Assembly (NCBI GenBank): GCA_903918195.1
Contig: CAIXDS010000099.1
Coordinates: forward strand, 27,787 to 91,786
Length of the DNA stretch: 64,000 nucleotides
Direction: 5' to 3'
Origin: an uncultured Acetobacteraceae bacterium
GTDB lineage: Bacteria; Pseudomonadota; Alphaproteobacteria; Acetobacterales; Acetobacteraceae
Shown here: piece by piece, positions 1-64,000 of the stretch
Numbering within the stretch: the first letter of the stretch is position 1
How the letters are laid out: each line of letters starts with the position of its first letter
The notes under the pieces: model-generated
Told to the model about the DNA's origin: nothing
Database searches by the model: none
The model's input: the letters and a program-made list of their open reading frames with translations, nothing else
Position numbers and translations under genes: made by a program

Positions 1-21
1 CCACGCCAGAGGAGGACCGCC

Positions 22-1500
22 ATGGTCAACCCCATCTCGCCGTTTCCGCTCAAGGACCCGACGCTGTTCCGTCAGGCCAACTTCATCGATGGCAAGTGGC
101 TCGAGGCCGACAGCGGCAAGACCATCGTGGTGAAGAACCCCGCCACCGGCGAGGCGATCGGCGCGGTGCCCGCCATGGGCACCGCCGAAACCCGCCGCGC
201 CATCGACGCCGCCTATCGCGCCCAGCCGGCCTGGCGGGCGCACACCGCCAAGGAACGCGCCGCGATCCTGCGCCGGCTGAACGACCTGATGCTGGCCAAC
301 GCCGAGGACCTGGCGGTCATCATGACCGCCGAGCAGGGCAAGCCGCTGGCCGAGAGCCGTGGCGAGATCGCCTATGCCGCGAGCTTCCTCGAATGGTTCG
401 CCGAGGAGGGCAAGCGCGTCTACGGCGACACCATTCCGCAGAACGCCCGCGGCCGGCGCATCATCGTGCAGAAGGAGCCGATCGGCGTGTTCGCCTCGAT
501 CACGCCGTGGAATTTCCCCAGCGCCATGATCACCCGCAAGACCGGCCCGGGCTGGGCGGCCGGCTGCACCGGCGTCATCCGCCCGGCCAGCCAGACCCCG
601 TTTTCCGCCATCGCCATCGCCGTGCTGGCCGAGCGGGCTGGCTTCCCGGCGGGCGTGTGCAACGTCATCACCGGACCGTCGGGCGATATCGGGGCAGAAC
701 TTACCTCCAGCCCACTGGTGCGCAAGATCACCTTCACCGGTTCGACCGAGGTGGGGGCCAAGCTGCTGGCCATGTGCGCGCCGACGATCAAGAAGACCAG
801 CATGGAACTGGGCGGCAACGCGCCCTTCATCGTGTTCGACGATGCCGACCTCGACGCCGCCGTGCAGGGGGCGATGGTCAGCAAATACCGCAACACCGGC
901 CAGACCTGCGTCTGCGCCAACCGACTGCTGGTGCAGGACTCGGTCTATGACGCCTTCGCTGCCAAGCTGAAGGCCGCGGTCGAGCAGCTCAAGGTCGGCA
1001 ACGGCATGGAGGAGGGCGTCACCCAGGGCCCGCTGATCAACGCCGATGCAGTGGCGAAGGTGGAGGAGCACATCGCCGACGCGCTCAGCCGCGGCGCCAC
1101 CATCGTCACCGGCGGGCAGCGCCACGCCCGTGGCGGTTCCTTCTTCCAGCCCACCCTGCTGGCCAATGTGCCGACCGACGCGCTGATTTTCCGTGAGGAA
1201 ACCTTCGGCCCGGTGGCGCCGCTGTTCCGCTTCCACACCGAGGAGGAGGCGATCCGGCTGGCCAATGACACCGAATTCGGCCTGGCCGCGTATTTCTATG
1301 CCCGCGATGTCGGCCGCGTCTTCCGGGTCGCCGAGGCGCTGGAATACGGCATCATCGGCGTCAACGAGGGCATCATCTCCACCGAGGTCGCCCCGTTCGG
1401 CGGGGTGAAGTCCTCCGGCCTCGGCCGCGAGGGTTCAAAATACGGCATCGAGGAATATATGGAGATCAAATACATCGCCCTGGGTGGCATCGGCGCCTGA
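22..1500 (+). CDS. gabD: NAD(P)-dependent succinate-semialdehyde dehydrogenase
   Basis: Aldehyde dehydrogenase superfamily protein of 492 aa, the usual GabD length. It oxidises succinate semialdehyde to succinate, the last step of the GABA shunt, in the cytoplasm. Visible motifs are the TPWNFP cofactor-site block (about residue 161), the general-base Glu in MELGGNAPF (E262) and the catalytic Cys in GQTCVCANR (C296). The lysine of the usual KPA cofactor motif reads as Arg here (VIRPASQTPFS, about 185-195). An aggaggac ribosome site lies just ahead of the ATG. Other aldehyde substrates such as glutarate semialdehyde are possible; the family assignment is secure. Confidence 0.93.
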   Translation: MVNPISPFPLKDPTLFRQANFIDGKWLEADSGKTIVVKNPATGEAIGAVPAMGTAETRRAIDAAYRAQPAWRAHTAKERAAILRRLNDLMLANAEDLAVIMTAEQGKPLAESRGEIAYAASFLEWFAEEGKRVYGDTIPQNARGRRIIVQKEPIGVFASITPWNFPSAMITRKTGPGWAAGCTGVIRPASQTPFSAIAIAVLAERAGFPAGVCNVITGPSGDIGAELTSSPLVRKITFTGSTEVGAKLLAMCAPTIKKTSMELGGNAPFIVFDDADLDAAVQGAMVSKYRNTGQTCVCANRLLVQDSVYDAFAAKLKAAVEQLKVGNGMEEGVTQGPLINADAVAKVEEHIADALSRGATIVTGGQRHARGGSFFQPTLLANVPTDALIFREETFGPVAPLFRFHTEEEAIRLANDTEFGLAAYFYARDVGRVFRVAEALEYGIIGVNEGIISTEVAPFGGVKSSGLGREGSKYGIEEYMEIKYIALGGIGA

Positions 1501-1605
1501 CACGGCGCCAAGTATAGCCACCTCCCATTATGTGGGAGAGGGGTGGGGGTGGGGGCCGCCGTGCACCTCCGCCCTCGACCTTTCGCCACGGATGCGAGGC
1601 CAGTG

Positions 1606-3045
1606 ATGCCCTACGATTTCGACCTTTTCGTCATCGGTGGCGGGTCCGGCGGCGTGCGCTGTGCCCGCATCGCCGCTGGCCACGGCGCCCGCGTGGCGGT
1701 GGCCGAGGAGCGCTTTTGGGGCGGCACCTGCGTCAACGTCGGCTGCGTGCCGAAGAAGCTCATGGTCATGGCCGCGGAGTACGGCATGGCCGCGCAGGAC
1801 AGCCATGGCTTTGGCTGGGATGCCGTGCCGGTGCAGCACCACTGGGCGGCGCTGATCGCTGCCAAGGACCGCGAAGTCGGCCGGCTGAACGGCATCTACC
1901 GCCGCCTGCTGGACGGCTCCGGCTGCACCGTGTTCGAGACCCGCGCGACGTTTCTGGATGCCCACACGCTCGACGTGGGCGGCCAGCGGGTGACCGCTGA
2001 CCGAATCGTGATCGCCACTGGCGGCCGCCCGGTACGTCCCGATTTTCCGGGCGCCGGGCACGCTATCGTCTCCGATGACGCGTTCGCTCTGCCGGACCTG
2101 CCGCGTCACATTGTCCTGCTCGGCGGCGGCTACATCGCCGTTGAGTTCGCCGGGATTTTTGCCGGCCTTGGCGCCAAGGTGGATCTCGTCTACCGGCAGC
2201 CTCTGCCGCTGCGCGGCTTCGACCAGGACCTGCGCACGGCACTCGCCGAGTCAATGGCGGCAAGCGGCATCCGCCTGCACCCCTGCGCCAGCATCGTCTC
2301 GGTGGTGGAGGGCTGCGGGTCGAAGCTGGTGGCGCTGTCGAACGGCAGGGTGCTGCACGCCGATCTGGTGTTCACCGCCATCGGCCGCCGGCCCCACACC
2401 GCCGGGCTTGGCCTGGCGCAGGCCGGCGTTGCTACCGACGGGTCAGGTGCGGTGTGCGTGCACGGCCAGGCCGAGACCTCGGTGCCCAATATCTTCGCCA
2501 TTGGCGATGTCACCGACCGGCTGAACCTGACGCCGGTGGCGATCGCCGAGGGGCATTCGCTGGCCGAGCGCCTGTTCGGGGCCGGTCCGCGCGACTGGGC
2601 GCTCGATGCGGTGGCCACCGCGGTGTTTTCCTCTCCCCCGATCGCCACGGTGGGCCTTACCGAGGCCGAGGCGGCGGCGCGCGGTCCGGCCGACATCTAC
2701 CTCACCCGCTTCACGCCGATGCGTCACATCCTGTCCTGCCGGGCGCGCAAGACATTGATGAAGCTGGTGGTGTGCCAACAGACCCAGCGCGTGCTGGGGG
2801 CGCACATGCTGGGCGAGGACGCGCCGGAGATCGTCCAGGGCCTGTCCATCGCCATCAACTGCGGCGCCACCAAGCCGGATTTCGACCGCACCGTGGGCAT
2901 CCATCCCACCGCCGCCGAGGAGTTCGTCACCCTGCGCACCCGCACCCGCGTCGCCCTGGCGCCAACGGTCGAGGAGATCGACGCCGAGGGCACGCCTGCA
3001 GACCTGATGGGTGCGGCCGAGATGGGGGTCGGGGCGGCCGAGTAA
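1606..3045 (+). CDS. gor: glutathione-disulfide reductase
   Basis: FAD-dependent pyridine nucleotide-disulfide oxidoreductase that reduces GSSG with NADPH in the cytoplasm. The N-terminal GGGSGG dinucleotide motif is followed by the redox-active CVNVGCVPKK box, a central GGGYIAVEFAG NADPH-binding motif, the FAD motif ending in FAIGDVTD, and the C-terminal HPTAAEE with the catalytic His of the partner subunit. The reading frame is open from 1543, but the ATG at 1606 directly precedes the conserved N terminus (MPYDFDLFVIGGG). The gene lies about 100 bp downstream of gabD and ends in a palindromic repeat. The dimerisation domain is intact, so mercuric or lipoamide reductase is unlikely. Confidence 0.93.
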   Translation: MPYDFDLFVIGGGSGGVRCARIAAGHGARVAVAEERFWGGTCVNVGCVPKKLMVMAAEYGMAAQDSHGFGWDAVPVQHHWAALIAAKDREVGRLNGIYRRLLDGSGCTVFETRATFLDAHTLDVGGQRVTADRIVIATGGRPVRPDFPGAGHAIVSDDAFALPDLPRHIVLLGGGYIAVEFAGIFAGLGAKVDLVYRQPLPLRGFDQDLRTALAESMAASGIRLHPCASIVSVVEGCGSKLVALSNGRVLHADLVFTAIGRRPHTAGLGLAQAGVATDGSGAVCVHGQAETSVPNIFAIGDVTDRLNLTPVAIAEGHSLAERLFGAGPRDWALDAVATAVFSSPPIATVGLTEAEAAARGPADIYLTRFTPMRHILSCRARKTLMKLVVCQQTQRVLGAHMLGEDAPEIVQGLSIAINCGATKPDFDRTVGIHPTAAEEFVTLRTRTRVALAPTVEEIDAEGTPADLMGAAEMGVGAAE

Positions 3046-3109
3046 GGAAGGCCAGGGCTCTGCCCTGGACCCGCCAAGGGCCGAGAGGCCCTTGGACCCC
3101 ATCACTTGG
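3046..3109. repeat. dispersed GC-rich palindromic intergenic repeat, copy 1
   Basis: Two nested hairpins lie directly after the gor stop: CCAGGGCTCTGCCCTGG and AAGGGCCGAGAGGCCCTT. The same words recur at 18150, 36647, 45849, 54512, 62405 and 63868. Its place at a gene end suggests a role in mRNA 3' ends or simply a REP-like family. No protein is supported here. Confidence 0.8.
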
Positions 3110-3198
3110 CCGCACCAGTAGCCAACCGACCCCATTCGGGGGATAACCACCGCCGTCGCCCGGCCGGACCGTGTTCGCCCGGGCCAGGAGCCCCTGCG

Positions 3199-4584
3199 AT
3201 GCCGACCACCTGGACCCCCGATTCCTGGCGCAGCCGTCCGATCCGTCAGGTACCCGCCTATCCCGACCTGGCGAAACTCGCCGCCGTCGAGGAGAAATTG
3301 CGCCGCTATCCCCCGCTGGTCTTTGCCGGCGAGGTGCGCCGGCTGAAGGCCGCCCTGGCCCGCGCCGCCGACGGCCGCGCTTTCGTGCTGCAGGGCGGCG
3401 ACTGCGCCGAAAGTTTTCAGGATTTCACCGCCAATATCATCCGCGACACGTTCCGCGTGCTGCTGCAGATGTCGGTGGTGCTCACCTTCGGCGCCTCGCT
3501 GCCGGTGGTGAAGCTCGGCCGCATGGCCGGCCAGTTCGCCAAGCCGCGCTCGTCGGACACCGATACCCGCGACGGCCAGACGCTGCCCACCTACCGCGGC
3601 GACATCGTCAACGGCGCCGAGTTCACGGCGGAAGCCCGCGTGCCCGATCCCACGCGCATGGAAACCGGCTATTTCCAGTCCGCCGGCACGCTCAACCTGC
3701 TGCGTGCCTTCGCCACCGGCGGCTATGCTGACCTGCACGAGGTGCATCGCTGGAACCTCGGCTTCGTCGCCCGCTCGCCGCTGATCGAGCGCTACCAGAC
3801 CCTGGCCCACCGCATCGACGAGACGCTGGCCTTCATGTCGGCCTGCGGCATCTCGTCGGCCACCACGCCGCAGATCCGCGAGACCGATTTCTTCACCAGC
3901 CACGAGGCGCTGCTGCTGCCGTACGAACAGGCGCTGACCCGCGTTGATTCCACCTCCGGCGACTGGTACGCCTGCTCGGCGCATTTCCTCTGGATCGGCG
4001 ACCGCACCCGCCAGCCGGACGGGGCGCATGTCGAGTTCATGCGCGGGGTGAAGAACCCGATTGGGTTGAAGGTCGGCCCCAGCACCCCGATTGAGGACCT
4101 GCTGCGCCTGATCGACATCCTCAACCCGGACGACGAGCCGGGGCGCCTGACCCTGATCGCCCGCATGGGGGCCGACAAGGTCGAGCGCGTGCTGCCGCCT
4201 TTGGTGCGGGCGGTACGACGGGAAGGCCGCCGCGTGGTCTGGGTCTGCGACCCGATGCACGGCAACACGATCGCGTCGAATGCCGGCCTCAAGACGCGCA
4301 GCTTCGATGCCATCCTGGCCGAGGTGCGCGGCTTCTTCGATGTCCACGCGGCCGAGGGCAGCTGGGCCGGCGGCGTGCATGTGGAAATGACCGGCCACGA
4401 GGTGACCGAGTGCATCGGCGGCGCGCACGGGCTGACCATGATGGATTTGGGCGAGCGCTACGAGACCTTCTGCGACCCGCGCCTGAACGCCGAGCAGTCG
4501 CTCGAACTGGCGTTTCTGGTCGCCGAGGAGCTGACCGCCCGCCGCCTGCCGCTGGACCGGAGCCCGGCGGTGGCGGCGCAGTAG
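3199..4584 (+). CDS. aroG: 3-deoxy-7-phosphoheptulonate synthase, class II
   Basis: Plant-type (class II) DAHP synthase of 461 aa that condenses phosphoenolpyruvate and erythrose 4-phosphate as the first committed step of the shikimate pathway. Diagnostic blocks are [34 protein letters not shown] and GGVHVEMTG. The ATG at 3199 ([10 protein letters not shown]) has GGAG about 10 nt upstream and fits the family N terminus; the in-frame extension to 3106 runs through the intergenic region and is unlikely to be translated. pncB starts 6 bp after the stop, so the two are probably cotranscribed. No type I DAHP synthase is in the window. Confidence 0.94.
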
Positions 4585-4590
4585 GCGGCG

Positions 4591-5769
4591 ATGTCCGCGC
4601 CGGGAGGGGAGGGCGGTGACGCGGCGGCCCTGGCGGCCGACATCGCCGCGCGCACCGACGCCTATTTCAACCGCACCCGCGCCATCGTGCAGCGCTATGG
4701 CGACAAGCAGGTCACCTACGCCGTGTTCCTGCGCCGGCCGGTCATTTCCGCGCCCCGGCTGATGCTGGACTGGCTCGCGGCCGTCGCGGCGGCGCGCGCC
4801 ACCAGCTTCGACTGCGACCTGATGTATCCGGAGGGCAGTTGGGTCGGTGCCGGCGAGCCGCTGGTCACCATCACCGGCAGCCTGGCCATGCTCTCCGACC
4901 TGGAGACGCTGGCGCTGCAGAAGGTCGGCCCGGCTTGCGTGGCCGCCCATAACGCCTACCAGATGTGCCTCGCCTTGCCCGCGGTCGCCTTCCTGGCCAT
5001 GGACGCGCGCCACTGCGCCGGCGCCGAGATGCAGGACATGATGGCCTATGCCGCCGCGGTCGGCGGCACCGCGGCGCAGGCCGAAGGTGCGCGCGGCTTC
5101 GTCGGCAACGCCAATGACGGCACGGCGCACTGGTTCGGTGGCGAGGCGCCGCGCGGCCGGGGCACCATGCCGCATTCGCTGATCGGCTATGCCGGATCGA
5201 CCGTGCGCGCCGCGGAGATGTTCCACGCGACGTTTCCGGACGAGGCGCTGACCGTTCTGGTTGATTATTTCGGCCGCGAGATCACCGACGGTATCGCCTC
5301 TTGCCGCCGCTTCGCAGCACTTGCCGCCCAGGGCCGCCTGTCGCTGCGGCTGGACACGCATGGCGGGCGCTTCCTGGAGGGGCTGGACCCGGCCGAAAGC
5401 TACGCCGTGCTGGAGCGCCACGCCCCCGGGGCGATCCGCCGCTATCGCAGCGAGACCGAATTGCGTTTCCTGGTCGGCACCGGCGTCTCGGCCGCCGCCA
5501 TCTGGCGGATGCGCGAGGCGCTGGACGCGGCCGGTTTCCCGGCGGTGAAGATCGTCGCCTCCTCCGGCTTCGGCGTGGACAAATGCCGGGTGATGGCGGA
5601 TGCGAAGGCGCCGATCGATGTCGTCGGCACCGGCAGCTTCATCCCGGATGCCTGGCACGAAACCTACGCCACGGCCGACATCATCGATTACGACGGCGTG
5701 CCGATGGTCAAGCTCGGCCGCGAATTCCTGCTGCGGCGCAACGGCGCGCGCAGGAAGGCGGGCGGCTGA
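4591..5769 (+). CDS. pncB: nicotinate phosphoribosyltransferase
   Basis: 392-aa enzyme of the Preiss-Handler NAD salvage route, converting nicotinate and PRPP to nicotinate mononucleotide. The N-terminal block TDAYFNRTRAIVQRYGDKQV and the C-terminal phosphate-binding region VKIVASSGFGVDKC followed by DVVGTGSF are characteristic of this family. The ATG at 4591 follows the aroG stop by 6 bp. NAD synthetase (nadE) lies 0.8 kb downstream on the same strand, with two small genes between them, so the NAD function of the neighbourhood is consistent. Confidence 0.92.
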   Translation: MSAPGGEGGDAAALAADIAARTDAYFNRTRAIVQRYGDKQVTYAVFLRRPVISAPRLMLDWLAAVAAARATSFDCDLMYPEGSWVGAGEPLVTITGSLAMLSDLETLALQKVGPACVAAHNAYQMCLALPAVAFLAMDARHCAGAEMQDMMAYAAAVGGTAAQAEGARGFVGNANDGTAHWFGGEAPRGRGTMPHSLIGYAGSTVRAAEMFHATFPDEALTVLVDYFGREITDGIASCRRFAALAAQGRLSLRLDTHGGRFLEGLDPAESYAVLERHAPGAIRRYRSETELRFLVGTGVSAAAIWRMREALDAAGFPAVKIVASSGFGVDKCRVMADAKAPIDVVGTGSFIPDAWHETYATADIIDYDGVPMVKLGREFLLRRNGARRKAGG

Positions 5770-5807
5770 GCCGTTCATCCTATTGATCTTTGCAAGTAAC
5801 GGATACC

Positions 5808-6083
5808 ATGGACGAGCAGGCCGACCGCTACGCAACGTTCCGCAACATCGATTGCGCCGGCAAGGCGCAGCTTGTGATCGACCGGCTGCAGCCATTTCTC
5901 GATGCGGCGGAGAACCCGTTCTGGGCCTATTTCCGCAAGCAGCGGGCGGATGCGCATGCCAAGGGCTTCGATGATTTGAGGGTCTTGCATAATTATCTGC
6001 CAACGCTGCGCGAGTTGCTGGCCGACGCGGACGATATGGAGACGCTGGCGCTGCTCGAGGACCTCGAAGTCACCTGCATGTGA
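5808..6083 (+). CDS. cowN: CowN-like N2-fixation-sustaining protein
   Basis: 91-aa acidic cytoplasmic protein. CowN family members protect nitrogenase activity when carbon monoxide is present. Family-like stretches seen here are RYATFRNIDCAGKA near the N terminus, the central NPFWAYFRKQRADAHAKG and the acidic C-terminal ALLEDLEVTC. The ATG at 5808 is preferred to the in-frame TTG at 5790 because it begins the conserved region. It starts 38 bp after pncB, leaving no room for a large promoter, so readthrough from pncB is likely. No nif genes are in the window. The assignment rests on remembered family sequence and should be checked with a profile search. Confidence 0.75.
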   Translation: MDEQADRYATFRNIDCAGKAQLVIDRLQPFLDAAENPFWAYFRKQRADAHAKGFDDLRVLHNYLPTLRELLADADDMETLALLEDLEVTCM

Positions 6084-6181
6084 AGTGTGCCGGGGCCGAT
6101 TGCGGCTCTGCGGTTGCCGGCTTAACGTTTCAGGCAGGGTTTCATGGGATCACTCCGTTCGTCCCCGGCGGAAACGGAGCC

Positions 6182-6520
6182 ATGGCGAGACCGACGGACG
6201 ATGTCCAGAACTGGATGAACATGTTCCGCTGGATCGTGAAGCTGATCCGCGACGAGTACGAGGTGGACGAGGCAAAGCTCGTCCGCACGGCGGTGCTGGA
6301 GACCGATTGCGGCCTGATGATCGAGGATGTCGAGGCGGTGCTCGGCATCGTTTCGGAAAGCTTCGCCATCAGTTTCCCACCCGGCGCGCTGGATGAGGTG
6401 TTGAAGCTGGAAGAACTGTGCATGCTGGCGGCCTGGCTGAAGGGTCTCTACAAGCGGCCGGTGTTTATTTCTGACACGTTCGAGGCGAGTTGCCGGGCGC
6501 TGAACCCGACCTGCGGGTAA
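6182..6520 (+). CDS. small acyl-carrier-like protein of unknown function
   Basis: 112-aa, largely helical, acidic protein. The stretch VLETDCGLMIEDVEAVLGIV has the spacing of the acyl-carrier-protein helix II region (as in DUF1493-type proteins), but the phosphopantetheine-attachment serine of the DSL motif is absent (GLMIED). If the fold is right, the protein cannot carry a 4'-phosphopantetheine arm at that site. The ATG at 6182 has CGGAG upstream; the frame opens at 6080 but that part lies in the spacer. It sits 98 bp after cowN and 84 bp before nadE. Function is unknown; linkage to cowN is the only clue. Confidence 0.65.
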   Translation: MARPTDDVQNWMNMFRWIVKLIRDEYEVDEAKLVRTAVLETDCGLMIEDVEAVLGIVSESFAISFPPGALDEVLKLEELCMLAAWLKGLYKRPVFISDTFEASCRALNPTCG

Positions 6521-6604
6521 GCCCGTGTCCGACCGGGCAGGGGGGAGTTCGCGCCGTCGCCGCCCCGCGTTGCGCCCGGCCGGAGGAAACCCTAGCCTTC
6601 CTCC

Positions 6605-8269
6605 ATGTCAGACTCGCTCAGGATCGCGCTGGCCCAGATCAACCTGCATGTGGGCGCGGTGCAGGAGAACCTTGCCCGGTTACGCCAGGCCCGCGCGCGG
6701 GGAAAAGCACTCGGCGCCGACCTGGTGGTCACCCCGGAATTCTCCATCGGCGGCTACCCGCCCGAAGACCTCGTGCGCAAGCCGGCCTTCGTCGCCGCCT
6801 GCGAGGCCGCCATCGCCGACCTTGCCGCCGATACGGCCGATGGCGGCCCGGGGCTGATCGTCGGCGGTCCCTGGCGCGACGGCGACAAGCTGTTCAACTG
6901 CGCCTACCTGCTCGACGGCGGCCGCATCGCCGCCCGCCGCGCCAAGCACGAACTGCCCAATTACGGCGTTTTCGACGAAAAGCGCGTGTTCGACCCCGGC
7001 CCCGCCCCCGGCCCGGTGCCGTTCCGCGGCTTTCGGCTCGGCCTCATGGTCTGCGAGGATTGGTGGTATTCTCCGGTCGCGGACACCCTGGCCGAGACCG
7101 GTGCGGAGATGCTGCTTTCCATCAATGGCAGCCCATACGAGGCCGGCAAACAGCAGGCCCGCCTCCAGCTTGCGGTCAGGCGCGTGGTGGAGACCGGTCT
7201 GCCCTTCGTGTTCTGCGCCCAGGTCTGCGGCCAGGACGAACTGGTCTTCGAGGGCGCGAGTTTCGTCCTCAATGCCGACCGCAGCCTCGCCGTGCAGATG
7301 CCCTTCTTCGTGGAGGCGGTCACCCTCACCGAATGGCACCGCGCCGGCGAGCGCTTGGTCTGCGCGCCGCAGCCGCTCACTCCCGAGCCTGACCGGCTCG
7401 ACGGCATCTATCGCGCCATGATGCTGGGGCTGGCCGATTATGTCCGCAAGAACAGGTTTCCCGGCGTTATCCTCGGCCTCTCCGGCGGCATTGACAGCGC
7501 GCTCTCCGCCGCCGTCGCGGTCGATGCGCTCGGAGCGGACAAGGTTCGCACCTTCATGATGCCGAGCCCCTACACCAGCCAGGACAGCCTGGACGATGCG
7601 GCCGGATGCGCCCGTCTGCTCGGCATTGCCTGCGACACGCTGCCGATCACCCCGGCGATGGAGGCATTTTCCGCCGTGCTGGCGCCGGTCTTCGCCGGCC
7701 GCCAGGCCGACATCACGGAAGAGAACGTGCAGTCGCGCGCCCGCGGCCTGATTCTCATGGCGATTTCCAACAAGATCGGCTCGATGCTGCTGACCACCGG
7801 CAACAAAAGCGAGATGTCGGTCGGCTATGCCACCCTCTACGGCGACATGTGCGGCGGCTATTCGGTGCTGAAGGACGTCTACAAGACCACGGTGTTTGAG
7901 CTGTCACGCTGGCGCAATGCCAATTGTCCGGCCGGCGCGCTCGGCCCGGCCGGCCCGGTGATGCCGGAGCGCGTCATCACGAAACCACCGACGGCCGAGC
8001 TGAAACCGAACCAGACCGATCAGGACACGCTGCCCCCCTACGCGGTGCTCGATGCCATCCTGGAAGGGCTGGTGGAGGGCGAGCAGAGCGTGGATGCGCT
8101 GGTGGCGGCCGGGTACGACCGCGCCACGGTGCTGCGCGTATGGCGCATGCTCGACCGCGCTGAGTACAAGCGCCGCCAGGCGCCCCCGGGGGTGAAAATC
8201 ACCCCGCGCGCCTTCGGCCGCGACCGGCGGTACCCTATTACGAATGGCTTCACGGGGCTGGTGTCGTGA
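6605..8269 (+). CDS. nadE: glutamine-dependent NAD+ synthetase
   Basis: 554-aa two-domain enzyme that amidates nicotinate adenine dinucleotide to NAD+. The N-terminal nitrilase-type glutaminase domain (about 1-270) shows the Glu-Lys-Cys triad in TPEFSIGGYPPEDL, RRAKHELPNYGVF and LMVCEDWW. The C-terminal synthetase domain carries the ATP pyrophosphatase P-loop GLSGGIDSAL and the TTGNKSEMSVGY block. The length matches glutamine-dependent forms. The downstream small gene overlaps its stop by 4 bp. With pncB upstream it covers the start and end of nicotinate salvage. Confidence 0.95.
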   Translation: MSDSLRIALAQINLHVGAVQENLARLRQARARGKALGADLVVTPEFSIGGYPPEDLVRKPAFVAACEAAIADLAADTADGGPGLIVGGPWRDGDKLFNCAYLLDGGRIAARRAKHELPNYGVFDEKRVFDPGPAPGPVPFRGFRLGLMVCEDWWYSPVADTLAETGAEMLLSINGSPYEAGKQQARLQLAVRRVVETGLPFVFCAQVCGQDELVFEGASFVLNADRSLAVQMPFFVEAVTLTEWHRAGERLVCAPQPLTPEPDRLDGIYRAMMLGLADYVRKNRFPGVILGLSGGIDSALSAAVAVDALGADKVRTFMMPSPYTSQDSLDDAAGCARLLGIACDTLPITPAMEAFSAVLAPVFAGRQADITEENVQSRARGLILMAISNKIGSMLLTTGNKSEMSVGYATLYGDMCGGYSVLKDVYKTTVFELSRWRNANCPAGALGPAGPVMPERVITKPPTAELKPNQTDQDTLPPYAVLDAILEGLVEGEQSVDALVAAGYDRATVLRVWRMLDRAEYKRRQAPPGVKITPRAFGRDRRYPITNGFTGLVS

Positions 8270-8628
8270 GCGACCTGTTCGCCCCGCCGGGCGGCTGGCG
8301 GGTACGCATCCTCGACCTCTCCGGCGCCTCCCAGGACAACGTCGTCGAGGAAATCGGCGGCTTCCCCACCCTCATGCATGCCAACGCCTTCGCCCGCCGC
8401 TACGTCCGCGACAGCGTCGAGCGCGGCCGCACCGCCGGCGCCTCCGCCCGCGCGGTGCTCGACGCCTGGTTCGCCTGGGGCGAGGATGCCGAAGTGATCG
8501 ACGCCGGCGACCAGGGCTGGCACAGCCGCACCGAATTGCACGACTTCGCCGCCCGCCCCGCCGGCGCCGAGGAACGCGACTGGCGCGCCCTCGACCCGCG
8601 CCGGCAGGATGAGCCGGACCTCCCATGA
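8266..8628 (+). CDS. conserved hypothetical protein between nadE and gltX
   Basis: 120-aa soluble protein with no recognised domain, signal peptide or membrane segment. It begins at a GTG that overlaps the nadE stop by 4 bp and its own stop overlaps the gltX start by 4 bp, so the three genes are probably translationally coupled. The sequence is arginine- and alanine-rich with a central VEEIGGFPTLMHANAFARRY segment that looks helical. Strong coupling argues it is a real gene. The function is not known. Confidence 0.75.
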   Translation: MSDLFAPPGGWRVRILDLSGASQDNVVEEIGGFPTLMHANAFARRYVRDSVERGRTAGASARAVLDAWFAWGEDAEVIDAGDQGWHSRTELHDFAARPAGAEERDWRALDPRRQDEPDLP

Positions 8629-9995
8629 CCGCACCGAACCACCAACCCCGCCTGCGCCTGCCCTCCTGCCTGCGCCTGGCGGTCTCGCCCGGCGGCCCGC
8701 TGCATGTCGGCACCGCCCGCATCGTGCTGGCCAACTGGCTGCTCGCCCGCCGCCTCGGCGGCCACGTCACGCTGCGCCTGGACGACACCGAGGGTGCCCG
8801 CGACACCATCGGATCGCCGGATGCCATCCGCCACGACCTGGGCTGGCTGGGCCTTGATTGGGACGAGGAGGCCCGCCAGTCGGACCGGAGCGACCGCTAC
8901 AACGCCGCCGCCGAGACCCTGAAGGCCGCTGGCCGCCTGTATCCGTGCTTCGAATCCGAGGCCGAACTCAACGCCAAGCGTGAGCGGCGCCTCCGCCAGG
9001 GCAATCCGCCCATCTACGACCGCGCCATGCTCAAGCTGACTCAGGCCCAGCGCGCTGCCGCCGAGGCCGGCGGCAAGCGGCCGTACTGGCGCTTCCGCCT
9101 GTCCGACAGCACGATTGCCTGGGACGATGTCGCCCTCGGCCGCCGCCAGGTGAAGCTGCCGACCCTGTCCGACCCGGTGATGATCCGCGCCGACGGCACG
9201 CCGCTCGCCGCCTTCGCGGGCGGGGTGGACGACCTGGAGGACGGCATCACCCATCTCGTTCGCGGCGAGGATCTGGCCCACACGACTGCGGTGCAGCTCG
9301 ACCTGGCCGCCGCCCTCGGCCGCGATCCGGCCGCCATCGCGCGCGCCCATCTGCCGGCGCTGGCCGACGCCGAAGGCGACCGGCTGTCCCGCCGCGCCGG
9401 CAATTTTTCCATCCGCGCCCTGCGCCAGCTGGGGGTCGAGCCCGCTGCTCTCATCGCCACCCTGGCCCGTCTGGGCAGCTGCGCCGAACCGCGCCCCATG
9501 ACCCCCGCCGAACTGGCCGCCACCGACTGCCTCGCCGGCATCGCCCCGACCTCGCCGCGTTTCGACATGCGCGCCCTGCTCGCGGTCAATCGCCAGGCGC
9601 TCGCCCAAATTCCGTTCGCCGGCGTCGCCGACCGGCTGCCGCCCGGGGCCACCGAGGCGTTCTGGCAGGCCGTGCGCGGCAGCCTTGATCTGCTGTCGGA
9701 GGCGCGCGGCTACTGGGACGTGGTCGCGGGTACCATCGTGCCGCCGGTGATCGACGGCGAGGCCGCGTTTCTGCGCGCCGCACTCGATACGCTGCCGGCC
9801 GAACCCTGGGACGGATCGGTCTGGACCGCCTGGACCGAGGCGCTGAAACAATGCACCGGGCGTACCGGCAAAAGCCTCACCCTGCCGCTCCGCCTGGCGT
9901 TGACCGGTGAGGAGCGCGGCCCGGCGCTGCAGGCCCTGCTGCCGCTGATCGGCCGGCCGCGGGCGGCCCAGCGGCTGGCGGTGGCGGCGAGTTAG
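8625..9995 (+). CDS. gltX: glutamate--tRNA ligase (GluRS)
   Basis: 456-aa class I aminoacyl-tRNA synthetase that charges tRNA with glutamate. The HIGH-type signature reads GGPLHVGTAR near the N terminus, followed by the glutamate-recognition block LRLDDTEGARDT. The KMSKS-type loop is RLSRRAGNFSIRAL, a conservative variant of the common KLSKR form. The length and the RLDDTE sequence fit the alphaproteobacterial GluRS subgroup, which often has two paralogues; a second gltX elsewhere in the genome would be expected. The gatCAB genes at 21.9-25.1 kb would correct Glu-tRNA(Gln) made by a non-discriminating GluRS. Confidence 0.92.
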   Translation: MTAPNHQPRLRLPSCLRLAVSPGGPLHVGTARIVLANWLLARRLGGHVTLRLDDTEGARDTIGSPDAIRHDLGWLGLDWDEEARQSDRSDRYNAAAETLKAAGRLYPCFESEAELNAKRERRLRQGNPPIYDRAMLKLTQAQRAAAEAGGKRPYWRFRLSDSTIAWDDVALGRRQVKLPTLSDPVMIRADGTPLAAFAGGVDDLEDGITHLVRGEDLAHTTAVQLDLAAALGRDPAAIARAHLPALADAEGDRLSRRAGNFSIRALRQLGVEPAALIATLARLGSCAEPRPMTPAELAATDCLAGIAPTSPRFDMRALLAVNRQALAQIPFAGVADRLPPGATEAFWQAVRGSLDLLSEARGYWDVVAGTIVPPVIDGEAAFLRAALDTLPAEPWDGSVWTAWTEALKQCTGRTGKSLTLPLRLALTGEERGPALQALLPLIGRPRAAQRLAVAAS

Positions 9996-10206
9996 CGCCG
10001 GGCCACAACCTGTCCTGGTCGCCGGCGCGGCCTCGGGACCCCGCAAAGGCTCCGTGGAACCCATTCGTTTTGAAAGTTTTTGACCGTCCGGGGTGCTTGG
10101 ACCCCTTGGCTTCCTTGCTCCCTTGCGATCACGCCGCTATGGTCCGTACCGTTCCGCGGTCCGGCCGAGTCCGGACTGCTCTGCATTGCGGTGGGAGATC
10201 GGTCTA
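9996..10206. other. intergenic region between gltX and bamA
   Basis: About 210 bp without a supported gene. It contains a degraded remnant of the dispersed repeat (GGAACCCATTCG near 10057) and a GC-poor run TTTTGAAAGTTTTTGACC. A promoter for the bamA-lpx operon is expected here, but no clear -35/-10 pair could be picked. Confidence 0.4.
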
Positions 10207-12564
10207 TTGGTTCGTGCTCGCGCTGCGCTGCTGGCGTTTCTGTCGGCGTCCTGGCTACTTTTTCCCCTGCTCGCGGCGGCCCAGCCACCGCGGCCGCATG
10301 CCCGTACGGCGGCCGTTTCGGTGCCGTCCGGCGTCATTGCGGATATCCGTGTCGAGGGTAACCAGCGGATCGAGTCGGGAACGATCCGCTCGTACATGCT
10401 GATCGCGCCGGGCGATCGTTATGATGCCGACCGGGTCGACCGCAGCCTGAAGACGCTGTATGCGACCGGCCTGTTCAGCGACGTGGCCTTCCATCGCGAG
10501 GGCGCAACGCTGATCGTGGTGGTGAAGGAAAACCCGATCGTCAACAAGATTGCCTTCGAGGGCAATCACAAGCTCACCGACGAAAATCTCCGCGCCGAGT
10601 TGCAGTTGAAGCCGCGCGCGGTGTACACGCCGGCACTGGCCCAGGCCGACCGGCAGCGCATCCTCGATATGTATGCCAAGCGCGGCCGCTTCGCCGCCCG
10701 GGTCGAGCCCAAGATCATCGAACTGCCGCAGAATCGTGTGGATGTGGTGTTCGAGATCACCGATGGCGACAATACCCTGATCAGCCGCATCGCCTTCGTC
10801 GGCAACAAGGCGTTCAGCGAGAGCAAGCTGAAGGAAGTGATCGGCAGCCGCGAGACCGCCTGGTGGCTTTTCCTGTCCAGTTCGGACACCTACGACCCCG
10901 ACCGGGTCGGCTACGATAAGGAATTGCTGCGCCGGTTCTACCTCAAGAACGGCTACGCCGATTTCCAGGTGACCGCCTCGGCGGCCGAACTGGCGCCGGA
11001 CAAATCGGCCTTCTTCGTGACCTACACGCTGAACGAGGGCGAGCGTTACCGGGTCAGCAAGGCCACCGTGAATTCCAGCCTGCGGAACGTCGACGGCGCG
11101 TCGCTGGAGCCGGTGCTGGAGATGTCCGCCGGCGACTGGTACGACGGCGATGCGGTGGAGCGCACGGTCCAGAAGCTGACCGACACGGTGCAGGCGCGTG
11201 GCCAGCCCTTCGTGGATGTCCGCCCGCGGGTGCAGCGCGACCGCGAGAAGCACACGATCGAGCTGGTGTTCGACGTGACCGAAGGCCCGCGCGTCTATGT
11301 CGAACGCATCGACATCACCGGCAACACGCGCACCATGGACAAGGTGATCCGGCGCGAGTTCCGTCTTGCTGAAGGTGACGCTTTCAATGCCGCCCTGCTG
11401 CGCCGCTCGCGCCAGCGCCTGCAGGATCTGGGCTACTTCACCGGCGTCAATATTTCCAACCAGCCCGGCTCGGCCCCCGATAAGACGATCGTCAACACCC
11501 GGATCGACGAGAAGGCAACCGGCGAGCTGACCGTCGGCGGCGGCTACTCGACCGATGCCGGTGCGCTGGCCAATGCCGGCCTGCGCGAACGCAACCTGAT
11601 CGGCAGCGGCATCGATGCCGGGCTCAACGGCACCATCGCGCAGCGGCGCAGTCAGGTCGATCTGTCGGTCACCGACCCGTACTTCCTGGACCGCAACATC
11701 GTGGCCGGCGCCGATGTTTTCCTGGTGCAGACCAACAACCAGCTGATCGCCGAATACGACGAGCGCCGCCTCGGCTTCTCGCTGACCGCCGGCTACGAGT
11801 TCAGCGAGCACCTGCGGCAGAGCTGGGCCTACTCACTGGTGCAACGCGACGTCTACAACGTGCAATCCAACGCCAGCCTTTATGTGCAGGACGAGGCGGG
11901 GATCACGCTGCTGTCGCAGATTGGCCAGACCCTCACGCTGGATTACCGGGACAGCCGCATCGACCCGCGCACCGGCTGGGTGATGCGCCTCGGAACCGAC
12001 GTCGCCGGCCTCGGTGGCGACGCCAACTTCGTGCGCACCAAGGCGGACGGCAGGTACTTCATCCCGCTGGAGCGGTATTTCGGCAGCAACGACTGGGATA
12101 TTTCCGTCGCGGGCGGCATCGGCTATCTGTTCAACGAGGGTGTGAACGAGAAGATCATCGACCGGTTCTTCCTCGGCGGCGATAATTTGCGCGGCTTCGC
12201 GACCGGCGGTGCCGGCCCGCACGCCGTGCCCACCAACCAATACCCAGGCAGCGACAGCCTCGGCGGCGAGTTTATCTGGACGCAATCCACCGAGATGCGC
12301 TTCCCGCTGCCGGTTTCCGCCGATCTCGGCCTGTCCGGCCGGGTGTTCGTCGACGTGGGCGCGTTGACCGGGGTCAATGCCCTCTACGTGAACGGCGTTA
12401 AGCAGCCTTACGTCGACAATCCGACGCCACGTGTCGGCACCGGTGTGGGCGTGTCCTGGAAGACCCCGTTCGGCCTGATCAACATCGACATCGCCCAGGC
12501 CGTGGTAAAAGAGAAATACGACCAGACCCAGGTCTTCCGCTTCGGTTTCGGCACGAGGTTCTAA
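10207..12564 (+). CDS. bamA: outer membrane protein assembly factor BamA
   Basis: Omp85-family outer membrane protein, the core insertase of the BAM complex. A signal peptide (LVRARAALLAFLSASWLL then FPLLAAAQ) precedes about five POTRA repeats, starting with IADIRVEGNQRIESGTIRSY, and a C-terminal 16-strand barrel ending in the outer-membrane signature FRFGFGTRF. The conserved barrel loop motif VRGF-type reads LRGFATGG. The frame is open from 10093, but the TTG at 10207 with GGGAG upstream gives a proper signal peptide and is preferred; the start is uncertain. It heads the skp-lpxD-fabZ-lpxA-lpxI operon; dxr and rseP, often upstream, are not here. Confidence 0.93.
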   Translation: MVRARAALLAFLSASWLLFPLLAAAQPPRPHARTAAVSVPSGVIADIRVEGNQRIESGTIRSYMLIAPGDRYDADRVDRSLKTLYATGLFSDVAFHREGATLIVVVKENPIVNKIAFEGNHKLTDENLRAELQLKPRAVYTPALAQADRQRILDMYAKRGRFAARVEPKIIELPQNRVDVVFEITDGDNTLISRIAFVGNKAFSESKLKEVIGSRETAWWLFLSSSDTYDPDRVGYDKELLRRFYLKNGYADFQVTASAAELAPDKSAFFVTYTLNEGERYRVSKATVNSSLRNVDGASLEPVLEMSAGDWYDGDAVERTVQKLTDTVQARGQPFVDVRPRVQRDREKHTIELVFDVTEGPRVYVERIDITGNTRTMDKVIRREFRLAEGDAFNAALLRRSRQRLQDLGYFTGVNISNQPGSAPDKTIVNTRIDEKATGELTVGGGYSTDAGALANAGLRERNLIGSGIDAGLNGTIAQRRSQVDLSVTDPYFLDRNIVAGADVFLVQTNNQLIAEYDERRLGFSLTAGYEFSEHLRQSWAYSLVQRDVYNVQSNASLYVQDEAGITLLSQIGQTLTLDYRDSRIDPRTGWVMRLGTDVAGLGGDANFVRTKADGRYFIPLERYFGSNDWDISVAGGIGYLFNEGVNEKIIDRFFLGGDNLRGFATGGAGPHAVPTNQYPGSDSLGGEFIWTQSTEMRFPLPVSADLGLSGRVFVDVGALTGVNALYVNGVKQPYVDNPTPRVGTGVGVSWKTPFGLINIDIAQAVVKEKYDQTQVFRFGFGTRF

Positions 12565-12570
12565 GTGAAC

Positions 12571-13452
12571 ATGATTCGTTATCGTCTTCCGGGCGCGCCG
12601 CTTGCGGCGCTTGCCGGCCTCTTTTCTCTCATGCTGACCCTGGCACCTGCGGCACAGGGTCAGGATTATTTCATCCCCAACCAGCCGCATGCCCCGGCCC
12701 CCGCCGCCGCTCCGGCCCGGCCGGCTCAGCAGGTCCGCCAGCAGCGCCCGCCGGTGCAGGTGGCGCCGCAGCCGCCGGTTGGCCCGGAGGAGCAGCAGCA
12801 ACAGCCCTTGCCGCCGCTGCAGGTGCAACTGCCGCCGCAGCCGGAAATCCCCGCCCTGCCGAAGGGCACCAGCCCGCCGGCGCCCGTGCTCGGCGTGCTC
12901 GGCGTGCCGGAAGTGATGCGTGCGTCCACCGCCGCCCAGCAGGTCGAGAAGACCATCGGCGCGCGGCGCGAGAAGCTGAACGCGGACGCCCAAAAGGAAC
13001 AGGCCACTTGGCGCGAGATGCAGCAGACCCTGGCGAATGAGCGCAACAAGCTTTCGGCCGACCAGATCCGCTCCCGCGAACGCGAATTGCAGGACCGCAT
13101 CACCCGGGCGCAGCGCGACTTCCGCGACCGCAGCACCATCGTCCAACAGGCCGCCCAGTACGGGCTGGCGCAGATCGAGCGTGTCCTGGTCGGCGTCATC
13201 CAGAAAGTCGCCGAGAGCCGGGGCATGAACCTGGTGCTGCACCGCCAGCAGGTGGCGCTGAACGTCAACGAGTTCGACATTACCGAGCAGGTCACCGAGC
13301 AGCTCAACAAGATACTGCCGTCCGTCATCATCCCGCCCGACGGCGTCTCGCCGGCGGCGATGCAGAAGAACCAGCCCGCTGAGGCGCAGACCGTCGCGGC
13401 ACCGGCCCAGCCTGCCGCGTCGCCACAGCCTGCCGCGCCACCGAAGAAGTAG
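12571..13452 (+). CDS. skp: OmpH/Skp-family periplasmic chaperone
   Basis: Periplasmic holdase that escorts unfolded outer membrane proteins to BAM. The signal peptide is hydrophobic (LAALAGLFSLMLTLAPAAQG). A proline- and glutamine-rich stretch of about 85 residues follows, which is longer than in enteric Skp, and then the coiled-coil OmpH core (about 115-240) with the alternating charged pattern LSADQIRSRERELQDRI. The tail is Pro/Ala-rich. The ATG at 12571 lies 6 bp after the bamA stop; a GTG at 12565 is also in frame. Position between bamA and lpxD is the classical one. Confidence 0.9.
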   Translation: MIRYRLPGAPLAALAGLFSLMLTLAPAAQGQDYFIPNQPHAPAPAAAPARPAQQVRQQRPPVQVAPQPPVGPEEQQQQPLPPLQVQLPPQPEIPALPKGTSPPAPVLGVLGVPEVMRASTAAQQVEKTIGARREKLNADAQKEQATWREMQQTLANERNKLSADQIRSRERELQDRITRAQRDFRDRSTIVQQAAQYGLAQIERVLVGVIQKVAESRGMNLVLHRQQVALNVNEFDITEQVTEQLNKILPSVIIPPDGVSPAAMQKNQPAEAQTVAAPAQPAASPQPAAPPKK

Positions 13453-13454
13453 CC

Positions 13455-14570
13455 GTGGCGGCGCCGCCGGACCCTGGTGCTCCGCCGGCCGTGGCGACGG
13501 CCGGCGACGCACGCTTCTTTCACCGTGCCGGCCCGCACGCGCTGAGCGCGGTGGCCGCCGCCGCTGGCGGGGCCGCGCCCGCGCGGGAGCTGATGCTGGC
13601 GGGGGTTGCCCCGCTGCAATCGGCCGGCCCCGACCAGGTGAGCTTCCTCGACAACCGGAAATATCTGCCCGAGTTGGAAGCGACCCGCGCCGGTGCGGTG
13701 ATCGTCCACCCCAACATGGCGGCGCGGGTGCCGGCGGGCAGTGCGGCCATCATCACCGCCGAGCCCTATCTGGGCTGGGCGCGGGTGGCGGCGCTGTTTC
13801 ATCCGCTGCCGCCGCTGCGGTCCGGCCGCCATCCCAGCGCGGTGGTCGATCCCGACGCGCAGGTGGACCCGAGCGCGGAGATCGGACCGCTCGCAATCGT
13901 GCTGGCGCGCGCCGAGATCGGGCCGCGCTGCCGGATCGGTGCGGGGGCGGTGATCGGCGAAGGGGTGGTGCTCGGCGCCGATTGCCGCATCGGCACGCAT
14001 GCCAGCATCAGCCATGCGTTGCTGGGGGCGCGGGTCTATATCTACCCCGGCGCCCGCATCGGCCAGGACGGGTTCGGCTTCGCGCCGTCGCCCACCGGCT
14101 TCGTCACCGTGCCGCAGCTCGGCCGGGTTTTGATCGAGGACGACGTGGAGGTCGGCGCCAACAGCACGATCGACCGCGGCTCGGCGCAGGACACCGTGAT
14201 CGGCGCCGGCTCCCGGCTCGACAACCTGGTACAGATCGGGCACAACGTCCGCCTCGGACGCTGCTGCGTGATCGTGTCGCAGGCCGGCATTTCAGGTTCG
14301 ACGGTGTTGGAGGATTTCGTCCAGGTAGCCGGTCAGGCCGGACTGACCGGGCATTTGCGTATCGGGCGGAAGGCGCGTATCGGCGCCCAATGCGGCGTGA
14401 TGGCGGACGTTGCGGCCGGCGCGGACGTACTGGGTAGCCCAGCCCTGCCCGTGCGCGAGTTCTTCCGCCAGGTGTTGGCGCTGCGGCGGCTCGCCGCTGC
14501 GCGGCGCCCGGGTTCGGACGGCAACGAAGGGGCCGGCGATGCGCCGGCGGCAAACAAGGCTACGGACTGA
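13455..14570 (+). CDS. lpxD: UDP-3-O-acylglucosamine N-acyltransferase
   Basis: Third enzyme of lipid A synthesis, adding the N-linked acyl chain from acyl-ACP. After an N-terminal uridine-binding domain (PDQVSFLDNRKYL) the protein is a left-handed beta-helix of hexapeptide repeats. The catalytic His lies in LVQIGHNVRLG, and the VSQAGISGSTVLED block is typical. It starts at a GTG 2 bp after the skp stop and precedes fabZ by 5 bp. The length (371 aa) is slightly over the usual 340 because of a C-terminal tail. Confidence 0.94.
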   Translation: MAAPPDPGAPPAVATAGDARFFHRAGPHALSAVAAAAGGAAPARELMLAGVAPLQSAGPDQVSFLDNRKYLPELEATRAGAVIVHPNMAARVPAGSAAIITAEPYLGWARVAALFHPLPPLRSGRHPSAVVDPDAQVDPSAEIGPLAIVLARAEIGPRCRIGAGAVIGEGVVLGADCRIGTHASISHALLGARVYIYPGARIGQDGFGFAPSPTGFVTVPQLGRVLIEDDVEVGANSTIDRGSAQDTVIGAGSRLDNLVQIGHNVRLGRCCVIVSQAGISGSTVLEDFVQVAGQAGLTGHLRIGRKARIGAQCGVMADVAAGADVLGSPALPVREFFRQVLALRRLAAARRPGSDGNEGAGDAPAANKATD

Positions 14571-14575
14571 GCGGG

Positions 14576-15085
14576 ATGGATTCCACGGCACCCACGAACC
14601 AGGACACGACCGAGGCCGGTGGCGACGATGTCATCGGCACGGTTGATATTGCGCGCATAATGCACGCGATTCCGCACCGTTACCCGTTCCTGATGATCGA
14701 CCGGGTGGTCGATATGGTGCGCAACCGCTCGGCGGTTGGCATCAAGAACGTGTCGGTCAACGAGAACTTCTTCCAGGGCCATTTCCCCGGCCATCCGGTG
14801 ATGCCCGGCGTGCTGATCATCGAGGCCATGGCGCAGACGGCGGCCGTGCTGGTGGTCGAGACGCTCGGCCCCGAGGCGGCCGGCCGGGTGGTGTATTTCA
14901 TGTCGGTCGAGGGCGCCAAATTCCGCCGGCCGGTGCAGCCCGGCGACCAGTTGCGCATCCACGTGACCAAGGACCGCAACCGCGGCAATGTGTGGAAGTT
15001 CAGCGCCGTTGCCCGGGTCGATGGCGTTTCGGTGGCGGAAGCGACCTACGCTGCCATGATCATGGACAAGGCGACGGACCGCTAG
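14576..15085 (+). CDS. fabZ: 3-hydroxyacyl-ACP dehydratase FabZ
   Basis: Hotdog-fold enzyme dehydrating 3-hydroxyacyl-ACP in fatty acid elongation. The active-site block is GHFPGHPVMPGVLIIEAMAQ, with the catalytic His and Glu, preceded by PHRYPFLMIDRVVD. At 169 aa it has about 20 extra N-terminal residues relative to the common 150; an internal start near MHAIPHRYPFL would give the compact form. It is embedded between lpxD and lpxA as usual, coordinating phospholipid and lipid A precursor flow. Confidence 0.95.
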   Translation: MDSTAPTNQDTTEAGGDDVIGTVDIARIMHAIPHRYPFLMIDRVVDMVRNRSAVGIKNVSVNENFFQGHFPGHPVMPGVLIIEAMAQTAAVLVVETLGPEAAGRVVYFMSVEGAKFRRPVQPGDQLRIHVTKDRNRGNVWKFSAVARVDGVSVAEATYAAMIMDKATDR

Positions 15086-15086
15086 C

Positions 15087-15899
15087 GTGCAGACCCGCAT
15101 TCATCCGTCGGCGGTCGTGGCCCCAGGGGCCACGATCGGAGCCGACGTCCGCATCGGTCCGTTCTGCACGGTCGGTCCCGAGGTCGTGATCGGCGATGGC
15201 GCCGAGTTGTTCAGTAACGTGGTGGTGGACGGCCGCACCCGCATCGGCGAGGGGGCCAGACTCTACCCGTTCTGCACCGTCGGCATGGCGCCGCAGGACC
15301 TGAAATACGCCGGCGAGCCGACCGAAACCGAACTTGGCGCACGCAGCGTGGTGCGCGAGCATGTCACCATCCATCGCGGCACCATCACCGGCAGCGGCAT
15401 CACCCGCGTCGGCGCGGATTGTCTGCTCATGGCCGTGGTGCATGTGGCGCATGATTGCGCCATCGGCAACGGGGTGGTGATCGCCAACAACGTGGTCATG
15501 GGCGGCCATGTCGAGATCGGCGACAACGCGGTGATCGGCGGCGCCGCGGCGATCCACCAGTTCGTCCGCATCGGCCGCGCCGCCATGATTGGCGGCGTCT
15601 CCGGCGTGGAGGCGGACGTGATCCCGTTTGGCAGCGTGATGGGCAACCGGGCCTGGTTGGCCGGGCTGAACGTCATCGGCCTGCGCCGCCGCGGCTACGA
15701 CCGGACCCGGATTCACACCCTGCGTGCCGCTTTCCGGCTGATCTTCCGCGGCGAGGGCGTGTTCGCCGAGCGGGTGGAGGAGGCGCGGCGGAACTGGCCC
15801 GGCGATCCGCTGGTGGCCGAGTTGCTGACGTTCATCGACACCCCGAGCCGCCGCGGCCTGATCCGCGCCGCGGTCGAGGACGAGGACGATGCAGCCTGA
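15087..15899 (+). CDS. lpxA: UDP-N-acetylglucosamine O-acyltransferase
   Basis: First enzyme of lipid A synthesis, a trimeric left-handed beta-helix acyltransferase. Hexapeptide repeats run through the first 180 residues and the catalytic His sits in VVHVAHDCAIGNGV. The C-terminal helical domain contains NVIGLRRRGYDRTRI, characteristic of LpxA. The start codon is a GTG 1 bp after the fabZ stop. Its length of 270 aa matches the family. Confidence 0.95.
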   Translation: MQTRIHPSAVVAPGATIGADVRIGPFCTVGPEVVIGDGAELFSNVVVDGRTRIGEGARLYPFCTVGMAPQDLKYAGEPTETELGARSVVREHVTIHRGTITGSGITRVGADCLLMAVVHVAHDCAIGNGVVIANNVVMGGHVEIGDNAVIGGAAAIHQFVRIGRAAMIGGVSGVEADVIPFGSVMGNRAWLAGLNVIGLRRRGYDRTRIHTLRAAFRLIFRGEGVFAERVEEARRNWPGDPLVAELLTFIDTPSRRGLIRAAVEDEDDAA

Positions 15900-15944
15900 C
15901 CCAAGCCGCCCTCGTCCCGGCCGGGAGAGGGCGACGGGGCACCG

Positions 15945-16790
15945 ATGAGCGGGTCCGATCCCGCAACCCTCGGGATTCTGGCCGGCGGTGGAACGCTGCC
16001 CGGGCGCGTGGCCGCCGCCGCACGGGCGGCGGGACGGGGCGTTTTCCTGGTCGGGCTGGAGGGGTTCGCCGAGCCTGCCGTGCTGGCGCCGTTTCCCCAT
16101 GCCCCGGCCCGGATCGGCGCCGCGGGCCGGATTCTCGAGCTGCTGCGGCTGAACGCCTGCCGCGACCTGGTGCTGGTCGGGCCGGTGCGCCGGCCCTCGC
16201 TGCTCGACCTGCGCCCGGACGCCGAGGGCACCCGCCTGCTCGCCCGCATCGGCCGCGCCGCCTTCGCCGGCGATGACGGCCTGCTCGCCGCGGTGGTGCG
16301 CGTGTTGGGCGAGGAAGGTTTCCGGGTCATCGGCGCGCACGAAATCCTGACCGAGGTGGTCGGGCCCAAGGGCCTGCTGTCGCGAACCGGTCCTGACGCG
16401 GCGGCACTGGCCGACATTGTCCGCGGCATGGCGGTGACCCGCGCGCTCGGGGCGGCGGATGTCGGCCAGGGCTGCGTGGTGCAGCAGGGCATCGTGCTGG
16501 CGGTCGAGGCGATCGAGGGCACCGACGCCATGCTGGCCCGCGCCGCCACGCTGCGCCGTCCCGGTCCCGGCGGCGTGCTGGTCAAGCTGGTCAAGCCCGG
16601 GCAGGATCGGCGCGCGGACCTGCCCACCATCGGCGTCCGGACCATCCATGCCGCCGCCGGTGCGGGGGTACGGGGGGTGGCCTTCGAGGCCGGCGGCACC
16701 ATCCTCGCCGAACGCGAGGCCATGGTGGCGGCGGCCGACGCGGCCGGCCTGTTCCTGCTGGGGGTCGATCCGTCTGACGCAGAACGGTAA
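15945..16790 (+). CDS. lpxI: UDP-2,3-diacylglucosamine pyrophosphatase LpxI
   Basis: 281-aa enzyme of the LpxI (formerly DUF1009) family, which replaces LpxH in most alphaproteobacteria and hydrolyses UDP-2,3-diacylglucosamine to lipid X. Recognisable blocks are GILAGGGTLPGRVAAAARAA at the N terminus, a central AVVRVLGEEGFRVIGAH and the C-terminal DLPTIGVRTI and AGGTILAEREAMV. It follows lpxA by 45 bp. lpxB, which often follows directly, is not adjacent here. Confidence 0.92.
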   Translation: MSGSDPATLGILAGGGTLPGRVAAAARAAGRGVFLVGLEGFAEPAVLAPFPHAPARIGAAGRILELLRLNACRDLVLVGPVRRPSLLDLRPDAEGTRLLARIGRAAFAGDDGLLAAVVRVLGEEGFRVIGAHEILTEVVGPKGLLSRTGPDAAALADIVRGMAVTRALGAADVGQGCVVQQGIVLAVEAIEGTDAMLARAATLRRPGPGGVLVKLVKPGQDRRADLPTIGVRTIHAAAGAGVRGVAFEAGGTILAEREAMVAAADAAGLFLLGVDPSDAER

Positions 16791-16805
16791 TGGGAAAAAA
16801 CAATA

Positions 16806-17204
16806 ATGTCCGATAAATATTCGATCCTGCACACCATGATCCGGGTCGGCGATCTCGACCGCAGCGTGCGATTCTACACCGACCTCCTCTGCATGCAGGA
16901 ACTGCGCCGGCGCGACGTGCCGGATGGCAAGTACACGCTGGTGTTCGTCGGCTACGCACCGGAGACGACCGGGGCGGCGGTGCTCGAGCTGACTTATAAT
17001 TATGGCGTCGACGAATACGAGCCCGGTACGGCCTTCGGCCATCTGGCCATCGGCGTACCGGACGTGGCGGCCACTTGCGCCAGGCTCCGCGCGGCTGGTG
17101 CGAAGATCATCCGCGAGCCCGGCCCGGTGAAGTTCGGCACCACCGTTATTGCCTTCGTCGAGGACCCGGACGGCACTAAGATCGAACTGATCCAGCGCGG
17201 CTGA
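16806..17204 (+). CDS. gloA: lactoylglutathione lyase (glyoxalase I)
   Basis: 132-aa VOC-fold metalloenzyme that isomerises the methylglyoxal-glutathione hemithioacetal to S-lactoylglutathione. Metal ligands are expected at the His of [10 protein letters not shown], the Glu of VLELTYNYG, the His of FGHLAIGV and the Glu of GTKIELIQ, all present in the right order. It is preceded by an AT-rich spacer (gggaaaaaacaata) that may carry its own ribosome site. The need for glutathione links it to gor, but there is no operon connection. Confidence 0.95.
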
Positions 17205-17325
17205 CCGCGATCGTGGCGAAGCTCGGGCCGCACGGCTATCTGGACGCGCTGGCGGCAATCTTGCTGGATGATGCGCTGTGACTCGCCCCCGAATCCCCCC
17301 TTGTTTCGAGTTGGAAGACACCCCG

Positions 17326-18141
17326 ATGGCGCGGATGGAAACCGAGCCGCTGCCGGCGATGGCCGAGGAGCCGCGCCAGGGCATGGGCAGCGGCGCGCTG
17401 CTGCTGGCCGGGTCCACGGTGCTGGTGGTCGGGCTGGCGTTGCTCTCGGCCGGCAATTTCATCGCCGACGAATTCGCCCGCTCAAGCGGGCTGGGCTGGG
17501 CCTCGCTGCTGGTGGCGAGTGGCGGGTTCGGCCTGATCGGTGCCGGGGTGTGGCGGGAACTGTCCGGCCTGTTTGCCCTGAGCGAGGTGGACCATATCCG
17601 GGCCGGCCTGGAATCCGGTGAGCCGGTTTTCATCGCCGCGGCGGCGCGCGCGTGGCTGGAGGAGTTGCCGGATGGCGCCACGCTGCTGCCGACGGTGCGG
17701 GTGATGAACGACGCCGACAGCATGCTTGCGCTGCTGCGCACGCGGGTGTCGGCGGTGCTGCAGCAGCGTGCCGACGCGCTTGGCCGCACCGCGGCGATGC
17801 AGGTTTTCGCCGCCACCGCGGCGGTGCCCTCGCCGGCGCTGGACGCGCTGGTGGTGGGCTGGCGCGGCGTGCGGCTGGTGCGCGAAATCGCCGAGATGCA
17901 CGGGCTGCGGCCGGGGGTGCTGGGCACGATGGCACTGCTGCGCCGCACTGCGATGTCGGCGGCCGGGGTGGCGGCGGCGGACATGGCCATCGATGCGGCG
18001 GCGCGGGCGGTGCTGTCCAATCCGTTGCTGCAGCATCTGGCCGGTGACGTGGCGGGAGCGGGCGTGGCGGCGCGGCGCATGGTGGTGCTGGCCCGCGCGG
18101 CGGCGGCGGCTTGCAGCCCTTTGCCGCCGGGGCGGGGGTAG
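17326..18141 (+). CDS. YcjF-like (TIGR01620/DUF697) membrane protein
   Basis: About 271 aa. Two predicted transmembrane helices lie near the N terminus (ALLLAGSTVLVVGLALLSAG, then LLVASGGFGLIGAGVW), followed by an Ala-rich helical domain matching the DUF697 arrangement seen in YcjF, including ARAVLSNPLLQHLAGDVAGA. YcjF family members are inner membrane proteins often paired with the GTPase-like YcjX, which is not seen next to this gene. The ATG at 17326 has GGAAG 8 nt upstream; a GTG at 17278 is also in frame. Function is unknown. Confidence 0.7.
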   Translation: MARMETEPLPAMAEEPRQGMGSGALLLAGSTVLVVGLALLSAGNFIADEFARSSGLGWASLLVASGGFGLIGAGVWRELSGLFALSEVDHIRAGLESGEPVFIAAAARAWLEELPDGATLLPTVRVMNDADSMLALLRTRVSAVLQQRADALGRTAAMQVFAATAAVPSPALDALVVGWRGVRLVREIAEMHGLRPGVLGTMALLRRTAMSAAGVAAADMAIDAAARAVLSNPLLQHLAGDVAGAGVAARRMVVLARAAAAACSPLPPGRG

Positions 18142-18149
18142 AAAGCTAG

Positions 18150-18186
18150 CGCCAGGGCAGAGCCCTGGCCTTCCTTTCCCCGATTG
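18150..18186. repeat. dispersed palindromic repeat, copy 2 (half element)
   Basis: Contains the palindrome CCAGGGCAGAGCCCTGG followed by CCTTCCTTTCCCCGATTG. This equals one arm of the full elements at 36647 and 45849. It lies at the 3' end of the YcjF-like gene. Confidence 0.75.
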
Positions 18187-18263
18187 CCTCCGGACCCGCC
18201 CCCGCTCTTGGCGCCGGGCCGGACCGTGCTAGCATCGGTTCCTGCTCTGAAAGGGGAGGCGCC

Positions 18264-18701
18264 GTGTTCGACCATCCCGCTGCGGCCGGCGCCCCGTTGG
18301 ACGTCGCCGACGAGGAACTGATCGCGGCGGCGTCCGCTGTGCTGCTGCGGCACTACCGTCCGTTCTGGCACACCGTGGCGGCGGCGCTGCGTGGGGGCGA
18401 TGGGCGCATCTGGACCGGGGTGCATCTGGGTGCGACGGTGGGTCGCCTGCAGGTCTGCGCCGAGGCGGTGGCGCTGGGCCGGGCGGTGCTGGAGGGCGAC
18501 GGCAGCATCGCGACCGCGGTGGCGGTACGCCATCCGAAGCCGGAGGAAGACGACCGCGACATTGCCGTCGTTTCGCCTTGCGGCGCCTGCCGCGAGTTGA
18601 TCACCGACTATGCGCCGGACGCGCTGGTGATTGTGCCGGGGCCGGTGGGGTTGGTGAAGCTGCCGGTGCGGGCGCTGCTGATTGTGCCGTACCGGCGCTA
18701 A
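18264..18701 (+). CDS. cytidine deaminase-like zinc hydrolase
   Basis: 145-aa member of the cytidine deaminase superfamily. The zinc/catalytic signatures are VCAEAVALGRAV (Cys-Ala-Glu form) and PCGACRELITDY. Both Cys ligands of the second motif are present. The N terminus, with FWHTVAAALRGGDGRIWTGV, resembles the short nucleoside deaminase and blasticidin-deaminase type rather than long E. coli Cdd. It probably deaminates cytidine or a related pyrimidine. It is a single gene with GGGGAGG ahead of the GTG/ATG start region. Substrate is not settled by sequence alone. Confidence 0.8.
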   Translation: MFDHPAAAGAPLDVADEELIAAASAVLLRHYRPFWHTVAAALRGGDGRIWTGVHLGATVGRLQVCAEAVALGRAVLEGDGSIATAVAVRHPKPEEDDRDIAVVSPCGACRELITDYAPDALVIVPGPVGLVKLPVRALLIVPYRR

Positions 18702-18734
18702 TGCGCGTAACGATCGGCTTGCCGGCCGGGCAAT

Positions 18735-19721
18735 TCAGGCGCAGCCGCTCGTCCGCCGCCGGCGGCGGACACATGCGATGCCTACCAGTCCAGCACCCAG
18801 CAGGGTTATCGAACCAGGTTCCAAAATGCCGACCGATGCCGGGTCGGCCGGCAGGGTGCCATCGAAGGTGAAGTCGTGCAGTTCGCCGCCGCCTTGGAAA
18901 TTCTTTGCATAGAGTCCACCCTCCATCGCCGAGCTATTGGTGACGGTTGCATCTTCGGCGAGCACCGTGCCATGCCAGCCACTGAATGCCACCGACGTTG
19001 CGGTCTCAAAGTTCCAGATGATCTGCCGGTTCAGGTCACCTGACGCGTTGAAGTTGACGCCGGTCAGGTTGATGGGGGTCGCGCTGTTGGGCTCGGTCAC
19101 GTCGATGATGATCGTGCTGGCCGTGCCGCTGAACACGAGGTTCCTGGCGTTTTCCAACTGCGAGGCGCTGAGGCTGAACACCGCCGTGCGGCTGCTGTTG
19201 CTCTCTTTGAAGATGAAATTATTCGGATCATTTGCATTGACCGTGCTGTTTGCCGTCAGTCCCGACAACTGAGTTACCAGGGCATTCAATGGATTGGTGA
19301 AATCGGTGATGGCGAAGCTGGGGTTGTTCCGAGCGATCGTGCCGCTGCCGTTCATGTTGAAACGGCCGGCATCGCTCGCCACCCAGTTGACGCTGCCGCC
19401 GTTATCGACGTTTGCGTTCGTTATGCCATTGGTGATGGTGATCGCGTTGACCGCGCCGAAAGTCGAAGCCGCGGCGGTACCGCGCGGCTGGTAGAACGTG
19501 GCTCCGCCGGTCATGGTGTTGGCGACTAGGCGACCTTCGACATCATGGGCGGAGGTAAAGCTGCCCGCGATCACGGCGTTGAACTGCTCAAGGATCTCCA
19601 GGGCGGTCAGCGGCGCGGCCTGGCTGGTGGCGGTGCCGCCGGCAAACACGGCCGCCATCGCGATCATGGTCAGGGCGAGGGGGCGATGCGTGATGCAGTG
19701 TGATGTCCCAGCGTCCCGCAT
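18735..19721 (-). CDS. choice-of-anchor A protein with PEP-CTERM-type sorting tail
   Basis: About 328-aa exported surface protein. The signal peptide lies in LALTMIAMAAVFAGGTATSQ. A choice-of-anchor A-type domain follows (FNAVIAGSFTSAHDVEGRLV early, then FSGWHGTVLAEDATV and MEGGLYAKNFQGGGELHD late). The C terminus has a PEP-CTERM-like signal: EPGS, a hydrophobic helix ITLLGAGLVGIACV and an Arg cluster. Such tails are processed by exosortase, which is not in this window. The start at 19721 has GGAAGGCGGG upstream; an earlier in-frame Met exists at 19796. Codon use is less GC-rich than its neighbours. Confidence 0.8.
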   Translation of the reverse strand: MRDAGTSHCITHRPLALTMIAMAAVFAGGTATSQAAPLTALEILEQFNAVIAGSFTSAHDVEGRLVANTMTGGATFYQPRGTAAASTFGAVNAITITNGITNANVDNGGSVNWVASDAGRFNMNGSGTIARNNPSFAITDFTNPLNALVTQLSGLTANSTVNANDPNNFIFKESNSSRTAVFSLSASQLENARNLVFSGTASTIIIDVTEPNSATPINLTGVNFNASGDLNRQIIWNFETATSVAFSGWHGTVLAEDATVTNSSAMEGGLYAKNFQGGGELHDFTFDGTLPADPASVGILEPGSITLLGAGLVGIACVRRRRRTSGCA

Positions 19722-19903
19722 GGAACCCGCCTTCCGTTTGAAATTTCCAATCGAATCCATTTTTTGGACGTTATGACATCTGTGGGGCGAACACAAGTTC
19801 TGGAATTAGCGCCAGGAATGTGACCTGCCGGGCGCCGCCGCGCCTTGCACCCATCGGATCGGCTGGCATGCGGGGGTGCTGTTGCGGGCGCCTCAGCGGG
19901 GAC

Positions 19904-19932
19904 TTCACAGCCGGGTGATAATAGTATATTAA
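19904..19932 (+). promoter_or_regulatory. candidate sigma-70-type promoter upstream of 19989 gene
   Basis: TTCACA is followed 17 nt later by TATTAA within a distinctly AT-rich run (gataatagtatattaatagc) in otherwise GC-rich DNA. Position and spacing are plausible for a promoter 57 bp ahead of the small gene at 19989. No transcription evidence is available. Confidence 0.35.
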
Positions 19933-19988
19933 TAGCAAAATACCGTTTGGGTGGCCAGATACCGCTCAGGCGGGGGCGGGGGGTTCGG

Positions 19989-20231
19989 ATGGCCTGTTCA
20001 ATCGAAGCACGTGTCGTGGCGATCGACGCTGCCGCGGTGTTTGTCGCCACGGAGCATCATATCGCGTCCTTCCGGCGCGATGCTTTGCCGTCGCAATGGC
20101 GGCTGCAGCTCAAGCACACCGAGGTGAATACCCGTGTCGCTGCGCTGATCGCACGCAAGGGCGTGCCGGCCGAGACTCCCTTTGAGGCGGTGCCGGCCTT
20201 GCCGTGGCCGGCCGACGCGCCGGTGCAGTGA
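19989..20231 (+). CDS. small hypothetical protein
   Basis: 80-aa soluble protein starting at an ATG (MACSIEARVVAIDAAAVFVA). It has no recognised domain, signal peptide or metal motif; the N-terminal half looks like alternating beta strands and the middle LQLKHTEVNTRVAALIARKG is helical. The ATG follows a GGGGCGGGGGG run that could act as a ribosome site. An upstream AT-rich promoter-like sequence supports expression. Function is unknown. Confidence 0.5.
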   Translation: MACSIEARVVAIDAAAVFVATEHHIASFRRDALPSQWRLQLKHTEVNTRVAALIARKGVPAETPFEAVPALPWPADAPVQ

Positions 20232-20467
20232 CGCACGCCGCCTGATCCGGAGGGACGCATCCGGGCAGACCGGGGCCGGAAGATCGCGCATGACGACCTG
20301 CGCTGGCATCTGACAGCGGGATAGTGCAAAACCTGCCGTACGGTCGCGGGCGTGCGCCCTGCGGTGGCTGCGCGGCGACCGGAGAACGAAGGGGGGAAGG
20401 CAGTTTGTGCCGCGCGCCGGTGACGGGCGCGCGTCCGCGTTTGTGCAATGGCAACCCGGGGGCAAGG

Positions 20468-21349
20468 ATGGCCGGAAGGTCCGCCAATTTTCGTGCTTTA
20501 CGCGCTGGCCTTTCGCCGGCGGCGCTGCTGTTCGGTCTGGCCGTGGCGGGCTGTTCGCCCGACCTGTCGCCGAACACCTATAATTCTGGCGCCGTCCAGC
20601 AGGCCAACAAGGCCGAGCAGGGTGTGGTGGTCGGCGTCCGCCAGGTGGATGTCAAGGTTTCGGGTGCGACCGGGGCGGTGGTCGGTGGGGCTGCCGGCGG
20701 CATTGCCGGTTCGCAGCTTGGCCCGGGGACGACGTCGGCCTTCGGTGCGCTGGGCGGCAGCCTGATCGGCGGGCTGATCGGCACCGGGGTGGAGCATGCC
20801 GGCGGCGACACCACGGCGTATGAGTACATCGTGCGCAAGGCCAACAAGGAACTGGTCTCGGTGACCCAGAAGGACGATCCGCCACTGGCACTCGGTGAGC
20901 ATGTGCTGGTGATCGCCGGGTCGCAGGCGCGCATCGTGCCGGATTACACGGTGCCGCTGCCGCCTGAAAAGCCGGAGGTGGCGAAGGAAACTCTCCACGC
21001 GGCCGCGCCGGTTCCGCCGGCTGCCGGCGCTACGCCGGACCCAGCCGCGCCGCAGGCCCCACCGCCGCAGGACACGACGTCCAAAGGCAGCCAACCCGAT
21101 GCGACGCCGCCCGCCGGCGCTGCCGCCCAACCGGCGTCTCCGCCGGCGGATGCGGCGCCGGGCGGATCAACGTCCCCCGCCGCGGGGGCGACCATGCCCA
21201 CGGTGCCGGTGACGGTCACGACGCATGCGGCGACCAGCGCCGCGTCGCTCCCCGCGACCATTCCGGTGCCGGACTCGCTGGCGCCGGGCGCGCCGGTCAA
21301 CCTGGTGCCGACGAAGCTGACCCCGTCCGTCTCGGTGCCGGTGCCGTAG
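20468..21349 (+). CDS. SlyB-like glycine-zipper outer membrane lipoprotein
   Basis: About 293 aa. A lipoprotein signal peptide ends in the lipobox LAVAGC. The region after it (AEQGVVVGVRQVDVKVSGAT) and the glycine-zipper helix pair (GAVVGGAAGGIAGSQLG, then GALGGSLIGGLIGTG) match SlyB/OsmB-type lipoproteins. The following EYIVRKANKELVSVTQKD and GEHVLVIAGSQARIVPDY are the usual SlyB tail. The last 120 residues are a Pro/Ala/Thr-rich low-complexity extension not found in short SlyB proteins, possibly spanning the peptidoglycan. The ATG at 20468 gives the correct signal peptide. Confidence 0.8.
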   Translation: MAGRSANFRALRAGLSPAALLFGLAVAGCSPDLSPNTYNSGAVQQANKAEQGVVVGVRQVDVKVSGATGAVVGGAAGGIAGSQLGPGTTSAFGALGGSLIGGLIGTGVEHAGGDTTAYEYIVRKANKELVSVTQKDDPPLALGEHVLVIAGSQARIVPDYTVPLPPEKPEVAKETLHAAAPVPPAAGATPDPAAPQAPPPQDTTSKGSQPDATPPAGAAAQPASPPADAAPGGSTSPAAGATMPTVPVTVTTHAATSAASLPATIPVPDSLAPGAPVNLVPTKLTPSVSVPVP

Positions 21350-21353
21350 CGGG

Positions 21354-21821
21354 TCACGCCGGCCGGCTGGCGTCCAGCGCCGCCTGCAGCATGTACGCCG
21401 CTGCCATCCGGTCCACCAGCTCGGCCCGGCGGCGGCGGCTGAGGTCGGCCTCGTCGATCAGGAAGCGGTTGACCGCGGAGGAAGACAGACGCTCATCCCA
21501 CAGCGCCGCCGGCAGACCGGTGGCGGCCGAGAGGGCATGGGTCCAGTCGCGCGCCGCCTGGGCGGCGGGGCCGGCGTGTCCGTCCATCGACAGCGGCAAC
21601 CCGACCACCAGACCGCCGGCGCCTTCGCGGCGGGCGATGGCGGCAAGTTCGGCGGCATTGGCGGCGAGCTTGCCACGCTGCAGCGCGCCATAGGGGCTGG
21701 CCAGCATCAGCGACACATCGGACAACGCCACGCCCACGGTCCGGCTGCCCGGGTCGAGCCCGATCAGCCGTTGGCCGGGCGCGAGGCGGCCGCGCAGGTC
21801 CGTCATGTTGAACAAGGGCAT
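21354..21821 (-). CDS. ruvX: Holliday junction resolvase-like protein RuvX (YqgF)
   Basis: 155-aa RNase H-fold nuclease of the YqgF family, implicated in 16S pre-rRNA 5' processing and once proposed as a Holliday junction resolvase. Motifs are [17 protein letters not shown] with the first catalytic Asp, [21 protein letters not shown] and the final Asp in [12 protein letters not shown]. The start at 21821 (MPLFNMTD) fits the family. It is transcribed divergently from gatC with a 45-bp shared spacer, so both promoters must be compact or overlap. Confidence 0.92.
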
Positions 21822-21866
21822 GGCCGCGTTTATGGTCCCGCGCCCATTCCGACGACAGGAGAAAAG

Positions 21867-22154
21867 ATGTCGCTCGACCCCGCGACCGTCCGGCGCATCG
21901 CCAAGCTGGCGCGCATCCGGGTGGAGGACTCCCAACTGCCGCAGCTTCAGGCCGAGCTGAACGGCATCCTGGGCTGGATCGAGCAGCTCAACGAGGTGGA
22001 TGTGGACGGCGTGGAGCCGCTGAGCGGCGGCGCGCAGATGGCGCTGAAGCTGCGCGAGGATGCGGTGACCGATGGCGGCATTGTCGAGCAGGTGCTGGCC
22101 AACGCGCCCGACCGGGCGGGCGATTTTTATGCGGTGCCGAAGGTGGTGGAGTGA
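21867..22154 (+). CDS. gatC: Asp-tRNA(Asn)/Glu-tRNA(Gln) amidotransferase subunit C
   Basis: 95-aa GatC, the small clamp between GatA and GatB. The sequence [37 protein letters not shown] and the C-terminal FYAVPKVVE are typical. An AGGAGAAAAG ribosome site immediately precedes the ATG. The stop overlaps the gatA start. Supplies the transamidation route for Gln-tRNA and perhaps Asn-tRNA. Confidence 0.95.
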
Positions 22155-23626
22155 TGTTTTCTCTCACATTGGCCGGGGCGCGCGCGGCGCTGCGGCGGCG
22201 GGATTTTTCCGCTCGCGAACTGACCGCGGCTTATCTTGGCGCCATTGAAGCGCTCAACCCGAAGCTGAATGCGTTCATTACGGTGACGTCCGAACTGGCG
22301 CTCCGCCAGGCGGACGCAGCGGACACGGCCCTCGCGCGGGGGGAGGCTGAAAACCTCACCGGCATTCCGCTGGCGATCAAGGATCTGTTCTGCACCGAAG
22401 GCGTGCGCACCACCGCCGGCGGCCGCATCCTCGCACCGTTCGTGCCGCCCTACGAAAGCACGGTGACGGCCAACCTGCTGCGCGACGGCGCGGTGTTCCT
22501 GGGCAAGGCGAACCTGGACGAGTTCGCCATGGGCTCGTCCAACATGACGTCGGCTTTCGGACCGGTGACCAATCCCTGGACGCGGCCCGGCGACGCGTCG
22601 CCGCTGGTGCCGGGCGGGTCCTCGGGCGGCTCAGCGGCGGCGGTGGCGGCGCGGCTGGCGCTGGGGGCGACCGCGACCGATACCGGCGGCTCGATCCGTC
22701 AGCCCGCCAGCTTCTGTGGCATTGCCGGCATCAAGCCGACCTATGGGCGGTGCAGCCGCTGGGGGATCGTGGCGTTTGCCTCCTCGCTGGACCAGGCCGG
22801 GCCGGTGGCGCGCACGGTGGAGGATTGCGCCATCCTGCTCGGCTCGATGGCCGGGCACGACCCGAAGGACAGCACCAGCGCCGATCGGCCGGTGCCGGAT
22901 TTCGCCGCTGCCTGCCAGCGCGGCGTGAAGGGCCTGCGCATCGGCGTGCCGCGCGAATACCGCAGCGACGACATGCCGCCGGAAATCGAGGCGCTGTGGC
23001 AGCAGGGACTCGCCTGGCTGCGCGAGGCCGGCGCCGAGACCGTGGACGTGTCGCTGCCGCACACGAAATACGGGCTGGCCACCTATTATATCGTGGCGCC
23101 GGCCGAGGCCTCGTCCAACCTGGCGCGCTATGACGGCGTGCGGTTCGGCGCCCGCACGGAGGGGGCCGATCTGACGGAGATGTACGAGAGCACCCGCGCC
23201 GCCGGATTCGGTGCCGAGGTGCGGCGGCGTATCCTGATCGGCACGTATGTGCTCAGCGCCGGCTATTACGATGCCTATTACCTGCGGGCGCAGAAGGTGC
23301 GGGCGCTTATTCTGCGTGATTTCACCGAGGTTTTTGCGCGCGTCGATGCGCTGCTGACACCGACCGCGCCCTCGGCCGCATTTGCGCAGGGCGAGCGGAT
23401 GGACGATCCGGTGAAGATGTACCTCAACGACGTGTTCACCGTGCCGGCCAATATGTCGGGTATTCCCGGCCTGTCGGTGCCGGCCGGGCTGGATGCGCAG
23501 GGGCTGCCGCTCGGCCTGCAGGTGCTGGGAAAACCGTTCGACGAAGAAACGGTGTTCGCGGTCGGCGCCGCGCTGGAACGGGCGGCCGGCTTTACCGCGC
23601 TGCCGTCATTGCGGGCGGGGGGCTGA
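22154..23626 (+). CDS. gatA: Asp-tRNA(Asn)/Glu-tRNA(Gln) amidotransferase subunit A
   Basis: About 490-aa amidase-signature enzyme releasing ammonia from glutamine or asparagine for the transamidation in GatB. The Ser-cisSer-Lys triad is present: Lys in [12 protein letters not shown], the Ser-rich loop [15 protein letters not shown], and the nucleophile in [15 protein letters not shown]. The ATG at 22154 overlaps the gatC stop; a GTG at 22151 is also possible. The three gat genes form one operon. Confidence 0.95.
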
Positions 23627-23630
23627 CGCC

Positions 23631-25082
<1,452 letters not shown>

Positions 25083-25110
25083 GGCCGGAGTCATTGCACA
25101 GGATACGGTC

Positions 25111-25151
25111 ATGTCCGATCGATCAGTTCCTGATGACCCGGAATTGGACAT
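25111..25151. promoter_or_regulatory. nested palindrome before the 25166 gene
   Basis: An outer inverted repeat ATGTCC/GGACAT brackets an inner hairpin ATCAG-TTC-CTGAT. It ends 1 bp before the GGGAGG ribosome site of the next gene. It may be an operator or an RNA hairpin controlling translation; a chance palindrome cannot be excluded. Confidence 0.4.
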
Positions 25152-25165
25152 AGGGAGGTCTTGAT

Positions 25166-25837
25166 ATGGCTGATGTCGCGCAACGTCTCCGCCGGATGGC
25201 AGCGAAGGCCGCTCGCAGAAAGGCTGTTGTTGCTGAAAAGAAGAAGCTCGAGGCGCGGCCGATCAGTCTGGCCGGCCGCGTGCGGTTGGCGTCAAAAAGT
25301 CCGGTTGCCCGCTGTGTGATGTCGTCCGTTCTGTTCGAGTCGGGGATCGGGCACATCATTGTTGCTCGCGAACTGCCGTCGGGGCTGCTCGGCTGCGGCT
25401 ATTTTCTGATCGACCCGTTCTGCCTGGGGGTCAAGGATGCCTTCTACATCGAGATGGAAGAGGATGAACTGCTGTCGCGGCTGGACGAGCAGGAGGACCT
25501 CCAGAAGTTCGTGGATGTGGGACTTGCGCACGCACGCAAGCTGGTCCGGGATGCCGCGGCCTATGCTGCCGGTTTGGGGTTGGCTGCGGCCAAGGACACC
25601 GCGACCGTCGAGGCAATTTTCGGCGATGTGGATGCCGGTGCGTGCGCCGAGACATTCACGTTCGGCAAGGACGGCAAGCCCTTCTACGTGACCGGGCCGC
25701 TCGATACCCCGGCGCGTATCCGCGTCGTTACGCGGACCCTGCAGGATCGCTGTGGTACCGGCGGCTGGGATTACATGATCCAAGCGCGACCCGATGATTT
25801 CGGCGAGGGCGGGCTGAGCTTCCCGGAGGACGAATGA
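25166..25837 (+). CDS. unrecognised protein, first gene of a coupled pair
   Basis: 223 aa, soluble. The N terminus is a basic helix (AKAARRKAVVAEKKKLEARP), followed by a mixed alpha/beta region with VMSSVLFESGIGHIIVAREL and GLLGCGYFLIDPFCLGVKDA, then an acidic stretch (MEEDELLSRLDEQEDLQKF). The end is acidic. I do not recognise a family. A strong ribosome site (AGGGAGG) precedes the ATG, and the next gene overlaps by 4 bp (ATGA), so the two are translated together. It lies between gatB and panC, where no such pair is usually found. Confidence 0.6.
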   Translation: MADVAQRLRRMAAKAARRKAVVAEKKKLEARPISLAGRVRLASKSPVARCVMSSVLFESGIGHIIVARELPSGLLGCGYFLIDPFCLGVKDAFYIEMEEDELLSRLDEQEDLQKFVDVGLAHARKLVRDAAAYAAGLGLAAAKDTATVEAIFGDVDAGACAETFTFGKDGKPFYVTGPLDTPARIRVVTRTLQDRCGTGGWDYMIQARPDDFGEGGLSFPEDE

Positions 25838-26730
25838 CCGATAAGGTGGCCGCGAAGCTGATCGTCGGGATGCCGCGTGCCGTTCGTTCGGGGGTGGTCA
25901 AGCTGCGCGACTTCGTTCAGGGCCGGCCGTCGGCGCGCAAAATGATGGCCGAAGTCAAGAGCATCGAAGGCCTGGTGGCGACCGGCAAAGATCCGCTGCA
26001 CGCTGCCTATATCAGAGCACAGAATTATTTGTCGGTCTTCTCGGAAACATCCTCACAACTACGCGAGTTCAAGGAATTTACCGCTGTCGTCGGCAAGGCC
26101 GAGGATAATTATGTTCCAGGCTGGCCGCCGATGAGTCCGGTGAGTGTCAGTTTCTTCACCTGTTGGGCTTTGCTCGACCAGCCTGTCGGTGCGTCCGGAG
26201 AGACCATGTGCTCCTGCGCGATCGACATCGGCCGGGCTTTCGGCATGCCCGCCGATTTCACCCATACCCTTGAAGTCATGGGTGAATCAGCCGCGGGAAT
26301 CTATCAGCACATGGGCTGGCGGGACGGCCTGGTTAGCTTGCGGGACATCCTGGACGATCGGGTGCATCGCTGCATTGTTCCGTCGGGATACCGGGGAACC
26401 AAGGGCGAACTTTGGTACATCAGGCTGCTGCCACCCTTGGACGAATCGTTCGATTACGGTGTTGTCTTTACATCTCCCTATGTGTTGTACAAGACGAAGG
26501 AAGCGGATTGGTTTGCTTTCTTCGAACGCCAGGAGCGGAATCTTCCATTGTTGGCAACAACAGAGGAAAAAATTCTGCGCCGAAAAGCATTTTTTAAGCA
26601 GGGGCCACAACCGTATTACTGGTTGGAGTACGTTTTTTTTGCGTTTCATGATTCCTCGGAGAGCGCCATCGAACTCTGGGGCATTCCCGACATTCCCGGA
26701 ACCCTGCCGCACGCCAGACTGGGACGATGA
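25834..26730 (+). CDS. unrecognised protein, second gene of a coupled pair
   Basis: 298 aa, no signal peptide or clear membrane segment. It starts with a basic helical part (MTDKVAAKLIVGMPRAVRSG), then a Trp/Tyr/Phe-rich globular region, for example YVPGWPPMSPVSVSFFTCWA, ELWYIRLLPPLDESFDYGVV and QPYYWLEYVFFAFHDSS. Base composition is lower in GC and more relaxed in codon use than the flanking gatB and panC, which hints at acquisition by transfer. It is coupled to the upstream gene by a 4-bp overlap. Function is unknown; the aromatic-rich core resembles no family I can name. Confidence 0.6.
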   Translation: MTDKVAAKLIVGMPRAVRSGVVKLRDFVQGRPSARKMMAEVKSIEGLVATGKDPLHAAYIRAQNYLSVFSETSSQLREFKEFTAVVGKAEDNYVPGWPPMSPVSVSFFTCWALLDQPVGASGETMCSCAIDIGRAFGMPADFTHTLEVMGESAAGIYQHMGWRDGLVSLRDILDDRVHRCIVPSGYRGTKGELWYIRLLPPLDESFDYGVVFTSPYVLYKTKEADWFAFFERQERNLPLLATTEEKILRRKAFFKQGPQPYYWLEYVFFAFHDSSESAIELWGIPDIPGTLPHARLGR

Positions 26731-26904
26731 TGAACCGCTGATCCCGAAACCAAAGGGTTCCAAGGGTTTCTGGCCGTCGCGCCGCAGGCGCGCTGCGCGT
26801 GATGGCCGAAGGCCCGCTGCGCGCGACGGTGCGGCCAGGGCCGCTGTTACGACGCAACTCCATATGGTACGGCGATCGCCAGGCGATATGGAGCGGGAGA
26901 GAAA
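26731..26904. other. intergenic region with GC-rich inverted repeats
   Basis: About 175 bp holding the direct-repeat-like words AAAGGGTTCCAAGGGTTTC and a self-complementary stretch GCGCCGCAGGCGCGCTGCGC. It may end the upstream pair's transcript. A ggagcgggaga run at 26890 serves as ribosome site for panC. Confidence 0.4.
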
Positions 26905-27752
26905 ATGATCGTTCGCAGCGTCACCGATTTGCGCGCAACCGTGCAGGACTGGCGGCGGTCCGGCCTGTCTTGCGCGCTGGTGCCCACCATGGGCGCGCTG
27001 CACGAGGGGCACCTCGCGCTGGTCCGGCTCGCGCGGCAATCCTGCGCGCGGGTGGTTGTGTCGATCTTCGTCAACCCGCTGCAGTTCGGTCCGAACGAGG
27101 ACCTTGCCGCCTACCCGCGCCGGGAAGCCGCCGATGTGGCGGCGGCCACGCAGGCCGGCGCGCAGCTGGTTTTCGTGCCCACGGTCACGGAGATGTATGC
27201 GCCCGGCCACGCCACCACGGTGCATGTCGTCGGTCTGTCCGAGGGGCTGTGCGGCCCGCACCGGCCGGGGCATTTCGACGGCGTGGCGACGGTGGTGACC
27301 AAGCTGCTGCTGCAGGCGCTGCCGGATGCGGCGTTCTTCGGCGAAAAGGACTATCAGCAATTGCTGATCATCCGCCGGCTGGCGCGCGACCTCGACATCC
27401 CGGTGCGTATCGAGGGGATGCCGATTATGCGCGAGCCGGATGGGCTGGCGATGTCGTCGCGCAACGCCTACCTGTCGGCCGACCAGCGGCGCATCGCGCC
27501 GGAACTGGCCGCCACGCTGGGCGACATGGCGCGGACGCTGGCGAGCAGCGGCGGCGCGGTGTCGCAGGTGGTGGCGGCGGGAAAGGCGCGGCTGCTTGCG
27601 GCCGGCTTCAGCAGTATCGACTATGTCGAAGTCTGCGACGCCGGGACGCTGGCGCCGGTTGCGCGGGTGGAAGGGCCGGCGCGCCTCCTGGCGGCGGTGC
27701 GGCTGGGCGGCACGCGGCTGATCGACAACGTCCCGGTGGCAGGGAAAACCGC

Positions 27753-27756
<4 letters not shown>
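26905..27756 (+). CDS. panC: pantothenate synthetase
   Basis: 283-aa enzyme joining pantoate and beta-alanine with ATP to make pantothenate. The HIGH-type motif lies in [16 protein letters not shown], followed by [15 protein letters not shown], the [16 protein letters not shown] block and the KMSKS-like loop [11 protein letters not shown]. Length and motif order are standard. The stop overlaps the start of yjbQ by 4 bp. Confidence 0.95.
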
Positions 27757-28175
<419 letters not shown>

Positions 28176-28286
28176 GCCGGCCACATTCACGCAAAAGCTA
28201 CTGACGTGACGATATGTCGCTGAAGCGGGCTTGCGTGACGCGCCGCCGGGCGGGCAGGGTGCCTGCCGGGTATTTCGTGAGGTCTG

Positions 28287-30179
28287 ATGCCAAACAGAAC
28301 CATCGGTGCTGACGCCGGCCCAGGCCACGCCGCGCCCGGCCTGCCCGCCCTCGCGCTGACCGCAATCGGCGTGGTGTTCGGCGATATCGGCACCAGCCCG
28401 CTCTATACGCTCAAGACCGTGGTCGAACTCGCCGGTGGCTCCCCCGCCCCGGAGATGGCGCTGGGCCTGTTGTCCCTGCTGATCTGGACGCTGATTATCG
28501 TTACCTGCATCAAGTACATCACCTTCGTGATGCAGGTGGATAATGACGGCGAGGGGGGCATCCTCGCTTTGATGTCCTTGCTCGGCGTCAAGCGGGCGAA
28601 GCGGCCGCTGATTGTCGCCGTCGGGCTGTTCGGGGCCGCCCTGATCTATGGCGACGGCGCCATCACCCCGGCGATTTCAGTTCTGTCCGCCGTTGAGGGG
28701 CTGGAGATCGCGGCACCCTCGATAACCCCCTTCGTGCTGCCGACGGCGGTCGCTGTGCTGCTGGCGCTGTTCGCCCTCCAGCCGCTGGGAACAGCGCGTA
28801 TCGGCCGGCTGTTCGGCCCGGTGATGACGCTGTGGTTCGTCGTTATCGGGCTGCTCGGCGCCTGGGGCGTCATCCAGCACCCGGCTGTCTTCGCCGCCCT
28901 CGATCCGCGCCATGCCATCCGCGTGCTGACGAATGGCGGCGCGAGCGGCTTCCTGGTGCTCGGCGGCGTCTTCCTCTGCGTCACCGGCGCCGAGGCGCTG
29001 TATGCCGACATGGGGCATGTCGGCGCCAAGCCCATCCGTGTTGCCTGGTTCGGCCTCGTGATGCCGACGCTGGTGCTGAACTACGCCGGCCAGACCGGCT
29101 TGCTGCTCGACGGGTCACCGGCCGGCGAGAACATCTTCTATAGCCTTTGCCCGGCGCCGCTGCTGCTGCCGCTGATCATCCTGGCGACACTTGCTACGGT
29201 CATCGCCAGTCAGTCCATCATCTCCGGCGCCTTTTCCATGACGCGCCAGGCGATCCAGCTTGGCTGGTGCCCGCCCCTGCGGGTCACCCAGACCTCGCAG
29301 GAAGGCTACGGCCAGATTTATGTCGGCGTCGTCAATTGGCTGCTGATGATCGTGACCGTCGGGCTCGCGCTCGGGTTCGGCAAATCCGACAACCTCGCCG
29401 CGGCCTATGGCATCGCCGTGTCGTTGACCATGCTGCTGACGACGGTGCTGCTGTTCATTGCCATGCGCGAGATCTGGCACTGGAGCATGCCGCTCGCGGC
29501 CGCCTTCGGCGGCTGTTTTGCCGTGATCGACATCGCGTTCGTGCTGTCCAACGGCATGAAGATCGCCGAGGGCGGCTGGGTGCCGTTGCTGCTTGCGGTG
29601 ATCGTCTGGGGGTTGATGGCGATCTGGCATCGCGGCACCGGCGCTGTCGTGGCGACCCTGCAAAACCGCACGGTGCCGATGGCGCAGTTCCTCGCCGACA
29701 TCGTCGCCAAGGGCATCCAGCGCGTGCCCGGCACCGCCGTGTTCATGACCCGGACGATGCGGGAGGCACCGCCGCTGATGCTCTGGCACGTGAAGAACAA
29801 CCGCGCCTTGCACAGCCACCTCATCGCGGTGACCTGCCTGACCGAGTCCATCCCGTATGTCGATGCGCCGCGGCGGGTGGAACTTGAGCGGGTGGCGCCG
29901 GATTTCTGGCGGATGATCGCGCGCTACGGATTTATGGAACAGCCCGACATCCCACGCCTGTTGATCGAGGGAAAGCGGCGCGGCTGCACTCTGCCGCTGG
30001 ACGACATCACCTATTATGTCGGCCACGAAACGGTTGTGCATCGCCGCGTGGGCCCGGCAATGCCGCGCTGGCAGGAGGCCATCTACGCCTTCATGGTCCG
30101 CAATGCGGGAACCGTGGCCGGCTTGTTCAGCCTGCCGCGCGACGGCGTGGTCGAAATCGGCCGCATCGTCGAGATCTGA
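28287..30179 (+). CDS. kup: KUP-family potassium uptake transporter
   Basis: 630-aa inner membrane K+/H+ symporter. The N terminus shows the family signature VVFGDIGTSPLYTLKTV, followed by about 12 membrane segments to residue 450 and a cytoplasmic C-terminal domain of about 170 residues with DDITYYVGHETVVHRR. The YGDGAITPAISVLSAVEGLE stretch is diagnostic. It starts from an ATG with GTGAGG upstream. The 110-bp spacer from yjbQ contains no obvious regulatory site. Confidence 0.94.
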   Translation: MPNRTIGADAGPGHAAPGLPALALTAIGVVFGDIGTSPLYTLKTVVELAGGSPAPEMALGLLSLLIWTLIIVTCIKYITFVMQVDNDGEGGILALMSLLGVKRAKRPLIVAVGLFGAALIYGDGAITPAISVLSAVEGLEIAAPSITPFVLPTAVAVLLALFALQPLGTARIGRLFGPVMTLWFVVIGLLGAWGVIQHPAVFAALDPRHAIRVLTNGGASGFLVLGGVFLCVTGAEALYADMGHVGAKPIRVAWFGLVMPTLVLNYAGQTGLLLDGSPAGENIFYSLCPAPLLLPLIILATLATVIASQSIISGAFSMTRQAIQLGWCPPLRVTQTSQEGYGQIYVGVVNWLLMIVTVGLALGFGKSDNLAAAYGIAVSLTMLLTTVLLFIAMREIWHWSMPLAAAFGGCFAVIDIAFVLSNGMKIAEGGWVPLLLAVIVWGLMAIWHRGTGAVVATLQNRTVPMAQFLADIVAKGIQRVPGTAVFMTRTMREAPPLMLWHVKNNRALHSHLIAVTCLTESIPYVDAPRRVELERVAPDFWRMIARYGFMEQPDIPRLLIEGKRRGCTLPLDDITYYVGHETVVHRRVGPAMPRWQEAIYAFMVRNAGTVAGLFSLPRDGVVEIGRIVEI

Positions 30180-30414
30180 GCTGCGTGCCGCCACGTTACC
30201 GATACGTGACGGAAATATTGTCGTTCCGTTGCGGCGGTCGATGGGACCGGACCGATAGGGTGCTCCTCCGGAACGGCCAAGCTCGCGCTTCTGGCGGCGT
30301 GCCATAGCGTTACAGAGATGCGGCTCGACTATATCGCATGCTTTGCGTTCATCACACAACGTTCACCAACGCCGGATATGGTGCAGCGATTGAACGAGAT
30401 GGAGTGCTGTGCGC

Positions 30415-32718
30415 ATGGCAACGCTGACGGTCGGCACCGGTAGCCAATACGAATTCCACACGATCGCCGCCGCCGTGGCCGCATCCAGCGATGGCGACGT
30501 CGTGCTCGTCGCGGCGGGGACGTACACCAACGATTTCCTCGACTTCACCGACAGTATCACGTTGCAGGCCGTGGGCGGCCTGGTGGTCATCAACGCGACG
30601 GTGCCGCCGCCGGACGCCAAGGCGATCATTACCGAGGGCGCAGTCGGCGCGAATGTCACCGTTAGCGGCTTCGAACTCAACGGGGCGGCGGTGTCGGATG
30701 CCAATGGCGGCAACGGCGCGGGCATCCGCTACCAGGGCGGCAATCTGACGCTGTTTGATGACGGCATCCACAACAACCAGAACGGTATTCTCGCCGGCGC
30801 ACCGGTCGCTGGTGCCGGAACGATATCGATCAACACCTGCGAGTTCGCCGGCAACGGCTCCGGCACCGGAGCAACGCACAACATCTACATCGGCGATATT
30901 GGCCTGCTGCAGATCACCAATAGCTATATTCACGGCGCCGTGGTCGGGCACGAAATCAAGAGCCGTGCCGAAAACACCATCATCACCAACAACCGCATCG
31001 ACGACGGTCCGACCGGTACCGCCAGCTACAGTATCGACCTGCCGAATGGCGGTAATGCGACGATTACCGGCAACGTCATCGAGCAAGGGCCGTTGTCGCA
31101 GAACCCCGCCATCATCGCCTATGGCGAGGAAGGATCGCTGCACGCGGGGACAAGTGTCACCGTCGCCGGCAACACGATCCTCAATGACCTCAACAAGTCC
31201 GACGTCTCGGCGGTGTGGAACACCACGACCGCCAACATCATGTTCAGCGACAACCAGGTCTATGGGCTGACCGCGGCGCAACTGGTCAGTGGCACCGGGA
31301 CCGTGAGCGGCACGACTTTGCTGACCAGCGAGCCGGCCCTGGACACGTCGTCTCCGTGGCTGGCCGCGCCGACGGTAACCACCGTCACGGCCGCACCCGC
31401 CGCGGGAGATGTCAGTGTCGGCGAGGTGGCAATTTTCACGCTTGCCCTGAGCGAGCCGGTGACGGTCTCCGGCGGCGTGCCGGATCTGCTGCTGAACGAT
31501 GGCGGTCGCGCGACTTACGACGCGGCGGCGTCGAGCGGGACGGTGCTGGTGTTCGACTATACGGTGCAGTCCGGCCAGACCACGCCAGCGCTGGCGGTGA
31601 CCGGGTTCGATGCGAACGGGGCTGTGATCCAGAGCCCGACGGGGACCAGTGCCAATTTCGCGGGAGCGCTGGCATCGTTCGCCAATCTGGGGGTCAACAC
31701 CGACCTTGTTGACAGGCTCAATGTCGATCAACAGCTTGAGCTGGACTATATCGGCTATTTCAACCGCGCCGCCGATCGTGGCGGGCTCACCTTCTGGGCC
31801 GGGCAGGACACGACAGCGCAGAGCGGCGGCCAAAGCGCGACGGCGGCGCTGACCAACATCGCCAACGCGTTCGCGCAGCAGCCGGAAACCGAGGCGCTCT
31901 ATCCGATCCTGAGCACTCCTGATCTGAACCTGCAGAGCGCCGGCGCCCAGACCGCACTCGCCACCTTTATTGATAACGTCTACCGCAACCTGTTCGATCG
32001 GGCGGCCGATGCGAGTGGCAAGGCCTACTGGCTCGATCAGCTCACCAGCGGTGCGGTCTGGCTTGGCGCGGCGGTTCTGGCGATTGCCAACGGCGCACTG
32101 GGGGCCGATGCGATCAAAGTGCAAAACAAGATTGCCGTGGCACTTGACTTCACAACCAGGACGGGAGCGGCCGGGCTGGGCAGCACGTCACCATTGCCGG
32201 CGGCCTTCGTGACCGCCGCCCAAAGCGTGCTGAGCGGTGTTGACGGCGTATCGCTGAACGACGCGTCGGTGACCGCGGGCATGAACGCGACGACGGCGTA
32301 CATCGCCAGCCCGGCAAGCGTTGGCGCGACCGCCGCCAACGACCTGATCACGATCTCGACATCCAACACCGTCACCGATCCCGGGCCGGGCAGTCACACG
32401 ATTCGGTTCATCACCGGCGTCAGCGCCGACACAATCGTGCTGCACAGCGGCGCGGCGGATCAGATCAGCGGCTTCAATCTGGCCGCCGGCGACGTGCTGG
32501 ACCTGCGCAGCCTGCTTTCCGAAGCGCAGTTGAATATCCAGGATGTGCTGCCGAAGCTGGGGTCCTACTTTACCGTTGCCGACCAGGGGGCGGATGCGGT
32601 GCTGCTGTTCGATCCGTTTGGACATGGCGCTGGCAGCGCTGTTGCTGTACTGAAGGGCATTGGTAGCGCAGTCGCAAATATAGAAATTTTGTCGAGCGAT
32701 AACGCTATTCGTGTATAG
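30415..32718 (+). CDS. large beta-helix / DUF4214 protein, probably secreted
   Basis: 767 aa without an N-terminal signal peptide. Residues 1-300 are repeats of a right-handed parallel beta-helix (for example NATITGNVIEQGPLSQNPAI). A beta-sandwich follows (about 315-425), then a DUF4214-like region (about 430-560) with two copies of a YRNLF/GYFNRAAD-type unit: YIGYFNRAADRGGLTFW and VYRNLFDRAADASGKAYW. The C terminus holds DQISGFNLAAGDVLDLRSLL, like the tail of type I secreted RTX proteins. Export by a type I system is inferred; no transporter is nearby. The ATG at 30415 lies 10 nt after GGAG; an in-frame GTG is at 30409. Confidence 0.75.
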   Translation: MATLTVGTGSQYEFHTIAAAVAASSDGDVVLVAAGTYTNDFLDFTDSITLQAVGGLVVINATVPPPDAKAIITEGAVGANVTVSGFELNGAAVSDANGGNGAGIRYQGGNLTLFDDGIHNNQNGILAGAPVAGAGTISINTCEFAGNGSGTGATHNIYIGDIGLLQITNSYIHGAVVGHEIKSRAENTIITNNRIDDGPTGTASYSIDLPNGGNATITGNVIEQGPLSQNPAIIAYGEEGSLHAGTSVTVAGNTILNDLNKSDVSAVWNTTTANIMFSDNQVYGLTAAQLVSGTGTVSGTTLLTSEPALDTSSPWLAAPTVTTVTAAPAAGDVSVGEVAIFTLALSEPVTVSGGVPDLLLNDGGRATYDAAASSGTVLVFDYTVQSGQTTPALAVTGFDANGAVIQSPTGTSANFAGALASFANLGVNTDLVDRLNVDQQLELDYIGYFNRAADRGGLTFWAGQDTTAQSGGQSATAALTNIANAFAQQPETEALYPILSTPDLNLQSAGAQTALATFIDNVYRNLFDRAADASGKAYWLDQLTSGAVWLGAAVLAIANGALGADAIKVQNKIAVALDFTTRTGAAGLGSTSPLPAAFVTAAQSVLSGVDGVSLNDASVTAGMNATTAYIASPASVGATAANDLITISTSNTVTDPGPGSHTIRFITGVSADTIVLHSGAADQISGFNLAAGDVLDLRSLLSEAQLNIQDVLPKLGSYFTVADQGADAVLLFDPFGHGAGSAVAVLKGIGSAVANIEILSSDNAIRV

Positions 32719-33142
32719 AGATAATTTTTTGTCACTTTACATTTATATTACTTTAATGACCATCAAATTTTTGTGGTAATTGCTTCCTGTCTCCGGTTCT
32801 CGATCAGAGCCGGAAGATGGCCCGCATCATTCCGGTCGCGGAGCACGGCACAAGCCATTCAGTTCGTCAAAGCCGGATGCGACCGGCAAATCGGCGTGCT
32901 GCCGTTCGCCGCGATAACGGCGCCGATCAGGCTGTCCGGATGATACCGCAACGCCAGAACGAGCTCATGCCTGATTGAGCAGACACGTTTTGGTGAGCTT
33001 TGCGTTCCGCCAGTGTATTTGCCTGCGATGAACGCCTCTTACGCTAGCCAACGTCGCATCGATGACGCTATCGTGGCCAGCAGAAGGGACAGGTAGATTC
33101 GAACTAAGGGCCGATCGCAAGCTCAGCAAGGAAGACTCGCCT
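32719..33142. other. 424-bp intergenic region after the beta-helix gene
   Basis: Begins with an AT-rich stretch (about 32719-32790), the lowest-GC segment around. A hairpin with stem TCCGGTTCT/AGAGCCGGA follows (32792-32814) but has no T-run. The rest is moderate-GC sequence with no convincing gene. Parts of a disrupted coding sequence cannot be ruled out. Confidence 0.5.
32792..32814 (+). terminator. possible terminator hairpin
   Basis: 9-bp stem with one G:T pair and a 5-nt loop, about 75 bp after the beta-helix gene stop. It lacks the usual 3' T-run, but T-runs precede it. Weak call. Confidence 0.3.
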
Positions 33143-34429
33143 GTGAAGACAGTTTCTATGGTGGGTAATCGTGCCCGTCTTCGGCGGGTTAGCGATTTAC
33201 TGGCTGCGACATATTGGCGAGGTGGCCTTACTTCGGCAACCAAGCTTTTTTTCACCCTGGTGTGGCGGAAGCTTCCGCTGGTTTGGAGTCAACTGACGAC
33301 GCCACCGCGTGCCTCGGCGATCCGTCGCCATGTTGAGGAGCGGCGCGCTGTGTCGTCGCGTCCCTACATCGCCGTGGCCGTGACCGGTGGCGTGGGCGAC
33401 CTGGTGGTCATCGCCCGCTTCATGCGCGATCTGGGCGCAGCGGTGGGGGACATCGGCTTCGACGTTTTCTCGCCCAGGCCGGAACAGACGGCCTGGGCAT
33501 TTTCTGCGGTACCAGGGTTCATCGGCTCCTACCATGACAACATGTTCGAGCAGGTACTGCCGGAATACGATGTCGGGTTGCGCGCCAATCAGATGGTGGT
33601 TGTCTATCAAGAAACCCTTCGATGGAGCCGCCTTCGCGGCATGCGGGACGTGGTCAGGATCATCAACAACCTCATCAGCGCCCGTGCGAAGATCGACGTG
33701 TTCGTTGACCGCCATCCATTTCTGGACAACTTCGTGGCGAGGACCGCAGTCTTCTCGGAACGGACACGGCGCGACTTTCTGCATGCCATGGCAGGAATAC
33801 CGTATGGCGGAGATCGCATGTCGATTCCGCGCGATGCCGGTATTGTCGCCCAGCTTGGTCTTAAGTCCCGGCACTATGTCACGGTTCACAACGGCTTCGA
33901 TACGGGATTTGTCATTACCGGTCGCCGTGCGACCAAGTGCTACCGGCGTTTTGACGCCGTCGTGGCCATTCTGAAACAGTCGCTGCCGCATTTAACCTTC
34001 GTTCAGGTCGGCGCGGGAACCAGCGAGCCGATTGCCGAGTGCGATATCGATCTGATTGGCAAGACGACACTCTCAGAGGTCGCTGCTATTTTGGCCGGCG
34101 CGGCGTTCCACATCGACAACGAAAGCGGTCTGGTTCACCTCGCGCGCTGTTATGGCGTGAGTGCGGGGGTCGTGTTCGGACCGACGCCGGCGGACTACTT
34201 CGCGTATCCCGACAATTTGAGTATCGAGCCGCCGATCTGTGGCAATTGCTGGTGGATGACACGGACATGGATGGATTTATGTCCCAAAGGCTATGCGACG
34301 CCGCGCTGCATGACCGAGCAGGACCCGGCCCTGGTTGCCGACCGAATCCTCGCTGAAATAGGCAGTCCTGGTCAAATCCCGGCGCGGCAGAGCGTTATCA
34401 AAGAGGTGACCAGCCAGTTACAGTCATGA
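33143..34429 (+). CDS. GT9-like glycosyltransferase (heptosyltransferase family)
   Basis: About 428 aa. The GT-B fold is indicated by the N-terminal AVAVTGGVGDLVVIARFMR and the C-terminal sugar-nucleotide region FHIDNESGLVHLARCYGV, then VVFGPTPADYFAYPDN, typical of ADP-heptose:LPS heptosyltransferase relatives. A Cys-rich tail (CGNCWWMTRTWMDLCPKGY) is unusual but occurs in some GT9 members. The GTG at 33143 with AAGGAAG 8 nt upstream is preferred over the frame start at 33062. It stands alone between the surface protein and the minus-strand lipid-sugar genes. Acceptor is unknown. Confidence 0.75.
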   Translation: MKTVSMVGNRARLRRVSDLLAATYWRGGLTSATKLFFTLVWRKLPLVWSQLTTPPRASAIRRHVEERRAVSSRPYIAVAVTGGVGDLVVIARFMRDLGAAVGDIGFDVFSPRPEQTAWAFSAVPGFIGSYHDNMFEQVLPEYDVGLRANQMVVVYQETLRWSRLRGMRDVVRIINNLISARAKIDVFVDRHPFLDNFVARTAVFSERTRRDFLHAMAGIPYGGDRMSIPRDAGIVAQLGLKSRHYVTVHNGFDTGFVITGRRATKCYRRFDAVVAILKQSLPHLTFVQVGAGTSEPIAECDIDLIGKTTLSEVAAILAGAAFHIDNESGLVHLARCYGVSAGVVFGPTPADYFAYPDNLSIEPPICGNCWWMTRTWMDLCPKGYATPRCMTEQDPALVADRILAEIGSPGQIPARQSVIKEVTSQLQS

Positions 34430-34484
34430 GGACGAGCAACGGCCCCGGGCCTGCGATCCCGCGGCGGTCCCGTTCGGCTTGATA

Positions 34485-34814
34485 TTACGCCAGGGCCAGG
34501 GTCACCACCCCCGCCGCGATCAGCCCGATCGCCGCCAGGTGCATCACTGTCAGCGGTTCGTGGAAGGCGTAATGCCCGATCAGCGCCGCCGCGATGTAGG
34601 AGATCGCAGTGAAGGGCAGCGCGACCGACATCGGGATGCGCCGCAGCGCCACGATGTAGAACATCGCCGCTCCGCCGTAGAGCATCAGGCCCAGAATGGT
34701 GCGCCAGTCCAGCAACTGGTGCAGGAAGTCGGGCGCGCTGGCGCCGGCCTTCAGCAGGGTTTGCCCCGCCATGCTGGTGGCGATGGCGGCGAGCAGAACG
34801 GCCCAGTAGATCAT
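34485..34814 (-). CDS. SMR/ArnE-like four-helix membrane protein
   Basis: 109 aa with four hydrophobic helices, starting MIYWAVLLAAIATSMAGQTL and ending MHLAAIGLIAAGVVTLALA. The size and the central ALRRIPMSVALPFTAISYI, with the conserved Pro helix kink, fit the EmrE/ArnE-ArnF small transporter class. The conserved membrane Glu of drug-exporting EmrE is not evident, so a lipid-linked sugar flippase role is more likely. It follows the GT2 gene by 28 bp on the same strand, which supports that reading. It would need a partner or homodimer to work. Confidence 0.7.
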   Translation of the reverse strand: MIYWAVLLAAIATSMAGQTLLKAGASAPDFLHQLLDWRTILGLMLYGGAAMFYIVALRRIPMSVALPFTAISYIAAALIGHYAFHEPLTVMHLAAIGLIAAGVVTLALA

Positions 34815-34842
34815 CGCGCGGCTCGCCCGCCGGCCGGAATCG

Positions 34843-35868
34843 TCATGCCGCCTCCTGCCGCCCGCCGGCGCCGTCACTGCGCTCGACCAGCCGGACCGTG
34901 CCCTGCGGCTTGCCATTGGCGGAGAGGAATGTGCGGCCGATATATTCTCCCATCACGCCGAGCACCATGAACTGCACGCCGGAGACCAGCAGGAGGGCGG
35001 TCATGGTCGAGGCCCAGCCGCTCGGCGTGGCGTGCGTCGTCAGCGCCTCGATGATGGTGGCGGCGGCGCCGGCCACGCCCAGCGCCGCCATCGCCACCCC
35101 GGCAAGGATGGCCAGGCGCAGCGGCACCAGCGAAAAACTGGTGGCGAGGTTCAGCCACAGCAGCACCAGACGCTTCAGCGTGTAGTTGGAACGGCCCTCG
35201 GCGCGCGGCAGGTGGCGCACCTCGATGCTGTCGATGCGCTGCGTCACCTGCATGATCAGCCCGTCCACATACGGATAAGGGCCGCTGTAGCGGGTGACCG
35301 CGCGCACCACCAGTTCCGACATGCAACGGAAGGACGAGAGATACAGCCCGCGCGGCTTGTCCAGCAGCCAGTCCGCCACCTGGTTGGCGAAGCGGCTGCC
35401 CAGGTTGCGCCAGCCGGCGTGCTTTTTCACGGCAAAACGGGTGTACACCACGTCCCAGCCGCCCAGCCGGGCATGATTGTACAGCTTCAGCACCTCCTCG
35501 GGGGGGTTCTGCAGGTCGTCGTCCATGGTGATGACGAAGGCGCCGGTGGCGTGACGCAGCCCGGTCATGACCGCGTTGTGCTCGCCGTAGTTGCGGGCGT
35601 GCTCGATATAAACCACCGGCACCGCGGCGTGGCGGACCAGTCCGCGGCAGATTTCGGCGGAATTGTCGGGGCTGCCGTCGTTCACCAGCACCACTTCCAG
35701 GCCGCCCTCGGGAGTCAGTTTCGCCAATTCCTCGACCAGCAGGCCGATGGTTGCCGCGCCACGGTAGACCGGAACGACGATGGATAGGCCCGGAGCGGGC
35801 CGGGACGCGGCGCCATCCGGCGGGGCCGCGAGCGGGACAGGGGGCATACGGTCGAAATCCTCAGTCAT
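34843..35868 (-). CDS. ArnC/GtrB-like polyprenyl-phosphate glycosyltransferase
   Basis: 341-aa family 2 glycosyltransferase. The N-terminal GT-A domain has LSIVVPVYRGAATIGLLVEE and the metal-binding FVITMDDDLQNPPEE. Two C-terminal membrane helices (for example LAILAGVAMAALGVAGAAAT and LLLVSGVQFMVLGVMG) follow a VRHLPRAEGRSNYTLKRL segment typical of ArnC and GtrB. It would transfer a sugar from a nucleotide to undecaprenyl phosphate on the cytoplasmic face. Its start overlaps the upstream methyltransferase by 8 bp. No ArnT-like transferase is in view. Confidence 0.83.
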   Translation of the reverse strand: MTEDFDRMPPVPLAAPPDGAASRPAPGLSIVVPVYRGAATIGLLVEELAKLTPEGGLEVVLVNDGSPDNSAEICRGLVRHAAVPVVYIEHARNYGEHNAVMTGLRHATGAFVITMDDDLQNPPEEVLKLYNHARLGGWDVVYTRFAVKKHAGWRNLGSRFANQVADWLLDKPRGLYLSSFRCMSELVVRAVTRYSGPYPYVDGLIMQVTQRIDSIEVRHLPRAEGRSNYTLKRLVLLWLNLATSFSLVPLRLAILAGVAMAALGVAGAAATIIEALTTHATPSGWASTMTALLLVSGVQFMVLGVMGEYIGRTFLSANGKPQGTVRLVERSDGAGGRQEAA

Positions 35869-36601
35869 GGGCGCCCTCGGGTGCCGGGGGCCGGATCGCG
35901 GTTGCCAGCACCGAGCCGCCGGCGGGCAGCAGAATCGGCAGGCGGCGCTCGATCCTGGTTATGGCGTGCAGGGTCGCATCCAGCCATGGCGAAAACGGGG
36001 CGACGTCGGAGGCCGCGCCATCGTTGCGGGCGCGCAGCTTGCGTTGCAGCACCATCAGCGGCAACAGCAGCCCGTTCCAGTAGCGGGTGCGCACCTGGGT
36101 AAAGCCGGCAAGCCGCAGGGCTGCGGCTGTGCCACCGGCGGTCCAGCGGCGCACATTGTGCACCTGGCGGTCATGTGCCGATAGCAACCATGCATAGGCG
36201 GGCATGTTTACCAGCAGCATGCCGCCGGGCCGCAGTACCCGGTGCAGCTCGGCCAGCGCGGCGGCGGGATCGACGGCGCGGTGGCACAGAACGTCGGCCG
36301 CCACCACGGCGTCGAAGCTGGCCGCGGCGAAGGGCAGGGCGTTGACGCTGCCGCGGGCGATAGCGGCGCCGCTTTTTTCAGCCGCCCGTTGCGCGGCGTT
36401 GTCCGACCATTCCACGCCGGTGAGCGCCAAAGCGGGGTGGGCCGCGCGCAGCACCGCCAGCAGCCCGCCGGTGCCGCAGCCGGCATCAAGCACCCGCCCG
36501 CGCACGCCGGCGAGCGCATCGGCCAAGCGGGCGTGCAGGGCACGGTACCACCACATCCGCCCTTCGGCGGCGTCCATCAGCGCGTATTCGTGTGGCTCCA
36601 T
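35861..36601 (-). CDS. class I SAM-dependent methyltransferase
   Basis: 246 aa with the Rossmann SAM-binding motif VLDAGCGTGGLLAVL (about residue 38), acidic ribose-binding VEWSD, and post-motif LHRVLRPGGMLLVNMPAY. The N terminus MEPHEYALMDAAEGRMWWYR resembles methyltransferases linked to polyprenyl-sugar genes. It is the first gene of the three-gene minus-strand unit with the GT2 and SMR-like genes and overlaps the GT2 gene by 8 bp, so it may methylate the same lipid-linked precursor. Substrate is unknown. Confidence 0.78.
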   Translation of the reverse strand: MEPHEYALMDAAEGRMWWYRALHARLADALAGVRGRVLDAGCGTGGLLAVLRAAHPALALTGVEWSDNAAQRAAEKSGAAIARGSVNALPFAAASFDAVVAADVLCHRAVDPAAALAELHRVLRPGGMLLVNMPAYAWLLSAHDRQVHNVRRWTAGGTAAALRLAGFTQVRTRYWNGLLLPLMVLQRKLRARNDGAASDVAPFSPWLDATLHAITRIERRLPILLPAGGSVLATAIRPPAPEGAHD

Positions 36602-36646
36602 GCGGTCCCGCGGTGTGTTCTGCCCGGCGCATATACCGGCAGGGTG

Positions 36647-36760
36647 ATCGGGTGAAGGAAGGCCAGGGCTCTGCCCTGGACCCGCTAAGGGCGGAGCCCT
36701 TAGAACCCATTCGTTAAGTGATAGGGTCCAGGACAGAGCCCTGGCCTTCCTTCACCCGAT
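36647..36760. repeat. dispersed palindromic repeat, copy 3 (paired arms)
   Basis: Two 37-nt arms (36647-36683 and 36724-36760) are inverted complements with one mismatch. They enclose a smaller hairpin CTAAGGGCGGAGCCCTTAG. The arm begins ATCGGGTGAAGGAAGGCC. It lies in the divergent spacer ahead of the methyltransferase genes at 35861 and 36884. The same units occur elsewhere in the window. Confidence 0.85.
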
Positions 36761-36883
36761 TGCCGCGGTCCTTGCGACAAGATGGGTTGACGTTGTGACG
36801 GCTACGCGAGACCTGAGAGGTTCTGACCGGCACAGGCCGGCCCGTTCGTTTAACACATGGCGAGTTAGGATGCCCCGCACCCA

Positions 36884-38167
36884 ATGAGCATTCGTTCCGC
36901 GGCGAAGCGGCAGGCGGCTCTCCCGCTCTTCGCTCACAGCGAATCCGTTGCGCCGGTGCGGGTAAACGTCGGAGAGGATTTCCGGACTGCCCTGCGCTGC
37001 TTCACCTTCAGCGGCGCGCCGACCGCGGAGGTCGAGGAAGGTGGTCTTCACTATTTCGTGAACGAATTCTGGACCTCGCGCCAACGCCAGGCGCACAGCA
37101 TCCAGGAGATCAGCTACCGCGCCTGCTTCAAACCGCAATTGCCGGAGTTCTTCATCGCCCGACGGACCGACACGGGCGGGCGGGTTTACGACCCCTTTTC
37201 CGGGCGCGGCACGACCGCGGTGCAGGCCGCTCTGATGGGGCGAAAACCCATCGCCAACGACGTGAACCCGCTCAGCGCCATTCTGGTGCGGCCGCGGCTC
37301 GATCCGCCCCCCCGCGCGGCCATCGAGGCGCGTCTTGCAGGGCTGGACCTGAGCCGGGGCCGGTTCACGGATGAACAGAACGGCCTGCTGGCGTTCTACC
37401 ATCCCGACACGCTGCGTCAGATTTGCGCGCTGCGTGACTATCTGCTTGAGCGCGCGGCGAGCCGCCGGATGGACGGTGCGGACGAATGGATCAGGATGGT
37501 TGCCATCAACCGGCTGACCGGGCACTCGGCGGGTTTCTTTTCCGTGTACACGCTGCCGCCGAACCAGGCCGTTTCGATCGGGTCGCAGCAGAAGATCAAC
37601 GCGGCGCGCAACCAGACCCCGCCGCTGCGCGACATTGCCGCCATTATTCGCCGGAAGACCAGAACCCTGCTGACGGATGGGCTGCCGCTGCCGCATCCGT
37701 CCGCCCTGCTGATGACGGGGCCGGCCGATGCCACGCCGGAGCTCGGGGATGGCGAGGTTGACCTTCTGGTGACGTCGCCGCCGTTTCTCGACGTTGTGGA
37801 CTACGAGGGCGACAACTGGCTCCGGTGCTGGTTCGCCGGCATTGACGTGAACGCCGTACGAATTGACCGGCACAAGGGCGTTCCGGGGTGGGAAGCGTTT
37901 GTGCGGCGCTCCTTCACCGAGTTTGCCCGCGTGATGCGTCCGGGCGGCTTCGTTGCCTTCGAGGTGGGCGAGGTTCGCGGCGGCAAGGTACTGCTGGAAC
38001 GGCACGTGGCCGAGGCCATTCAGGGGCTGCCGTTCAGCGTGCTCGGCGTGATGGTGAACGCGCAGGCGTTCACCAAGACCGCCAATTGCTGGGGGGTAAC
38101 GAACAACAAGGGCGGGACCAATTCCAACCGCATCGTGATGGCGGAGCGAACCGGTTCCGTGTCCTGA
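36884..38167 (+). CDS. DNA methyltransferase (amino-methyl type), orphan
   Basis: 427-aa SAM-dependent DNA methylase. Motif I with the FxGxG core is DPFSGRGTTAVQAALMG (about 103-119), and the catalytic motif IV is TSPPF (297-301), a form common in N4-cytosine and some N6-adenine enzymes. Motif I precedes IV with about 185 residues between them, probably the target-recognition region. No restriction endonuclease gene is adjacent: the next gene is a convergent metabolic operon. It may be an orphan epigenetic methylase or a remnant of a mobile unit. The ATG follows a short spacer downstream of the repeat. Confidence 0.82.
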   Translation: MSIRSAAKRQAALPLFAHSESVAPVRVNVGEDFRTALRCFTFSGAPTAEVEEGGLHYFVNEFWTSRQRQAHSIQEISYRACFKPQLPEFFIARRTDTGGRVYDPFSGRGTTAVQAALMGRKPIANDVNPLSAILVRPRLDPPPRAAIEARLAGLDLSRGRFTDEQNGLLAFYHPDTLRQICALRDYLLERAASRRMDGADEWIRMVAINRLTGHSAGFFSVYTLPPNQAVSIGSQQKINAARNQTPPLRDIAAIIRRKTRTLLTDGLPLPHPSALLMTGPADATPELGDGEVDLLVTSPPFLDVVDYEGDNWLRCWFAGIDVNAVRIDRHKGVPGWEAFVRRSFTEFARVMRPGGFVAFEVGEVRGGKVLLERHVAEAIQGLPFSVLGVMVNAQAFTKTANCWGVTNNKGGTNSNRIVMAERTGSVS

Positions 38168-38183
38168 GGATCGGCGCCAATGG

Positions 38184-40334
38184 TTACAGGAACGGCGCCG
38201 CCCGCTCCAGCAACTCCTCCAGCCCCGGCTCGTTCGCATCGCGCGGCTTGCCCGGGTGGATCACCGAGACCTGGCAGCTCTCCGCCGCCTCGACGAGGTG
38301 GCGGTAGGGGCCGGCCGCCGGGTTGATGATGGTCGCCTGCCGGTTGGCGTCGTAGCCGAACATGCGGTCGTTGACCCGGATGCACTCGTTGCAACTGCTG
38401 CAGCGGGCCGATTCGATGTACGCCGCATCGGGCACCGGCTCCGGTTCGGCGGCCGCCTCGGCGGGCGTGGGCAGTTCGGTGGCGGTGGGGGCAACGACGG
38501 GGGGGGCGACGACGGGCGGGGAAGCCGGCTGGGCCTGCCGCTCCCATTCCTGGCGGGCCGCCGCGATCTGCCGGGCCGCGTGCGAGTTGTTAATGCCGCC
38601 CAGCTCCTGCAGGGCGTGCCAGCGGCCCAGGCAGCGGCGGGCCTCACGCAGCAGCGCATCGGCGGCCAGCACCTTGTGCAGCCCGTCCTCGGCATCGGCC
38701 AGGAACAGGCAGGGCACGCGGCCTTCCGGGTCCGGCCGCGATTGGGCCACCGCCTCGGCGACCGGCACCAGATGGCCGTTCCACGCCTCCGGCGCGACGC
38801 GGGCGAGATGCGGCGCGGCGCGCCGGTCCATCGCCAGGAAATCAACCAGGGTGAACGCCACCGTCTCGCCCTGCCGGTGATGCGCCGCATCCTCCCAGCC
38901 CAGCGCATGCAGCGGCCAGTCGCGGTCGGCCTGCGGGTTGGCATCGAGGGTGAACCGCGACGCCCAGTCCGGCCCGGCGCCGGGGTCGTAGGCGAAGGCG
39001 GGAAACGCCCGCGATTCCACCGCGGCAGCCGACACCAGATAGGGCGGCAGCGGCGCGGTTGCCGGCCCAGTGCCGCTGAACACGCTGAACAGCGCCGGCC
39101 CGTCAAACGCGAGCCCGGCCTGCACGCGGCCCAGCAGGGCGAACAACTGCGAGGCGCCGGCCTGCAGCACATAGACATCGCTCAGGCTGAGGGCGGTCGC
39201 GGCGATCGGCCGCACCGGCAGGCCGAGTGCTGCCAATGCGCCGCCGCCGCCCAGCAGGTCGTCGGTCTGCACCAGCAGCTTGAACGGCAGCCCGGCGCCG
39301 AGCGCTTCGACGATCATCGCCGCCCGGTCCGGCGTCAGCTCATGGTCGGCGACGCACACCAGATAATCGGGGACAATTGCCGCCGTCTGGGCGGCCGGGC
39401 CGTCGCCGAGGCCGGCGAACAACGCATCGTGTTTGGCCTCGTTGTATTCACCGGCGACTTCCAGCCGCGCCATGGCGATCGCGCGCGCCAGTTCGGCGGC
39501 GGCGGGCTGACGCTCGCGCCACGCCTGCAGCGCCGGCTCGCACCCGTCGAAGGCGAAACTGTAGGGGGTGGCGGCGTGGCCCGACAGCGGGACAAAAGCC
39601 TGCGTCCGCAGCACCGTCAGCAGCCATTCGATCCGCCGCCGGCGGCCGTCGTCCAGCCCGCCGGTGGGGGCGGCATGGGCGAGCAGGCGCGCCATGGCGT
39701 CGAAGTCGAAGCTGGCGGCCAGCCCCGATCCGATCGCCGCGCGCAACCGCTCCGGGCTGCGGCTTTCCGGCGAGGCGGCGAAGTCGGCTTTCAGGATGTT
39801 CTCCAGCCCCGTCAGCAGCGTGCCGATCGTCTGCCGCAGGCGGTCGGTCCTGGCGCGCTGCTGCTCGGCCCATTCATGCGCGAGCAGGCGCGCCGCCAGT
39901 TTTCCATCACAGCCGGCCAGCGCACCGTCGCGCGGCAGGGCCAGGCGCAGGCGGTCGAAGCTCTCGCGCAGGCCCGGGTCCGCGGTGAGCAGGGGGTCGG
40001 ACGCGGCGTCCCAAGCCGCCGCCAAAGTTTCCGCCGTGCCCTCGGCGGCGAGGCGGCGCAGCGCGCGTTCGATGCGCCGTGCGTGGCCGCGCAGGCGCTC
40101 GGCGGCGTCGCCCTCGCCGGCGCCGGCCAGCGCTGCATCGAACAGCCCGGACAGGCTGCGTGCCGGTGCGCCCGGCGTCAGCACCAGCGGAAAATCGTGG
40201 CGCAGCGCGGCGAGGTCGCGATAGGCCGCGAGCGCTGCCGGCAGCAGACCGCGCCCTTCGATCGGCTCCAGCGCGCCGGAGGAGAGCCGGCCGGTCAGGT
40301 AGAAGGCGAACTGGTCCTGGTGTGCGATGTGCAT
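38184..40334 (-). CDS. degenerate PFOR-like protein with C-terminal 4Fe-4S domain
   Basis: 716 aa, last gene of the nfn-kor operon. Residues 322-480 line up with the TPP/beta domain end of pyruvate:ferredoxin oxidoreductase: SLSDVYVLQAGASQLFALL resembles the NifJ VYVA-type segment, DGPALFSVFSG the GPSLIIAY segment and AAAVESRAFPAFAYDP the AVKSGYWPLWRYDP segment. The TPP-binding GDG motif reads VADH (about 328-331), so catalysis is unlikely. After a Pro-rich linker, C645, C648, C651 and C687 form a ferredoxin-like 4Fe-4S site. It is probably an electron-transfer or scaffold subunit. The N-terminal 320 residues are unassigned. Confidence 0.7.
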   Translation of the reverse strand: MHIAHQDQFAFYLTGRLSSGALEPIEGRGLLPAALAAYRDLAALRHDFPLVLTPGAPARSLSGLFDAALAGAGEGDAAERLRGHARRIERALRRLAAEGTAETLAAAWDAASDPLLTADPGLRESFDRLRLALPRDGALAGCDGKLAARLLAHEWAEQQRARTDRLRQTIGTLLTGLENILKADFAASPESRSPERLRAAIGSGLAASFDFDAMARLLAHAAPTGGLDDGRRRRIEWLLTVLRTQAFVPLSGHAATPYSFAFDGCEPALQAWRERQPAAAELARAIAMARLEVAGEYNEAKHDALFAGLGDGPAAQTAAIVPDYLVCVADHELTPDRAAMIVEALGAGLPFKLLVQTDDLLGGGGALAALGLPVRPIAATALSLSDVYVLQAGASQLFALLGRVQAGLAFDGPALFSVFSGTGPATAPLPPYLVSAAAVESRAFPAFAYDPGAGPDWASRFTLDANPQADRDWPLHALGWEDAAHHRQGETVAFTLVDFLAMDRRAAPHLARVAPEAWNGHLVPVAEAVAQSRPDPEGRVPCLFLADAEDGLHKVLAADALLREARRCLGRWHALQELGGINNSHAARQIAAARQEWERQAQPASPPVVAPPVVAPTATELPTPAEAAAEPEPVPDAAYIESARCSSCNECIRVNDRMFGYDANRQATIINPAAGPYRHLVEAAESCQVSVIHPGKPRDANEPGLEELLERAAPFL

Positions 40335-40375
40335 GTGCTTCTGCCTTGCCGCGTTTTCTACGTTATCCGCGCGGC

Positions 40376-41368
40376 TCAGCCGGCGTCCGGCGCCGCTGTG
40401 GCGGGCACGGCGTGCGGCCAGATGGTGAATTTGTCGAACTCGGCTTCCAGCCCGGCGCGGATGTGCTCGGGCGAGCGGGCCGGCCCGGATTGGCGCAGGT
40501 CTTCGTAACAGGGCACGTCCGGATTGTGGTACAGGATGCCGACCGGAATCGGGTCGTGCCCCGAGGCCACTTCGCGCGCCGCTGACAGGTCGCGCGGATC
40601 GTGCTCAAGCTGGTTGCGGTAGATTTTTCCCAGGCCCGGGCTGATGGAAAGCCCGCGCTCGTGGTGCAGCAGGCGCACCCGCAGCGGGTCCTGGATATAC
40701 GGCTCGAACATCTTCGGCAGCCATTCCGGGCAGCGCTGCAGAATGCGCACGAACGAGAAGCCGCGGTGCCGGTGGGCGGCGCGCAGGATGTCGTAGAGCG
40801 TCTCGGGAATCCAATCGACTGCCTGGGCCACGAACGAGACGTTCTGCACCCCGAGCGTCACCTGCAGCGGCTGCAGCGCCTCCAGATAGCTGCCGTGCGG
40901 GGTGGTGTTGCTGCGCGTGCCGATCGGCGAGGTCGGCGAGGCCTGCTTCTTGGTCAGGCCGTAGATCTGGTTGTCATGCAGCATGACCGTGAGGTTCATG
41001 TTGTAGCGGATGGCGTGAATCCAGTGCGCCGCGCCGATGCTGCAGCAATCGCCGTCGCCGGTATTGACGAACACCGCCAAATCGGGCCGGGCCATGCGGA
41101 TGCCCTCGGCGATCGGCAGGGCGCGGCCATGCAGGCTGTGCAGCCCGTAGGTGTTCATGTAATGCGGCAGGCGGCTGGAGCAGCCGATGCCGGAAACGAA
41201 CACGGTCTTTTCCGGGCGAAGGTCTTCGTCGCGGCACAGCCGCTGCACCGCGGTCAGGATGGCGTTGTCGCCGCAACCCGAGCACCAGCGCGGCACCCCG
41301 CTCTGGTAATCCTCCAGGGCGTGGTGCTCATCGTGCAGGCGCAGCAGGCATTCGGTGGCGTCGCTCAT
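40376..41368 (-). CDS. korB: 2-oxoacid:ferredoxin oxidoreductase, beta subunit
   Basis: 330-aa TPP-binding subunit. The TPP motif GDGDCCSIGAAHWIHAI is followed by NLTVMLHDNQIYGLTKKQAS, both classic for this family, and cysteines for the 4Fe-4S cluster appear in RWCSGCGDNAIL and SGIGCSSRLPHYM. It oxidatively decarboxylates a 2-oxoacid (2-oxoglutarate or a branched-chain or pyruvate analogue) and passes electrons to ferredoxin. The start at 41368 overlaps the korA stop, so subunits are made together. Substrate cannot be fixed by eye. Confidence 0.9.
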   Translation of the reverse strand: MSDATECLLRLHDEHHALEDYQSGVPRWCSGCGDNAILTAVQRLCRDEDLRPEKTVFVSGIGCSSRLPHYMNTYGLHSLHGRALPIAEGIRMARPDLAVFVNTGDGDCCSIGAAHWIHAIRYNMNLTVMLHDNQIYGLTKKQASPTSPIGTRSNTTPHGSYLEALQPLQVTLGVQNVSFVAQAVDWIPETLYDILRAAHRHRGFSFVRILQRCPEWLPKMFEPYIQDPLRVRLLHHERGLSISPGLGKIYRNQLEHDPRDLSAAREVASGHDPIPVGILYHNPDVPCYEDLRQSGPARSPEHIRAGLEAEFDKFTIWPHAVPATAAPDAG

Positions 41369-43269
41369 GCTTGTTCTCCCGTCGCGGCGGCGAGTTTTTC
41401 GAGGGCGACGCGGCGGATGGAGCTGGGTTTGATCGGCTGGCCCTTGACCTCGCTCCAGCAATCGATGTCGATCAGCGTGCGGGCGCGCAGCAGCATGGCC
41501 AGCGCCGAATAGCGGCGGTTATCGGCGTCGATCATCGCGTCGTCCGGCCGGTCGCTCCAGTTCGCCTCGATCGTCAGCACCTGACCGAAGCGCTGCATGA
41601 TCGCCTTCAGGCCGGGCTGCATCGGCTGCAGGAAGGAAAGATGCAGCGAGGAGACGCGGAGGCCTTCCGCGCGCAGACCATCGACAGCTTCCTCAATCGC
41701 GCCGCGGGTGCTGCCCCAGCCCACCACCAGCAGATCGCCATCCGCGTCGCCATGCACCACCGGCGGGCGCAGCGTCTTCTGCAGGGTGGCGAGCTTCAGG
41801 CTGCGGGCGTGAATGCTTTGTTCGTTGCTGTCGGAATCATAGGCGACCTTGCTGGCGCGGTCATGCGCGAGACCGGTGAGGGTGTGCATGCCGCCGGGCT
41901 GGCCGGGGATGAAGCGGCGCGAGAGACCGGTGATTTCATCCCAGTCATAGGGGCGCATGCCGGGCGGCACCCGGCTCTGATCGGCGGGGGCGGCGAGCCA
42001 GGCCGCATCGAAGGTCGGCCGCGGGAACGGCTGCTGCGAGGTGGCGAGCGAGGCGTCCGAAAGCACCACCACCACCATGCCGAAAGCCTCGGCCAGCTTG
42101 CGGGCGGTGATGATGGAATAGAAACATTCTTCGATGGTTGAAGGCGCGATCACCACTTTCGGTGCATCGCCATGGCTGCCGAACATGGTGGTGAGCAGGT
42201 CGCCCTGCTCGACCTTGGTGGGCTGGCCGGTGCTGGGTCCGCCGCGCTGGACGTTGACCACCACCAGCGGAATTTCGCCCATCACCGCCAGCCCGATCGC
42301 CTCCTGCTTGAGCGAATAGCCCGGCCCCGAGGTGATGGTGACGGTGCATTTGCCGGCATAAGACGCGCCGATCGCGAAGGCGCAGGCGGCGATTTCGTCC
42401 TCGGCCTGATGCACCAGCCCGCCGACCTTCTCGAACACGTCGCTCAGGTAGTGCGAGGCCGAGGTGGCCGGGGTGATCGGATACATGGCGCAGACCTCCA
42501 TGCCGGAGGCCAGGACGCCGAGCGCCAGCGCGGTGTTGCCGTTGACCACGATCTGCGGTTCGGTCACCGGGGAGGCGGGGATGGAGAAGCGGAGATCAAG
42601 GTTGCGCTGGGTCCAGTCGAAGCCGGCTTCCAGCAGCGCCACGTTCTGCGTGACGACGGATTTGTCCTTCTTGCCGAAGGCGAGGGCAATCTGTTCGCGC
42701 GCCAGCTCCAGATCGAGGCTGTAGATGCGGCACAGCATGCCGAGGGCGAACATGTTCTTGCCGCGCCGCGCATCGGCGACCAGCTTGTGGCATTCCCGCT
42801 CCATCGGGATTTCGCGCACATCGTAGCCGGCGGCGACCAGCCGGTCGTGCACCTGCACATAGCTGGCGGCGATGGCGGGGTCGCGGTCCTCGCGCCACAT
42901 GCTTTCCAGCAGGATGGTGCAGCCCGGCTTGAGGTCGCCGGCATGCACCCGGCCGAGCAGCACCTGTTCGTTGAAGGCGACGGTCAGATCGGTCTGGCCG
43001 CCGCCATTGGTGATGCGCCCGGCGCCGAGGCGGATGCGGTTGCCGCTGGCGCCCGCGGTGCTGCGCGCGGGCGGGCGGATTTCGGCGGGGATGATTTCCA
43101 CCGTCCAGACGCCGTTGCCCATGCGCGCGGCGATGGCGCCGAACGCCTGGCCGCAGCGTTGCGCGCCTTCGCCGGAATCGCTGATGATTTCGACGATATG
43201 CTCGGCGAGCACAACGGGCTGGCTGGCGCCGGTCCGGCGTTCAGGTTCGATCGTAACCGCGTCGTTCAT
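41365..43269 (-). CDS. korA: 2-oxoacid:ferredoxin oxidoreductase, gamma-alpha fusion
   Basis: 634-aa fusion of gamma and alpha subunits. The gamma part (about 20-200) has GEGAQRCGQAFGAIAARMGN. The alpha pyrimidine-binding domain begins near residue 240 with YPITPATSASHYL, then LVHQAEDEIAACAFAIGASY and SGPGYSLKQEAIGLAVMGE. The C-terminal part with SLHLSFLQPMQPGLKAIMQR completes domain II. CoA-dependent cleavage is expected. The fused layout is the common bacterial KorA arrangement. The ATG at 43269 is chosen over the frame start at 43299. Pairs with korB. Confidence 0.92.
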   Translation of the reverse strand: MNDAVTIEPERRTGASQPVVLAEHIVEIISDSGEGAQRCGQAFGAIAARMGNGVWTVEIIPAEIRPPARSTAGASGNRIRLGAGRITNGGGQTDLTVAFNEQVLLGRVHAGDLKPGCTILLESMWREDRDPAIAASYVQVHDRLVAAGYDVREIPMERECHKLVADARRGKNMFALGMLCRIYSLDLELAREQIALAFGKKDKSVVTQNVALLEAGFDWTQRNLDLRFSIPASPVTEPQIVVNGNTALALGVLASGMEVCAMYPITPATSASHYLSDVFEKVGGLVHQAEDEIAACAFAIGASYAGKCTVTITSGPGYSLKQEAIGLAVMGEIPLVVVNVQRGGPSTGQPTKVEQGDLLTTMFGSHGDAPKVVIAPSTIEECFYSIITARKLAEAFGMVVVVLSDASLATSQQPFPRPTFDAAWLAAPADQSRVPPGMRPYDWDEITGLSRRFIPGQPGGMHTLTGLAHDRASKVAYDSDSNEQSIHARSLKLATLQKTLRPPVVHGDADGDLLVVGWGSTRGAIEEAVDGLRAEGLRVSSLHLSFLQPMQPGLKAIMQRFGQVLTIEANWSDRPDDAMIDADNRRYSALAMLLRARTLIDIDCWSEVKGQPIKPSSIRRVALEKLAAATGEQA

Positions 43270-43276
43270 GTGTGCC

Positions 43277-44764
43277 TCAGGCGATGCGCAGGCGGACAAA
43301 ATTGCGTTCTTCGCGTGGGATGCCGAACAGGCCGCCCGGGGCGCTTGGCGCTGAAGGATCGGACAAACCCAGATAATCCTTCATGCTGCGCGCGGCGCGC
43401 CGGCCCGCGCCCATCGCCTCGATGACGGTCGCCGCCCCGGTGACGATATCGCCGCCGGCATAGACGCCGGCCAGCGAGGTGGCGAGGGTTTCGTCCACCG
43501 CGATGTAGCCGCGCTTGTCCAACGCGAGGCCCGACGTCTGGCCGATGATCGGATTGGCGTTGGTGCCGATGGCGAACACGATCTGATCGACCTCGATGTC
43601 GTGTTCGCTGCCCGGCACCGGCACCGGGCGGGCGCGGCCGGAGCGATCCGGCTCGCCCAACTCCATGCGCTGGCAGCGCAGCGCCCGCACATTGCCCTTT
43701 CCATCGCCGAGCACTTCCACCGGCGCGGTCAGCCAATGGAATTCGATGCCTTCCTGTTCGGCATGGTGCACTTCCTCGGCGCGGGCCGGGCATTCGGCGC
43801 GGCTGCGGCGGTAGATGCAACTCACCTGCTCGGCGCCGAGCCGCAGACACACGCGCATCGCATCCATGGCGGTGTTGCCCGCGCCCACCACGGCGACATG
43901 GCGGCCGAGCGGCAGCGGCGTGTCCACGGCGGGGAAGTCGCGCGCGCGCATCAGGTTGCAGCGGGTCAGCAACTCGTTGGCCGACAGCACGCCGTTCAGC
44001 GAGTCGCCGGGAATGCCGAGCATGGCCGGATAACCCGCGCCGGTGCCGATGAACACGGCATGGTAGCCGAGTTCGTCGATCATCTGTTCGATGCTGAACA
44101 GCCGCCCGACCAGCGTGTTGCATTCGAAACGCACGCCGAGCCGGCGCAACCCCTCGATCTCGGCATCGACCACGCTGTTGGGCAGGCGGAAATCGGGAAT
44201 GCCGTAGCGCAGCACGCCGCCGGGCAGATGGAACGCCTCATACACGGTGACGGCGCAGCCCGCCTTGGCCATGTCGGCCGCGCAGGCCATGCCGGCCGGG
44301 CCGGAACCGACCACGCCGATGCGCAGCCCGTTCGGCTCGATATAGGGCCGGCGGGCGAACCCCCCGGCGATGGCGCGGTCGCCGACGAAGCGTTCCAGCC
44401 GGCCGATCGCCACCGGTTCCAGCACGTCGCCGACGATGCACACGCCTTCGCACTGGTTCTCCTGCGGACAGACCCGGCCGCACACCGCGGGCATCAGGTT
44501 GGTGCGCGCCAGCACGTCATAGGCGCCGCGGATATCGCCGGCGGAAATGCGGGAAATGAAGCCCGGGATGTCGATGCCGACCGGGCAGCCGGAGGTGCAG
44601 GCGGGTTCGGGGCAGACCAGGCAGCGCTGCGATTCCAGCGTCGCCTCGGCTTCGTTGTAGGCGAGCGTCACTTCCTCGAAATTGCCGCGCCGTGCTGCCG
44701 GGTCCTGCTCGCGTGCCGGGGTCCGTTGCTGCGGGATGCTGCGTATCGTGCGCTTCGGGGCCAT
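43277..44764 (-). CDS. NfnB/GltD-like NADPH-dependent FAD oxidoreductase
   Basis: 495-aa flavoprotein homologous to the glutamate synthase small subunit and to NfnB. The N-terminal Cys-rich domain (CLVCPEPACTSGCPVGIDIP and CGRVCPQENQCEGVC) binds two 4Fe-4S clusters, the FAD motif is VVGSGPAGMACAADMAKAG, and the NADPH motif is VAVVGAGNTAMDAMRVCLRL. No glutamate synthase large subunit is nearby; instead the partner upstream is an NfnA/SudB-like protein, so the NfnAB reading is preferred. It would exchange electrons between NADPH and ferredoxin. The C-terminal 35 residues are a Pro/Ser extension. Confidence 0.88.
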   Translation of the reverse strand: MAPKRTIRSIPQQRTPAREQDPAARRGNFEEVTLAYNEAEATLESQRCLVCPEPACTSGCPVGIDIPGFISRISAGDIRGAYDVLARTNLMPAVCGRVCPQENQCEGVCIVGDVLEPVAIGRLERFVGDRAIAGGFARRPYIEPNGLRIGVVGSGPAGMACAADMAKAGCAVTVYEAFHLPGGVLRYGIPDFRLPNSVVDAEIEGLRRLGVRFECNTLVGRLFSIEQMIDELGYHAVFIGTGAGYPAMLGIPGDSLNGVLSANELLTRCNLMRARDFPAVDTPLPLGRHVAVVGAGNTAMDAMRVCLRLGAEQVSCIYRRSRAECPARAEEVHHAEQEGIEFHWLTAPVEVLGDGKGNVRALRCQRMELGEPDRSGRARPVPVPGSEHDIEVDQIVFAIGTNANPIIGQTSGLALDKRGYIAVDETLATSLAGVYAGGDIVTGAATVIEAMGAGRRAARSMKDYLGLSDPSAPSAPGGLFGIPREERNFVRLRIA

Positions 44765-44786
44765 GGTTTCTGTCTGTGCTGTTCGG

Positions 44787-45668
44787 TCAGGAGGCGGCCA
44801 GCAGGGCGCGCATGCGGCAGGTTTCGGACCAGCGTGCCACCGCCGCCTTTTCTTCCTCGGCGTAGCGGCGCAGGCGGGTCATCAAATCATCGAAATCGAC
44901 CAGATGGCCGTCGAAATCCGGCCCGTCCACGCAGGCGAACTTGACCACGTCGCCCAGCTTCACCCGGCAGCCGCCGCACATGCCGGTGCCGTCCACCATG
45001 ATCGGGTTGAGGCTGACCATGGTGCGGATGCCGTGTGGCCGTGTCGCCTCGGCGCAGGCTTTCATCATCACCGGCGGGCCGATCGCCACCACCTCGTCGA
45101 TGTCGGGGTGGGCGGCGATGGCCTGGCGGATGCCGTCGCTGACGAAGCCCTTCATCCCGGCGGACCCGTCATCGGTGCACAGGATCACCTCGTCGCAGAC
45201 GGCGCGGAAACGGTCTTCCCAGAACACCAGGTCTTTGGTGCGGAAGCCGAGGATGCCGATGACGCTGGCGCCGTTCTGCTTGAAGCCGCGCGCCTGCGGG
45301 TAGATCGGCGCGACGCCGAGGCCGCCGCCGACGCAGACCACTTTTTTCGCAGCACCCATATGGGTGGGCACGCCCATCGGCCCGACCAGCGCATGCAGGC
45401 GGGTGCCCACGGTGCAGGTCTGCTGCATTTCCTTGGTGGTCTTGCCGACCGCCTGGATGACCAGGGTGACGGTGCCTTCGGCCGCGTCGAAATCGGCGAT
45501 GGTGAGCGGGATGCGCTCGCCTTCCGGGTGCGACATGACGATGACGAACTGGCCGGGGCGGGCGGCGCGGGCCATCATGGGATGGCGCACCGCGAGCAGG
45601 TAGGTCACGTCGGAAAAGTCTTCCCGCCGGACGATCTCAAAGCCGGACTCGGTCTGGTTATCGGGCAT
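44787..45668 (-). CDS. NfnA/SudB-like FAD/[2Fe-2S] subunit
   Basis: 293 aa, the first gene of the operon. FAD-binding ferredoxin reductase domain with ARPGQFVIVMSHPEGERIPLTI, an NAD-binding motif VVCVGGGLGVAPIYPQ, and the C-terminal 2Fe-2S Cys cluster in GTGMCGGCRVKLGD and FACVDGPDFDG. This matches dihydroorotate dehydrogenase electron-transfer and NfnA (SudB) proteins. It likely takes electrons from NADH and, with NfnB, couples them to ferredoxin and NADPH. The start at 45668 has GGAGGAGG upstream. A perfect FNR/FixK box lies about 105 bp before it. Confidence 0.88.
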   Translation of the reverse strand: MPDNQTESGFEIVRREDFSDVTYLLAVRHPMMARAARPGQFVIVMSHPEGERIPLTIADFDAAEGTVTLVIQAVGKTTKEMQQTCTVGTRLHALVGPMGVPTHMGAAKKVVCVGGGLGVAPIYPQARGFKQNGASVIGILGFRTKDLVFWEDRFRAVCDEVILCTDDGSAGMKGFVSDGIRQAIAAHPDIDEVVAIGPPVMMKACAEATRPHGIRTMVSLNPIMVDGTGMCGGCRVKLGDVVKFACVDGPDFDGHLVDFDDLMTRLRRYAEEEKAAVARWSETCRMRALLAAS

Positions 45669-45770
45669 GCAGGTGCCTCCTCCCTTCAGCACGAGGCGAT
45701 CAGCACCTCGAGCAGGCTGTTCGCCCGCCATGTGACCGGACCGAATGTCATCATTTCGATTTCGACACCT

Positions 45771-45784
45771 TGATGTGGATCAAG
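45771..45784 (-). promoter_or_regulatory. FNR/FixK-type operator upstream of the nfn-kor operon
   Basis: The sequence TTGATGTGGATCAA fits TTGAT-N4-ATCAA exactly. This is the FNR/FixK/Anr recognition half-site pair. Its centre is about 110 bp before the nfnA start codon, allowing class II activation with a short leader. On the minus strand it reads TTGATCCACATCAA. It predicts activation under low oxygen. Confidence 0.7.
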
Positions 45785-45848
45785 GAGCGACATGCACGCC
45801 GGGCATGTCTCCTGCCCCGGCCGGGGGATGACACACCAGGGCGACCGG

Positions 45849-45939
45849 GTGAAGGAAGGCCAGGGGCTTTGCCCCTGGACCCCACCAAGGGCCTCTCGGC
45901 CCTTGGTGGGTCCAGGGCAGAGCCCTGGCCTTCCTTCAC
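45849..45939. repeat. dispersed palindromic repeat, copy 4 (long hairpin)
   Basis: Arms of 45 and 42 nt (45849-45893 and 45898-45939) separated by the 4-nt loop TCTC, nearly perfect complements. The element overlaps the last codons and stop of the cytochrome c gene. It is the cleanest full copy of the family seen here, and its hairpin could block readthrough from either side. Confidence 0.88.
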
Positions 45940-46277
45940 TCAGGCGCCCGGCTGAGCATGTCGAACCAGGCCCGCAGGCCGGTCATCTCCGCCGGCGTGA
46001 CGGTGACGCCCGACATCCGGTGCAGCGGGCGACGGGAAACGCTCTCAATCTCGTCGGGGTGGCGTTTGGCGATCCAGATGAAGGGCGGCGGAGTGCCCGG
46101 TGCCGGATCGCCGGTGATTGGCTGGGGATCAACCTGATGGCAGCGGACGCAAACGTTATGGACCGTCAGCGATCCGGCCTGGAGGTCGGCGGCTGCGTCG
46201 GCCGCCTGGCCGGGCTGCGCCCCCATCGCCATGAAAGCCAGCGCCAGACCCAGCCGCAGCGCATGTTTCGGTTCCAT
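45936..46277 (-). CDS. small c-type cytochrome
   Basis: 113-aa exported protein. A signal peptide (LRLGLALAFMAMGAQPGQAA) is followed by a single heme-binding CVRCH motif and a downstream Met in MSGVTVTPAEMTGLRAWF that may be the sixth ligand. The size fits short class I cytochromes. It would shuttle electrons in the periplasm. The start at 46277 has GGGAG 6 nt upstream; a Met at 46289 is also in frame. Its stop lies inside the palindromic repeat. Its link to the nfn-kor genes downstream is positional only. Confidence 0.82.
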   Translation of the reverse strand: MEPKHALRLGLALAFMAMGAQPGQAADAAADLQAGSLTVHNVCVRCHQVDPQPITGDPAPGTPPPFIWIAKRHPDEIESVSRRPLHRMSGVTVTPAEMTGLRAWFDMLSRAPE

Positions 46278-46316
46278 CGGCGCTCCCATCGCTGTGCGAC
46301 ACCGCCCGGCCCCGTT

Positions 46317-47093
46317 CTACCCGGCAGTCTGCGGCACCAGGGCCTCGACAGCGGGACGCGTGCCGATATCGGCCTCGGTCAGCATCCGCCAGGCGCCGCC
46401 GGCCAGGATTTCGCTGGGACGGAAGCGCGCTTTGTAGGCCATTTTGCGGCTCTCCGGCACCCAGTAGCCGAGATAGACATAGGGCAGCCCGGCGCGGCGC
46501 GCGCGGGCGATCAGCCAGAGGATGGTGTAGGTGCCGAGCGAACGCCGTTCCTGCTCAGGGGCGAAGAAGGAGTAGACCGCCGACAGCCCGTCGCCGAGCC
46601 GGTCGGTCAGGCATGCCCCTGCCAGCCGGTCGCTCTCGTCGCGGAACTCGGCGATGAAGGTGTCGATCGGGGTGTCTTCCACCATGGCGCGGTAATCGTA
46701 GAAACTCATGGTGGCCATGTCGCCGTCGCGGTGCCGGTCCTGCTGGTAGCGCTGGAACAGCTGAAACTGCTCGGCGGTGGCGCGTGCCGGCACCTCGAAC
46801 CCCTCCAGCCCGGCATTCGCCTTCTGGACGCGCCGCAGCGTGCGGTCGGGCTGGAAGTCGGCGACGCGCACCCGGATCGGAATGCAGGCGTTGCAGCCCG
46901 GGCAGACCGGGGCATAGGCGATGTTGTGGCTGCGCCGGAACCCCGCCCGCGACAAACGGTCATGCAGCTGGTCGGAATCGGGTCCGGTGATCTCGGTCAC
47001 CACCTTGCGTTCGGTGCGGCCACCGACATAGGGGCAGGGCAGGGGCGCGGTGGTGTAGAAGAACTGCGGACGCCGTGGCGGCTTGTATGTCAT
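46317..47093 (-). CDS. bpt: aspartate/glutamate leucyltransferase
   Basis: 258-aa ATE1-like enzyme that attaches leucine to proteins bearing N-terminal Asp or Glu, feeding the ClpS/ClpAP N-degron pathway. N-terminal PCPYVGGRTERKVVTEI and the Cys-rich CPGCNACIPIRVRV are family blocks, and YSFFAPEQERRSLGTYTILW is the conserved acyltransferase stretch. The start at 47093 overlaps the RDD stop by 4 bp. Its partner clpS is not in this window. Confidence 0.93.
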   Translation of the reverse strand: MTYKPPRRPQFFYTTAPLPCPYVGGRTERKVVTEITGPDSDQLHDRLSRAGFRRSHNIAYAPVCPGCNACIPIRVRVADFQPDRTLRRVQKANAGLEGFEVPARATAEQFQLFQRYQQDRHRDGDMATMSFYDYRAMVEDTPIDTFIAEFRDESDRLAGACLTDRLGDGLSAVYSFFAPEQERRSLGTYTILWLIARARRAGLPYVYLGYWVPESRKMAYKARFRPSEILAGGAWRMLTEADIGTRPAVEALVPQTAG

Positions 47094-47635
47094 GCGTTCG
47101 GAAAACCTCCCGAACGCATGTTCCAGCCCGCCCCGGGCGGCGTCAATGGTTGCGTCACGTTCGCGAGTACATCGGCCCGCACGACCACCAGCCCGGACAG
47201 CAGATCGTGCAGGGTGCGCTTGCGGGTGGTCAGCAGCGCTACCACCAGCAACACCGCCCCAAGCGCCAGCGTGACATAGAAGCCGACCACGCTCACCAGC
47301 GCCTCTAGTACGTCCGGCCGGCCGAGATCGCCGTTGCGCCGCACCACCAGGTCCATCAGCGCCTGCCCGGGGGTGGCCGACAGCGGGCTCGCCAGGAACA
47401 GGAAATGGTACAGCGGCGGCACCGCCGGCAGCAGGCCGAGCAGCGGGAAGCCGAGGCCGAGCGTCAGCAGGCCGAACAGCAGCAGCCCCGCCCACAACCC
47501 GGCCATGATCGCGCCGATCAGCAAGATGTCGATCAGGAAACCCAGCACCCGGCGGATCAGCACCTCGCGGGTCAGCCAGTCCTCCGCCAGGGCGGGATCG
47601 ATCGCCGGGACGGTCGGCACGTACCGCTCGCTCAT
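47090..47635 (-). CDS. RDD-family membrane protein
   Basis: 181 aa with a tryptophan-containing N-terminal segment, an RRVLGFLIDILLIGAIMAG start of the RDD domain and several hydrophobic helices. The conserved Arg-Asp-Asp pattern appears as RRVLGFLID and later LVVRRNGDLG. RDD proteins are usually membrane proteins of unknown transport or stress role. The gene overlaps bpt by 4 bp and penicillin acylase by 4 bp, so three genes are coupled. Confidence 0.82.
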   Translation of the reverse strand: MSERYVPTVPAIDPALAEDWLTREVLIRRVLGFLIDILLIGAIMAGLWAGLLLFGLLTLGLGFPLLGLLPAVPPLYHFLFLASPLSATPGQALMDLVVRRNGDLGRPDVLEALVSVVGFYVTLALGAVLLVVALLTTRKRTLHDLLSGLVVVRADVLANVTQPLTPPGAGWNMRSGGFPNA

Positions 47636-49995
47636 TTCGTCTCTCCGGGCGTCAGGGTCAGGCGGGCGGCCACCACGCCGGGCCGGGCCGGGATCATGAC
47701 CATCGCACCGTCGCGCCAGCGCTGGACGAAATTGCGGGCGAGCGGGCTCAGCAGGTGGCCGGACTGGCCGGGGGCGACCACGTATAGGCTGCGCTCCAGG
47801 TCGGCGAGGTCGTAGACGTCGCGGAACGAGGCGCCATGCTCCGCCTCGAACGAGTTGGGGCGCAGGCCGGTGCGGAACAGGGTGGAATCGTCGCCGGGGG
47901 CGGCGATGCGGGCCTCGGTGAGCCATCCGAGCACCGGTATCGCGCCCAGCAGCGGGTTGGCGAACACCACCTGATGCGCCGCGCCCCAGCGCCAGGTGGC
48001 GGGGTCGGGCCCGAACCGCGCCGCCAGCTCGGCCACCGCCTGCTCCAGCGCGACCGGCAGCAGCTCGGCGCAATTGCCGCGGCACAGCACGTTCGTATCT
48101 GATTCGAGCACGCTCGGGATCAGCACGGTCCAGGGCGCCGCCGCCGCCGCGGCACTCTGCGGCACGTCCGAGCGCACCAGGATGTCGTGGTACAGGTGCC
48201 GCATCCAGGCGTTGAAGATGAGCGGTTGCGGCAGGTCGGCGTCGGTGCTGCCGTCCCAGTCTTCCAGCAGGGCCAGGGCCTCGCCGGGCAACCCGGCGGG
48301 CGGGCGCACGGCGCGCAGGCGGGGCAGCAGGTCGCGCGCCACCAGATCGACCGTATCGACCTCCATGGCGGCGAAATCGGCCGGGGCGAACCGGCCGGGC
48401 CGATCCAGCAATTCGCGGATGCGCCGGGCGCGGGCATCGTCGAACCAGTCGCGACCGAGAAAGGGGTGAAAATCGGGCGGAGCCACCCGTTCGTTGGCGT
48501 TCACCAGCCGCCCGCTGGCCGGCGCCACCACCTGCGGCAAGGCGTTGCCGCTGGCGAAGCCGGTCCAGTCGTGGCTGCCATCCGCCCCCGGCACCGGCCG
48601 GCTGCCGTCGCCGGCACGGCGCAGCGGCACCCGCCCGGTGACGAACAGGCCGATGCCCTGGCGGTCCGCCACCAGCAGGTTCTGCATCGGCGCGGTGATC
48701 AGCGGCGCGGCCTGCCGGGCTTCCGCCACACTGCCGGCACGGTTGAGTGCCAGCAGCCCCGGTGCGGCGTCGCCCGACATGAGGTTGGCCGCCGCCAGCG
48801 CCAGCACGGTTCCGCGTGCATTGGATTGGCCGACCAGGTCGCTGATCACCGGCCCGTGCCGCGTTTCGCGCACAAGCAGCACCTCGTCCGCGGCGCCGCG
48901 CACATGGATGGTCTCCGGCCGCACGGTGAAGGGGTGCGGCCCATCCGGGGTCAGGTAGGCATCCGGGCCGGACGGTGTCTCTATGAACAGGTCCTGGGTA
49001 TCGGCGCCGGTGGTGGTGAAGGTCCAGGCGATGTGGCTGTTACGGCCCAGCACCAGGAACGGCACGCCCGGGGCGGTGGCGCCGACCAGCGTGCCCTCCG
49101 GCGTGTCGATGCGGGCGAGGTACCAGATTCCGGGCAGGCCGAAACCCAGATGCGGGTCGCCGGCCAGCATCGGCGCGCCGCTCGCGGTGTGCCGCCCGTC
49201 CAACGCCCATTCGTTGCTGGCGGTGGCGGGCAGGGTGAAGCGGTCTGGGAAGGCGGGCAGCACGGTGGCGAGGCGCGCGGCGACCCTGGCTAGTGCTGGG
49301 GCCAGTGCCGGGTCCAGGGCCGCTTGCGGCTGCCCCGTGCCCCCGGCGCCGCTTGGCCACAGCGCCTCGATGACCGCATCGGGCACCTGACCGGCGAGGG
49401 AAAGCCGCGCCAGCTCGGTCCGCCAGTTGCCGGCCAGCCACACGCCCATGGTGCGGCCCCAGAGCAGGCTGTCCACCGGTGTCCACGGGCGCGGCGCGCC
49501 GAACAGGACAAACTCGAGGGCGGCGAAGCGTCCGCGGGCGCCGATCCAGGCGTTCACCCCCCGCGTATAGGCCTCCAGCGCTGCCTTCGTCTCGGCCGGC
49601 AGGGTGGGGTAGTCGGCCTCGGCCCGCACCCGCAACCCGAGTGTGCGCATCATCCGGTCGAGCGGCAGCGTGGCCGGCCCGGCGATGGCGGACAGCTCGC
49701 CACTGGCGTTGCGCCGCATCAGGTCCATCTGCACCAGCCGGTCGCGGGCGTGGACAAACCCCAGCACCGCGGCGGCGTCCAGGGCGCTGGCGGCGCGGAT
49801 GTGGGGGATGCCGTCGGGGTCGATGTCCACGCTTGCCGGTGCCGCCAGCCCGGGCAGGCGGGCCTGCAGATTGCCGCCGGGCAGCGTCATCCACAGCAGC
49901 GCCGCCACCGCCGACGCGGCCAGCAGTTCCAGCGCGGCCGCCAGGCCGAACAGCAGGCGCACGGTTCGACGGGGGAGGCGGAGGGAAATACGCAT
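47632..49995 (-). CDS. penicillin acylase-family N-terminal nucleophile hydrolase
   Basis: 787-aa secreted hydrolase of the penicillin amidase family. It has an N-terminal signal or membrane segment (LFGLAAALELLAASAVAALL), an alpha-subunit start VDIDPDGIPHIRAASALDAA, and the autoprocessing site ending in the beta-subunit nucleophile S260 (SNEWALDGRHTASGAPMLAG). Such enzymes cleave amides such as N-acyl homoserine lactones or beta-lactams, so quorum quenching or cell-wall turnover are both possible. The family call is firm; the substrate is unknown. Confidence 0.9.
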   Translation of the reverse strand: MRISLRLPRRTVRLLFGLAAALELLAASAVAALLWMTLPGGNLQARLPGLAAPASVDIDPDGIPHIRAASALDAAAVLGFVHARDRLVQMDLMRRNASGELSAIAGPATLPLDRMMRTLGLRVRAEADYPTLPAETKAALEAYTRGVNAWIGARGRFAALEFVLFGAPRPWTPVDSLLWGRTMGVWLAGNWRTELARLSLAGQVPDAVIEALWPSGAGGTGQPQAALDPALAPALARVAARLATVLPAFPDRFTLPATASNEWALDGRHTASGAPMLAGDPHLGFGLPGIWYLARIDTPEGTLVGATAPGVPFLVLGRNSHIAWTFTTTGADTQDLFIETPSGPDAYLTPDGPHPFTVRPETIHVRGAADEVLLVRETRHGPVISDLVGQSNARGTVLALAAANLMSGDAAPGLLALNRAGSVAEARQAAPLITAPMQNLLVADRQGIGLFVTGRVPLRRAGDGSRPVPGADGSHDWTGFASGNALPQVVAPASGRLVNANERVAPPDFHPFLGRDWFDDARARRIRELLDRPGRFAPADFAAMEVDTVDLVARDLLPRLRAVRPPAGLPGEALALLEDWDGSTDADLPQPLIFNAWMRHLYHDILVRSDVPQSAAAAAAPWTVLIPSVLESDTNVLCRGNCAELLPVALEQAVAELAARFGPDPATWRWGAAHQVVFANPLLGAIPVLGWLTEARIAAPGDDSTLFRTGLRPNSFEAEHGASFRDVYDLADLERSLYVVAPGQSGHLLSPLARNFVQRWRDGAMVMIPARPGVVAARLTLTPGETK

Positions 49996-50144
49996 GCAGG
50001 ACAGGTAGCGATGCCATGCGTCCAGTGGAAGGGACGATTGGAATGTACACTTGGGTCACACGGCGGCGCCGGGGTGAATCGGTGCTATACCCGCGTCCCG
50101 GCCGGGGATGTCCCGGCCGGCGCCGACCCGCGCGAGGTGCGACC

Positions 50145-50498
50145 ATGTGGCTGGTGACCACTTTCGGCTTCTTCAGCATCGTGGAGAAACCCGACGACCG
50201 CGGCCCCGGCACGCTCACCGTGCGCGCCCGGGTACGGGGTGATCTTGTGTCGCTGCGGGCGAAGTACCTGCCGGAGCTTGGCGAGATCGAGGCCTCGCCG
50301 GAGCGCGACTATGCTTGGCGCGCCCGCGTCGCCAAGGCCGACCTGGCCGCCGCGCTGGGCCGCATCGCGCTTGACATCGACTATGCCAACTTCAAAAGCG
50401 AGGTCGCCCAGCGGATGGGCTACGCCCGCGAGCAGATCTACCACGAGGTCTGGGAGGCGATGGCGGCGCTGCAGCAGCAGAAGCTGGATGGAAAATGA
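50145..50498 (+). CDS. conserved hypothetical protein
   Basis: 117-aa soluble protein starting MWLVTTFGFFSIVEKPDDRG. The body is compact alpha/beta with no metal or membrane motif and ends in KSEVAQRMGYAREQIYHEVW followed by a Gln-rich helix. A GAGGTG ribosome site precedes the ATG at 50145. I recognise the N-terminal motif as a conserved small hypothetical family but cannot name a function. Divergent from the penicillin acylase gene. Confidence 0.7.
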   Translation: MWLVTTFGFFSIVEKPDDRGPGTLTVRARVRGDLVSLRAKYLPELGEIEASPERDYAWRARVAKADLAAALGRIALDIDYANFKSEVAQRMGYAREQIYHEVWEAMAALQQQKLDGK

Positions 50499-50546
50499 CA
50501 GTCTTACGCCTGAAATCGCCTGGTTCCCGGTAGCAGGCAAAGGTTA

Positions 50547-50590
50547 CACAGAGAAGATCATCTTTGGTCTGTGGGATTTTCGTCTCTGTG
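50547..50590. terminator. possible bidirectional terminator between convergent genes
   Basis: CACAGAGA and TCTCTGTG are inverted repeats (50547-50554 and 50583-50590) with a 28-nt loop, between the stops of the genes ending 50498 (+) and 50617 (-). The hairpin loop is long, so the call is weak. Confidence 0.3.
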
Positions 50591-50616
50591 CAACTCTTGC
50601 TTGCCGTCAGCGACGG

Positions 50617-51354
50617 TCAGACGTGCTGACCGCCGTTGATGTGCAGTTCGGTGCCGGTAACGTAGCTGGCCTGCGGGCTGCACAGGTAGCGGATGGCGTC
50701 CGCCACCTCTTCGGGCCGGCCAAGCCGGCGCATCGGCACTTCGCGCTCGGCGAAGGCGGCGGTGCCGGGGGAGAGAATGGCGGTGTCGATCTCGCCGGGG
50801 CTGATGGCGTTCACCCGCACGCCGTGCGGCGCGAACTCGGCCGCCATTTCCCGCGTCAGCGTCAGCAGCGCGGCCTTGGAGCAGGCATAGGCGGCGCCGG
50901 CATAGGGGTGCACGCGCGAGCCGGCGATGGAGGTGACGTTGACGATCGTGCCCTGCGCCTCCGACAGCACGTCGATCAGCCCGCGGGCCAGCAGGCCGAC
51001 GGCGAAGATGTTGACGCTGAACACCGCGTTCCAGATGTCGCGGTCGGAGGCGAGCACGCCGAGCCGCGCCCCTTCCGGACCCTTCGGCGAAATGCCGGCA
51101 TTGTTGATCAGCGCGTCCAGCCGCCCCTCCGGCAGGCGGGCACGGATTTCGGCGATGCCGGCCTCCAGCGAGGCTGGATCGCCGATGTCGCACTGCACGT
51201 GGTCTTGCGGCCCGCCCGCCCAGGGACAGCGCGGCGAGAAAGCCTGGCGCGAGATGGTGATGACGCGCCAGCCGTCTTCGGAGAAGGTGCGAGCGGTCGC
51301 ATGACCGATACCACGGCTGGCGCCGGTCAGCACGAGGGTCTGAGTGGTTGACAT
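50617..51354 (-). CDS. SDR-family NAD(P)-dependent oxidoreductase
   Basis: 245-aa short-chain dehydrogenase. The N-terminal cofactor motif is LTGASRGIGHATAR, the NAG motif appears as NNAGISP, and the catalytic Tyr-Lys pair lies in YAGAAYACSKAALL. The C-terminal SYVTGTELHINGGQHV is typical. Substrate unknown: 3-oxoacyl reductase-like or sugar dehydrogenase are both possible. It is divergent from yjbQ copy 2 with a 95-bp spacer. Confidence 0.88.
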   Translation of the reverse strand: MSTTQTLVLTGASRGIGHATARTFSEDGWRVITISRQAFSPRCPWAGGPQDHVQCDIGDPASLEAGIAEIRARLPEGRLDALINNAGISPKGPEGARLGVLASDRDIWNAVFSVNIFAVGLLARGLIDVLSEAQGTIVNVTSIAGSRVHPYAGAAYACSKAALLTLTREMAAEFAPHGVRVNAISPGEIDTAILSPGTAAFAEREVPMRRLGRPEEVADAIRYLCSPQASYVTGTELHINGGQHV

Positions 51355-51449
51355 GATCGGTCATTCTCCTCTGGCGCGGCCGCTTGGGCAAGCGCGAACT
51401 GCAGGCGCTGGGGGCATGTATGCAAAGATTGTGCCGATAAAGAGGCGGG

Positions 51450-51869
51450 ATGAAACAAACGCTTGCGACCCTGGTTGTCGGCACCGGCGGGCGCGGTCTG
51501 GTCGAGATCACGACGCCGGTGCGCCGTTTCGTCGCCGCCGCTTGCATCGCCACCGGTCTGTTGACGCTATGGTGCCGGCATAGCTCGGCCTCCTCGCTGG
51601 TGCAGGAGAACGCCGACCCCGACGTGCGCGCCGACCTGGAGGCATTCTTAGCCCGCCTCGCCCCCGAAGCGCCCGGGCGCTACCGGCACGATGCCGAAGG
51701 ACCGGACGACATGCCGGCCCATATCCGCGCTGCCCTCACCCAGACCCAGCTTTCCGTCCCGGTGGCGCAGGGGCGGCCGGTGCTGGGCACCTGGCAGGGC
51801 ATTTACCTGTGGGAACACCGCGTCGCGGCGCATCGCCGCGAGGTGGTGCTTCACCTCATCGGCGCCTGA
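51450..51869 (+). CDS. YjbQ-family protein (UPF0047), copy 2
   Basis: 139 aa, paralogue of the gene at 27753. Shared features are RHSSASSLVQENADPDVRAD, the YRHDAEGPDDMPAHIRAALT region with the conserved His, and the GTWQGIYLWEHR motif. It reads as the more typical bacterial YjbQ of the two. Function remains open. Not part of an operon with the SDR, which is divergent. Confidence 0.88.
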   Translation: MKQTLATLVVGTGGRGLVEITTPVRRFVAAACIATGLLTLWCRHSSASSLVQENADPDVRADLEAFLARLAPEAPGRYRHDAEGPDDMPAHIRAALTQTQLSVPVAQGRPVLGTWQGIYLWEHRVAAHRREVVLHLIGA

Positions 51870-51917
51870 CCATTTAACTCAAGGCTTGTTGAGGGCCTGG
51901 CGTAAACCCGAGTCAGC

Positions 51918-52436
51918 TCATCCCGTCACGCCATCATTCCGTTCCGACATAAATACAATGTCGGATCGCTCCCGCAGCAACGACACGATCCGGTCAAACG
52001 CCGCCCGGTCCGCGTCGGACAGTTCGGCGGTCAGGCGGGCCGCGTAGTCATGCGCCAGCGGCACGATTTCGGCGTAAATGCGCCGCCCCGCATCCGTGAG
52101 CGACAGAAACGCCTCCCGTTTGTCGGCCCGGTTCGCCAGGCGCGACAGCAGGCCATGCCGCTCCAGGTCGGTCACCGCGCGCGAGACCATGGTCTTGTGC
52201 ATGTGGGTGCGCTCGCCGATCGCCTTTGAGGTTAGCGTGCGGTGCTGCCCCAGCATGGCAATGACCCGCCATTCCGGAATGCTGATGCCGAACCGCTCGG
52301 AATAAAGCCGCGCGAAGCCCTGGCTGACAATGGTGGCCAGCACGTTCAGCCGATACGGCAGGAACTCCTCCAGGACCAGCACGCCTTCAGGTGGCGGCGC
52401 CTTTGCCGCGGCCCTGGGTCGGGTCGAAGATGCCAT
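51918..52436 (-). CDS. MarR-family transcriptional regulator
   Basis: 172-aa winged-helix protein. The DNA-binding region runs TSKAIGERTHMHKTMVSRAV with the recognition helix, then the wing RLANRADKREAFLSLTDAG. The start at 52436 gives an N-terminal Ala/Pro-rich tail. It is divergent from the FAD hydroxylase at 52614 with a 177-bp spacer, the usual layout for a repressor controlling an aromatic-catabolic gene. The operator was not pinned down by eye. Confidence 0.9.
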   Translation of the reverse strand: MASSTRPRAAAKAPPPEGVLVLEEFLPYRLNVLATIVSQGFARLYSERFGISIPEWRVIAMLGQHRTLTSKAIGERTHMHKTMVSRAVTDLERHGLLSRLANRADKREAFLSLTDAGRRIYAEIVPLAHDYAARLTAELSDADRAAFDRIVSLLRERSDIVFMSERNDGVTG

Positions 52437-52613
52437 GCTGTTACCCCGCTCATGCGCGCCGATTCGGTCCGTGCGCTTGCAACCAGAATGATACCGGCGT
52501 CCCGGCGCGCCGCAATGCCGCATGCATGGTCTTAACCGGTTGGTACGTGTTGACCGGCGATAGTGCGGTTGTCCGCTTCGCGCCCTCTCTCTCCCGAACC
52601 GTCAGGATCGCGC

Positions 52614-54278
52614 ATGGCGCCTTCGCACCTCCGCCCGGGCTTCGGCTACCGGCGGTCCGCCGACCAGGACGCGCCGGCGCCGGTGCGGCATCCGGTGGTC
52701 GTGGTGGGGGCCGGGCCGACCGGGTTGAGCATGGCCATTGACCTCGCGCTGCACCGCGTGCCCGTGGTGCTGCTGGACGATGACAACACCGTCAGCCCCG
52801 GCTCGCGGGCAGTGTGTTATGCGAAACGGACATTGGAGGTCTGGGACCGGCTGGGTGTCGGCGAGGCGGTGGTGGCGCGGGGCGTTGGCTGGCGGAACGG
52901 CTGGGTGCACCATCGCAAACAGCTGGTCTACGAGTTCGACCTGCTGACCGAGGCCGGCCACAAGATGCCGGCCTTCACCAATCTTCAGCAGTACCTGCTG
53001 GAGGAGGCGCTGGTCGCCCGGGCGCACGAAATGGCCGGGATCGACCTGCGCTGGCGCAACCGGGTGATCGGCCTGACCGTGGCGGCGGACCATGTGGCCC
53101 TGGTTGTGGACACGCCCGAGGGGCCGTACGAGCTGCAATGCGAGTGGCTGGTCGCCGCCGACGGGGCGAAGTCATTCGCGCGCCGCCAGCTCGGTCTGGA
53201 GTTCGTCGGCCAGACGATCCGCGACCGTTTCCTGATCTGCGATGTCGCGACCGACGCCGATTTCCCGAACCTGCGGCAGTTCTGGTTCGACCCGCCATTC
53301 CACCGGGAACGGTCCGTGCTGATGCATCGCCAGGCCGACAACCTCTGGCGCATCGACCTGCAACTGGGCTGGTACGCCGACCCGGCGGCCGAGCAGGTGC
53401 CCGAGCGGGTCGCCATGCGGCTGCGCCGCATCCTGGGCGAGGAGGCCAATTTCCGGGTGGAATCCGCCGAGGTGTATACCTTTCAGTGTCGGCGGCTGGA
53501 GCGGTTCGTGCACGGGCGGGTGCTGTTCGCCGGCGATGCCGCGCACCAGGTCTCGCCGTTCGGCGCGCGCGGCGCCAATTCCGGCGTGCAGGACGCCGAC
53601 AATCTGGGCTGGAAGCTGCGGCTGGTGCTGGCCGGGCTGGCACCGGCGGCGCTGCTGGAAAGCTACAATCGCGAGCGGGTGGCGGCGGCCGACGAAAATC
53701 TGCGCCGCGCCGAACAGGCGGCGGAGTTCATTGCCCCGCGCTCGCCAATGGCGCGTGCCCTGCGCGACGCCGCCCTGCACCTGGCCGGCCGGTTCAGCTT
53801 CGCGCGCGACTTCGTCAACAGCGGCCGGCTGTCGCAGCCGACCGTGTATGCCGGGTCGCCGCTGACCACGCCGGACCATCCGGCGGATCGCTTCGGGGGC
53901 GGCGTGCTGCCCGGGGCACCTTGCATGGACGCGCTGGTGGAGCGGTCGGGCGAGGCGGACTGGCTGCTGCGCCATTTGGGATTCTGTTTCACCGCTCTGG
54001 TCTTCGACGCGACGCCGCCGTCCGGGCAGGTCGAGCGCCTGGCGGCGCTGCCGGTGCCGGTTCGCACCGTGGTGGTGCGCGTGGGCACGGCCGAACCGGC
54101 GGAGGAGGCCTGCCTGGCCGATACCGCCGGGCTGGCACGCGACCGCTATGACGCTCAGCCCGGCACGACCTACCTGATTCGTCCCGACCAGCACGTGGCC
54201 GCGCGCTGGCGGCGCTTCGACCTGACCGCCATCGCCGCGGCGATGGCACGTGCCACCGGCTCGGCGGAGGCTGCATGA
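52614..54278 (+). CDS. FAD-dependent aromatic-ring monooxygenase (MhpA-like)
   Basis: 554-aa class A flavoprotein hydroxylase. FAD motif PVVVVGAGPTGLSMAIDLAL, the DG-type motif ADGAKSFARRQLGLEF and the second FAD block LFAGDAAHQVSPFGARG are all in place. It is close to 3-(3-hydroxyphenyl)propionate hydroxylase and related phenolic monooxygenases, so the substrate is probably a phenol or quinoid acid. The downstream DUF2783 gene overlaps its stop by 4 bp. The ATG at 52614 with AGGA upstream is preferred over the frame start at 52563. Confidence 0.88.
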   Translation: MAPSHLRPGFGYRRSADQDAPAPVRHPVVVVGAGPTGLSMAIDLALHRVPVVLLDDDNTVSPGSRAVCYAKRTLEVWDRLGVGEAVVARGVGWRNGWVHHRKQLVYEFDLLTEAGHKMPAFTNLQQYLLEEALVARAHEMAGIDLRWRNRVIGLTVAADHVALVVDTPEGPYELQCEWLVAADGAKSFARRQLGLEFVGQTIRDRFLICDVATDADFPNLRQFWFDPPFHRERSVLMHRQADNLWRIDLQLGWYADPAAEQVPERVAMRLRRILGEEANFRVESAEVYTFQCRRLERFVHGRVLFAGDAAHQVSPFGARGANSGVQDADNLGWKLRLVLAGLAPAALLESYNRERVAAADENLRRAEQAAEFIAPRSPMARALRDAALHLAGRFSFARDFVNSGRLSQPTVYAGSPLTTPDHPADRFGGGVLPGAPCMDALVERSGEADWLLRHLGFCFTALVFDATPPSGQVERLAALPVPVRTVVVRVGTAEPAEEACLADTAGLARDRYDAQPGTTYLIRPDQHVAARWRRFDLTAIAAAMARATGSAEAA

Positions 54279-54505
54279 AGCTCGACACCACGCCCCGGCT
54301 GGCGGACCCGGACGCGATTTTCACCGCCCTGGCACACGCTTACTGCCATCTTGATGACGCGCAGGCGCGGGCATTCGACGCGCGGCTGATCCTGCTGCTG
54401 ACCAACCATGTCGGCGACGATGACGTGTTGCGGGAGGCGATTGCCATCGCCAGCGACGGTCTGGTGCCGCGCGACCGGGCTGGTGATCTGGACGCGGTGC
54501 CCTGA
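54275..54505 (+). CDS. DUF2783 family small protein
   Basis: 76-aa protein beginning MKLDTTPRLADPDAIFTALA and containing HVGDDDVLREAIAIA, matching the DUF2783 type. Such proteins are commonly found next to class A flavin hydroxylases of aromatic pathways, and here the overlap is 4 bp. Its role is not known; a small accessory of the hydroxylase is plausible. Confidence 0.78.
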   Translation: MKLDTTPRLADPDAIFTALAHAYCHLDDAQARAFDARLILLLTNHVGDDDVLREAIAIASDGLVPRDRAGDLDAVP

Positions 54506-54511
54506 GGTGAA

Positions 54512-54593
54512 CCGGCCGGGGCGCTGCCCCGGACCCCGGCAGGGGCGTGGCCCCTGCACCCCACCAGGGGCACGGCCCCTGGACCTTTTTCTT
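54512..54593. repeat. dispersed palindromic repeat, copy 5 (variant)
   Basis: Three consecutive GC-rich hairpins built from the words CCGGGGC, CAGGGGC and CCAGGGGC. It differs from other copies by the CGTGGCCCCTG variant and ends in a T-run. Confidence 0.7.
54564..54593 (+). terminator. intrinsic terminator after DUF2783 gene
   Basis: A perfect 8-bp stem CCAGGGGC/GCCCCTGG with a 3-nt loop is followed by ACCTTTTTCTT. It separates the convergent gene ending at 54593. This is a good Rho-independent terminator and the last hairpin of repeat copy 5. Confidence 0.65.
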
Positions 54594-55594
54594 CAGTGCA
54601 GCCTTGGCGTCCGTAGAAACGACGTCCGATCCGCTGACGTCACCCGCATTGTCTGCGCGTTCCCGTCGCGTCCCACCCGCAGCATCACCGGCACCCCGGC
54701 GCTGCCCGCCGACCATACCTTGCGCCACAGGCTTGCCAGGTCGCTGACCTCCTCGTCGCCCACCGACAGGATGCGGTCGCCCTGGCACAGGCCGGCGCGG
54801 TCGGCGGGGCCGCGGTCTGCCGTGCCGCCTACCACCAGGCCGCCTTCGCTTTCCATGGCGTACAGGCCGAGCCAGGGGCGCGGCGCGGCGCGGCTGCGGC
54901 CCATGGTCAGCAGGTCGTCCAGAATCGGGGGCAACAGCCCGATCGGCACGATCATGTTCATGTCCATCCGCCGCTTGCCGTCGCCCTGCTGCAGGATGAG
55001 CGAGCCGGTGCCCAGCAGCTTGCCGTCCTTGCCGATCAGCGCCGCACCGCTCCAGAACGGGTGGGCGGGGGCGGTGAACAGCGCCTCGTCCAGCAGGTAT
55101 TCCCAGTAGCCGGCGAATTCCTGCTTGCCGACGATCTTGGCCTCCACCGCGTGCTCCCGCCCGCCGCAGGCGGCGACGATGGCGGGTGCGCCCAGGCTCA
55201 CCGCGTCGGAGTCGCCCAGTTCGAACGCCGGCAGGTTCAGCCGGCCCAGCGCCTGCACCAGGCCGAATCCGGTCACCTGGTCGAACGCCAGCGCGTGGCC
55301 GGGCACGGCGCGGCCATCGGCGGTGATCAGCCACACGGTCTCGGCTTCGGTGATCAGGTAGCCGATGGTGAGCACCAGCCCGTCCTCGCGGATCACCGCG
55401 CCACTGCCCTGGCGCTCGGTGCCCAGCGTATCGGCGGTGAAAGCGTCCGCCGGGACGTTGGCGCGCAGCCCGACCACCCCCCGCAGCGCCCGCTCCAGGT
55501 CGAACTCGTACTCGTCGGGGTCCGGCTGGAGGTTCGGCGGGATCTCCCAGTCGGCCTCGTCCATGGGGGTCAGCGCATCCTCGGGTTTGGACAT
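54593..55594 (-). CDS. trypsin-like/PDZ protein with degenerate active site
   Basis: 333-aa HtrA-fold protein without a signal peptide. The protease domain is recognisable (GSGAVIREDGLVLTIGYLIT, about 64-83) and a PDZ domain follows (GGTADRGPADRAGLCQGDRI, about 256-275). The triad is lost: the His position of LTNHHV-type motifs reads TIGYLI, the Asp loop reads VTGFGLV and the Ser loop reads FWSGAALI in place of GNSGG, with only S182 kept. It probably acts as a binding protein rather than a protease. Start 55594 chosen because the tail upstream lies in intergenic sequence. Confidence 0.78.
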   Translation of the reverse strand: MSKPEDALTPMDEADWEIPPNLQPDPDEYEFDLERALRGVVGLRANVPADAFTADTLGTERQGSGAVIREDGLVLTIGYLITEAETVWLITADGRAVPGHALAFDQVTGFGLVQALGRLNLPAFELGDSDAVSLGAPAIVAACGGREHAVEAKIVGKQEFAGYWEYLLDEALFTAPAHPFWSGAALIGKDGKLLGTGSLILQQGDGKRRMDMNMIVPIGLLPPILDDLLTMGRSRAAPRPWLGLYAMESEGGLVVGGTADRGPADRAGLCQGDRILSVGDEEVSDLASLWRKVWSAGSAGVPVMLRVGRDGNAQTMRVTSADRTSFLRTPRLH

Positions 55595-55610
55595 GAGGGC
55601 GCAGTATAAC

Positions 55611-55655
55611 GGAACCCGCAAGCGGCGGAACCCGCAAGCGGCGGAACCCGCAAGC
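55611..55655. repeat. 16-bp tandem repeat
   Basis: The unit GGAACCCGCAAGCGGC is repeated 2.8 times (copies start at 55611, 55627 and 55643) in the divergent spacer between the 55594 start and the 55706 start. It could affect the promoters of either gene. Length may vary between strains. Confidence 0.85.
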
Positions 55656-55705
55656 CTAGGAAGTGGGGCGCTTGCGTGGACCGCTTGTTCTGCCAGGGTG
55701 CGGCC

Positions 55706-56164
55706 ATGACCGAGATCTATATCGACGGCGACGCCTGCCCGGTGCGCGAGGAGGTGTATCGCGTGGCAGCCCGGCTCGGCCTGGTGGTGCACGTGGTGTC
55801 GAACGGCTCGCGCCCGATCCGCCCGCCCGGGTTGCCCAATGTGCGCATGGTGGTGGTGGGCGAGGGGGCGGATGTCGCCGATGACTGGATCGCCGAGCGC
55901 ATTGGCCCGCGCGACGTATGCGTCACCGCCGACATTCCGCTGGCCGCGCGCTGCCTGGGCCGCGGCGCGCGGGCGTTGTCATCCACCGGTTGGGTCTGGA
56001 CGCCGGACAATATCGGCGGCGCGCTGGCCGGGCGGGAGGTGGCGCGGCACATGCGGGAGATGGGGTTGCCGGGGGGCGGGCCGCCGCCGCTGACCCGTGC
56101 GGACCGCTCCCGGTTTCTGAGTGCGCTGGATACGGCGGTGCAGGCGGCGCTGCGTGCGCCATAA
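55706..56164 (+). CDS. UPF0178/YaiI-family protein
   Basis: 152-aa soluble protein of the DUF188 (YaiI/YqxD) family, related to PIN/NYN-fold nucleases. The N terminus TEIYIDGDACPVREEVYRVA carries the conserved Asp pair, GADVADDWIAERIG is central, and a C-terminal RADRSRFLSALDT closes the protein. Biochemical role unknown, possibly RNA-related. The ATG at 55706 starts the conserved core. Confidence 0.88.
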   Translation: MTEIYIDGDACPVREEVYRVAARLGLVVHVVSNGSRPIRPPGLPNVRMVVVGEGADVADDWIAERIGPRDVCVTADIPLAARCLGRGARALSSTGWVWTPDNIGGALAGREVARHMREMGLPGGGPPPLTRADRSRFLSALDTAVQAALRAP

Positions 56165-56178
56165 CCGCATTTTGGCGC

Positions 56179-57276
56179 CTACCAGACTGAATAGCGGATG
56201 CCCTTCTTGTCGAGCGGATCGACCGATTTGCCGTCCCGCGGGTCTGGCAACGGGCCAGCCGGCACGATGGCCCGGGCGGCGAGAATGACCGCCTCCAGCG
56301 CGCCGGCCGGGATGCCGATCGCCTCGATCGAGGCGAGGCCGTCGGGCAAATTTTTCAGCGCGGCGGCGTGCTTGATGGCCGCGGATGCGAACCGCCGGGC
56401 TTCGTCCAGCGGCATTCCCATGACCAGGCCGCGGTCGAGCGCCATCGAGGCGAAGGCGTGCCGTTCCTCGGCGATGCCCCAGATATGGAATCCCGCCGCG
56501 GCAGGACCATCCGGCAGGGTCGCCGCGATATCGTTGCAGAGCCCTGCATCGCGGGCGAGGCGCAGCGCCTGGGTTGCCGGCGAGCCGACGCGGCCGGTGT
56601 AACCGACATCCCACGGCGAGCGCCCGCTGATGGCGGCGTATTCCTGGATGGCGGCAATCGCGGTCTGCATTTCAGCAGGGGTTGGCGGTGGCCGCAGAAG
56701 GTCGCCGCGCTTCGCCCGTGCGACGTAGCGGGCGGCGCCGAGCGCCATCACCCCGTCCCATGGCTCCTTCATTTTGGTCAGGCCATGCGCACCGAGGGCG
56801 ACGATCGCGGCCAGCGTCATCGCCCCGGTCGTTTCATCAAATTGCGGGTATTTCTGGAGCGCCTTTTTCCAGTCATCCGCCGCCGCGGACTCGGACAAAT
56901 CCTCGCCCATCGGTATCGTGCCGGCCAGGCCGTCATCCGGTCCGCCGCGCGCGCCGGCTATTTTTCGACGCCAGTCTGCCACGGCGGTGGACACGGCGAA
57001 TATCGCGGCTGAGGCCGGGCTTTCGGTGGGGCTGCGCTGGCCGACGATGGTCCGTAATGTCCGGACATATTTTTCGACGTCCCGCACAAGTTTTGCGCAC
57101 AGCTCGGGCGGCAGCCGGTTCAGCACGGAGCGGTCGCTGGCCACCGCCGTGAAGGCATACTCGCCGATCCGCACGCCTTTGGCGGCCTGCCACAAATCAA
57201 CCGCGTCGGCGCGACCGCGGCTGTCCCGCCATCGCTGGAGCATTTCCTCGACGCTTTTGTCCGGGCTGTTTGTCAT
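56179..57276 (-). CDS. unrecognised 365-aa protein
   Basis: Soluble, mostly helical protein starting MTNSPDKSVEEMLQRWRDSR. No signal peptide, membrane helix or enzyme motif is visible; the centre has LAAIVALGAHGLTKMKEPWD and the C terminus RYSVW. Codon use is a little richer in A/T than its neighbours. An extension to 57468 in frame is unlikely because it lies in the low-GC spacer. Function is not known. Confidence 0.6.
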   Translation of the reverse strand: MTNSPDKSVEEMLQRWRDSRGRADAVDLWQAAKGVRIGEYAFTAVASDRSVLNRLPPELCAKLVRDVEKYVRTLRTIVGQRSPTESPASAAIFAVSTAVADWRRKIAGARGGPDDGLAGTIPMGEDLSESAAADDWKKALQKYPQFDETTGAMTLAAIVALGAHGLTKMKEPWDGVMALGAARYVARAKRGDLLRPPPTPAEMQTAIAAIQEYAAISGRSPWDVGYTGRVGSPATQALRLARDAGLCNDIAATLPDGPAAAGFHIWGIAEERHAFASMALDRGLVMGMPLDEARRFASAAIKHAAALKNLPDGLASIEAIGIPAGALEAVILAARAIVPAGPLPDPRDGKSVDPLDKKGIRYSVW

Positions 57277-57712
57277 GCGCGATTCGAAAGGATGGTTTGG
57301 CCAGGGATCGAACCAGCCTGACACGCAAATGTGAACCAACGCTGAAAATGTGTGCGCATTTGCCGGCTGGGAACGCGTGGCGTGGGGTGATAGTCTCTGC
57401 TCTAAATGGTATCGTCCAAACGCACGAAAATTCAGTTGCGCCAGTGCTTTGACAATTATGGACCGCACGAAGCCGCTGGAATGCCATTTATAGTTGTATC
57501 CGTCGGCAGAAATTCGCGCGCTGATGCGGCAGAATATTGTAAGTGGCGCTCTTGTTTCATTTAGCTTGGCATGCTAACGATTCCAGCGTCCGCTTCAAAG
57601 GTAATACATCGGTACACCTCAGAGGCAACGCATTGAATCTGTTCTCTACGGCATATGACGAACCTGGATAGATCCGCTCGTTTTCTGAAAATGCTGGCTG
57701 GAGCGCGCGCCA
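57277..57712. other. 436-bp low-GC intergenic region
   Basis: Noticeably AT-richer than the rest of the window. A TTGACA hexamer (57449) lies on the plus strand, but no good -10 was found. A short stretch GGGATCGAACC resembles a tRNA T-arm on the minus strand, without acceptor stem; judged chance. No gene is supported. Confidence 0.5.
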
Positions 57713-58057
57713 ATGTCACCGCTGTGCAAGGTTGGGACTGAGAATTCTGTTCAAGATATCGCCGCGGCGCTTTCGTGTGCCATTTTTGCCGACATCGCAC
57801 GGACAATAAAAACCACAACGCCTGCAGCCGCGATTACGTTCGAGGAAGACGGACTCCGCAACAAGTGGATGTGCCTGGAGCACAACCCAACGCAGGATCT
57901 GCGGATACAATTGCGGGTCGTCTTTATTGCAAATGAATTTTGGATATACTCTGTCGCATCAGATATCCAGGTCCTGGCCGCCCGGGCGCGGACGGCCGAA
58001 CGCGTGCTGGACCTTCTGCAATCCCACCTGAACGGGCCAGCAACGCCGGCGCGTTGA
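57713..58057 (+). CDS. small hypothetical protein in low-GC patch
   Basis: 114 aa (MSPLCKVGTENSVQDIAAAL...), soluble, with a central GLRNKWMCLEHNPTQDLRIQ and a helical Arg-rich end. TGGAG lies about 10 nt before the ATG. Composition is AT-richer than the surroundings, consistent with a transferred segment. No family was recognised and expression is uncertain. Confidence 0.4.
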   Translation: MSPLCKVGTENSVQDIAAALSCAIFADIARTIKTTTPAAAITFEEDGLRNKWMCLEHNPTQDLRIQLRVVFIANEFWIYSVASDIQVLAARARTAERVLDLLQSHLNGPATPAR

Positions 58058-58120
58058 TAACGCCCCGTCCGGCGCTGGCCTGACGCGGCCATGCCGGATC
58101 GCCGGCTTGAGGTGGCGCCC

Positions 58121-58888
58121 CTACAATGAGGCGGTGAACCCCCCGTCCACGGTCAGCACCATGCCGGTTATGAACGACGCCGCGTCGGAGGCGAGAAACA
58201 CCACCGCGCCGCCGAGTTCCGCCGGATCGCCCCAGCGGCCCATCGGCGTCGAATCAACAATCCACTGGCCGACGACCGCATCGTTCTGCAGCGGCAGGGT
58301 CACCGCGGACGGAAAATAGCCCGGCGCGATGGCGTTTACCGTCACGCCGTGCTTGCCCACCTCCACCGCCAGCGCCCGCACCAGCCCGTGCAGCCCGGTT
58401 TTGGCGGCGACATAGGCGGGGATGGTCGGCCGGGCCAGATGCCCGAGGATGGACGAGGTCATGATGATCCGTCCCTTGCCCTGCGGGATCATCAGCCGCA
58501 GCGCCTCGCGCGAGCAGCGGAAGCTGGCGGACAGGTCGGCCTCGATCACCTGGTGCCAGTCGGCGTCGGTGAACTCCAGGATCGGTTTGCGCACGGTGTT
58601 GCCGGCGTTGTTGACCAGGATGTCCAGCCGCCCGTGTGCCTCGGCGATTTCCGCGAACGCGTCCTGCACGGCCGCGCCGTCGGTCACGTCAAAGCGCAGG
58701 ATTTCCGCCGCCGGCGTGCCGCGCTCGGCGAGCGTGGCGGCATGCGTGGCCAGGGCACGGGCGTCGCGCCCATGCAGCAGCACGCGTGCGCCGCTGGCGG
58801 CAAGCGCCTGCGCCATCGCCCACCCCAGCCCCCGCGAGGAGCCGGTGACGAGGGCAAGGCGGCCGGTCAGGTCAAAATTCGGCTTCAT
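58121..58888 (-). CDS. SDR oxidoreductase, gluconate 5-dehydrogenase-like
   Basis: 255-aa short-chain dehydrogenase. Cofactor motif LVTGSSRGLGWAMAQALAAS, NNAGNTVRKPI, catalytic Ser in IIMTSSILGHLA and Tyr-Lys in YVAAKTGLHGLV, and substrate loop APGYFPSAVTLPL. The C terminus SFITGMVLTVDGGFTASL is complete. The NAGNTVRKP segment and the APGYF loop match 2-keto-gluconate (gluconate 5-dehydrogenase) reductases; the exact sugar is not proven. Confidence 0.87.
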   Translation of the reverse strand: MKPNFDLTGRLALVTGSSRGLGWAMAQALAASGARVLLHGRDARALATHAATLAERGTPAAEILRFDVTDGAAVQDAFAEIAEAHGRLDILVNNAGNTVRKPILEFTDADWHQVIEADLSASFRCSREALRLMIPQGKGRIIMTSSILGHLARPTIPAYVAAKTGLHGLVRALAVEVGKHGVTVNAIAPGYFPSAVTLPLQNDAVVGQWIVDSTPMGRWGDPAELGGAVVFLASDAASFITGMVLTVDGGFTASL

Positions 58889-58992
58889 GGGGGCACCGGA
58901 GAGAGAGGAGGATGCGGAAGGTTTCGCGGGCGGCGGGGCGTGTCAAGCCGGTGGGGGCGGCGGGCGCCGGGACCGGATGTCCGAAATTGCCT

Positions 58993-61900
58993 TCAGGGCG
59001 GCAATTGCGCGATCAGCGCCTCGACCTGTTCCGCCTCGGTTTCGCGTCCGAGCTGGCGGAAGGCGGCGGCGCTGTGGCCCAGTACTTCGCGGGCCTCGGA
59101 GATAGCACCGGCGGCGGTCAGCACCTGTCCGAAAATGCTGCCAACCGCCCCAATTCCCTCGGCGCGGCCGTGTTTCCCGAGGATGCCCCAGGCCTCGATC
59201 AGCCTCGGTACCGCTGCTTCCATGTTGTGTTGCAAAGCATCGATCCGGGCGAGGTCCCAGCAGGTTCCGGCAATGCTATCCGCGTCACCGAAGTTCCGAA
59301 ATGATGCAAGAGCTTCCTCGAGGAGCGGACGCGCGGCATCAAAATCAGCCTGTCGCATTAGTATCTGTGCAATTTTCGTTTTGGTTAGCGCGATGTTGCG
59401 GGCGTCATACCTTTTATTAAAGAAATGTAATATTTCCTCGCGGCGTAGGCGCATTGCTTCATCAAGTTTTCCTTGGGAGAAGAGGATGTCGGCGATTGTT
59501 GTCTGTGCGATGACCACCGATCGGATGTCGCCGAGACGTTTGAAGGTGGGCAATACTTCGTCGCATTGGATGCGCATGGCTTCTTCAAGTTTCCCGCGAC
59601 GAAGGCGTATGACGGCAATCCGGCCCAGGGCGCTGGCCCGCTCCCAGGGGCGGTCATTGGCTTCCGCAAGGTCGGCAAGACGGCTGAAAATCGATTCAGC
59701 GTCATCCAACGCTCCGGTAGTAGTCCGCCGGTAGCCGAGCGCGAAGAGGCACCGCATCCGTTCGACCAAATCGAGGCTTCCGGCTGCTTCGATGTCCGCG
59801 AGGGGAATAGCATCGAGCAGACGGCCGGCTGCCTCGCCCTCTCCCAAGTGTTCGAGTGCAGTGGCCGTGCCGGCAAGAAGGACGGGTGGAATAGAAAAGC
59901 CGGCGCGCTCAAGCAGCGTCAGCGCGGCTTTGCCGAGTGAAGCGGCTGCGAGCCAGTCGTCGCGGATAAACAGCGCCCATACGGCGTTGCCCGCACTTTC
60001 GACGGTCACCGCAGCGTCCCCCGCCAACAGGGCGAGGCGGGTCAGTTCCAGGTGGGCGGCTCCCGTGCGGTCCGCGTAACCTAAGGCATCGTTCCAGGCA
60101 TCAAACAGCGCCGGCGCCGCTACCTTGGCAATGGCGACGGTTTCAACCTCCGTCAGCGCCCGCAGTCGACTCGCGGCCAGCCGGTTCGGCGCAAGGGCCG
60201 TCTTGGACGGCTCCAAAACATCCGAAAAAGGATCGAGCAGCCCCAAATCCCGCAGGCCCTCCACCGATCCGCCCACTGCCGCGGCCACCGCCTTCGCCGC
60301 CGCCATTGGAACGGGCAGATCAAACACGCGCAGCGCCCGCAGCAGGTTGCGGCCGGCAGCGCCTGCTTGGTCCAACACCACGTCGAGCGACAGATCACGC
60401 AGGAAGGCTGCGGTCTTCTCGTCATCTGGCGGGGCGCCGCCGTGGAGGTACTCCTCCATCTGGCCCAGGACCGACGCGGCTCGCGCATGCGGCACCGCCT
60501 TCAGCAGCACGAAGCGGGCACCTAACTGGTCCTGCAGGCCCGGGTTGCCATGCGCCACCTCCTGAGCGCGCTGAAGCAACGCCCAGCGCTCGTCCGGCGG
60601 ATTATCGCCCGCGTTCCATTGGCGCACGCTGAGCTTTTCTCGCGCCGCGTCGTCGAACGGCGGGAGCTGGATCGGCGCCAGCCGCAAGGCCAAATCGTTA
60701 CCACGATCGATAAGGGAAAAACGAAAGCGGGAGGTCACTAGCAGCCGGCTGTCGCTGCGACCTGGGTCGAAGGCGCGCAGCACCGAAGCGAGCACGTCGC
60801 GCTCGGATTGCCTCGGGCGGTGGCGGGCATCCCGAACCGGTTCCAGCACACGCTCCAGATCGTCCAGCAGCAGAAGCACCGGCCGGCCGCCCGATGCTTG
60901 GGCGCAGGGGCCGCACAGCAGGTCGATGAGCGTCCCTTCAAGTCCTGCAGCGGATTGCGCGTCGGCGCGGCGCAGAGCGAGCAGGTCGCGGGCCGGCTTG
61001 TGGTCGGCCAAGCCCTTGGCCAGCGCATCGATTATGCTCAGCCCGTCGAAGTTGGCGTAGGCTATGGCAAACGCGAACTCAGTCCGCCGCGCGGCGATGT
61101 GGGCGGCCAAGCTTGACTTGCCCATGCGCCCCATGCCGTACAGCAGCACACCGGCATATTCACCGCCGGCGAGGTGCCGCAGCGCCGCTTGCAACTCGCG
61201 CCGCCGGCCGACAAACATGGCGGGATCGGCCACCACAAGTTGGTCGTCGCCTTTGCAGGCGAGCAATTCCTTGTGGCCATAATTGGCCGGCAGGAGGGAA
61301 CGTTTGCGCGTGCCACCCACAACTGCCCCGCCGCCGGCCGGACCGAGCCACACGCGGGCCAAGTGCCAGTCGCGCCGCGCGGTCGGGCCGCCGGGCGATG
61401 CCTCGGTTAGCAGCGCGAGCCGCGCCTCGGCGGCGGCCTCGGTCACGTCTTGCCGCTTGGCCAGTCCGTCATACAGCACTTGCGCGAACCGCGTGGCCGC
61501 GTGGTCGCCGACCGAGCCGTCCCAGCCGATCACAGCCGGCACGTCGGCCTGCACCAGCGAGGCCGCCATCGGGTCGCCGGTGCCGCCTCCGGCAGAGGCG
61601 GTGAGGCAGGCCGCGACCATCATTAGGCGCGGCTTAGTGGGCCGGAGCGCGTGCAGCAGGCCGGCGGCCGTAATGGGGGAGGGGTTGCCCTGTGCGTCTT
61701 CCAGCATCAGCACCGGTGCGGGCGGGTTGCCCCAGGCATCGTGCCCGTGGCAGGAGAGGTGTAGCACTTGCGGCGGCGGCGTGATGTCAGCGAGGCGGGC
61801 GCCAAGCTGGCCGGCTTCGCCGCTGTCCTCGACGATCAGGTCCAGGCGGGTGCCGGCGGCAGCGAGGATGGCGGATTCCTCAGCCTCGAAGTCGAGATCG

Positions 61901-62352
61901 GGGTCGATGGTGCGCGGCGAGGCGGCCATGAAGGCGACGGCGAGCCGGTAATCGTCGGGCGGAGGCGGTGCCGCGGGCTCACCGAGGCGGCGGAACGGCA
62001 TGAAATCCAGGGTCAGGTCGGCGGCGAGGAAGCCACCGTCATCGGCTAGCAGTTCCCACGGCGCCTGCAGCAAACTGCGCTCGTCGGCGTCGGGAAGGGC
62101 AGGGGCTCTGATTTCCACCCGCAACGGGGCGCCCGCACGTGGCTGCAGGCGGTCCAGCCAACGTTCGTCGCCGTCGAGCCATGCGAACAACTCGCGCCCC
62201 AGGAAGAACAGCTCAGTATCCGGCTGCTCGCGGCTGCGCGCATAGCTTGCGGCCAGCCTGCGCAGCGACCCACCTTCCAGCTTGCGGCTCTCGAGGAACG
62301 CGCCGGCCGATATCGTCAGAAGCCCGGCTTTGGCGGACACCAAAACATGCAT
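58993..62352 (-). CDS. CHAT protease / STAND NTPase / TPR protein
   Basis: 1119 aa. N-terminal CHAT domain (about 1-340, caspase-like) has a His in LHLSCHGHDAWG (H202) and catalytic Cys in MMVAACLTASAGGG (C249). A STAND/NB-ARC NTPase follows, with P-loop YGMGRMGKSSLAAH (K412), Walker B PVLLLLDDLERVL (D497, D498) and an R-finger-like LLVTSRFRF. The last 350 residues are TPR-type helical repeats. This layout matches bacterial NLR-like effectors in which a sensor repeat triggers NTPase assembly and protease activation. No substrate gene is obvious nearby. A role in phage defence or regulated cell death is inferred. Confidence 0.85.
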   Translation of the reverse strand: MHVLVSAKAGLLTISAGAFLESRKLEGGSLRRLAASYARSREQPDTELFFLGRELFAWLDGDERWLDRLQPRAGAPLRVEIRAPALPDADERSLLQAPWELLADDGGFLAADLTLDFMPFRRLGEPAAPPPPDDYRLAVAFMAASPRTIDPDLDFEAEESAILAAAGTRLDLIVEDSGEAGQLGARLADITPPPQVLHLSCHGHDAWGNPPAPVLMLEDAQGNPSPITAAGLLHALRPTKPRLMMVAACLTASAGGGTGDPMAASLVQADVPAVIGWDGSVGDHAATRFAQVLYDGLAKRQDVTEAAAEARLALLTEASPGGPTARRDWHLARVWLGPAGGGAVVGGTRKRSLLPANYGHKELLACKGDDQLVVADPAMFVGRRRELQAALRHLAGGEYAGVLLYGMGRMGKSSLAAHIAARRTEFAFAIAYANFDGLSIIDALAKGLADHKPARDLLALRRADAQSAAGLEGTLIDLLCGPCAQASGGRPVLLLLDDLERVLEPVRDARHRPRQSERDVLASVLRAFDPGRSDSRLLVTSRFRFSLIDRGNDLALRLAPIQLPPFDDAAREKLSVRQWNAGDNPPDERWALLQRAQEVAHGNPGLQDQLGARFVLLKAVPHARAASVLGQMEEYLHGGAPPDDEKTAAFLRDLSLDVVLDQAGAAGRNLLRALRVFDLPVPMAAAKAVAAAVGGSVEGLRDLGLLDPFSDVLEPSKTALAPNRLAASRLRALTEVETVAIAKVAAPALFDAWNDALGYADRTGAAHLELTRLALLAGDAAVTVESAGNAVWALFIRDDWLAAASLGKAALTLLERAGFSIPPVLLAGTATALEHLGEGEAAGRLLDAIPLADIEAAGSLDLVERMRCLFALGYRRTTTGALDDAESIFSRLADLAEANDRPWERASALGRIAVIRLRRGKLEEAMRIQCDEVLPTFKRLGDIRSVVIAQTTIADILFSQGKLDEAMRLRREEILHFFNKRYDARNIALTKTKIAQILMRQADFDAARPLLEEALASFRNFGDADSIAGTCWDLARIDALQHNMEAAVPRLIEAWGILGKHGRAEGIGAVGSIFGQVLTAAGAISEAREVLGHSAAAFRQLGRETEAEQVEALIAQLPP

Positions 62353-62404
62353 CTCGGTTCACCGCGATCGCAACGAGGGTAATGTGCCGAGGAGCGCCCG
62401 GCGA

Positions 62405-62468
62405 AGCAAGGCCAGGGCTCTGCCCTCGACCCGCCAAGGGCCGAGAGGCCCTTGGAACCCATTCCTTA
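62405..62468. repeat. dispersed palindromic repeat, copy 6
   Basis: Contains GGCCAGGGCTCTGCCCTCGA and AAGGGCCGAGAGGCCCTT, as in copy 1. It lies in the divergent spacer between the CHAT gene and the MFS gene. Confidence 0.78.
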
Positions 62469-62507
62469 GCCTTGCGCCTCGGGCGGGGCGCCCTGACACT
62501 GGGCGGA

Positions 62508-63863
62508 ATGGAACCTGTTGATGGCCTTCCGCCCGCGCAGCGTTGGCGCGCCCTCGTCACGCTTGGCATCGCGGTCGGCGCGTCGGTGCTCGACAGCGCC
62601 GTCGCCAACATCGCCCTGCCCAGCATCGCCGCCGACCTGCAGGTGACGCCGTCCGCCTCGATCTGGGTGGTCAACGCCTACCAGATGGCGGTGATCGTCG
62701 CCCTGCTGCCCTGCGCCTCACTCGGTGACATCCATGGCTACCGCCGCGTCTATGCCTGGGGGCTGGGGGTGTTCACCGTGGCGTCACTGGGGTGCGCGCT
62801 GGCGCCGTCGCTGCCGGTGCTGACGCTGGCGCGGGCGGTGCAGGGGCTCGGCGGCGCCGGCATCATGAGCGTCAATACCGCGCTGATCCGCTTCATTTTC
62901 CCGCGCGCGCAGCTTGGCCGCGGCATGGGGATCAATGCGCTGATCGTGGCGACGTCGCTGGCGATCGGGCCGAGCGTGGCGGCCGGCATTCTCTCGGTTG
63001 CGCACTGGCCGTGGCTGTTCGCGGTGAACGTTCCGCTCGGCGGGCTGGCGCTCGCGCTGGTCGGCGCGCTGCCGTACACGGAGCCGTCCGGGCACCGGTT
63101 CGACATGGCCAGCGCGGCGCTGAACGCGGCCACGTTCAGCCTGTTCATCGCCGCCATCGACGGCGTCGCGCAGCGCGAGCCGGCCGGCGTGGTGGCGTTG
63201 CAGTTCGCCGGCGCGGCTGCGGTGGGCTTCGTTTTCGTCCGCCGGCAGAGGGTGCTGGCCGCACCGATGCTGCCGGTCGATCTGTTCCGCCGGCCGGTGT
63301 TCGCGCTGACCGTGGCCACATCGGTGTGCTCGTTCATCGCCCAGACCAGCGCCTTTGTGGCGCTGCCGTTTCTGTTCGAGGCGGCGCTCGGGCGCAGCCA
63401 GGTCGCAACCGGGCTGCTGATGACGCCATGGCCAGTGATGGTGGCGCTGGTCGCGCCGCTGGCGGGGCGACTGTCGGACCGGTTCCCGGCCGGTATCCTC
63501 GGCAGCATCGGGCTGGCGGTGCTGAGCGCCGGGCTGCTGGGGCTGTTGCTGCTGCCGGCCGATCCGCCGGGGTGGCAGGTGGGCTGGCGGATGGCGCTGT
63601 GCGGGGTCGGCTTCGCGCTGTTTCAGTCTCCCAACAACCGGTTGATGCTCACCAGCGTGCCGCGCGAGCGCAGCGGCGCCGGTAGTGGCATGCTGTCCAC
63701 CGCGCGCCTGCTGGGCCAGACCACCGGGGCGGCGCTGGTCAGCGTGCTGTTCGGCCTGACCGAGGCAGGCGGCGTAGCACAAGGCGCCAACGCCGCGCTG
63801 ATATTGGCGACCGCCTGCAGCGCGCTAGGCGCGCTATGCAGCTCCCTGCGCCTGAGGCGCTAA
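62508..63863 (+). CDS. MFS drug-type exporter
   Basis: 451-aa inner membrane transporter of the major facilitator superfamily, DHA2/EmrB-like. Typical features are SVLDSAVANIALPSIAADL with motif D1, WVVNAYQMAVIVALLP, the LGDIHGYRRVYAWGL loop (motif A) and GLGGAGIMSVNTALI (motif C). About 12-14 helices are expected. It likely exports small organic compounds by proton antiport. The ATG at 62508 follows GGCGGA; the frame upstream runs through the repeat. Confidence 0.9.
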   Translation: MEPVDGLPPAQRWRALVTLGIAVGASVLDSAVANIALPSIAADLQVTPSASIWVVNAYQMAVIVALLPCASLGDIHGYRRVYAWGLGVFTVASLGCALAPSLPVLTLARAVQGLGGAGIMSVNTALIRFIFPRAQLGRGMGINALIVATSLAIGPSVAAGILSVAHWPWLFAVNVPLGGLALALVGALPYTEPSGHRFDMASAALNAATFSLFIAAIDGVAQREPAGVVALQFAGAAAVGFVFVRRQRVLAAPMLPVDLFRRPVFALTVATSVCSFIAQTSAFVALPFLFEAALGRSQVATGLLMTPWPVMVALVAPLAGRLSDRFPAGILGSIGLAVLSAGLLGLLLLPADPPGWQVGWRMALCGVGFALFQSPNNRLMLTSVPRERSGAGSGMLSTARLLGQTTGAALVSVLFGLTEAGGVAQGANAALILATACSALGALCSSLRLRR

Positions 63864-63867
63864 CTTA

Positions 63868-63912
63868 CGGAATGGGGTGCAGGGGCCTCTCGGCCCCTGC
63901 CGGGTCCAGCGA
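63868..63912. repeat. dispersed palindromic repeat, copy 7
   Basis: Hairpin GCAGGGGCC-TCTC-GGCCCCTGC at 63879-63900, with TGCCGGGTCCAGCG after. Same loop TCTC as copy 4. It follows the MFS gene stop and precedes the transposase 3' end. Confidence 0.75.
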
Positions 63913-63924
63913 CTGTCTTGGCTG

Positions 63925-64000
63925 TCAAGCGATTTGCCATTTGCGCTGGTCCCGGATGAGTGCGTTGAGGATGGTGAGGAGCTTACGCATGCAGGCGACG
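63925..64000 (-). mobile_element. IS110-family transposase, C-terminal end (partial)
   Basis: Minus-strand frame ends ACMRKLLTILNALIRDQRKW, then QIA and a stop at 63925. The MRKLLTILNA motif is typical of the C terminus of IS110/IS116/IS902 transposases. The gene continues beyond the right edge of the window, so its completeness cannot be judged. Confidence 0.7.

What the first reader, a model, noticed from the sequence alone, without database searches (positions are those of the whole stretch)
38184..40334. Degenerate PFOR TPP domain fused to a 4Fe-4S ferredoxin domain
The 716-aa protein carries segments resembling the C-terminal part of NifJ-type PFOR (VYVLQAG..., GPALFSVFSG, AAAVESRAFPAFAYDP, RFTLDA) but the TPP-binding GDG motif is replaced by VADH. 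A C-terminal Cys3+Cys cluster (C645, C648, C651, C687) would hold a 4Fe-4S centre. It lies directly after korB. It may be an inactive paralogue acting as an electron-transfer subunit or a docking scaffold for KorAB and Nfn.
Basis: partly seen in the sequence, partly recalled or inferred. Interest (0 to 1): 0.8.

Follow-up and report, generated by a model that had tools for sequence, protein, structure and literature searches.

The report
Gutted PFOR half tethering a ferredoxin
This bacterial protein matches, almost end to end, the electron-carrying half of a pyruvate-oxidising enzyme but lacks that enzyme's cofactor motif and the binding motifs of three of its four iron-sulfur clusters, and it likely works as a docking arm whose one remaining ferredoxin would pass electrons between a neighbouring 2-oxoacid enzyme (KorAB) and a predicted NAD(P)H-linked reductase (Nfn).

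The parts
38184..40334 (-). P716: degenerate C-terminal half of a long PFOR plus C-terminal ferredoxin domain (716 aa)
39924..40310 (-). Residues 9-137: counterpart of the segment around PFOR domain V, without its two cluster motifs; 9-60 aligns cleanly, 61-137 through large gaps
   Evidence: hhalign; 0 of 182 members have CxxCxxCxxxC
38523..39923 (-). Residues 138-604: PFOR domain VI-like core without TPP/Mg motifs; keeps one (Cys142) of four proximal-cluster cysteines
39342..39353 (-). Residues 328-331 VADH in place of GGDG
39258..39269 (-). Residues 356-359 QTDD: near-invariant acidic pair (D358 180/182, D359 181/182) where the PFOR Mg/TPP loop starts
38424..38522 (-). Residues 605-637: Ala/Pro-rich linker, predicted flexible (pLDDT under 50 at 608-630)
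38187..38423 (-). Residues 638-716: single [4Fe-4S] ferredoxin domain (Fer4_13-like), Cys645, 648, 651, 687
40376..41461 (-). KorB, 2-oxoacid:acceptor oxidoreductase beta subunit with GDGD and cluster cysteines C60, C63, C94, C244; start more likely ATG at 41368, overlapping the KorA stop
41365..43299 (-). KorA, fused gamma-alpha subunit (TIGR03710 above cut-off)
43277..44764 (-). NfnB-like (TIGR01316 above cut-off; eight N-terminal cysteines in 57 of 57 rows)
44787..45731 (-). NfnA-like (NF004862 above cut-off; C252, C255, C267 in 55 of 55 rows)

Best explanation
P716 is a homologue of the C-terminal half of the Rnf-linked long PFOR that lacks its TPP motif and three of its four cluster motifs, and it likely serves as a third subunit of KorAB: its PFOR-shaped body would dock on the enzyme and its linker-borne ferredoxin would carry electrons between KorAB and the predicted NfnAB reductase. 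Shown by calls: near end-to-end homology; PFOR fold of the model; absence of the TPP/Mg motifs and of three of four cluster motif sets; retention of the ferredoxin cysteines; an Ala/Pro-rich linker; constant gene order in the loci read; a single clade of P716-linked KorAs. Inferred: by its sequence KorAB has only its own proximal cluster, so the P716 ferredoxin would take the electron from it, in the pocket that domain V fills in PFOR, and would then swing to the Nfn pair, giving 2-oxoacid + CoA + NAD(P)+ -> acyl-CoA + CO2 + NAD(P)H, or the reverse. Substrate (2-oxoglutarate is the likely one), direction, stoichiometry and complex formation are untested.
Against: No interaction, redox or expression data; no complex could be modelled. 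The Pfam ferredoxin match of the window protein is below cut-off (19.9 against 24.5 bits). Branches to P716 are long (1.05 and more) and 14 rows have odd composition, so its sister group is less sure than the support suggests. 8 of 20 P716 genomes also show a long PFOR, which P716 might serve. L169 and L184 have KorAB and a P716-like protein without Nfn next door, so Nfn need not be the exit there. The 80 loci read are the best of 317; the other 237 were not seen, and the scan asked for ferredoxin peptides, so members without that domain would be missed.
Confidence: 0.6

Rival explanations
1. Pseudo-beta subunit: P716 replaces one KorB in an asymmetric KorA2-KorB-P716 assembly and mainly sets assembly or regulation, the ferredoxin being secondary.
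For: The body keeps the domain VI fold, the part that in OFORs pairs with the alpha subunit; new near-invariant residues D358 and D359.
Against: The ferredoxin domain, not the body, is the most conserved part, and P716 also keeps a segment before domain VI that a KorB replacement would not need.
Confidence: 0.17
2. Oxygen shield: P716 covers the KorAB cluster in hosts that meet oxygen.
For: 20 of 21 P716 genomes also encode 2-oxoglutarate dehydrogenase E1 above cut-off, so many hosts are probably aerobic or facultative (inference).
Against: A cap does not explain the conserved ferredoxin ligands and the linker.
Confidence: 0.08
3. P716 serves a full-length long PFOR in trans, in a mixed dimer, rather than KorAB.
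For: Same lineage; in L169 a PFOR without C-terminal ferredoxin precedes KorA-KorB-P716-like.
Against: In the listed rows (a cut list) 12 of 20 P716 genomes show no long PFOR, though several show NifJ-size frames; gene order ties P716 to KorAB.
Confidence: 0.06
4. A decaying relic without function.
For: Active-site motifs are gone.
Against: 47% mean identity over 80 loci, 87 columns at >=98.5%, dN/dS 0.33-0.64 within the genus, no stops in the matches.
Confidence: 0.02

Closest known systems
Long PFOR of rnf operons (named '2-oxoacid:acceptor oxidoreductase family protein' where named; about 1630-1670 aa; L156, P0123-P0242)
   Same: P716 is colinear with its last 905 residues; same type of C-terminal single-cluster ferredoxin domain (39% identity between the two compared)
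   Different: The parent has the TPP motif, three further cluster motif sets and the N-terminal half, and lies between RnfB and RnfC rather than after KorB
PFOR of Moorella thermoacetica (6cin), residues 692-1170
   Different: P716 has no GDG, no Mg loop and one of four proximal-cluster cysteines
OorD-type ferredoxin subunit of four-subunit OFOR (Helicobacter pylori OorDABC, 8ys5)
   Same: P716 would play the same part, ferredoxin subunit of a 2-oxoglutarate enzyme (role of OorD recalled, not tested)
   Different: P716 carries the ferredoxin on a ~600-residue pseudo-PFOR body; OorD is a small ferredoxin (recalled)
Nfn; AadN of Rhodopseudomonas palustris
   Same: NfnA and NfnB neighbours match Nfn-type models. 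PMC9973337 (passages only): nearly all strains in its table have either Nfn-like AadN or KorAB in the aromatic degradation cluster, one has neither
   Different: Here Nfn and KorAB genes stand together with P716
Two-subunit OFOR of Sulfolobus tokodaii (5b46-5b48)
   Same: KorA (III-I-II) and KorB (VI) layout without domain V; PMC5020499 (passages only) describes a pocket that can take an external ferredoxin in the place of domain V
   Different: Uses a free ferredoxin; no P716-like subunit in the passages seen

Membership tests
PFOR / OFOR catalytic beta part (domain VI) | Domain VI fold | tested here: met
PFOR / OFOR catalytic beta part (domain VI) | TPP/Mg motifs (GDG, NTGG loop) | tested here: not met
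   0 of 182 in place against 111 of 111 parents; GDG aspartate column is D in 12 of 182
PFOR / OFOR catalytic beta part (domain VI) | Four cysteines of the proximal [4Fe-4S] cluster | tested here: not met
   Only Cys142 kept (181 of 182); the other three motif positions absent
PFOR / OFOR catalytic beta part (domain VI) | PF02775 match | tested here: not met
   No hit at E<=1
Single-cluster ferredoxin (Fer4_13, PF13370) | Four ligating cysteines | tested here: met
   182, 182, 181, 182 of 182
Single-cluster ferredoxin (Fer4_13, PF13370) | Score above the Pfam cut-off | tested here: inconclusive
   19.9 bits against 24.5 for the window protein; PF13370 precomputed for part of the homologues; family profile hits 1dax at E 2.9e-4; the distant relative P0244 scores 24.5, at the cut-off
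KorA (2-oxoacid:acceptor oxidoreductase alpha), neighbour | TIGR03710 above cut-off | tested here: met
   502.0 against 482.75
KorB (beta), neighbour | TIGR02177 above cut-off | tested here: inconclusive
   236.5 against 261.9; but PF02775 81.3 against 21.9, GDGD and C60/C63/C94/C244 in 67 of 67 rows
Nfn, neighbours | NfnA and NfnB models above cut-off | tested here: met
   NF004862 378.6 against 220; TIGR01316 570.3 against 471.75
Nfn, neighbours | Electron bifurcation | not testable with these tools
   Needs enzymology
Third subunit of KorAB | Physical association with KorAB | not testable with these tools
   Only synteny and shared clades

The most novel reading that the evidence does not exclude
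P716 is a swinging ferredoxin arm: a pseudo-PFOR body that takes the domain-V/VI place on KorAB and, by its 25-76 residue Ala/Pro linker, channels electrons inside one soluble Kor-P716-Nfn assembly, making a 2-oxoacid:NAD(P)+ (possibly confurcating) oxidoreductase that never releases free ferredoxin. It would be a redox counterpart of the lipoyl swinging arm of 2-oxoacid dehydrogenase complexes.
Probability: 0.27. Interest if true: 0.78.

Novelty: new variant of a known kind. Interest (0 to 1): 0.62.

Why it matters
If right, a multi-cluster enzyme has been reduced to a scaffold that holds a single ferredoxin and reused as an adaptor for a different 2-oxoacid enzyme. It gives a named candidate for the link by which two-subunit KorAB reaches NAD(P) through Nfn, in mainly proteobacterial genomes where the gene is called 'ferredoxin' or 'hypothetical protein' when it is named at all. 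The claim is directly testable with five purified proteins.

Tried and rejected
NifJ as parent: rejected, NifJ branches far outside. The 547-592 aa frames hit looked at first like a short P716; the five I read (L107, L108, L112, L113, L114) have GGDG and Fe-S motifs, and L116 and L119 passed the GGDG pattern, so they are ordinary beta-plus-ferredoxin subunits; the rest were not read. A GDG pattern was too strict (0 of 111 parents) and was redone. A search with the distant relative P0244 gave one hit, probably because its Ala/Ser linker fills the word list. The Azoarcus evansii 2-oxoglutarate:NADP+ oxidoreductase is a recalled lead; searches did not bring up its paper, so whether its third subunit is a P716 is open. 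Genes conserved beyond the five were sought: a PHB depolymerase-type gene follows in 9 of 80 loci (Pfam on one of them), nothing wider. Promoter and terminator scans gave nothing above shuffles. In VIA-align, residues before 46 and after 580 are hardly tested. Rows dropped: 15 of the 120 listed homologues (partial or near-duplicate) before alignment A1; L072 and L008 (short) and 7 identical rows before the 182-row set. Labels 'Nfn-type' for L099, L100, L103, L106, L190 and L191 rest on sequence; a Nfn neighbour was seen for the genus loci and L099 only.

Full report
WHAT IS THERE. The coordinates hold an open frame on the minus strand, 40334-38184, 716 aa, here P716. On the same strand and in this order precede it NfnA-like (45731-44787), NfnB-like (44764-43277), KorA (43299-41365) and KorB (41461-40376). 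Spacing is a 22-base gap, then overlaps (23 and 97 bases with the listed starts, less with later ATGs), then 41 bases before P716; one transcript is likely (inference). The overlapping plus-strand frame 38256-40508 is a mechanical listing; nothing seen supports it as a gene.

STANDARD LIBRARIES. P716 has one sub-threshold Pfam match, Fer4_13 at 641-693 (19.9 bits, cut-off 24.5), no PF02775 at E<=1, no NCBIfam match. As a single sequence it finds no solved structure better than E 0.14; the family profile reaches ferredoxin I (1dax) at E 2.9e-4. The protein database gives 728 homologues at E<=1e-3 among 7996 scored candidates; of the 120 listed, those with a name are 'ferredoxin' or 'hypothetical protein'.

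PARENT. In its own genome P716 hits the C-terminal half of a 1724-aa PFOR next to a fused Nfn gene (L003; 28% over 384-604). hhalign against six such PFORs of the genus gives probability 99.9 over 138-591. A sample of 398 genomes of the phylum gave two much closer long PFORs (263 and 242 bits; next 112). Both lie between RnfB- and RnfC-type genes and carry GGDG and the same type of C-terminal ferredoxin domain. Against the last 905 residues of that type hhalign gives probability 100, E 5.3e-65, residues 9-715 on 11-904; 9-60 and 138-715 align well, 61-137 through large gaps. The same profile against KorA, KorB, NfnA and NfnB alignments gives probability 1.1 or lower. In a tree of 63 rows P716 (23) and two distant relatives form one clade (100/99) joined to the Rnf-linked PFORs (96/83), with the other long PFORs, beta-type subunits and NifJ outside. 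The P716 branches are long and several rows have odd composition, so the sister is likely rather than certain.

WHAT WAS LOST AND KEPT. In 111 of 111 full-length parents (those over 1600 aa of 121 held) GGDG in context, the NTGGQ loop, two domain-V CxxCxxCxxxC motifs, CxGC[GS]E, [NS][SA]TGC, the fourth-cysteine motif and the C-terminal ferredoxin motif are present. In 182 P716 proteins only the last is (180 of 182 by motif) (GGDG and the second cluster redone). By column, residues 329-331 read GDG in 0 of 182 and the GDG aspartate is D in 12. Cys142, an old proximal ligand, is kept in 181 of 182. Cys645, 648, 651, 687 are kept in 182, 182, 181, 182; 76 of these rows come from a scan that asked for ferredoxin peptides, and in the other 106 the counts are 106, 106, 105, 106. 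New near-invariant residues stand at the start of the old cofactor loop: D358 180, D359 181 of 182. The linker has median 43 residues (25-76), 36% Ala, 16% Pro. The ferredoxin domain is the best conserved part (0.84 mean top-residue frequency; body segments 0.64-0.75). dN/dS to five genus mates is 0.33-0.64, KorB 0.22-0.33 (Nei-Gojobori, crude at this GC). So P716 is kept by selection but lacks what a PFOR catalyst needs.

SYNTENY. One scan of genomes of 84,980 species gave 317 stretches coding a relative; the best 80 were kept and read, the other 237 were not seen. Counting only contigs that reach far enough upstream, KorB is adjacent in 74 of 74, KorA in 64 of 64, NfnB in 58 of 58, NfnA in 55 of 55, same strand. 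Titles are mostly Betaproteobacteria, with Alpha- and Gammaproteobacteria, three Acidobacteriota-type MAGs, one Selenomonadales and one Spirochaetia MAG; MAG titles may be wrong. Among 100 relatives 8 match: 7 hold P716 itself (own, five of six genus mates, one other genus) and G004 only the long PFOR. In the 398-genome sample P716 itself is seen only in the window's genome, while 109 have some KorA, at 41% identity or less in the rows listed outside the own genome. In a KorA tree the P716-linked KorAs are one clade (26 rows, 100/100) apart from 29 KorAs of genomes without P716 and 4 of a second cluster. P716 goes with one KorA clade, not with KorA at large.

A NATURAL SERIES OF THE FERREDOXIN MODULE. 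In L156 it is fused to PFOR between RnfB and RnfC. In L183 the PFOR in the rnf operon lacks it and a 127-aa frame with the same domain (Fer4_13 26.7 bits) follows an Rnf membrane subunit. In L169 a PFOR without it is followed by KorA (52%), KorB (51%) and a P716-like protein that has it. In L184 KorA (51%), KorB (48%), a P716-like protein and a free 92-aa copy (Fer4_13 37.8 bits) follow one another near an rnf operon. Pairwise identity of these domains is 39-68%, against 19-26% to that of the Nfn-linked PFOR L003. The module moves between PFOR and KorAB settings, and the P716-like body goes with KorAB. L169 and L184 have no Nfn next door, so the steady partner is KorAB and the exit partner may vary.

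HOW IT LIKELY WORKS. KorB keeps GDGD and four cluster cysteines in 67 of 67 rows, NfnB eight cysteines in 57 of 57, NfnA three in 55 of 55, so both ends look alive. Two-subunit OFORs lack domain V and have a pocket that can take a ferredoxin in its place (PMC5020499, passages). The P716 ferredoxin could sit there, held near by the docked body and able to reach Nfn by its linker. That is inference. Direction is open: 20 of 21 P716 genomes also have the ordinary 2-oxoglutarate dehydrogenase E1 above cut-off, so this is likely an extra route, perhaps low-oxygen or reductive. P716 does not seem to need a long PFOR: in the listed rows (the list was cut) 3 of 20 P716 genomes have the Rnf type, 5 another long type, 12 neither, though several of these show NifJ-size frames.

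LITERATURE. PMC9973337 (passages) says KorAB supplies benzoyl-CoA reductase in Thauera aromatica and that Rhodopseudomonas palustris strains carry either Nfn-like AadN or KorAB, one strain neither. The listings show no description of a degenerate PFOR half with KorAB. Only PMC9973337 and PMC5020499 were opened, for passages; most subscription papers are not held.

VERDICT. Observation confirmed, interpretation supported and extended; a new variant of a known kind. Homology and loss of motifs are firm; the adaptor role is my best inference at 0.6.

Noticed in passing
L003 2949-8123 and 100-3141 (own genome contig C96): A 1724-aa PFOR with intact TPP motif and a different C-terminal ferredoxin domain lies next to a fused 1013-aa NfnB-NfnA protein: a parallel PFOR-Nfn pairing in the same genome and in genus mates.
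   Followed up: partly
L156 4313-12710; L157 4550-12984: Gene order RnfB - ~1640-aa PFOR with C-terminal ferredoxin - RnfC - RnfD (Pfam), suggesting that electrons from pyruvate reach Rnf through a built-in ferredoxin.
   Followed up: partly
L169 4159-13440: PFOR without C-terminal ferredoxin - KorA - KorB - P716-like protein; the same genome also holds the Nfn-Kor-P716 operon (L096).
   Followed up: yes
L183 4273-4653; L184 4236-4511: Stand-alone copies of the same ferredoxin domain, one at the end of an rnf operon, one after a P716-like gene.
   Followed up: partly
L183 13315-14184: The RnfB-type protein here also ends in a Fer4_13 ferredoxin domain (34.1 bits).
   Followed up: no
L018-L021, L030, L032, L033, L041, L050, L051, L053: A second, distant set of KorA/KorB-like and often GltD-like genes (26-35% identity) stands within 10 kb of the P716 operon in these loci.
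   Followed up: no
L033, L077: Record titles (Bordetella parapertussis, Selenomonadales) do not fit the operon's near relatives; L077 gives the same match rows as L070 (Accumulibacter). Probably misnamed or misbinned MAG contigs.
   Followed up: no
window 38184-40334, residues 142, 265, 358, 359: C142 (181/182), C265 (170/182), D358 and D359 are near-invariant without a known role after loss of TPP and the proximal cluster.
   Followed up: no
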